Positions 1 through 26,222 of a stretch of 26,222 bases of DNA are shown piece by piece; within the stretch, counting starts at the first letter, position 1; each line of letters opens with the position of its first letter. The notes under the pieces were generated by a model. It saw only the letters and a list, made by a program, of their open reading frames with translations. It did no database searches and was not told where the DNA came from. The stretch spans positions 1-26,222 of IMG/VR virus record IMGVR_UViG_3300039448_000012; one strand, 5' to 3'. The DNA is from a virus. A program made the translations under genes and the position numbers.

Positions 1-221
1 GCATCCTTAGCAGTGACAGTGACCTGATAGGCCAGTCGCGTGACTGCATCGGCACTGCTGGAGTTCGTCCATTGCAGCGTCACGTCCACATCGTCGGCAC
101 CATCCACATTGCAGGCTTGAACCTGCAGGATGTGGCGCACCTTGCCAGCGGGCACGGTGAAGAGGTCAGCGGCAGCCGTGGTGAGGGCCACGCCGACCAC
201 ATCGGGAGTTGGGATTGCCAT
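1..221 (-). CDS. Phage structural-region hypothetical protein, 3' end outside window
   Basis: This gene starts at the ATG at 221-219 and runs off the left edge, giving about 73 residues without a stop. The protein opens MAIPTPDVVGVALTT and continues with a predicted beta-rich stretch containing VPAGKVRHIL and LQWTNSSS, rich in V, T and A. It follows the coiled-coil gene by only 3 nt, so it belongs to the same late operon after the fibre gene. I do not recognise a family. A small virion-surface or tail-associated role would fit its position, but that is inference only. The start is set by close packing and the absence of another upstream ATG. Confidence 0.75.
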   Translation of the reverse strand, partial: MAIPTPDVVGVALTTAAADLFTVPAGKVRHILQVQACNVDGADDVDVTLQWTNSSSADAVTRLAYQVTVTAKD

Positions 222-224
222 AGA

Positions 225-623
225 TTAAGCTCCTGTCCAAAGAGAATTCAGGGGCAGTTCGGCTGCCACTTCATCCAGATCGGTGTCAGAAGCCTTATCA
301 CTCAAGGCATCTGACAGCCCATCAATCTGCGAGATTTCGAACTGTTCACTTTCCAGCTCACTTAACAGGGTGCTAGCCGACGAGAGTGCGGTCTGGGCTT
401 CATTCAGGCGGTCATTCAATTCCGATTGGGCTGGACCGATGATTTCGTTGACCCGAACAAGCGCAATTTCTTGCGCCTGTCCGATAGCTGCGTCTAGCCC
501 TTCTTTGAGCACCTGCAGTTCGGCAACCCGCGATTGAATTTCGCGGATCAACCCGTTTAGGAAATCCGGGTCCAGCCTGGTTTCAGGACCGACCGGAAAC
601 AGTTCTGTAAGCGGTCTACTCAT
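225..623 (-). CDS. Coiled-coil protein downstream of the tail-fibre gene
   Basis: The 132-residue protein has no recognised enzymatic motif. From about residue 25 to 100 it is rich in heptad-like L/E/A/Q patterns (for example AQSELNDRLNEAQTALSS), which indicates a long coiled coil. The ends are short and probably non-helical. It lies 10 nt after the putative fibre gene and before another small structural-type gene, so a fibre-associated, chaperone or attachment role is possible. The ribosome binding site appears to be a run of nine G residues between the upstream stop and this ATG. The function is not established. Confidence 0.7.
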   Translation of the reverse strand: MSRPLTELFPVGPETRLDPDFLNGLIREIQSRVAELQVLKEGLDAAIGQAQEIALVRVNEIIGPAQSELNDRLNEAQTALSSASTLLSELESEQFEISQIDGLSDALSDKASDTDLDEVAAELPLNSLWTGA

Positions 624-624
624 G

Positions 625-633
625 CCCCCCCCC
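625..633 (-). repeat. G9 homopolymer between fibre-gene stop and next start codon
   Basis: On the coding strand the sequence between the stop codon (636-634) and the next ATG (623-621) is nine G residues followed by C. It must serve as the purine-rich ribosome binding region for the downstream gene. Slippage would change Shine-Dalgarno spacing and strength without shifting a reading frame. Confidence 0.8.
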
Positions 634-2904
634 TTACGCGCTTGCTAGATCGTATCGCGAAGCAACCACAAACGGCGCGGCTACGTCATTGGTCCCGCCA
701 ACCAGCTTGAGCTGATAGGTTTGAGAGGGCGCGGTAAGAGTGAAATCCATCACGCGGCGAATATTGCCATTCGGCAGCGGGAAATCTGTTGAGGCGGACG
801 GCCCATCGCTGTTGCCAGCGGCTTCGACTGTGGCAGCCAGAGTGTGCTTTCCCGCGTCCCAGGCCGCAATTTCCAACTCGACCCGCACAGACGCTGCAGC
901 AGATCCAGCGTCCCGCACCTCTGACAGGTGCGTGAATGTGGAACCGCCTTTGTTCAGGCGCAACACAGTGTCAGGCAGCTTGATTGCGGGCATAATGTCC
1001 CGCGTGCCCACCATGACAAGTTGCAGCTCGACCGTCGCCGGGGCAGCTGCCAGGGGATGCGTCCCGGTCACTCGCTCGAGACGGTGCCAAGCCCCATCAA
1101 AGCGCACATTCCAATACAGCTCGCAGCCTTCCGGCACATGCTCTGTTGAGACGATATCAATATCGGTGATCCCGCCCGACAAGGTGACGGTTTCAAGCTG
1201 TACAGAAGTAAAGGCGACGTCGAACTCAGCGAAATACAGGCGCATTGCCATGTCGCGGCCCAAATCAACGGCCCATGCGGCACCGTCACCGATGAAAAAT
1301 GCCCCATTTGTCAGCGCGTTGTCAGCGCGGCACGCAACCGCATAGTCTCCGCCTGTGACAAGGATTACGCCATAACGCTCGCCAGCGTTCAGGAATGCTG
1401 GAGTCAAAGTGACTGTGTTCTCGACGCCGGGGGCTGGGTCGCCTTGCGAAGCCTGTGCAGCCCCAGCGGCAATGCTGCCCTCGGCGATAATCTGTTTCGG
1501 GTCAGGCTCGCCATTGGGCGCGCGGCAAAGATAGACTTTGACACCATAGGTATCATCCACCTTGCCGAACCGCAGGCCAATAGACGTGAGCCAGCCGCTC
1601 TGTGCGTTCAGGAAGGTTTGCCCGACCAGATAGCCGCCCTGCGTCGTCGGTGTGATCCCCTGATAGCCGTTCCAGTATTTGATTTTATCGTCCCAATACT
1701 GCTGCAGGCGATAGTAGGTGACGCCATCCTCGGTCCACTCATCGGTCAGCAGATAGTTCTCGGTGCCGGTGTTGAACGTCTTGGTGAGATAATTGACGTT
1801 GTACTGCGCCGACTGCCAGAAATCGCTGTTGCCCGCGACCACCATTGACGGGCCATAGCGACGGCGACGTTGTGCGCCAGGGTAGATCGAAAAATCGGTG
1901 TTGGCGTATTGATAGTTCGCCACATTGACTGAGACCCCCTGGCCCCAAGTATCCACGCGCGCCACCTCGGCGAACGGCGGAAGGCTCCACCCAGAGCGCG
2001 AAGTCATGCGCGGATCGCCCGGGTTCAGCAAGGCCGGGGTAACGTCACCGCTGGCGGCAAAAGGAAAGCGCAAACCCTCCTCGATGCGGGCGTTATAATC
2101 ACCGTGCGCCGTGTCGCTCTCGTCTTCGGTCAACATCCGGTCGAAGCCATAGAGCAGACCAGCCTCATCGATCCCAAGCGTATCTTGAAGCTCGGCGAAC
2201 GCCCGCTGCATCTGGCGCACAGCCGGGGCGTTGATTTGCCCCACATCGGCGCGCATGGTTGCCATATCAGAAGCCAGCGTTTCGACCCGCGTGCCAATCG
2301 CCAGGCGGAACTTTTCGACAGATAGCATGCGAGCGTTCAGCCCCTGCAGGGTCGGCAGGCGATAATCTGTCAGCAGGTCGATTTTCTCGATCCCCGCAAC
2401 TCCTAGTGTCACGTTTGCAATCGGCACATAGGTCGGATCAAGGGTCGGCGCGACCGGCGTTGCTCCTTCATTGCCAGCCACATAGGACAGAGACAGCTTG
2501 CGCAAGATCTCTGTTGGGATGGTTTGCGGCTCGACATTGCCAGTTTCGCTGTTTTTGAAAGAGCGCGGCTCGTGATTGGCCTCGACCTCGGCACCGGTGC
2601 CAACAATGGTCACAATTTTCTTGGTGCTGGTCGGCAGAACAGTCACCAAAGAAACAACGTCAGTGTCTTTATCCGGATCAGAATAGAACTTGCCGCCCAG
2701 CCAAATGCGGCCGAAATTCACCCGCACAGAGGTTGCACTTTCCTCGGTTGCTGCAATCGCAGTCCAGGCCGCATCCGGCCCGACAAGATCGAGGCCCAAG
2801 GCGTCGTCACCTTCAACCGCGAAGATCCCGAACTTATTGAGGTCGGCAAAGTTGATGAATTGGTTGAGCGAGTAAGGAACACGCCGCTGCGATTTGTTAG
2901 CCAT
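634..2904 (-). CDS. Large putative tail-fibre / tail-appendage protein
   Basis: This 756-residue protein follows the gpI-like gene with a TAATG stop/start overlap, the slot held by gpH-type fibres in P2-like phages. The N-terminal half is soluble with mixed strands. Around residues 190-240 there is a helical stretch. The C-terminal part (about 430-756) looks like repeated beta-sandwich modules with many V/T alternations, as in receptor-binding appendages. I do not see a collagen-like repeat, a signal peptide or a catalytic motif, and I cannot name the family with certainty. Its role as the adsorption fibre is inferred from position, size and composition. Confidence 0.75.
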   Translation of the reverse strand: MANKSQRRVPYSLNQFINFADLNKFGIFAVEGDDALGLDLVGPDAAWTAIAATEESATSVRVNFGRIWLGGKFYSDPDKDTDVVSLVTVLPTSTKKIVTIVGTGAEVEANHEPRSFKNSETGNVEPQTIPTEILRKLSLSYVAGNEGATPVAPTLDPTYVPIANVTLGVAGIEKIDLLTDYRLPTLQGLNARMLSVEKFRLAIGTRVETLASDMATMRADVGQINAPAVRQMQRAFAELQDTLGIDEAGLLYGFDRMLTEDESDTAHGDYNARIEEGLRFPFAASGDVTPALLNPGDPRMTSRSGWSLPPFAEVARVDTWGQGVSVNVANYQYANTDFSIYPGAQRRRRYGPSMVVAGNSDFWQSAQYNVNYLTKTFNTGTENYLLTDEWTEDGVTYYRLQQYWDDKIKYWNGYQGITPTTQGGYLVGQTFLNAQSGWLTSIGLRFGKVDDTYGVKVYLCRAPNGEPDPKQIIAEGSIAAGAAQASQGDPAPGVENTVTLTPAFLNAGERYGVILVTGGDYAVACRADNALTNGAFFIGDGAAWAVDLGRDMAMRLYFAEFDVAFTSVQLETVTLSGGITDIDIVSTEHVPEGCELYWNVRFDGAWHRLERVTGTHPLAAAPATVELQLVMVGTRDIMPAIKLPDTVLRLNKGGSTFTHLSEVRDAGSAAASVRVELEIAAWDAGKHTLAATVEAAGNSDGPSASTDFPLPNGNIRRVMDFTLTAPSQTYQLKLVGGTNDVAAPFVVASRYDLASA

Positions 2905-4172
2905 TAGTGAAACCTCTTGATCATGTGTCCTGCGGTGATGTTGTCTCCGGCGCGCGGGGCATCGCCCGCCGTCACCGGTGTGAAAGTCGTGCTGTCGATA
3001 ACGAAAACGTCGGTGCCGCCCTGGGCCCGGCGCACGGCATCAACCGCCCGCGACAAGAGCGCGTCGGCTTGTTCGTCGCCAAGGAAACCACCGGTCGCAT
3101 CGCCATCGTTGAACAGGTCGTCGGGGCTTGCAGGGCGCGCTACATCCACGCCCAGAACCGCCGTCACCGGTTGAAAATTCGCAATGTGATCAGACGGCAA
3201 TGCACCGTCCGCGAAATCCGGAACTGCAACCGAAGGATCGGCAAGGTAGGTGCGGCGATAAACGTGCTGCGCGGCATCGTCTGCCCCTGCGCAGATCCCT
3301 CCCAAGGTCACTGCATCATGATCGGCAAAAGAGGTCTGTGGCGCGGGCTCGAAAGGCTCAAAGACACTCTGGAACGGTGCATCAACTGTGCGGGCGCTCA
3401 GCTCTACCGGCTGCATGATCCCATCGGTTCGGAACGTCACCGAAATGGCTTGCCGGGCGATAGGATCTGCACCCGTATAATCGACCACCTCGGCGCCCGC
3501 GCTCGCCAGCGCGTATCCATCGGCAAAGGCGCCGCCCTCATCCTCGATCTGTTCAACCGCTGTGACAGAGGTAAACCAGCCGCCCCGGTTCCAGGCTTCC
3601 CGCTCGGCAGACAACACCGTCAGTGGCGTCTCAACACCTTTGCGCCAGACAAACAGGCGTTCACCGACCGCGCTTTGCGCTGGGTCCAGCGATATGAAGC
3701 CGCCGCGCTCGACCTCATTTCCTGCCAAGCTATCGCCGTCTGCAGTTGCTGCGTCGGATTCCAAGGTGTCGCGATATGGATAGGCGCGAAGTTGCGGCAA
3801 TCGGCCAAGCCATTCGGCGCGCTGCGCCTCGGTCAGGCCACCGGCAAAGGCCAGATCTGACGGACCGCGCAAGTAGGTCACGTTCACGCCGATCAGGTCC
3901 AGATAGCCGTGCACCGCTGCCATAGTACCCTTGAGCCGCTGCAAACGTGGTGTTTCAGCAATCGCGCGGCGCTTGGTAACCTCTGGCCAATCCTCAAACC
4001 AAAAATCAACGCCCCGTGTCTGCGCCAGCCAGGGCAACAGATCAACCGGGCAAGTCCAGGCGTTTAAGGTGTCGGGCAAGCTCTCGCTACCCAGCGACCA
4101 GCGCGCACCGCTGACGGCCTCGGCGATGCGCATGAAGGGCGTTGCATTGTGCGGCAGGAGCGTTTCAACCAT
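2904..4172 (-). CDS. Phage tail protein I (P2 gpI-like baseplate protein)
   Basis: The 422-residue protein resembles the gpI baseplate family. Its N-terminus has the usual pattern: LLPHNATPFMRIAEAVS, then a region with DLLPWLAQTRGVDFW and a KRRAIAETPRLQRLKGT segment that matches the conserved 'R..I......H..KGT' core, followed by an AAVHGYLDLIG motif. In P2, gpI lies at the tip of the baseplate next to gpJ, and here it overlaps the J-like gene by 8 nt. The C-terminal half (residues about 140-422) is longer than P2 gpI and probably adds phage-specific domains that contact the fibre encoded next. Confidence 0.88.
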   Translation of the reverse strand: MVETLLPHNATPFMRIAEAVSGARWSLGSESLPDTLNAWTCPVDLLPWLAQTRGVDFWFEDWPEVTKRRAIAETPRLQRLKGTMAAVHGYLDLIGVNVTYLRGPSDLAFAGGLTEAQRAEWLGRLPQLRAYPYRDTLESDAATADGDSLAGNEVERGGFISLDPAQSAVGERLFVWRKGVETPLTVLSAEREAWNRGGWFTSVTAVEQIEDEGGAFADGYALASAGAEVVDYTGADPIARQAISVTFRTDGIMQPVELSARTVDAPFQSVFEPFEPAPQTSFADHDAVTLGGICAGADDAAQHVYRRTYLADPSVAVPDFADGALPSDHIANFQPVTAVLGVDVARPASPDDLFNDGDATGGFLGDEQADALLSRAVDAVRRAQGGTDVFVIDSTTFTPVTAGDAPRAGDNITAGHMIKRFH

Positions 4173-5034
4173 TGACCCGCTCCGAAGTGACTTCCAGGTG
4201 GTCTACCTCGATCAGACCGCCAGGCCCTGCAACAACATCACCAGCAGGCGCTTCGAGGCGCACCCGCTCCACCCCTTCGACGGCAGCAGCGGCGATCAAT
4301 GCCGAACGCGGCAGATCCCGGCCCGGAGTTTTGCGCCGGGCAGTGACTTTTTCGATTGCGGTGTGCGCCCGTGCGACCAGGACCGATGGGTCAGGCCCAG
4401 CCAGATGCTCCAGCACTACGATCACGGCGACCGCCTGCACCTCAACCGGTTCGGCAAAAACCACGTCGGTTGCCTGGCGCACGTCCTCGCGATCGAGGTG
4501 CGCCTGAACGGTTGAAACCAGTTCAGGAGTCGGCGGGTTGACAGCTGCCATGATCGGCACCCGTACAATCGGGGCACCCGTCGAACGGTCAACATAAGCA
4601 CCCGCGTCGGCGACCTTGAGCGAGGCTTGCAGCGCCTCGGCCATGTAACCACTTAGCCGCCCCCCGGCTTTCTGTTCAGCCGCCAGAGCGATGCGGCGCC
4701 GGTAGCGATCATCTGTTTCACCTTCGGCCCGCGCCAATAGATGCAAAGACACGCCCAGGGCGTCGAGATCTGCACCAGAGGCGAAGGGCAGCAGAGTTGA
4801 GAGGTAAGCGTCGTTCAAAGCCCCCAACGCCAGAAGCTCCCTATAAGCGTCTGCCTCCTGCAATATCATTGCGGGGTCGCTCTCCAATGCGTCGGCATCA
4901 TAAGCAATGCCAGCCGCCGCCAGAGCCGCCCCCAAGCGTTCCAGCCGCTCAGCCAATATCTTTTCGAAATCAAGCTCAGCGCGGTAACTTGGCGGCGTCA
5001 GCTGTGACAGATCGATCAAACCATCCGCCATCAC
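4165..5034 (-). CDS. Baseplate assembly protein J (P2 gpJ-like)
   Basis: This 289-residue protein has the typical gpJ layout. A short N-terminus with IDLSQLTPP is followed by a DFEKILAERLERL helix, the EADAYRELLALGALNDAYLSTLLPFASGADLDALG segment diagnostic of Baseplate_J proteins, and then a RRRIALAAE core. It forms the wedge of the contractile-tail baseplate together with W- and I-like proteins. It starts at an ATG overlapping the W-like gene's stop (ATGA, 4 nt) and overlaps the next gene by 8 nt, so the three genes are translationally coupled. Length is close to P2 gpJ. Confidence 0.92.
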   Translation of the reverse strand: MMADGLIDLSQLTPPSYRAELDFEKILAERLERLGAALAAAGIAYDADALESDPAMILQEADAYRELLALGALNDAYLSTLLPFASGADLDALGVSLHLLARAEGETDDRYRRRIALAAEQKAGGRLSGYMAEALQASLKVADAGAYVDRSTGAPIVRVPIMAAVNPPTPELVSTVQAHLDREDVRQATDVVFAEPVEVQAVAVIVVLEHLAGPDPSVLVARAHTAIEKVTARRKTPGRDLPRSALIAAAAVEGVERVRLEAPAGDVVAGPGGLIEVDHLEVTSERVNG

Positions 5035-5369
5035 GCCACCTCAATTCCGTCGAGCGCCACAGCTTCACCGTTTGGGAGGTAAACCCCCTCAATTGAAATG
5101 GTGGCATGCCCGGGTTCTGTATGCTGAACGCCCACCTGTTCCAGCTGCAGACGCGGCTCCCACGTATCAAGCGCCTCATAGGTCGCAGCCATCATGTCGA
5201 GTTTTGTGGCGTCATTCATCGGCGCATCAACAAGCCGATACAGGCGGCTGCCATAGTCGCGCCGCATCACGCGGGTGCCGATGGGCGTGGTCAGAATATC
5301 GCGCACAGACTGGCGCAGGTGAGCCAGCCCGGAAATATTCTTGCCTGTGGATGCGTCAATGCCATTCAT
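5031..5369 (-). CDS. Baseplate wedge protein, GPW/gp25 family
   Basis: The 112-residue protein belongs to the gpW/gp25 wedge family. It has an early G..L......SVRDILTTPIGTRVMRRDYGS segment, which is the family signature (I.TP.GTR.M...YG), and then a repeat-like C-terminus ending in a short EGVYL strand. gp25-type proteins hold the baseplate wedge to the sheath. It sits between the PAAR gene (47-nt gap) and the J-like gene (4-nt overlap), as in P2 and its relatives. Length fits the family. Confidence 0.93.
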   Translation of the reverse strand: MNGIDASTGKNISGLAHLRQSVRDILTTPIGTRVMRRDYGSRLYRLVDAPMNDATKLDMMAATYEALDTWEPRLQLEQVGVQHTEPGHATISIEGVYLPNGEAVALDGIEVA

Positions 5370-5416
5370 GGGCCAATCTTGGCTAAGCCCGCAGTGCTTT
5401 GCCTCTGGCGGTTTTT

Positions 5417-5683
5417 CTATCCGCCCGCGAAAACGTCACCAGATCCGCTGGACGCATGACCGCAGGAAGCGCTGTCACCCTGACGACAAACCGGAATACC
5501 GCCTGCGAAGACTGTATTGCTAGCAGATGACATAACCGGAGCGGCATGTGGCGGAATCCCATGCCCGGCAACTGCGCAGCCCAAAACCGCGATATTCGTG
5601 CCATTTACAAAGACGGTTGGCGCCAAGACACCAACCAAGGTGCCTCCAGCGGAGTCTTGAGATATGCGCGCAACTCCAGGCAT
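5417..5683 (-). CDS. PAAR-domain tail-spike tip protein
   Basis: The 88-residue protein is a stand-alone PAAR domain. It shows the repeated short strands and the spaced His/Cys residues (GCAVAGHG, PPHAAP, CRQGDSASCGH) that bind a metal at the tip of the spike cone. PAAR proteins sharpen the gpV-type spike that pierces the outer membrane. The gene starts in a TGATG overlap with the upstream spike gene, so the two partners are co-translated. No C-terminal effector extension is present. Confidence 0.9.
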   Translation of the reverse strand: MPGVARISQDSAGGTLVGVLAPTVFVNGTNIAVLGCAVAGHGIPPHAAPVMSSASNTVFAGGIPVCRQGDSASCGHASSGSGDVFAGG

Positions 5684-6060
5684 CAGTTCAAATCAATCTT
5701 AGGGCCAACAAGCCGAATTCCGGCCGCACTGATTTCCAGAAACGACGGGCCAACCTGAATTTTAAAAACTCCCTCACTGTTGCTGCAGCCTGGATTACCC
5801 TCACTAAACACAGACCCAAGGATCACACCCTGCGCAGTCTCACCGGATTCAGAAAGAACAATGACCTGCTCACCTCCTGCAACCGGCGCCCAGACTGATA
5901 TTGTGCCCGCCCGCTCTGCCAGCCATGGCAGCCATTCGCTTTCGCTCTCACCGCCAAAACTGACCCTGGCACGGGCAGTGCCCGCATCCACTGCCGTGAC
6001 CACACCAAAACGGACAATGCCCTCTCTGGCCTGCTCATTCCGGGCTGCACCATAGCTCAT
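5683..6060 (-). CDS. Baseplate assembly protein V-like (central spike)
   Basis: This 125-residue protein resembles the OB-fold part of the gpV family. The stretch REGIVRFGVVTAVDAGTARARVSFGG is the classic opening, followed by WLPWLAERAG and APVAGGEQVIVLSESGE, then GVILGSVF. The C-terminus is short, so the beta-helix spike is small and relies on the PAAR cap encoded next. A longer in-frame reading exists, but the ATG at 6060 overlaps the upstream stop as ATGA and gives a family-like N-terminus, so I chose it. Confidence 0.9.
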   Translation of the reverse strand: MSYGAARNEQAREGIVRFGVVTAVDAGTARARVSFGGESESEWLPWLAERAGTISVWAPVAGGEQVIVLSESGETAQGVILGSVFSEGNPGCSNSEGVFKIQVGPSFLEISAAGIRLVGPKIDLN

Positions 6061-6593
6061 TCTGCTGCCCCTTCCTGCTCGGTATATTCGGCCTCCTGGC
6101 CCGGGCCAATTGCGGGGGCAAAGCCAACCATGACCCGCTCCGGAACAACGCCCACGCCGCTCCAAACGCTCTCGCCAAGATCAATTTGCTGATCCCATTC
6201 AACGGCCCAGACCTCGAATTTATCAAAGGCAGGGTCAAACGCATCCGGCCCGATCACCGTGACCCTGGCTGGGTTCACATGCTGCCCCCAGCGATTACTG
6301 TGCACCAGAACCCCCAGCGCCCCCGCCAGCTTGCGGATCTCGCGTTTCACATGGTTCTGGCGGAAAGAAAACACCACTCTGGCAGCCCATTTTGTGACTA
6401 CTGCCAGCTGCTCTGTGCCCGGATCTGAATCCGGGTCGGCTTCCATGTCGACCAGTTCAAGCAAGATCGCAGGAACCTGCAAATCCTTGCGGTCTGCGTC
6501 ATAGTCTTCAACCGTTACCAGATCCGGGAACTGTGCGCGGATCTGGGCAAGAATGGCGTCATGCAGGTGATCGAGGTCCAGATTATTTGCCAT
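6057..6593 (-). CDS. Tail terminator-like protein (lambda gpU position)
   Basis: The 178-residue protein has no catalytic motif. It begins DLDHLHDAILAQIRAQFPDLVTVEDY, continues with LQVPAILLELVDME, and has a central strand pair (WAARVVFSFRQ) and an acidic C-terminus. This pattern of a helix, an inter-strand loop giving an ILLEL strand, and a hydrophobic core is usual in tail terminator and Gp37-type proteins. It lies directly after the Z-like gene, the place of U in lambda, and overlaps the V-like gene by 4 nt. The terminator role is inferred from position and general pattern. Confidence 0.65.
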   Translation of the reverse strand: MANNLDLDHLHDAILAQIRAQFPDLVTVEDYDADRKDLQVPAILLELVDMEADPDSDPGTEQLAVVTKWAARVVFSFRQNHVKREIRKLAGALGVLVHSNRWGQHVNPARVTVIGPDAFDPAFDKFEVWAVEWDQQIDLGESVWSGVGVVPERVMVGFAPAIGPGQEAEYTEQEGAAE

Positions 6594-6595
6594 GC

Positions 6596-7147
6596 TCAGT
6601 CCCTTTGGCCAACGCTATATAAAGTTCGAGACCGCACCTCTGCGCGGAAGTGTTTGAAAAAAACCTCTTCGATTTCGTCGAAAACTTCGTCCTCAATAAA
6701 GATCTGCGCCTCATCTTCGATGGGTGCGCGTTCTTCACGAATAGGCCATGCTTTGTGAGAAACCCGCCGCATGACGGTTCGGCGCCCTTTTGCATTCTTG
6801 GCGACAAAGGCCCCGGCGAAATCAAACCCGCCAAAAGACGCGCCACCAGCGGTTTGCGCAGCTCTGCCCTTAAAGGCAGAAACCCGCATGTCGTTTAACC
6901 CAAACCACATCGAGACTTCACCCATGCCTTTGCCTCGCTTAAACCGGAATCCTTGCAGGCGCTTTCGCAACTCTCCTGCGGTTCGGAGTTGCAGCTTTGT
7001 GCGCAACCCCTTGCGGGCGCGTGTCTTCATGGTTTGTGCCGTGCGGCGCAGGGCGCGAGAATAGGCATTTCGCAAGTCGTTTTCGCTGGCGTCGAACTCG
7101 TCACCAATGGCTTTCAGTGCTCTGGCGTCAAATTCAAAGCCAAGCAT
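6596..7147 (-). CDS. Minor tail protein Z-like / tail completion protein
   Basis: The 183-residue basic protein resembles prophage minor tail protein Z. It has an ALRRTAQTMKTRARKGLR helix, a RKRLQGFRFKRG basic segment, then GAFVAKNAKGRRTVMRRV followed by a WPIREERAPI motif corresponding to the conserved 'G.W.V..R.....PI..V.IP' part of gpZ. It is expected to act at the tail end that joins the head. The gene starts 4 nt after the FII-like stop and is followed 2 nt later by the terminator-like gene, reproducing the lambda FII-Z-U order. Confidence 0.8.
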   Translation of the reverse strand: MLGFEFDARALKAIGDEFDASENDLRNAYSRALRRTAQTMKTRARKGLRTKLQLRTAGELRKRLQGFRFKRGKGMGEVSMWFGLNDMRVSAFKGRAAQTAGGASFGGFDFAGAFVAKNAKGRRTVMRRVSHKAWPIREERAPIEDEAQIFIEDEVFDEIEEVFFKHFRAEVRSRTLYSVGQRD

Positions 7148-7151
7148 TGTG

Positions 7152-7463
7152 CTATTCCGTCGCCAGGCTCAGAACAGCCATGCCGGTGCCATCGGGTTGC
7201 GGCCCGGTCAGGAGGTAATAGGTTTTGCCACCGACCTGCACCGCGTCTTTGGCGCGCAGATCTGCCACATCGCTGGCCTTGCAAGTCACGCGCGGCATGA
7301 ATGCGTCAGCCTCATATTCGCCGATCTGGGTGTTGAAATAAGGCTCATCAAAGATGCCTTTGATATCACGGGAAACGCCTCCCTGTGGCGTGACATTCAC
7401 CGTTCTGGCGAAATCGTCAGGCTGCAGGAAGGCGTCGAGATTATCCCAGGAAGGCGCTGGCAT
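7152..7463 (-). CDS. Head-tail joining protein (lambda gpFII-like)
   Basis: This 103-residue protein matches the size and layout of lambda gpFII-type attachment proteins. It has an N-terminal WDNLDAFLQPDDFA segment, a central VTPQGG followed by GIFDEPYFN, and a C-terminal beta part with VGGKTYYLLTGPQPDGTGMAVLSL. Such proteins form the last ring of the head connector to which the tail binds. Start and upstream stop overlap as TAATG. Position between FI-like and Z-like genes supports the call. Confidence 0.82.
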   Translation of the reverse strand: MPAPSWDNLDAFLQPDDFARTVNVTPQGGVSRDIKGIFDEPYFNTQIGEYEADAFMPRVTCKASDVADLRAKDAVQVGGKTYYLLTGPQPDGTGMAVLSLATE

Positions 7464-7690
7464 TAGGTTTTCGCTGCAGCCTTTTTTGTGCCCTCGGATG
7501 ACTTATCATCACCTTCGGATTCCGATGTTTCTTTTTCCAGGGTGATTTTGCCGCGCTGAATGAGTGGCGCCGCTTCCGCGCTGGTCAGCTGCAGAGGGGT
7601 TTTGTCACTGGGTTTGCGGATTTTCTTGTCCCAGACAAAGGCGCTGACAACAGTGTAAGGCTTGGTCACGGGTGCTTTTTTCTCGGTCAT
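7463..7690 (-). CDS. Small head protein, lambda gpFI-like C-terminal module
   Basis: The 75-residue protein has a VVSAFVWDKKIRKPSD strand region and LTSAEAAPLIQRGKITLE, which resembles the C-terminal part of lambda gpFI, a packaging accessory. A Lys/Glu/Ser-rich tail follows. The frame is open further upstream, but the extension would start inside the hairpin at 7721-7740, so I use the ATG at 7690, preceded by AAGGGAT. It sits between capsid and FII-like genes, as FI does in lambda. The FI identity is moderate: the match is short. Confidence 0.7.
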   Translation of the reverse strand: MTEKKAPVTKPYTVVSAFVWDKKIRKPSDKTPLQLTSAEAAPLIQRGKITLEKETSESEGDDKSSEGTKKAAAKT

Positions 7691-7709
7691 GTCGAGATCC
7701 CTTTTATGT

Positions 7710-7740
7710 GGTGAAAGAAACGCCACCCCGCGAGGTGGCG
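7710..7740 (-). terminator. Hairpin with T-rich tail after the capsid gene
   Basis: On the coding strand CGCCACC (7740-7734) and GGTGGCG (7727-7721) form a 7-bp perfect stem with a 6-nt loop, followed by TTTCTTTC. It lies 17 nt after the capsid stop and within the late operon. It is probably a partial terminator or 3'-protecting hairpin that makes capsid mRNA more abundant than mRNA of the downstream genes. Confidence 0.65.
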
Positions 7741-7757
7741 CCGGTGTTCAATCCGAC

Positions 7758-9851
7758 TTAGGAGGCGTCGGTGCCGTAGCACATGCCTGCGGCATAGCGC
7801 AGAACGAAATCCACATCCTGCAGCGCGACAATCCGCAAGCGGCCACGGGTGCTATGGCTGTAGGGGTCAACCGTCAGATCCAGCCCCCCCCACATGCCAA
7901 TCAGAAGATTGGCAAAGTTACCGTGGAACACATCGCCGTTTTGCACCTGGTTGGTGACCTCACCGCGATAGCCGTTGACCGTGTTGTCGGTTTCCCAGAT
8001 CGGCGCACCATTGGAGCCCGCAAATTTCTGCGTGCTTTTGAAGTGGCCACGCATGCCTGCGTTTTGAACATAGGCCATCCGGTCAACATCGGCATTATCA
8101 GAGGCAATGGCACTTTCCATTGCAATCACCTCGGCCCAGGTCGGCATTGCAGACCCGCCGCCAGAGCCTGCGCCGCCAAAGTCGATCACATTCACCCCAT
8201 TGGTGTTTGCAATCCCCAAGGGCTGGTCACCAGTACCGGAACCATAGAACCCGGCCAGGTCAATCGTTCCGGCCAATGCACCCGCCAGATCGCTGCGCAC
8301 AAGCGCTTCGATATCCATGCTGGACTGTTTCAGGGTGCGGCGCGTGATCTCAGAATAGGCACCAACGGTTTTGGGCGAGAACTGCTTCTGACCAAGACCC
8401 AAGATACCCTCTTGGGCTTCATCATCTTCGCCGATCCAATAGCCCTGCGCGCCGCTTTCCTGCGTCGGAATATCTGGGTTTCCGGTAAGCCCCATCAAGG
8501 GAGTGCCCAGCGACAGAAGAATAGCGCGGTTGCGCAACATCTGAATAAAGCTCTGGGTCAACAGTGGGTTTGCAATAGCATTGCCGCCCGTGTCTGCAGA
8601 GGTCGCGGCACCGGTGCCGGTATTGAGCGGCGCACGCACCAGAACATCCATAGGAACCATGATGCCCTGGGCGTCCCGACCCATCGCCTCGGCAGCTGCG
8701 TCGGACGCCTCAAACTCAAAGGATGCAGCCTCCTGGGCCGCCCGGTCCGTTGGGTTGGCCAAAGCACGAACAGCCCGCAGAAACGAAAACTGGTCGGCCT
8801 CTTGTTCGTTCAGGCCAATACCAGAGCGCTCTGTGAGTTGGCGCTGCTCATTGCCCCGCTGGTGCAGGTGATCGAGCAGCCCACGGCGCATATCTTCCAC
8901 ACCCTGGCCGCCTGCAATCATTTCCTGGGCAAGGTCTGCGGCGTCATACTCGCGACCCAGCTCATTCAGCTCACGAACACGCGTCTGCTCTTGCTCACGC
9001 CCCCGGGCCAAAGCAGCAGTTTCACCTGCGCCTGCCCGCTCAAGCATTTCAACAACTTCAACAATATTGCCGTCGTCGTCCACTTTCGCCCGAACCAAAT
9101 TGCCTTCGGCGTCACGGGTGATGATTGTTTTCATCTCGATTTCCCTCTGTTGAGTATCAGCGGGCAAGCCATCCGCGCCCGTACCATCCCCGGCAGTTTC
9201 GCCCGGTTCGCGTGCCTTTCCCTCTGGCGGATTTTCCATTTCCCGCCCCACGCCAACATTCTGGTCGGCAGGCACAGAAACGATAGAAATCTCGTAGGGT
9301 TCCCATTCGGTCATGGTCACCAGATTGGGCTGCCCCTCGCGCACCTCTTCCTCGATCTTGCTCACGGTGTAGCCGACCGAAACATGGCGCCGGATACCGT
9401 CCACAATGTCTTGAAAGATCTCTTGCGCGCGCGGGCTGTTGCCGAACCGGACCAGGGCGCGGCCAACAAGCTCATCATCAACCCAGCCTTTTTCGACCAC
9501 ACCGACTTGATCGTCCCAATCATGACCAACCAGGACCGCGCCACCATCATTCAGGCGCCCCAGCTTTACAGCTTTTCGCTTATGAGAAAGCACTTCCTCA
9601 CCGAACCAGCGCGCAACCGGCGTGGTGCTGGAAAAGGCCAGCTCGACTGTGCGCGCCTCAACATCGACCGCGCCCACCTCAACGGTGCGCAGTAAGCCAC
9701 GGCGCCCCCCGGCCTGCTCTGCATTGACCTGTTCGGCAGTGATACTGCGGGTCAGAGACCGGCCAAGCAGCTCTTGTGCGCTCAGTGGCTCTTTACTCTT
9801 CGTCGTCTTCACCGGGGGTTCCGGCTTTGGCGGTACTGCTTTGCTGGACAT
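7758..9851 (-). CDS. Fused HK97-type prohead protease and major capsid protein
   Basis: The 697-residue product joins two proteins that are usually separate. Residues about 55-205 are a prohead protease with the catalytic pair in LVGHDWDD (His110) and HVSVGY (Ser158), followed by the conserved EISIVSVPAD. Residues about 240-300 are a charged, helical scaffold/delta-like segment. Residues about 330-697 are an HK97-fold capsid with GNPDIP, ITRRTLKQSS and FYGSGTGDQPLGI. The protease should remove the N-terminal part during head maturation. The start is well supported by AAAGGAGGG upstream of the ATG. The gene overlaps the portal gene by 59 nt. Confidence 0.92.
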   Translation of the reverse strand: MSSKAVPPKPEPPVKTTKSKEPLSAQELLGRSLTRSITAEQVNAEQAGGRRGLLRTVEVGAVDVEARTVELAFSSTTPVARWFGEEVLSHKRKAVKLGRLNDGGAVLVGHDWDDQVGVVEKGWVDDELVGRALVRFGNSPRAQEIFQDIVDGIRRHVSVGYTVSKIEEEVREGQPNLVTMTEWEPYEISIVSVPADQNVGVGREMENPPEGKAREPGETAGDGTGADGLPADTQQREIEMKTIITRDAEGNLVRAKVDDDGNIVEVVEMLERAGAGETAALARGREQEQTRVRELNELGREYDAADLAQEMIAGGQGVEDMRRGLLDHLHQRGNEQRQLTERSGIGLNEQEADQFSFLRAVRALANPTDRAAQEAASFEFEASDAAAEAMGRDAQGIMVPMDVLVRAPLNTGTGAATSADTGGNAIANPLLTQSFIQMLRNRAILLSLGTPLMGLTGNPDIPTQESGAQGYWIGEDDEAQEGILGLGQKQFSPKTVGAYSEITRRTLKQSSMDIEALVRSDLAGALAGTIDLAGFYGSGTGDQPLGIANTNGVNVIDFGGAGSGGGSAMPTWAEVIAMESAIASDNADVDRMAYVQNAGMRGHFKSTQKFAGSNGAPIWETDNTVNGYRGEVTNQVQNGDVFHGNFANLLIGMWGGLDLTVDPYSHSTRGRLRIVALQDVDFVLRYAAGMCYGTDAS
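9132..9148 (-). promoter_or_regulatory. Internal ribosome binding site and ATG for capsid-only product
   Basis: Within the fusion gene the coding strand carries AGAGGG at 9148-9143, then 8 nt, then an in-frame ATG at 9134-9132 (residue 240). Initiation here would give a 458-residue scaffold-plus-capsid protein without the protease. This could set a high capsid to protease ratio. The site is seen in the sequence. Its use is inferred. Confidence 0.55.
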
Positions 9852-11376
9852 TGCCCTGCCCTCCTTTGGATTTTGCTGTGATCAGGGTCTGAATGATTTC
9901 TTCGGGGATGCCCTCGGCCCGCATGTCGTCAATGTCGGCTGCGATCTCGGCATAGACCTCGCGCGGATCCCGGCCCCGCTCGCGGATCACCTGGCCACGC
10001 GGCTTGATCAGATTGTCGATTGCCTCAACATCGGCTTTGACGTCTTTGGATGGATCAATCCATTCCCAGCGCCGCGCCTGAAACTGCACCGCCATGAACT
10101 TTTGCCGCTTGGCCGCTGGCAGCGGTGACCCATTCTCGAGGGTGATACGGCCCGCCAGGAGGCCATGCGACAGCCAGCGTTCATAGACCGGCAGCGCAAA
10201 GCTCTCGATCAGAGATTCCTGCAACTCTTTCCAGTGATCGCGCTCGCCCAGCATGCCGTGACGAATGCTCGAGAAATTGACCCCCTCGAGGTCATTGGAC
10301 AGATCGTTATAGGCCACGCCCAAACCGCTCGCGACACCGCGCAGCATGTGCTTGGAGAACACGGCCATCTCCCCATTGGGATACTGGGACTCATCGCTTT
10401 TGATGCGGGCACCCGAAGGCAAGCTCTGGTAAACACCCGGCTCGCTTTCGATCTCAATGCCGTCTTCTTCGTCCTCGTCATCAAGATCAGGGCCGCGTCC
10501 CTCGTCCCACTCAATGAAGCCTTGCCGGTTGGCACCGTCACGCGCAGCCACCAGGGCGGATTTCTCAAACTCTCCCAGCTGGTGCATGCGCCACAGCGCC
10601 GTGGCCATCCAGGGCAGTCCGCGTTTTTGCCCGACAAAATCAGCCTCGAACCAATGCACGATCTCATCGGCCGGCACTTTCACAAAGCCGCGCCCGCTGT
10701 GGTGATAGTCAGCCTCATTCAGGCTTAGCGTGGTGAAGTGGTAGGCAACCGGGCGGCCAAGTTTGGTGTATTCAATGCCCGCGCGAATGAAGCCGCCGCC
10801 CGGCAATTTGTCTTCGTCCAGATCCACCGGGCAGCGCAACGGGTCCAGAACCTGCAGCGCAAACCCCCAGGGGCCTGCATCCCGCCCATAGACAAAGCGC
10901 ACCATGAATTCGCCATCGGTGACACAGCCGTTGATCAGTTCCTTCTGGATCTGGCGAAAGGATCTGCGGCCCGTCACATCGCAGTTCCTGGATTTGCACC
11001 AGTCTTTCCAGGACCGCTCCAGAGCCTTGTTTGCCCCCTGATCCATCTTGCCATCACTGCTATCCTTGACCCTGGCCTGCAGAACCAAGCCCTGCTGCCC
11101 CACGATATTGCGGCGGGCACTGCGCTGGAACGCCTTACCATAGGGGTTATTGGCGGTCTGCTCACGAGATCTGGCCACCAGAACACGCCAGTTTCGCCGG
11201 ATAATCTGATCCGCTGGCAGCGGCGTATTGGTCCACCCACTGGTGAGCCGGTCACTCTGTCCCGCATCAAAATTGCGCACCCCGCCCGACCGCCGCACCC
11301 GCGCCAGCATCGGCGGCGCCTTTCGGCGTGGTGCCTCTTCAACAGGGGCCGTCCGAGAAAAGATCTTGCCAAACAT
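9793..11376 (-). CDS. Phage portal protein, lambda gpB family
   Basis: This 527-residue protein is a lambda-type portal. Features seen are the N-terminal NWRVLVARSREQTANNPYGKAFQRSARRNIVGQQG, which is highly characteristic, then FRQIQKELINGCVTDGEFMVR, VLDPLRCP, the DEIVHWFEADFVGQKRGLPWMATALWRM stretch and NDLSNDLEGVNFSSIRHG. The protein forms the dodecameric ring through which DNA enters the head. The start overlaps the preceding stop as TGATG. The end overlaps the next gene by 59 nt, so the portal C-terminus and the protease N-terminus share DNA in two frames. Confidence 0.95.
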   Translation of the reverse strand: MFGKIFSRTAPVEEAPRRKAPPMLARVRRSGGVRNFDAGQSDRLTSGWTNTPLPADQIIRRNWRVLVARSREQTANNPYGKAFQRSARRNIVGQQGLVLQARVKDSSDGKMDQGANKALERSWKDWCKSRNCDVTGRRSFRQIQKELINGCVTDGEFMVRFVYGRDAGPWGFALQVLDPLRCPVDLDEDKLPGGGFIRAGIEYTKLGRPVAYHFTTLSLNEADYHHSGRGFVKVPADEIVHWFEADFVGQKRGLPWMATALWRMHQLGEFEKSALVAARDGANRQGFIEWDEGRGPDLDDEDEEDGIEIESEPGVYQSLPSGARIKSDESQYPNGEMAVFSKHMLRGVASGLGVAYNDLSNDLEGVNFSSIRHGMLGERDHWKELQESLIESFALPVYERWLSHGLLAGRITLENGSPLPAAKRQKFMAVQFQARRWEWIDPSKDVKADVEAIDNLIKPRGQVIRERGRDPREVYAEIAADIDDMRAEGIPEEIIQTLITAKSKGGQGNVQQSSTAKAGTPGEDDEE

Positions 11377-11906
11377 CAGAACCGAACCTTGTATCTGGGG
11401 CCAAGCCCGCCACCCTTGCGGGCGCGTTTCTGCTGGGCCAGCTGGGCGCGGTAGGTATCCCGCAGCTTCAACAACTCAGTCAGAGGCGTACGTTGCAGCG
11501 AGCGATTGTTGATCTGGTAGCTCTGCTGGTCGATGGTGGCCCGGTTCTCGATCACCGCCTCAACCGCATCGAGCACCCGGCGCACATGATCGCGCCCATC
11601 AAACCCAGCCCCCTGGCTGGCAAGATCTGGCGCAATCGTCACCTCGCCAGTCTCGACCGTGACCACATCGTCCTCAGCACTGGCCCGGATTGCATAGTGA
11701 TACCGACCCGGCGCCCAGTCCGTGGTTGTCGCTGCAGTCGCGTGGAATTCGTGATTGTCCCCGTCGCCCGTGCGCGCGACTAGATCAATTTGACCGGGGC
11801 CGCGTAGGATCAGGCTGACGGCCCATTCCGGTGCAGGATATGCGGGCAGGCAAGCGATGGCCCTAAAGGTCACCCCTGCCCCAACTTCGCGGGGTATTGT
11901 GCTCAC
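11376..11906 (-). CDS. gpW-like head connector protein with N-terminal extension
   Basis: The 176-residue protein sits exactly where lambda places W, between large terminase and portal. Its last ~60 residues (QSYQINNRSLQRTPLTELL, a helix, an RARKGG turn and YKVRF) parallel gpW: a short strand, an R-rich turn, a 'TP..EL..L' helix and a basic C-terminal tail. The first ~105 residues form a beta-rich extra domain with GPGQIDLVAR and APGRYHYAIRAS, absent from lambda gpW (68 residues). A GTG start at 11906-11904 is used with AGGG upstream. gpW identity is by synteny plus pattern and is moderately sure. Confidence 0.65.
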   Translation of the reverse strand: MSTIPREVGAGVTFRAIACLPAYPAPEWAVSLILRGPGQIDLVARTGDGDNHEFHATAATTTDWAPGRYHYAIRASAEDDVVTVETGEVTIAPDLASQGAGFDGRDHVRRVLDAVEAVIENRATIDQQSYQINNRSLQRTPLTELLKLRDTYRAQLAQQKRARKGGGLGPRYKVRF

Positions 11907-11919
11907 GTCTTCGCCCTAT

Positions 11920-13866
11920 TCAGATGCCGCGCCGCCGCCTCTTGCCTTTGGGCTTCCACCGGCGCTTTTTTGCAGTCTCTGGCTTTTGGGCCGGTTCTGC
12001 CTCTGGCGGATTTTCCGCAGGCGCGACCTCGCCCTGTGGCACATCAGGCAAATCAATATCCTCGCCCTGCTTTTCCAGCCCCCGGATCAGCCGCGGGATA
12101 TTCGGATTGAGGATTTGCAGCGCGGCATAGGCATAGACGCGGCAATCAAACGCCTCGTTTCGGGGCCGCAGATTGTGCCATTCGCGAATGGGAAAGCCCT
12201 TTAGGTATTTCGTCCGCAGGGTTTCTGCAGTGAACATCTGATACCAGTTCGGATCCCGATCTAAGGGGAAGTGATTGTAGCCCGGCCCCGGCTCAGAAAT
12301 GCGCGCCCGCTGCGCCACCACCACCTTGGCCTCGTCAACGCCGACAGGAAACAGCTGAACAGGGCGCTGGCCCCGCTGCCGGGCCTTGCTGGGCATCGTC
12401 GTGATGGGGCGGCCCCAGCCACCAACACCCTTGATGGCGAACAGCTTGCGCCCAAACCGCTTGCGCGCATAATCATAGGCCGCCTGCGTATAGCCCGCCT
12501 CGCCCCCGGTATCGAGGCAGGCGGCAGAGATCCGCAGCTCAACGCCGGTTTCATGCGTCCAGGTTTCTGCAAGCAACTCGTCCAATTCGTCCCAGACATC
12601 GGCGCGCAAAGGATCACCCCACAGCACGCGATAGCCCAGCGACCAGGACTCCTCGCCCAGCCCCCAGCCGACAATCTCGACCTCGAGCCGGTCGCTCTGC
12701 ATGTCGATGCCAGCCGTCACGACCCCCACGCCCCTCGGCGCCGGTGCGGCAAACTCGGTTGCTCGCGCCATCAGCACATCGGCCTCGAGCTTGTCGCCTG
12801 CTTCTTCCCAGGTCTCAGCCAGCGACACGTTGACAAATGTCTGCAGATCCCCGGCTGCCTTCTTGTCCAGGAAGCTCTGCACAATGTCTTTCAGGTATCT
12901 GAAACAGCTATAAAGTTCCGAAAGGTGATAGGAGGCGTGGCCCCGAAAGGGCTTCCTGGCAATCCATCCACCGCCCTGGCGCTCTGCATTGCGGATCGCC
13001 GCGTTGCGCTCGCCGTCATTCCAGACAGTCCCGCAGCCATCGGCCTCGCAGAGATAGGTGGCCGTTTCCGGCAGCTGCTGCCCGTCGCCATCTTTATCCC
13101 AGGTAACCTGGGACCATTTGAGCGTTTGCTTGTGCCCGCAATGTGGACACACCACATGGAAATAGCGCTGATCCCCTTGCTCGAAAGCCGTCTCGATCCA
13201 GCTGTCACCTTTGATTGTCGGCGTGCTGATTTCCAACAGCAGCTTCTGATCTCCAAAGGTAGCCGCCCTTTGCCACAACAGGCCCACCGGGTGCCCTTCG
13301 CTGGTGCGGTCATAGCCATCTGTCTCATCACAAACGATGAACGGCGCCGACCGGCCCCGCATCGTCTTGGGTGATCCGGACCAGCTGAACATCAGGAACC
13401 CGCCCGGGTAACTCTTCATCCGCTGGTTGTTGACGCCATCCCGGCCGCGCGGTTTGGCCAGGACATGCTGCAGCCCTTCATTTGCATCAACCATCGGATT
13501 GAATTTGGTCTCAAGCCAGGTGGTCAGATCGCCCTGGCTTGGCTGCATCATCATTTGCGACACGGGATTGAACCCAATGCGAAAGGCTTGCGCAGCGAGA
13601 GCAGTTTGAGTTTTGCCAACCTGCGCGCCCCACATCAAAGAGATACGGTCACAGCGCGGGTCTGCGGTCATGTCGATCACTTCGCGCTGGTATGGCGCGT
13701 TATCAAAACGCATCGGCCCCGGCACGGCATTGCCGACCGGGATTTTGATATTCGCCTCGGCCCATTCCGATGGCATCAAATTGGGAGGCGGTCGCAGATA
13801 CTCCCGCGCATGCCGGGCAGCGCGCGTTACAGCGCGGGCATTGGAAAAATCAGCTCGGACGTTCAC
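11920..13866 (-). CDS. Terminase large subunit, lambda gpA family
   Basis: This 648-residue packaging motor and nuclease resembles gpA. The N-terminus has LRPPPNLMPSEWAEANIKIP, then the ATPase Walker-A-like MWGAQVGKTQ (residues about 78-87), a Walker-B-like FIVCDETDGYD, a CPHCGHKQ metal-binding-type motif, and the nuclease-side GIDMQSDRLEVEIVGWG. The C-terminus is basic and proline-rich (KPKGKRRRRG), possibly contacting the portal. Start is a GTG that overlaps the small-subunit stop (GTGA). The gpA type suggests cos-site packaging. Confidence 0.95.
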   Translation of the reverse strand: MNVRADFSNARAVTRAARHAREYLRPPPNLMPSEWAEANIKIPVGNAVPGPMRFDNAPYQREVIDMTADPRCDRISLMWGAQVGKTQTALAAQAFRIGFNPVSQMMMQPSQGDLTTWLETKFNPMVDANEGLQHVLAKPRGRDGVNNQRMKSYPGGFLMFSWSGSPKTMRGRSAPFIVCDETDGYDRTSEGHPVGLLWQRAATFGDQKLLLEISTPTIKGDSWIETAFEQGDQRYFHVVCPHCGHKQTLKWSQVTWDKDGDGQQLPETATYLCEADGCGTVWNDGERNAAIRNAERQGGGWIARKPFRGHASYHLSELYSCFRYLKDIVQSFLDKKAAGDLQTFVNVSLAETWEEAGDKLEADVLMARATEFAAPAPRGVGVVTAGIDMQSDRLEVEIVGWGLGEESWSLGYRVLWGDPLRADVWDELDELLAETWTHETGVELRISAACLDTGGEAGYTQAAYDYARKRFGRKLFAIKGVGGWGRPITTMPSKARQRGQRPVQLFPVGVDEAKVVVAQRARISEPGPGYNHFPLDRDPNWYQMFTAETLRTKYLKGFPIREWHNLRPRNEAFDCRVYAYAALQILNPNIPRLIRGLEKQGEDIDLPDVPQGEVAPAENPPEAEPAQKPETAKKRRWKPKGKRRRRGI

Positions 13867-14420
13867 GCACGTTCTGCCTCCTGGTCGCCCTCACTCTCCG
13901 GGTCCAGCTCCAAGTCTGCTTCGTTGATCAGATCGCTGTCAGCCAGCACCTCGAGCCGTTGGTCTATCTCTTCCAGCAACACGGCTTTGAAGGTCGTCTC
14001 ATCGGTTTCGCCAATCAGGCGCCGCGCGGCACGACCGGGCAGTACATTGCGCATGCCTGCGCGCACCTCACCAAAGGCTTTGACCAAAGCCCGCTCGAGC
14101 TGTTCAACCGGCACCACTTCATCTTTGGCCTTGGCAAGATCCAGCTCGGCTTGCTCGGTCTCAGCCGCCAGCTTGCGCAGCAGTAATTCGTCTTTGTTGG
14201 CATGTGTGGTGTGGCTCGTTTCAGCCCGGATATCATCCTCGCGCCAGTTGCGAACATCAGCAGTGTTGAATTGCCAGGCCCGGCCACGCCCGCCACGCTG
14301 CACAACAGGGCAGCCCCGGCGCACCCAGCTTTCAACAGTCGGAAGTGACACGCCGTTGATTTCTGCCAGTTCGGTACGGTTTACTACTCGACCGCGTGTT
14401 TTTTTATTCTTTACAGACAC
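13863..14420 (-). CDS. Terminase small subunit, lambda Nu1-like
   Basis: The 185-residue protein starts at a GTG (14420-14418) preceded by AGAGG with 5-nt spacing. Longer readings exist, but this start gives the Nu1 length (181 in lambda) and puts the helix-turn-helix near the N-terminus. The winged-helix region NRTELAEINGVSLPTVESWVRRGCPV and RGRAWQFNTADV corresponds to the cos-binding domain. The helical stretch KLAAETEQAELDLAKAKDEVVP links to the large-subunit-binding part. It recognises the packaging site, expected just upstream. Confidence 0.88.
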   Translation of the reverse strand: MSVKNKKTRGRVVNRTELAEINGVSLPTVESWVRRGCPVVQRGGRGRAWQFNTADVRNWREDDIRAETSHTTHANKDELLLRKLAAETEQAELDLAKAKDEVVPVEQLERALVKAFGEVRAGMRNVLPGRAARRLIGETDETTFKAVLLEEIDQRLEVLADSDLINEADLELDPESEGDQEAERA

Positions 14421-14462
14421 TTGAACCTCTGACGAATACCAAACCCTGTTGGCGCGAAAGGA

Positions 14463-14517
14463 CGGGCAATTTGGTGTTTCAAAACGAAATACAACATTCG
14501 TTTCAATCACTTGCCCG
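14463..14517. promoter_or_regulatory. Nested inverted repeat upstream of terminase genes (cos or operator candidate)
   Basis: The 172-bp noncoding stretch 14421-14592 lies directly before the Nu1-like gene. In it, AAACGAA (14482-14488) and TTCGTTT (14497-14503) form a 7-bp inverted repeat with an 8-bp spacer. Outside it, CGGGCAA (14463-14469) and TTGCCCG (14511-14517) form a second one. A TATATA at 14521-14526 could be a -10 element for leftward transcription. In lambda, cos precedes Nu1, so this is the best place for cos. A regulator site is the alternative. Confidence 0.5.
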
Positions 14518-14592
14518 ATCTATATAAACAACAACCCCATGCCCCAGCGGCACGCACACATAATTTTCTGCGCCTACGACTACCCACAGGCC

Positions 14593-14976
14593 TTACCCCC
14601 CGGGGAAGGACCCGCGAAAAGGTCTGGCGAACAGAGAAAAGATCGAGGCTCCGATCTGGCGCGGCGTTGGCGCCAGCCATCCAACCAGGGCAAGCAACAG
14701 CAGCCATGCTGGTGGATCTTCACGCAAGATCAGCGTCTCCACTCTCTCGCTGCGAACCCCAGTGCGGCCTGCGCTTTGCTCTATGCTGCGCGCCTGCGGG
14801 CGAATGATGCGCTGATCAGAGAATTCGGCTGTGCCAACAGTCTGGGCATTGGTGCGACCCGCCTGCACATTGGCAGCGACATTAGGCCCGCCAGCGGCAA
14901 GACCTGCCAGTTTCCCAACAGGTGAGCCGCAGGAGGCCAAGACCAACAGCCCCAGAGCGAAGGCCCGCCAGTCCAT
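14593..14976 (-). CDS. Unimolecular spanin (spanin2-type lysis lipoprotein)
   Basis: The 127-residue protein joins the outer and inner membranes for the last step of lysis. It begins MDWRAFALGLLVLASCGS, a lipoprotein signal with a lipobox (LAS-Cys16). A proline/glutamine-containing periplasmic linker follows (residues 17-78). One transmembrane helix, PPAWLLLLALVGWLAP (about 78-94), and a basic cytoplasmic tail complete it. This outer-membrane lipid anchor plus C-terminal inner-membrane helix is the u-spanin architecture. The ATG at 14976 overlaps the endolysin stop as TGATG, which I prefer to an ATG 21 nt upstream. Confidence 0.8.
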   Translation of the reverse strand: MDWRAFALGLLVLASCGSPVGKLAGLAAGGPNVAANVQAGRTNAQTVGTAEFSDQRIIRPQARSIEQSAGRTGVRSERVETLILREDPPAWLLLLALVGWLAPTPRQIGASIFSLFARPFRGSFPGG

Positions 14977-15704
14977 CAGCTCAGACCATCCATGCACAGC
15001 GCCCGCTTGCTATCAGCGCGGCGATTTTCTAGCCCACGAACTCGCTTGCCGCCAGCGCGCACCCAGCGGTGTAGCTCATTGCAGGCCCGCTTGTATTGCC
15101 CGGCATTGGCGAGGCGCATCATTGTCGAGCGGCAGACCGGGCCAGAACCCACATTGAAGGCCAGCTCAAGCATGGAAGCCTGCACGCCAACTGGAATGCC
15201 AGGGTTTGTCATGCAGCGGCCAATCTCAGAATAAAACATCTGAACATCAGCCTCTAAGCGGTCAACGCACTCCGACATGCTGGCGCGCTGCCCCATCTTG
15301 ACGCCGTGTGTATCGCCGAAACAGATAGTCGGCACACCCACTATATCCCGGTAGGCCTCAAACCGGACGCCCTCCCATTTTGCAATGAAGGGCGTAGCCA
15401 TGGAGATTACCAGCGCCCCAGCACCAAGACCGACAGCCGTGCGCCTGCGCATTGCCCCGCTCTGATTGCGTCGAAAACCTTTGATCGCCTCAGTCAGCCC
15501 TGCCTGGGCAATGAGGCGCGCAGGGATGGCCAAGGCATTCACCACGGCTGCAGCAGTTGCGAATAGCAACGGATCGACCCCTAGCAGACCCGGAGACACA
15601 ATCGAGACAAAGACCGGCACCGCAGACAGCAAGCAAGCCAGAGCAATCAACCATACCGACCAAGATCCGGTCAGCACAGATTTCCAGTTCGGTAACAGCT
15701 TCAT
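14976..15704 (-). CDS. Holin-like membrane domain fused to GH24 SAR-type endolysin
   Basis: The 242-residue protein has two hydrophobic helices in its first ~70 residues (SVWLIALACLLSAVPVFVSIV and LLFATAAAVVNALAIPARLIA), resembling small phage holins. A basic linker follows, then a third, Gly/Ala-rich helix (AVGLGAGALVISMATPFIA) of signal-anchor-release type. Finally there is a GH24 lysozyme with the full E-x8-D-x5-T triad (Glu111, Asp120, Thr126) and CFGDTHGV. It should cleave peptidoglycan and may also make or time the membrane lesion. Two ATGs are adjacent; the second has 6-nt spacing to GGAG and is used here. Confidence 0.87.
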   Translation of the reverse strand: MKLLPNWKSVLTGSWSVWLIALACLLSAVPVFVSIVSPGLLGVDPLLFATAAAVVNALAIPARLIAQAGLTEAIKGFRRNQSGAMRRRTAVGLGAGALVISMATPFIAKWEGVRFEAYRDIVGVPTICFGDTHGVKMGQRASMSECVDRLEADVQMFYSEIGRCMTNPGIPVGVQASMLELAFNVGSGPVCRSTMMRLANAGQYKRACNELHRWVRAGGKRVRGLENRRADSKRALCMDGLS

Positions 15705-15713
15705 CATCTGCTC

Positions 15714-16055
15714 CTATTGTGAGTTTGGGAAACTAGGGGTGGGCGGCATTGCGCGCCGATCCAAACGGACACGAATGTCCACCAGCGTTTCAAGAATGCG
15801 GTCTAGAGTGGCATCCTGGGCGCTGATCTTCTGCTCAACTTGCCGCAGTCGCGGGCTAATGCGGTCGAGCTGGTCCTCAAGCCGCTGGAAGTCGCCCAAC
15901 GCAACTGTACGCTCTTCGAGCTTGCTAAGCGCCTTTTCGGTGACCGACATACGAGTACTGAATTCACCCCAGGCAAACGCCAGGGTGATCAAAATGGTTA
16001 GCAGGCTCAGGATTGAACCAAGCGAAATATTCTTGTTGATGATCGGTTGAGACAT
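15714..16055 (-). CDS. Membrane-anchored coiled-coil protein of the lysis cassette
   Basis: This 113-residue protein has one N-terminal transmembrane helix (about residues 11-29, LGSILSLLTILITLAFAWG) followed by a long coiled coil with repeats such as RLEDQLDRISPRLRQVEQKI. It is first in the lysis cassette, with AAGGA before the ATG, and ends 9 nt before the holin/endolysin gene. The layout is like XhlA-type haemolysin-accessory proteins or small holin partners, but I see no diagnostic motif. A role in timing or anchoring the lysis machinery is inferred. Confidence 0.72.
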   Translation of the reverse strand: MSQPIINKNISLGSILSLLTILITLAFAWGEFSTRMSVTEKALSKLEERTVALGDFQRLEDQLDRISPRLRQVEQKISAQDATLDRILETLVDIRVRLDRRAMPPTPSFPNSQ

Positions 16056-16140
16056 TGCTCAGTCCTTGCCCTCTTTTGGACAGGCTCGCGCATTACGTGT
16101 CTTTTGACCTCTGGCTGTTTTCTAGAAGGTGCACTATCCG

Positions 16141-16168
16141 TTGACAGCTCGAAATTCCCGCCTAGAGT
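16141..16168 (+). promoter_or_regulatory. Sigma70-type promoter of the moron genes
   Basis: TTGACA at 16141-16146, 16-nt spacer, TAGAGT at 16163-16168. It is 50 nt upstream of the rightward gene at 16218 and on the strand opposite to the flanking operons, so these genes can be expressed in the lysogen. Confidence 0.65.
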
Positions 16169-16217
16169 TATCGACCATGGAAGCGCACACCCATAATGCA
16201 ACTATGAGAAAGCATCT

Positions 16218-16808
16218 ATGTCAGAAGAAAGCCGAGCATATTATTATGCGCTACAAAATATTGCGAGAGAGCGGACAGCCAATAGCCTAAACAAAAGACT
16301 GCTGAAAGATGGGGGGATTCAGAGGTGGGACAACCTGACGCTGTGTTCAATCATCGGTGACGATATTGGAGATGCTCTAGAATTTGCCGGAACAGAATGG
16401 GTGAAGCACTATGGCCCCGAGACCCACAATGGGTTCACGACTAGTTGGACCGACCTTGTTCACAGAAACCTCAGCGACACCGATCATTTCAATCTCGCAG
16501 TTTGGCAAAAAGTTGATGGCAACCAGGTGCTTGTAGCTCTCGCCATAGGAACACCATCCAACAAGAGAACTTATTTAACACTTAAGTGGATTGAAAGGTA
16601 TTTCGGACATTCTTATCTAGGAGGCAGAGCCCTTTGGCCGATTTTGACTTGCGCAGAAGAGTATGCAAGACTTCTTGAATGTAAGAAAATATTGATCAAA
16701 GACCCAGTTGACCCAGCAAAGTATGAGCGTTACGGGTACGAAGAATTTGTCCATCCAGGCGTGAGGCTTGGTGGAAACTACTTAGGAAAGGATATGACAG
16801 ATGGCTGA
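16218..16808 (+). CDS. GNAT-like acyltransferase-fold protein (moron)
   Basis: The 196-residue protein is not confidently assigned. Its C-terminal half looks like the end of a GNAT fold: IERYFGHSYLGGRALWPILTCAEEYARLLECKKILIKD, then KYERYGYEEF, which parallels the 'A..YE..GF' element of N-acetyltransferases, and a terminal strand. The typical acetyl-CoA loop (R/Q-x-x-G-x-G/A) is not clear, so activity is uncertain. Codon use and base composition are visibly more AT-rich than in neighbours. The gene has its own promoter and a partner overlapping by 8 nt, and lies against the flanking operons, which suggests a transferred lysogenic-conversion gene. Confidence 0.72.
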   Translation: MSEESRAYYYALQNIARERTANSLNKRLLKDGGIQRWDNLTLCSIIGDDIGDALEFAGTEWVKHYGPETHNGFTTSWTDLVHRNLSDTDHFNLAVWQKVDGNQVLVALAIGTPSNKRTYLTLKWIERYFGHSYLGGRALWPILTCAEEYARLLECKKILIKDPVDPAKYERYGYEEFVHPGVRLGGNYLGKDMTDG

Positions 16809-17028
16809 TGTACAAAACAAGCCTGTCGTGAGCGACGATATGCAAGCCGGGATTCTGGCTGCGATGAAGCGCGCCGAGTCCGTTCCTGTGCGCGCGACCC
16901 TAATTGACGATATGACGAAAGAGGAATGGCTTAGCGAAGACGTTCACGACTGGGACATCAACGCTGGTTCTGAATCTTATGTCGATGAAATCGACAATAT
17001 TGACAAGAAAGTTGAGAACGCGGCCTAA
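16801..17028 (+). CDS. Small acidic protein paired with the GNAT-like moron gene
   Basis: The 75-residue protein overlaps the GNAT-like gene by 8 nt and ends just before a strong terminator. It is strongly acidic, with clusters such as IDDMTKEEW, SEDVHDWDIN and VDEIDNIDKK, and has no transmembrane segment or recognised domain. The pairing and stoichiometric coupling recall toxin/antitoxin or effector/immunity pairs, but in known GNAT toxin systems the antitoxin is a DNA-binding RHH protein encoded first. A binding partner or DNA-mimic role is only speculation. I do not recognise a family. Confidence 0.68.
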   Translation: MADVQNKPVVSDDMQAGILAAMKRAESVPVRATLIDDMTKEEWLSEDVHDWDINAGSESYVDEIDNIDKKVENAA

Positions 17029-17052
17029 GCCCAGCTCTGTTAGATTGCTTAT

Positions 17053-17083
17053 AAAGCCCTGGCATTTGCCGGGGCTTTTGTTC
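17053..17083 (+). terminator. Rho-independent terminator after the moron
   Basis: AAAGCCC and GGGCTTT form the outer stem, with GGC/GCC inside and an ATTT loop (17053-17078), followed by TTGTTCTTT. It is 25 nt after the acidic-protein stop. The stem is symmetric enough to also stop the convergent leftward operon that ends at 17107. Confidence 0.85.
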
Positions 17084-17106
17084 TTTCAGACGGACAACAC
17101 TGGCGG

Positions 17107-17706
17107 TTAGCTTGGCGGTGACTGCCCCTCGGACGCAGGCAGCATCAAGCGCGGGCGCCAGTAACCCGCAAGATCCAACAGGGCCAGGACGGTCTTTTGT
17201 TCGACCCCTAGCTCTTGGCCAATCTCGGCAGCCGTGGCGCCGCCATCATTGAGCCGCATGGCGTGGTCAGCCAGATATGCCTTGCGCAGGCCGTGACAGC
17301 TGGGAAGTTCGACAATGCAATTGCCATGGCTGAAACTGAGGCGCGTTGCATCCTCATGGCCGATCATAGAGGCGATGCGATGTTCTTCGGTCATTTCGGA
17401 CGGAATATACAGTGAACGCCGCCAACGGCGTTTTCCGCTCGCCCTTGTGCCTTCCACCAGCCGCACAGCATTGCCCCGGCCAATCACCTCGGCAATCTCT
17501 TCCATGGATTCAGGGAGGGGCACCCGCTGTCCGCGCCCTTCGGCAAATTCGGCCAATGGGTATCGCACCACCTCGGGCAGATCCAGCTGCTTGGCCTTCG
17601 ATTTTGGTGCAGGTGTACGCGCTGCAGAACGCCCAGCGCGCTGGGCTTGTTCCAGCAGGCTGCGCAGCTGTCTGTTTTCCTCTTTCAGCTCCTGCTCCAC
17701 GCCCAT
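17107..17706 (-). CDS. Mor-like transcription activator (late-gene regulator)
   Basis: The 199-residue protein has an N-terminal coiled coil and basic linker (residues 1-40). A Mor-type core follows, with two similar halves: ESMEEIAEVIGRGNAVRLVEGT ... SLYIPSEM and EHRIASMIGHEDATRLSF ... CIVELPS. It ends in a helix-turn-helix, GATAAEIGQELGVEQKTVLALL (about 156-178). Mor/C proteins of Mu switch on middle and late promoters that lack a good -35. Being the last early gene and pointing toward the lysis and morphogenesis genes fits such a role. The gene follows the nuclease gene with a 3-nt gap. Confidence 0.75.
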   Translation of the reverse strand: MGVEQELKEENRQLRSLLEQAQRAGRSAARTPAPKSKAKQLDLPEVVRYPLAEFAEGRGQRVPLPESMEEIAEVIGRGNAVRLVEGTRASGKRRWRRSLYIPSEMTEEHRIASMIGHEDATRLSFSHGNCIVELPSCHGLRKAYLADHAMRLNDGGATAAEIGQELGVEQKTVLALLDLAGYWRPRLMLPASEGQSPPS

Positions 17707-17709
17707 GAC

Positions 17710-18123
17710 CTAGCCCTTTGCCTTGGTCACAAGGATTTCCATCCCCTGGGCGGCCAGGATCGCTTTCTTGATCTTGAACACGTCTGTTTCGTGACCCTTG
17801 CGGTCCTCGATCACTGTGATGCCCAGCGCGTTATCGACATAGACAAAATCTGCCCGATAGACCCGCTCTTGCTTTCCGCTGTCCGTCATTATCGGGCCAT
17901 CACGCCCCATCAGTGCAATATCAACTTGGCGCTTTAGTCCGCATATCTCCCCTGCCTTCTGCAAGAGCTTCAACTCTTCCCATCGCTGGGCCTCTGTCTT
18001 GCTGTCATGGTCGATGCCGTCTGGCGTGGTGGTGCGCTGGGCGCCTCTTACCCGTCTACGGTCCTCTGTCGACTTGCTGACGTGCTGATCGCGGTACTGC
18101 TCTGCCGTCAACCTCTCTGTCAT
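17710..18123 (-). CDS. DUF1064-type phage nuclease-like protein
   Basis: This 137-residue protein matches the DUF1064 pattern. It has SKTEAQRWEELKLLQKAGEI (Glu44), GLKRQVDIAL, YRADFVYVDN (Asp92) and VIEDRKG (Glu106, Lys109), followed by TDVFKIKKAIL. The spaced E...D...E-x-x-K residues are those of a PD-(D/E)XK/VRR-like nuclease core. A Holliday-junction or recombination-associated role has been suggested for relatives. It sits between the FtsK-gamma/GapR fusion and the Mor-like gene with 3-nt gaps on both sides. Confidence 0.83.
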   Translation of the reverse strand: MTERLTAEQYRDQHVSKSTEDRRRVRGAQRTTTPDGIDHDSKTEAQRWEELKLLQKAGEICGLKRQVDIALMGRDGPIMTDSGKQERVYRADFVYVDNALGITVIEDRKGHETDVFKIKKAILAAQGMEILVTKAKG

Positions 18124-18126
18124 GGT

Positions 18127-18780
18127 TCAGCCCATCCCCAGCGCTTCTTTGTACATGTCGAGAACCGCCTCTTCTTCGGCGATATCGTCTTTGTCGCGCT
18201 TTCGAAGGGCGATCAGCTTGCGGAGGGCTTTTGTGTCGTATCCGCGCCCCTTGGCTTCGGCCATGACCTCTTTCTGTTGGTCCGCAATATCCTTCTTTTC
18301 TGCGTCCAGGCGCTCAAAGCGCTCAACAAACTGACGCAACTCTCCTGCTGTCGCCCGGTATGCAGAGTCCGCGGCATTGTCGAAATCTGGGTCTGCCTTC
18401 ATAGGGGGCTTGCCCTGGCTTTCGCACTGCTTTTTATGGGCGCTCTTGAGGGCCTTAGCCGCGATATCATCAGAGGCGCCTGCCAGGGCCTCGACAATGG
18501 TCGCCCGGTCTGCGTCCTCTGGAATTGCAGCCTGCAGTGCAATTGCCGTGCGGATCGTCTCGACCGTGGCCACTTCGCGCTTTCCAATATGATCGGCTGC
18601 AGAAACAATGCCCTGCTCTTCCAGGCGATCCATCAGGCGGGAGGCCTTATTGTAGCCGATGGCAAGGTGCCTCTGAACAAATGAGGTGCTGGCCCTACCC
18701 TCCTTCACGACCAATGCGGCCGCACGGAAAAAGAGGGCGTCACCTTCGGATTTCAACGGTTCTGATGGGTTATCAAGCAT
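18127..18780 (-). CDS. FtsK gamma domain fused to GapR (DUF2312) domain
   Basis: The 217-residue protein combines two DNA-binding modules usually found in different host proteins. Residues about 12-72 are a winged-helix FtsK gamma domain: DALFFRAAALVV, RASTSFVQRHLAIGYNKASRLMDRLE and QGIVS with GKREV. These match the part of FtsK that reads KOPS. Residues about 140-216 are GapR: ELRQFVERFERLDAEKKDI, EVMAEAKGRGYDTKALRKLI and EEEAVLDMYKEAL, a coiled-coil protein that clamps overtwisted DNA. The linker (73-139) is helical. No FtsK motor is present. The ATG follows AAAGGA. It lies between ssb and the nuclease gene. Confidence 0.92.
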   Translation of the reverse strand: MLDNPSEPLKSEGDALFFRAAALVVKEGRASTSFVQRHLAIGYNKASRLMDRLEEQGIVSAADHIGKREVATVETIRTAIALQAAIPEDADRATIVEALAGASDDIAAKALKSAHKKQCESQGKPPMKADPDFDNAADSAYRATAGELRQFVERFERLDAEKKDIADQQKEVMAEAKGRGYDTKALRKLIALRKRDKDDIAEEEAVLDMYKEALGMG

Positions 18781-18795
18781 TGCTGGTCCTTTCCG

Positions 18796-19302
18796 CTAGA
18801 ATGGGATTTCGTCATCGTCGATGCTGTGGCCTGCATCACTGCCATAGCCCTGAGAGCCGCGGTCATAGCCTCCCCCCTGGCTGCCGCCCTGTGAGTGCCC
18901 AGAACCACTTGAGCCGCCATAACCGTCCTGCCCGCTGTCCTGTGACCCGTTCCGGCCATCCAGCATGGTTAGCGTGGCTCCAAACCCCTGCAGCACGACC
19001 TCTGTGCTGTACCGGTCATTGCCGCTCTGATCCTGCCACTTGCGGGTGCGGAGCTGGCCCTCGATGTAGACCTTGGAACCTTTCTTGAGGAACTGCTCTG
19101 CGATACGCACCAGGCCCTCGCTTAGGATCGAAACCGAATGCCATTCAGTGCGCTCGCGGCGCTCTCCGGTGTTCCGGTCCTTCCAGGTCTCAGAGGTGGC
19201 AATGCGCAGGTTGCAGACCTTGCCGCCGTTCTGGAAGTTCCGGACCTCTGGGTCACGGCCCAAGTTGCCGATCAAGATCACCTTGTTGACGGAACCGGCC
19301 AT
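18796..19302 (-). CDS. ssb: Single-stranded DNA-binding protein
   Basis: The 168-residue protein is a bacterial-type SSB. It has the OB-fold opening [21 protein letters not shown], then [18 protein letters not shown] and [19 protein letters not shown] Gly/Ser/Gln-rich linker leads to the acidic tip DDDEIPF used to recruit partner proteins. A longer in-frame reading exists, but this ATG is the canonical SSB start and overlaps the stop of the 23-codon gene as TAATG. It coats single strands during phage replication. Confidence 0.97.
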
Positions 19303-19373
19303 TATGCAGCCCAAGATTTCCGGCTGGCCTCGTTTTCCAGCATGGCTAGAGCTTTCATCGCTGCAACACTCAT
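19302..19373 (-). CDS. 23-residue microprotein linking two coupled genes
   Basis: A short reading frame runs from an ATG at 19373-19371 to a TAA at 19304-19302. The product is [19 protein letters not shown] plus SWAA. The start overlaps the upstream stop as ATGA, and its stop overlaps the ssb start as TAATG, so it would carry ribosomes from one gene to the next. It is the only open frame that fills the 67-nt gap. It has no Shine-Dalgarno sequence of its own and may work mainly as a translational relay. Not recognised as a known family. Confidence 0.6.
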
Positions 19374-19666
19374 CTGCGCTTTCCTTCCTGGTCGGCTTTG
19401 AGCCGCTGGCCAGCATGCTTGAGCGCGCGGGCGATATCAGCGGCGTGGGGGTTTTGTTTGGGAGAGCGCCGGGCCAGCCCCTGCTGAATGCGATAGGCGC
19501 CTCTGATCTCATCCAGGCTGTTCAAACGCATGCGGCGCGGCACGGGGCCGATTGGGCCGCGCTGGGGCGCTCTCACCATGCAGTCACCAAGCTCTAGGTC
19601 GACGGTGACCACTACCTCGCCAAAAGTGACGCCGTGCTTGTCTGGGTTTGTGTGCTGCAGGCTCAT
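19370..19666 (-). CDS. Small basic protein of the replication operon, unknown
   Basis: The 98-residue protein has a beta-type N-terminus ([20 protein letters not shown]), a proline- and arginine-rich middle ([15 protein letters not shown]), then a helical basic C-terminus ([22 protein letters not shown]). No motif was recognised. The ATG at 19666 overlaps the replication-gene stop (ATGA) and is preferred over an upstream start lying deep inside that gene. Its context suggests a DNA-binding or replication accessory role, which is inference. Confidence 0.72.
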
Positions 19667-20598
19667 ACGTTGATCCCCGCAGCCCGGCACTGCTCGACGG
19701 TCACCAAACGCGCTATGATGCACTCACCAGCCTGGCTGGCCTTGATGGTGCGGGCCCAGGGCTTGCCAGCGATGATATCCTTGGCGCGCTCTTCCAGAAC
19801 CTTCTGCGGATCGACTGCGGCAACGGGCTTGGTGACGTGCTGGCGCCAGCGCTTATCCTCGATCCAGTTCTCGGAATATTTGATGTAGCGAGACTGGTTG
19901 CCCTGCTGCTCGACGGCATAGGCCTTGGCCCCTGCCAGGATCTCGGCTGGGTCTGCACCATCGCCCAGCGCATTGCGAAGTGCATCCTGGGTTTTCTCGG
20001 TATCGCCCATCCTGGGGAAGGCATCGGCGAACTGATCGAAGAAACCAGAAAAATCAAAATCTGGATTGTGCGGGGCGTCAGCCTCGCAATTTGTCTTTTG
20101 GTCTTTCTTAAGAGAGTTGTTCTTTCTTAAGGGGCCTGATTTTCCCGCTGGCGGTGAAAACCCGCCCGCCGATAAACAAGGCTCACGGTGAACACCGTTT
20201 TCGGTCTCGTCACCGGGGGCCTTGTTTTCAGGCTCACGGTGATCGGGGGCAACTTCTACATTTTGCGTTACGTTCTCGCCTTGTTCTCCCGCATCTTGTG
20301 CCGTGGGTTCGTCGATCACTTCCCATTCGTAGCCGTCCAACTGGCCAGCAGCGTTCTGCTTTGGGCGAATGATCAGATACCCGGCAGTCTTAAGCTCGCG
20401 AATGATGCGCTGATATTTGTCTTTGCCGCACCCAAGAATTTCCATGGATTTGTTGCGATAGAAAACCCATTCTTCACTGCATGACATGATGTAACACAGC
20501 ATCAGCCGCGCCTCTGCCGTCAGTGATGTGTTGCGAATAACCGAGTTCGGTATGGTCGAGTATCCCGACCGTCTCCGAACCCTTACAGCTTGGCTCAT
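19663..20598 (-). CDS. Phage replication protein with N-terminal winged helix
   Basis: This 311-residue protein has the layout of phage replisome organisers. Residues about 1-85 form a winged-helix domain (PNSVIRNTSLTAEARLMLCYIMS, then KSMEILGCGKDKYQRIIRELKTAGYL). Residues about 90-185 are an acidic, low-complexity linker. Residues about 190-275 contain FFDQFADAFPRMGDTEKTQDALRNAL and RYIKYSENWIEDKRWRQ, the helical element typical of O/DnaD-like phage initiators. It would bind the origin and load host helicase. It overlaps the methyltransferase-like gene by 4 nt. Origin repeats inside the gene are not obvious to the eye. Confidence 0.8.
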   Translation of the reverse strand: MSQAVRVRRRSGYSTIPNSVIRNTSLTAEARLMLCYIMSCSEEWVFYRNKSMEILGCGKDKYQRIIRELKTAGYLIIRPKQNAAGQLDGYEWEVIDEPTAQDAGEQGENVTQNVEVAPDHREPENKAPGDETENGVHREPCLSAGGFSPPAGKSGPLRKNNSLKKDQKTNCEADAPHNPDFDFSGFFDQFADAFPRMGDTEKTQDALRNALGDGADPAEILAGAKAYAVEQQGNQSRYIKYSENWIEDKRWRQHVTKPVAAVDPQKVLEERAKDIIAGKPWARTIKASQAGECIIARLVTVEQCRAAGINV

Positions 20599-21131
20599 GC
20601 TGCCCTCCCGATGAATTCGGCTGGCCCGGCAAAACTCTGATCAAACAGATACCAGGCGCAGTTATCTTTTCCGGCGTGTTTGCTGCCCTCGATCCAGCGC
20701 ACGCGCCCAATGGACACGATCTTGCGCAGGTGTGGCAGGTAGGGGGCGGCTTGGCGGGTATGGACCCAATCAGCATCGAACAGCAGCCACGTGGGCCGCA
20801 TAGCTGAAAAGTGCAGGATCATCGGGTGAAGGATGAACCGCGACCAAGCCGGGTTTGTTATGATATGCGTGGCGCCCGTGGCATCCACATCACTGCGAGA
20901 GGTTGCCAGCGCGTCCAAGCGAAAGACCCGTTCGTCGCGTGGCTCGATATCACTGGCGACAACGCACTCGAGGCCGTAGCGCTCGAGGTGGTTCACCAGA
21001 TCCAACTGACCCGCGCAAGGCTCCCAGAAACGGCACCAGGAGGGCAAGTGGCCCAGTAGAGGGACAACTGCTGCCTCTGGGGTGTCGTAAGTGTCCAGAG
21101 CGCGGCGTTTGAAGGCGCTACGCTTGCCCAT
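20595..21131 (-). CDS. Phage DNA methyltransferase-like protein
   Basis: The 178-residue protein has the methyltransferase motif I-like WEPCAG (residues 36-41), an acidic DIEP motif II (61-64) and a motif IV-like ITNPAW (91-96), the NPPY/W slot of N6-adenine enzymes with Ala in place of the second Pro. Its short length and missing target domain resemble phage proteins of uncertain activity. The ATG at 21131 has AAAGGTGG upstream and is preferred over the GTG 9 nt earlier. It opens the tightly coupled replication operon. Confidence 0.78.
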   Translation of the reverse strand: MGKRSAFKRRALDTYDTPEAAVVPLLGHLPSWCRFWEPCAGQLDLVNHLERYGLECVVASDIEPRDERVFRLDALATSRSDVDATGATHIITNPAWSRFILHPMILHFSAMRPTWLLFDADWVHTRQAAPYLPHLRKIVSIGRVRWIEGSKHAGKDNCAWYLFDQSFAGPAEFIGRAA

Positions 21132-21606
21132 GGCACCCACCTTTCATAAAAGGGTGGCAGTGACGGGAGAACCCGCCTCTGGCGCCTGCCTGCGCCCCAG
21201 TGACTACACTTACCGGCCCATTAGGGTCCAATCGGACGCGCCGGGTCCGGTTTGCAGTGCAGCCTTTTTGTTCCGCTGTCCCGTGATGTTCAGCGTGAAA
21301 GACTCCCGGCGCGTGTTCGGAATTGGAAAAAGTGCCAGAGGCGCGCGATTGAGAATCACGAAACCCTGCAATTCTTGAAAACCGTGGGATGCGCGACAGG
21401 TGTAGAGACCTGCCGCGCGCATTCATCCCACACACCAAAGGAGAAGATGCAGGATGAAAACTGTTGTCTGAAACCCTTACATGGCTTGCGCTCGCGCAAC
21501 CTCTGGCAGATATTCCAGGCATTGAGAAAAGTTTTTGATTGCGGGCCGCACCTCGCACGCGCGACCCGCTACACCCCTTGCTTCGCAAACAAGAAAGGAG
21601 CGATCC
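21132..21606. other. 475-bp divergent noncoding region with a long hairpin
   Basis: No convincing full-length gene is present. A strong imperfect hairpin occupies 21384-21431. Its outer stem is GTGGGAT/ATCCCAC, and its inner stem GCGCG-a-CAGGT/ACCTG-c-CGCGC has a 6-nt GTAGAG loop and a 6-nt bulge on the right side. Just after it, AAAGGAG precedes an ATG at 21447 opening a 72-codon frame that overlaps the next gene in another phase. That frame lacks a protein-like pattern and I do not call it. Promoters for both flanking genes must lie here, but no clear sigma70 pair is visible. Confidence 0.6.
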
Positions 21607-22230
21607 TTGGAATTTTTGATTCAGAGCCGATCCAGCGGCAGCCAATACATCATCGGCGTATTTGAGGAAGACGGGAGGCCCGTCATGACTTGCACCTGTC
21701 CAGCAGGTGAAATGGGAAGTTTTTGCAAACACCGCATCGCGTTGATTGAGGGCGACTTTTCCGAAGTGATCCGCTCCACACACGACCCAGTAGAGATTGG
21801 GCCCGCTTTGGCCGGTTCTGAACTCAGCGCATCCATTTCGAGAATGCGAGACCAAGAACAGGCCATCAAAGCAGCCCAGGCTGAACTGAGAGGCATAAAG
21901 AAGGGCGTCGCCCGCCTGATGAATGGGAGCGACCGCTTTGCCCACACTTATCAGCTGTCCATTGATGCAAGGCCTGAAACGGTAGAAGACCAGATAGGCA
22001 CTGGTCCGCTTGCAGGCACGACCATTGTGTTTACCGGGAAGCTTGAAAAAATGACGCGTGACGAAGCCAAAACCAGTGCCGAACAAAACGGCGCCAAGGT
22101 TTCTGGGTCCGTTTCCCGGAGTACAGATATCCTGGTGGCGGGCCCTGGCGCGGGGTCGAAAGAGCAAAAGGCTAGAGACTTCGGCGCTAAGGTGGTCACT
22201 GAAAGCGAGTACCTTGCTTTGATTGACTAG
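21607..22230 (+). CDS. SWIM zinc finger and BRCT domain protein
   Basis: The 207-residue protein starts at TTG (21607), with AAAGGAG placed 6 nt upstream. Residues about 1-50 form a SWIM zinc finger with Cys29-x-Cys31 and Cys40-x-His42 (CTCPAG, FCKH). Residues about 85-110 are a short coiled coil. Residues about 131-207 are a BRCT domain of the DNA-ligase type: [42 protein letters not shown]-like spacing and [12 protein letters not shown]. Both modules bind DNA or DNA-damage proteins. The gene is reversed against the early operon and ends 8 nt before a convergent gene. It has no catalytic domain. Confidence 0.88.
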
Positions 22231-22238
22231 CAATCCGC

Positions 22239-22562
22239 TCATGCCGCCTGCTCCACCATTTCGCCAAAGAAATCAGGGGCAGACGGATCTGTAAGGATGA
22301 CCAACAGCGCGATATGGCTGGCTGGGGCTGTTACCGCGCCCCACCAGTTGAGCGCGGTCTGAAAGCTCACGTCGCAAAACAGCGCCACATCGCGAGGGCT
22401 GGCAAAGCGCTGCCGGAAATAGGCCGACCAAAGGTCAGGCGCGCTCACTTTGAGCGCATAGGGCTCAAACTTATTTGACCAAGACTTTTGCCCAGCGCGC
22501 GACACATCCTGCGAGCATGGATAGTCGTTGTTCACAATCAGGGTCAGACGGGGGAGGCTCAT
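22239..22562 (-). CDS. Early phage protein with helix-turn-helix-like segment
   Basis: The 107-residue protein is the second gene after the Cro-like gene, with an ATGA overlap, in the place of cII in lambda. A segment at about residues 52-85 (ASPRDVALFCDVSFQTALNWWGAV) reads like a helix-turn-helix of an antirepressor or regulator, preceded by a YALKVSAPDLWSAYFRQRF helix. No further domain was recognised. It ends 8 nt from the stop of the SWIM-BRCT gene on the other strand. A regulatory role is probable from context and pattern but unproven. Confidence 0.7.
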   Translation of the reverse strand: MSLPRLTLIVNNDYPCSQDVSRAGQKSWSNKFEPYALKVSAPDLWSAYFRQRFASPRDVALFCDVSFQTALNWWGAVTAPASHIALLVILTDPSAPDFFGEMVEQAA

Positions 22563-22771
22563 GCTGCACCCTCCGCTGCAGGGACTGGCGCGGGATTGTC
22601 AGCCATATAGGCGCGGAGCCGTTCGGCCACGTCCAAAGTGCAACTCTTGCCATCTTTCAGGCGGTGATAAAGTCGACTGTTCCCAACGCCTCGGCTGGTA
22701 ACCGTCGCAGGAGCGACTCCCCTCGAAGAGGCAAAAGTCTCAATCTCCAATATCAGCTGTGCAGTAATCAT
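22559..22771 (-). CDS. Cro-like small regulator
   Basis: This 70-residue protein is divergent to the repressor gene. Its pattern (LILEIETFASSRGVAPATVTSRGVGNSRLYHRLKDGKSCTLDVAERLRAYM) resembles small one-domain regulators of alphaproteobacterial phages with 'A..T..R...N....RL..G.....T.ERVRAFM' spacing. It should compete with the repressor at the shared operators and shift expression to the lytic path. There is no Shine-Dalgarno sequence before the ATG, and the predicted promoter places the transcript start at or next to the ATG, so the mRNA is probably leaderless. Confidence 0.78.
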   Translation of the reverse strand: MITAQLILEIETFASSRGVAPATVTSRGVGNSRLYHRLKDGKSCTLDVAERLRAYMADNPAPVPAAEGAA

Positions 22772-22776
22772 GCAGT

Positions 22777-22806
22777 TATATAGGGATTATTATCCCCACA
22801 AAGCAA
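22777..22806 (-). promoter_or_regulatory. Predicted leftward early promoter (PR-like)
   Basis: On the minus strand TTGCTT (22806-22801), an 18-nt spacer and TATATA (22782-22777) form a sigma70-type promoter for the Cro-like gene. Operator 1 fills the spacer exactly, so bound repressor would block polymerase. The +1 would be at about 22770, at the ATG. Confidence 0.65.
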
Positions 22807-22854
22807 GGGACAATCGTCTCCTATCCCCGGCAGCCAACAGGGAATATTGTCACC
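22782..22854. promoter_or_regulatory. Three repressor operators between Cro-like and repressor genes
   Basis: Three 16-bp sites share the pattern RGGGA-N6-TCNCC: 22782-22797 (AGGGA-TTATTA-TCCCC), 22806-22821 (AGGGA-CAATCG-TCTCC) and 22839-22854 (AGGGA-ATATTG-TCACC). The spacers are A/T-rich. Start-to-start distances are 24 and 33 bp. Site 1 is within the leftward promoter. Site 3 is within the probable -10 region of the repressor promoter, as in lambda OR3. Confidence 0.8.
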
Positions 22855-22856
22855 CC

Positions 22857-23492
22857 ATGCCTTTGACATTCAGAGAAGCGCTCAACGGAGCAATGGCCGC
22901 ATCAGGACTCTCGATGCGAAAACTAGCTGAAAAGGCTGGCGTTTCTTACGAGCAGCTGAAGAAAATCAATCAGGGAAAGACGCAAAGCACCAATGCAGAA
23001 GATGCTCTAAGACTTGCCGCCGCTACTGGCGTTTCACTTGAAAGATTCATGGCAGGCGACTTCCAAGTAACCTCAACCATTGCAATCGCTGGCAAAGTCG
23101 GTGCCGGTGCCCAGGTTCCCCTGTTTGACGCCTATGAAAAAGGCGACGGCCCCCAGGTCGAATGCCCGCCGGGCCTCTCTCCGCACGGCATTGTCGCGGT
23201 CGAGGTCGAGGGGGATAGCATGGAGCCGGTCTATTCTGCCGGGGATCTGCTGTTCTACACCCGCAACGGACACGACGCCGTGCCATCGGATGACATTGGT
23301 CACCGCTGCGTTTGTGAAGACGAAGACGGCATGGGCTGGGTCAAACAGATCAAACCCGGCGACGAACCTGGGCTTTTTCACCTCATCTCCCTAAACCCCG
23401 GCGCCAGCAACATCTGGAATGTAAAACTAAAGTGGGCAGCGCGTGTGCAGCTCCATTGGCCCGCCGAACTAGCGAAAAAGCATGATTCTTGA
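22857..23492 (+). CDS. CI-like repressor with S24/LexA peptidase domain
   Basis: The 211-residue protein keeps the prophage silent. Residues about 4-65 are an XRE helix-turn-helix (FREALNGAMAASGLSMRKLAEKAGVSYEQLKKINQGKTQ). A likely self-cleavage Ala78-Gly79 in IAIAGKVGAG follows. The peptidase domain has VEVEGDSMEP (Ser121) and GWVKQIKP (Lys163), the catalytic dyad. This predicts RecA-stimulated cleavage and SOS induction. An upstream in-frame ATG would place the start inside the operators, so the ATG at 22857 is used. No ribosome binding site precedes it; a leaderless message like lambda PRM is likely. Confidence 0.93.
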   Translation: MPLTFREALNGAMAASGLSMRKLAEKAGVSYEQLKKINQGKTQSTNAEDALRLAAATGVSLERFMAGDFQVTSTIAIAGKVGAGAQVPLFDAYEKGDGPQVECPPGLSPHGIVAVEVEGDSMEPVYSAGDLLFYTRNGHDAVPSDDIGHRCVCEDEDGMGWVKQIKPGDEPGLFHLISLNPGASNIWNVKLKWAARVQLHWPAELAKKHDS

Positions 23493-23555
23493 TGCCGTCC
23501 GGCAACGCGCGGCAACGCCCAATTATTCACCCCAATAGACACGAGTAGCCAGGAA

Positions 23556-23852
23556 ATGAACACTGACGACATCAACGCCGAAAGTTTCACCAAGGCAATA
23601 TATGAAGAATTTTCTACGTCGAAACGGCCCCTTACGGTGGGCGACGCGGCAGAGATCTTGGGGCTAATGGCAGCGCAGCATGAGGCGAACCTTGCGCTAT
23701 TCCAGCTCATCATGCGTGCATCACCAGACGCAGCATTTACGACAGAGATGACGCAAGCCAAAGACGCCCTCATGTTCACCGGGAAAACTTTTCATCGTGC
23801 GGTGACACACCTTGTCAAACTAGAAAACTCGCCGGAGGCGAGCGATGAGTAA
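23556..23852 (+). CDS. Small soluble protein, first gene after the repressor (rex position)
   Basis: The 98-residue acidic protein appears all-helical (DINAESFTKAIYEEF, LTVGDAAEILGLMAAQHEANLALFQLIMRAS, EMTQAKDALMFTG) and has no recognised domain. It begins 63 nt after the repressor gene, on the same strand and without a visible terminator between. It overlaps the next gene by 8 nt. It should therefore be made in the lysogen together with the repressor. A weak AGGA lies directly before the ATG. Its coupling to two membrane-protein genes suggests a cytoplasmic partner of a membrane complex, by analogy only with RexA. Confidence 0.75.
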   Translation: MNTDDINAESFTKAIYEEFSTSKRPLTVGDAAEILGLMAAQHEANLALFQLIMRASPDAAFTTEMTQAKDALMFTGKTFHRAVTHLVKLENSPEASDE

Positions 23853-24153
23853 GGGTGACAACACGATCATAGATATAACCGACAGGTTCACCAAAAGAAC
23901 GGATGAGACCTTGAAAGGCGGCAGCGGAGGTGGCACATTTGGCCCTATGGAAGCACGTGTATCACGAATTGAAGACAAGATGGACCGCGTGGAGGATCGA
24001 CTGACCACCATCGAGGTAACGCTCGCGCGCATTGATGCCAAGCTTGACAGCAAGGTAGACTACAAGTGGCTGACCATTTACGTTCTTGGCATCGCTGCCG
24101 TCATCATGCGCAGCGAGATTGCTTCTCTATTTACATCTGGAGCCGCACCTTGA
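23845..24153 (+). CDS. Tail-anchored coiled-coil membrane protein (rex position)
   Basis: The 102-residue protein has a Gly-rich segment (LKGGSGGGTFG) at about residues 23-33. A coiled coil with heptads follows (MEARVSRIEDKMDRVEDRLTTIEVTLARIDAKLDSK, about 35-70), and then one C-terminal transmembrane helix (WLTIYVLGIAAVIMR, about 75-90). The N-terminus should face the cytoplasm. It overlaps the upstream gene by 8 nt and the downstream gene by 4 nt. Pattern and context suggest a membrane complex made in the lysogen, possibly for superinfection exclusion. I do not recognise a named family. Confidence 0.78.
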   Translation: MSKGDNTIIDITDRFTKRTDETLKGGSGGGTFGPMEARVSRIEDKMDRVEDRLTTIEVTLARIDAKLDSKVDYKWLTIYVLGIAAVIMRSEIASLFTSGAAP

Positions 24154-24314
24154 TCCACGCAGATCGCCTCGATGGGATTGACCGGCGCCTAGATCTCATC
24201 GAGGACAAGATCCCTTCGAAGTGGGACATGGCGCAAGTGATTTTCTTTGTAGTTGGCGCCCTGATGGCAGCGGCAATATTTGGGCCTCGGGTAGTTGCAT
24301 TGATTGGGCCGTAG
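24150..24314 (+). CDS. 54-residue membrane protein partner, TTG start (rex position)
   Basis: A TTG at 24150 overlaps the preceding stop (TTGA) and has GGAG 7 nt upstream, so I use it rather than a longer frame buried in the previous gene. The product has a short charged helix, ADRLDGIDRRLDLIEDKI, similar to the end of the previous protein's coiled coil, and one transmembrane helix (AQVIFFVVGALMAAAIFGPRV, about 29-49). The similar heptad plus C-terminal helix suggests the two proteins are paralogous or pair with each other. A strong terminator follows at 24441. Confidence 0.72.
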   Translation: MIHADRLDGIDRRLDLIEDKIPSKWDMAQVIFFVVGALMAAAIFGPRVVALIGP

Positions 24315-24440
24315 TCCGCCGATGCCTTGCCCAGACAAACCTATAGCGTCTTGAAAAGCGGCGGCGGCACGTGTGCTGTGAACTCCGTTTCCACCTCCGC
24401 GCATTAGACTGCCTTTCAGGGGCCGCCCCTCCCCCAACAA

Positions 24441-24466
24441 CCCCGCTTCATGCGGGGTTTTTCTTT
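24441..24466 (+). terminator. Rho-independent terminator of the repressor operon
   Basis: CCCCGC, a 5-nt TTCAT loop, GCGGGG and TTTTTCTTT. It lies 126 nt after the last rightward gene and closes the repressor-cassette transcript. The flanking 24315-24440 and 24467-24528 hold no convincing gene. Confidence 0.9.
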
Positions 24467-24528
24467 GTGCGCCTGCGCCGAGCGGCTACAGCAGCATTAC
24501 CACCCGACCAGCGCAGGCGCATCAGGGA

Positions 24529-24912
24529 CTAGCAGGCCCCAGCTTGCTGCGCGCCATAGGTGGCTTGGCTCTTGGTATATTGCTCTCCGGCAGAGGATGA
24601 CAGCTGGTCGATCAGCCCTTTGCACGAGAATCCCATCATCTCCAAGTATTGCCTAGCTGAAAGAACCGCTTGGGCATTCCAATCTACATTCAGGCTATCC
24701 ACCGCAACTGTAGCATCAGCGATATCATACCCTTCTCCGGCAGAGGACGAGAGCTGAAAAATAAGTCCCTTCCGTGAAAAGGCCGTGAAGTTCAGATAGG
24801 CCTCTGCAGATCTGACAGCATTTCGCTGCGGGCCAGTCAGGCTTTGTGCAGATGCGATAGGTGCGCTCAAAATCGCGCAGGCCAAGACGGCTACAGTCGT
24901 GAAATTCTTCAT
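24529..24912 (-). CDS. Ltp-type secreted protein, probable superinfection exclusion factor
   Basis: This 127-residue protein starts with a signal peptide (VAVLACAILSAPIASA, cleavage near residue 22). Two copies of a ~45-residue Ltp repeat follow: AVRSAEAYLNFTAFSRKGLIFQLSSSAGEGY and AVLSARQYLEMMGFSCKGLIDQLSSSAGEQY. The first Ltp protein, from phage TP-J34, blocks DNA injection of other phages at the cell surface. Related repeat proteins occur widely in prophages. It lies on the opposite strand between the repressor operon terminator and the second early promoter. The early Cys12 might be a lipid anchor, but the site is unusually near the N-terminus. Both repeats show clear DNA-level similarity. 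Confidence 0.85.
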   Translation of the reverse strand: MKNFTTVAVLACAILSAPIASAQSLTGPQRNAVRSAEAYLNFTAFSRKGLIFQLSSSAGEGYDIADATVAVDSLNVDWNAQAVLSARQYLEMMGFSCKGLIDQLSSSAGEQYTKSQATYGAQQAGAC

Positions 24913-25109
24913 ATTCTCAATTTTCTCTCATCTAGGGTTTTAAAATTGCGCTTCCTGTGAGGAAATTCGCCCATTGGCGCATGTGGATCAAGTGTTTTGA
25001 CGCCGTGGCGCACAACTATTGCCAGAAATCATGCATCCACTACGTTGGTCGCGCCACCTATTTTTTTACTGCGATATCTCCGACTGACCTCTGCACTCAA
25101 GTCAACAAT

Positions 25110-25162
25110 GGGGACTATTTTCCCCTAAATATGTTGACAGGGATTTTTGTCCCCTGTATGAC
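25110..25162 (+). promoter_or_regulatory. Rightward early promoter (PL-like) with two repressor operators
   Basis: TTGACA (25134-25139), 17-nt spacer and TATGAC (25157-25162) form a promoter 28 nt upstream of the gene at 25190. Two copies of the operator pattern from 22782-22854 are present: 25110-25125 (GGGGA-CTATTT-TCCCC) and 25139-25154 (AGGGA-TTTTTG-TCCCC). The second fills the spacer. The rest of the 277-bp gap 24913-25189 shows only a TTCCT-GTG-AGGAA dyad at 24952-24964. Confidence 0.8.
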
Positions 25163-25189
25163 TATCCTCATCAACCGATGGAGGATTGA

Positions 25190-25459
25190 ATGAACGACAT
25201 TACCAAAACCGCCCGCCAGATCGTCAGCGCGCCCCAGGATCACCTGCACGATACCAGCCTGTTTTCCGCAGCCTGGGCCACCATGAAGGCCGCTCGTGGC
25301 CAGGGCTTTGACCCGCAGCGCCTGCATCCCCAGCACCTGATTGGCCGCCCTACGCCAGCACCCGAGCCGATTGGCCAGACCCTGAACCGGGTTGGTGAAA
25401 CTGTGCGCAGCTATGCCGCCAAACAAGGCTACAAGCTCCCACGCCACCATGCAGCGTGA
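25190..25459 (+). CDS. First gene of the rightward early operon, unknown
   Basis: The 89-residue protein is preceded by GGAGG with 6-nt spacing. It contains HDTSLFSAAWATMKAARGQGFD, then a proline-rich middle (GRPTPAPEP) and a C-terminal helix (TLNRVGETVRSYAAKQGYKLP). It has no recognised domain. It is controlled by the repressor-covered promoter at 25134-25162, so it should be expressed on induction, in the position of lambda N. I see no arginine-rich RNA-binding motif, so an N-type antiterminator is not supported by sequence. Confidence 0.78.
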   Translation: MNDITKTARQIVSAPQDHLHDTSLFSAAWATMKAARGQGFDPQRLHPQHLIGRPTPAPEPIGQTLNRVGETVRSYAAKQGYKLPRHHAA

Positions 25460-25480
25460 TCGAAACCCGCAGGCCAGCCA

Positions 25481-25624
25481 GCGGGCACCCCCGCCCGCCA
25501 TATAGTCCCTAGGTCAGCGTCAGGAGGACGACGCCGGTCAACCTTTCGGAATTCCGCGCCCTCATCCCGACTGCGCGGAGTAGCGCGGGCGGTTCAGTCC
25601 TCCTCCAAAGTTCACCGCCCGCGC
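25481..25624 (+). ncRNA. Structured RNA region with complementary hairpin loops
   Basis: This 186-bp gap (25460-25645) carries several perfect stems. They are GCGGGC/GCCCGC (25481-25498), GCGTC/GACGC (25517-25534, loop AGGAGGAC), CCGCGC/GCGCGG (25554-25578) and GCGCGGGCGGT/ACCGCCCGCGC (25583-25624). The 20-nt loop of the last stem contains GTCCTCCT (25597-25604), fully complementary to the 8-nt loop AGGAGGAC (25522-25529). No start codon follows the AGGAGG at normal distance, so it is not an ordinary ribosome binding site. No T-run makes it a terminator. The RNA nature is inferred. Confidence 0.5.
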
Positions 25625-25645
25625 GCCAAACCCCAAGGTCACATT

Positions 25646-25975
25646 ATGTCAGCACAAACACTGGCCATCGCTGCTGCAGAACTTGCAGCCACCCAAGGCC
25701 TTTATAAAATTCTGAAATTTCAGGATCTCGGCGGCACTCTGACCCCGCCCAGCGATGATCCATCCGATTGGTGGGAACCGGAAAACCTCACCCACCGCGC
25801 CGAACTGCACGGCATCATGGCGAGCGCCGACAACTTCTTTGACGCCATCACCGCCTGGACCAAAGCCGCCCATCAGGCCAGCGCCCGCAATCGCCGCGCC
25901 ACAGATGGTCGCCCAGATTGCCCCTACAACGGCCAGGGTCTCGCCCCCGGCGCAACCCCCAACCCAGCAGCGTGA
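25646..25975 (+). CDS. Unknown early-operon protein
   Basis: The 109-residue protein begins at an ATG preceded by AAGG with 7-nt spacing. It has a helical N-terminus (SAQTLAIAAAELAATQGLYKIL), an acidic aromatic stretch (SDDPSDWWEPE), a second helical part (RAELHGIMASADNFFDAITAWTKAAHQAS), and a Pro/Gly-rich tail. No family was recognised. It follows the structured RNA region and precedes a 12-codon frame, and belongs to the same rightward operon by orientation. Confidence 0.68.
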   Translation: MSAQTLAIAAAELAATQGLYKILKFQDLGGTLTPPSDDPSDWWEPENLTHRAELHGIMASADNFFDAITAWTKAAHQASARNRRATDGRPDCPYNGQGLAPGATPNPAA

Positions 25976-26050
25976 GCGCTGCACAGGGGCGCGGCAAGCC
26001 CACCACTCACGAACAACAGTCGCGCCCCATCCAGACAACAGGAGGCACCC

Positions 26051-26089
26051 ATGCAGCAGATCACCCAGGACAAGGCCCCCAAGCGTTAA
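26051..26089 (+). CDS. 12-residue leader-like microprotein
   Basis: A perfect AGGAGG with 6-nt spacing precedes ATG and a 12-codon frame (MQQITQDKAPKR) ending in TAA. The next start is 27 nt downstream and has its own ribosome binding site. A leader peptide or tiny functional protein is possible. The strong initiation signal is the only evidence. Confidence 0.4.
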   Translation: MQQITQDKAPKR

Positions 26090-26116
26090 CCCCGCAACCG
26101 AAAAATGGAGATACTC

Positions 26117-26222
26117 ATGAGCGCCCCCCAACCAAATTGGAACCAACTGACACCAGAGCAGCGTGAGAAGTTGTGCAAAGCAGCGGAAGCCTACTGTGAG
26201 CCAGGAGGCCCAGAACCGGAGG
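26117..26222 (+). CDS. Unknown protein, 3' end outside window
   Basis: An ATG at 26117 follows GGAG with 6-nt spacing and remains open to the window end. The visible 35 residues (MSAPQPNWNQLTPEQREKL followed by CKAAEAYCEPGG) suggest a small helical protein. Too little is present to name it. It continues the rightward early operon. Confidence 0.62.
   Translation, partial: MSAPQPNWNQLTPEQREKLCKAAEAYCEPGGPEPE

Follow-up and report, generated by a model that had tools for sequence, protein, structure and literature searches.

A conserved three-hairpin RNA in a phage early operon, coupled to a candidate RAPP-type arrest-peptide ORF and to the ribosome-binding site of the first gene

Organization of the early operon

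The window, that is, the whole stretch of DNA analysed here, is a virus record of 26,222 bases. It comes from a siphovirus-like phage, whose terminase, portal and capsid-type ORFs lie on the minus strand. At its right end the plus strand carries an early operon with a promoter, a leader, gene1, an RNA element and gene2. The features around the RNA element are the following.

22770-23492: CI-like repressor
25110-25125 and 25140-25154: operator-like repeats GGGGACTATTTTCCCC and GGGATTTTTGTCCCC, around the promoter
25134-25162, plus strand: likely early promoter TTGACA-N17-TATGAC, read by eye
25169-25189, plus strand: leader CATCAACCGATGGAGGATTGA, a small 5' hairpin (CAUC-AACC-GAUG) and then the ribosome-binding site (RBS); proposed target of the H3 loop described below
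25180-25188, plus strand: gene1 RBS GGAGGATTG
25190-25459, plus strand: gene1, first gene of the early operon, an 89-aa orphan basic helical protein
25646-25975, plus strand: gene2, 109 aa; the gene at this position varies among phages

The promoter is not called by the rule of the automatic promoter scan, its -10 element ending in C. Gene1 has no match in Pfam (E up to 1) or PHROG and no DUF1127 domain. Its AlphaFold model is of low confidence (pLDDT 70.8, pTM 0.39), and a fold search with this model gives no match with E below 0.001. Gene2 has no family match in Pfam or PHROG either.

Two further ORFs of the window deserve mention. The minus-strand ORF at 24529-24912 adjoins the immunity region and encodes a lipoprotein that is secreted and contains two repeats of the Ltp type (PF07553, E 4.7e-31; PHROG 'superinfection exclusion'). 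The plus-strand ORF at 21535-22230, before the repressor, encodes a protein of 231 aa that is similar, over its C-terminal half, to the C-terminal portion (probably BRCT) of NAD-dependent DNA ligases; an N-terminus similar to its own is seen at another locus, L191.

We compared 46 loci: the window and 45 relatives in prophages of marine roseobacters and on contigs of phages. The relatives were found by protein searches with gene1 and gene2 and by a DNA pattern in IMG/VR contigs and roseobacter-group genomes, and some by a covariance model. The host genera of the relatives include Phaeobacter, Pseudophaeobacter, Leisingera, Tritonibacter and Epibacterium, among others. Gene1 was aligned for 42 relatives; its mean major-base fraction is 0.67. 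The region from -70 to -25 is variable among the relatives, with a mean major-base fraction of 0.50, and the 45 bases upstream of the leader are unrelated among the phages. The leader CATCAACCGATGGAGGATTGAATG hardly varies, in contrast to the operators. This constancy under freely exchanged repressor and operator modules suggests what has to stay the same when these phages swap their immunity regions.

A conserved RNA of three hairpins

Between gene1 and gene2 the transcript is predicted to form three hairpins.

25517-25534, plus strand: H1, stem GCGTC (25517-25521) and GACGC (25530-25534), loop AGGAGGAC (25522-25529)
25552-25580 (about), plus strand: H2, the middle hairpin, stem CCGCGC/GCGCGG, pyrimidine-rich loop
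25583-25624, plus strand: H3, 11-bp GC-rich stem GCGCGGGCGGT (25583-25593) and ACCGCCCGCGC (25614-25624), 20-nt loop (25594-25613)
25597-25604: H3 loop segment GTCCTCCT, complementary to the H1 loop
25593-25603: H3 segment TTCAGTCCTCC, complementary to the gene1 RBS at 25180-25190

H1, H2 and H3 occupy the same place of the early operon in 46 loci. The 201-nt region of the window folds better than all 200 of its shuffles (z -2.99), and H3 is present in both the minimum free energy (MFE) and the centroid structure. H1 as drawn is missing from the MFE structure of the window, in which its GGAGG is paired elsewhere; we nevertheless accept H1 because the relatives support its pairs. In an alignment of 42 rows, 8 of the 9 H1 pairs are changed on both sides, with 72% of cells paired. 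The corresponding counts are 3 of 7 pairs (97% of cells paired) for H2 and 4 of 10 (99.8% of stem cells) for H3. None of 500 shuffles reaches the real covariation of the three stems, and the signal collapses on sliding. The stem sequences are free to change wholesale. G-U pairs outnumber A-C cells in the stems by 68 to 22 (31 to 3 in H2 alone), which argues that the RNA is the plus-strand transcript.

At the gathering threshold, no Rfam family is found in the window and eight relatives. On this comparative evidence the three hairpins represent a conserved RNA family that is new to Rfam; it is coupled to the RBS of the first gene and to a candidate arrest-peptide ORF of the RAPP type, which the phage encodes. 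A tRNA mimic with a T-loop, read from GGTTCAATCC, was considered and rejected, as the stem does not fit.

Pairing between the loops of H1 and H3

Direct reading confirms the two hairpins and the exact 8-nt loop complementarity described in the initial annotation: AGGAGGAC and GTCCTCCT are exact reverse complements placed 67 nt apart. The chance that an 8-nt loop finds such a match within a given 20-nt loop is about 13 in 65,536. Complementarity of the two loops recurs in 46 of 46 loci with 6-12 contiguous pairs. The loop-loop helix consists of five invariant pairs and two compensated ones, at positions 17:107 (U-A in 21 rows, A-U in 10) and 24:100 (U-A in 24, C-G in 14, U-G in 2).

Class A, the type of the window with AGGAGGAC and GTCCTCCT, forms one clade in the gene1 tree, and the loop-loop covariation lies mainly between two clades, class A and class B. 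The loop difference between these classes is therefore probably one event; the U-G pairs of L195 and L196 are another step. Hence the kissing pairing of H1 and H3, judged from the aligned loops, is likely and stays short of proof, since the compensation may go back to a single evolutionary event. The initial annotation had predicted a kissing-loop RNA, to be judged by covariation among related prophages. Both of its stems keep pairing through changes, and the support for the loops themselves, from the two compensated positions, is weaker.

The H3 loop matches the leader of gene1

The RBS part of the leader is 100% conserved in 45 loci, compared with 0.67 in the gene1 codons after it. In 395 Rhodobacteraceae genomes the leader motif has 9 sites, all before gene1; 7 of them are accompanied by the RNA, and the other 2 lie on contigs that end inside gene1.

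The H3 loop is antisense to the gene1 RBS in 46 of 46 loci, with 9-13 contiguous pairs, and in 43 of these loci the run with the leader is at least as long as that with H1. At least 11 pairs with the leader are formed by 74% of the real loops and by 5% of the loops with shuffled flanks. When the flanks are randomised and the H1-paired bases kept fixed, the H3:leader energies give p = 0.004 in class A and p = 0.02-0.03 in classes B and C. The conserved UCA of the H3 loop finds no partner in the class A H1 and pairs with the leader. Drift of H1 in class C (L252) has left it 6 pairs with H3, and the leader keeps 9 perfect pairs. L211 and L282 have a leader match that is longer on its other side. 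A coarse target scan of the window in steps of 3 ranks the leader first for the H3 loop. A one-base scan with bulges allowed puts a coding site of the window near 23990 slightly ahead of the leader (-19.5 versus -18.4), so that our claim is limited to the contiguous runs.

The initial annotation regarded the H1 loop as a Shine-Dalgarno (SD) sequence without a gene, and this was right: the loop copies the gene1 RBS. Its anti-SD reading of the H3 loop also holds, but the loop is tuned to one specific RBS, that of gene1. As a whole that interpretation caught part of the module, and lacked H2, the arrest-peptide ORF and the leader target.

An anti-SD loop may also act in trans. A small RNA processed from H1-H3 would then act on several mRNAs, the mode of action assumed for CcsR/cuckoo RNAs, and gene1 would be its RNA-binding helper. 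In favour of this, the RNA is compact and folds on its own, and the ccaF1-CcsR locus has a similar order of a small basic protein gene and an RNA with CCUCC-type loops (PMC10253847). We consider such a trans-acting RNA quite unlikely, as the only good targets of the H3 loop that recur in every locus are the leader and H1. Moreover, neither an own promoter nor an intrinsic terminator of the H1-H3 RNA was found, and gene1 lacks a DUF1127 match. The kinship with CcsR/cuckoo RNAs suggested in the initial annotation does not hold up: the CcsR1 model (RF02791) scores 16.2 bits with a gathering cut-off of 65.3, this match is limited to the class of the window, and a class B member has none. The ar14 model (RF02344) is likewise rejected, at 16.5 against 58.8 bits.

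A small ORF with an arrest core precedes H1

An unannotated ORF of 18-42 codons is found between gene1 and H1 in 41 of 46 loci.

25449-25505, plus strand: small ORF encoding MQRDRNPQASQRAPPPAI and a stop, candidate RAPP-type arrest-peptide ORF; its ATG lies 11 nt before the gene1 end
25482-25493, plus strand: RAPP codons CGG GCA CCC CCG
25488-25490: predicted P-site codon CCC, with the edge of a stalled ribosome expected at about 25503-25505 (stall position from PMC10987492 and PMC7897499)

The ORF starts 11 nt before the gene1 end in 40 of 45 loci and in pP66_i (L282), and the spacer between gene1 and H1 is kept at about 110 nt. Every copy encodes Arg-Ala/Gly-Pro-Pro (RAPP or RGPP), first in 40 of 40 and then in L282, found later. 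The motif is followed by 1-9 residues in the 40 ORFs and by 13 in L282, and the N-terminal parts differ freely. Across the 40 loci the codons vary synonymously (CGG/AGG/CGC for Arg, GCA/GCT/GCG/GCC for Ala, CCC/CCA/CCG for Pro), which argues that selection keeps the peptide and not the RNA alone. A fourth hairpin H0 (GGGCNCCNCCC, 68 nt past the gene1 stop) looked conserved at first; it is the RAPP coding sequence, kept as peptide and not as RNA.

The codon of the third RAPP residue lies 36-39 nt from the GAGGA core of H1 in 36 of 41 loci, and the stop codon of the ORF falls anywhere from 12 to 26 nt before that core (40 loci). In pP66_i, where this stop codon is missing, the ORF continues into the H1 loop and ends there; the RAPP-H1 distance is still 36. 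The ORF is absent in L015, L185, L188, L193 and L238, which keep the RNA; the arrest peptide thus appears dispensable and the RNA able to work alone. In two pairs of these loci, L015/L193 and L185/L188, 26-34 nt separate the gene1 stop from the downstream H1 core.

R-A/G-P-P is the ribosome-arrest core of ApdA and ApdP (PMC7897499, PMC10987492). Of the arrest cores, RAPP and RGPP give the most robust arrest, which resists EF-P, and proteomes otherwise avoid them (PMC12992588). At the stall the third residue occupies the P site (PMC10987492), and toeprints lie 15-17 nt past the first nucleotide of its codon (PMC7897499). Most of the tested RAPP-bearing proteins of E. coli and B. subtilis did not stall (PMC10987492). 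Among the titles and abstracts covered by our literature search, none describes an RAPP-type arrest peptide of a phage, and the word 'phage' is unmentioned in the arrest-peptide papers PMC12992588, PMC10987492 and PMC7897499.

The end of H3 lies 21 nt before the start of gene2. Arrest peptides usually control the downstream gene, and in a SecM-like arrangement a stall at RAPP would refold H1, H2 and H3 and so switch gene2 and the rest of the early operon, by translation or transcription, the match of H3 to the gene1 RBS being secondary. That the RAPP-H1 distance is fixed favours an effect of the stall on H1. In L007 (2890-2920) the gene2 RBS (AGAGGATTGCACATG) also complements the H3 loop, over 10 nt; this match is found in L007 only, and class-wide pairing of H3 with the gene2 RBS is rejected. 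We consider control of this kind unlikely, since H3 does not sequester the gene2 RBS in the window, gene2 differs among phages, and the complementarity to the leader is left unexplained.

The position behind the early promoter and the first gene, together with the strong and conserved structure, would also suit a put- or nut-like RNA, which modifies RNA polymerase for early-operon antitermination while the loop complementarity merely stabilises the fold. This is improbable, as it explains neither the RAPP conservation and the fixed RAPP-H1 distance nor the H3-leader match, and the stem sequences change wholesale. No curated match to HK022 put or lambda nut is found.

Proposed mechanism

Among these possibilities, we tentatively prefer to read the early-operon RNA as a cis-acting riboregulatory module, probably a negative-feedback switch on translation. 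The phage probably tunes its own early genes through a stalled ribosome and an RNA. The components of the module are well supported by the sequence comparison. From them we infer the mechanism, namely stalling, restart on the small ORF, and exchange of pairing partners and its direction; the signal and the direction of the stall effect are guesses.

Step 1: Ribosomes leaving gene1 would start again on the small ORF and stall there, with RA/GP in the P site. The edge of the stalled ribosome would lie just short of the 5' arm of H1, about 22 nt upstream of its GAGGA core.

Step 2: During the stall H1 would fold, kiss H3 and hold it. The gene1 RBS would be free and gene1 on. H1 would thus serve as a decoy copy of the RBS, with the arrest peptide as a sensor or timer.

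Step 3: With read-through the ribosome would run to or into H1, and the terminating ribosome would reach the 5' arm, so that H1 opens. The freed H3 would pair with the gene1 RBS and shut its translation, possibly inviting RNase III.

We therefore propose that stalling keeps gene1 on and read-through turns it off, given that the stalled edge would be short of the H1 arm and read-through would enter it. Export sensing is less likely than a constitutive pause or the sensing of ribosome or cell state, because a peptide of this length would not emerge from the tunnel.

Several observations stand against the feedback reading. H1 is close to H3 and should usually win over the distant leader. Further points are the five loci without the ORF, the loop-loop compensation, which is in essence a single change between clades, the bulged coding site, the RNA copy without leader or gene1 in L228, the RAPP proteins that do not stall (PMC10987492) and the very short peptides.

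It is possible, with some doubt, that a kissing-loop RNA is gated by a phage-encoded RAPP/RGPP arrest peptide, with the true RBS and its decoy copy competing for one antisense loop. This would be a self-contained translational feedback switch of a kind not described before. If true, RAPP/RGPP arrest, feedback pairing of a 3' part with an RBS and a built-in decoy hairpin, so far seen apart, would be joined in one compact phage module. RAPP arrest would then be used by phages and outside protein localisation, and the module would offer a natural, easily assayed RNA switch in about 46 sequence variants.

Relation to known systems

As in ApdA, ApdP and the RQH-family arrest peptides, R-A/G-P-P lies near the C-terminus of a small ORF with a poorly conserved N-terminus, upstream of a gene on the same strand (PMC7897499, PMC10987492, PMC12992588). 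ApdA and ApdP have 80-200 aa and an N-terminal topogenic signal, and lie upstream of sec/yidC (PMC7897499), whereas the peptides here have 18-42 aa, no apparent targeting signal and a place in a phage early operon. By size and place the small ORF does not belong to the ApdA/ApdP monitoring substrates (PMC7897499). It also differs from the known RAPP/RGPP peptides in that it overlaps the preceding gene and is followed at a fixed distance by a conserved RNA structure. For ApcA, ApdA and ApdP no SD-sequestering hairpin is predicted (PMC7897499). SecM-secA also has a stall site just upstream of an mRNA hairpin; unlike there, the hairpin here is predicted to kiss a second one that matches the RBS of the previous gene, and the SD of the next gene is not sequestered.

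In S. aureus, pairing of a UCC-rich motif of the 3' UTR with the SD of its own mRNA controls icaR (PMC3868564). A downstream motif complementary to the SD of its own gene is present here in 46 of 46 loci; in contrast to icaR, it lies in a hairpin loop, with a decoy hairpin 67 nt away, behind the arrest-peptide ORF. In OppZ and CarZ, autoregulatory sRNAs that derive from 3' UTRs, the 3' part of a transcript feeds back on its own operon by base pairing (PMC7398697), which is similar to our proposal, but here an intrinsic terminator was not found and there is no sign of a processed RNA or of a need for Hfq. CcsR/cuckoo RNAs with CcaF1 share the alphaproteobacterial order of a small basic protein gene and an RNA with CCUCC-type loops; here there is no Rfam-level match and no DUF1127 protein, and three hairpins contain a self-complementary pair of loops. 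No Rfam match to phage antisense RNAs of the C4/P4-CI type was found, as far as such RNAs have Rfam models.

Distribution of the module

The covariance model R1 finds 9 strong copies in 6 of 395 Rhodobacteraceae genomes, including the more divergent class C (L252, L237 and L238). Its weak matches (E above 0.002, the best being L239) are taken as chance. A scan of viral contigs with the pattern AGGAGGACGACGCNNG was too unspecific, and its matches were discarded. No DNA or protein match was found in annotated phages.

Distant gene1 relatives from other Rhodobacteraceae (L259-L268) have other leaders, and the H1-H3 element was not found with them; L268 at least lies behind an early-type promoter with operator-like repeats. 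L228 (Tritonibacter mobilis, reverse strand) is an RNA copy without leader or gene1 in front, rearranged or a remnant. The contig of L211 is labelled Nocardioides marinus and clusters with Leisingera in the gene1 tree, and probably comes from a contaminated assembly.

The circular 33.8-kb element pP66_i of Phaeobacter inhibens (L282, NZ_CP010714.1) carries capsid, portal and terminase genes. This 'plasmid' is a complete-looking phage element; the module spans the start of the record, and the small ORF and the RNA are unannotated. Epibacterium sp. Ofav1-8 has at least six copies of the module (L200, L201, L203, L204, L205 and L207), each with a different operator and promoter, and Pseudophaeobacter flagellatus has three. 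These multi-copy genomes hold co-resident prophages with one RNA and different immunity.
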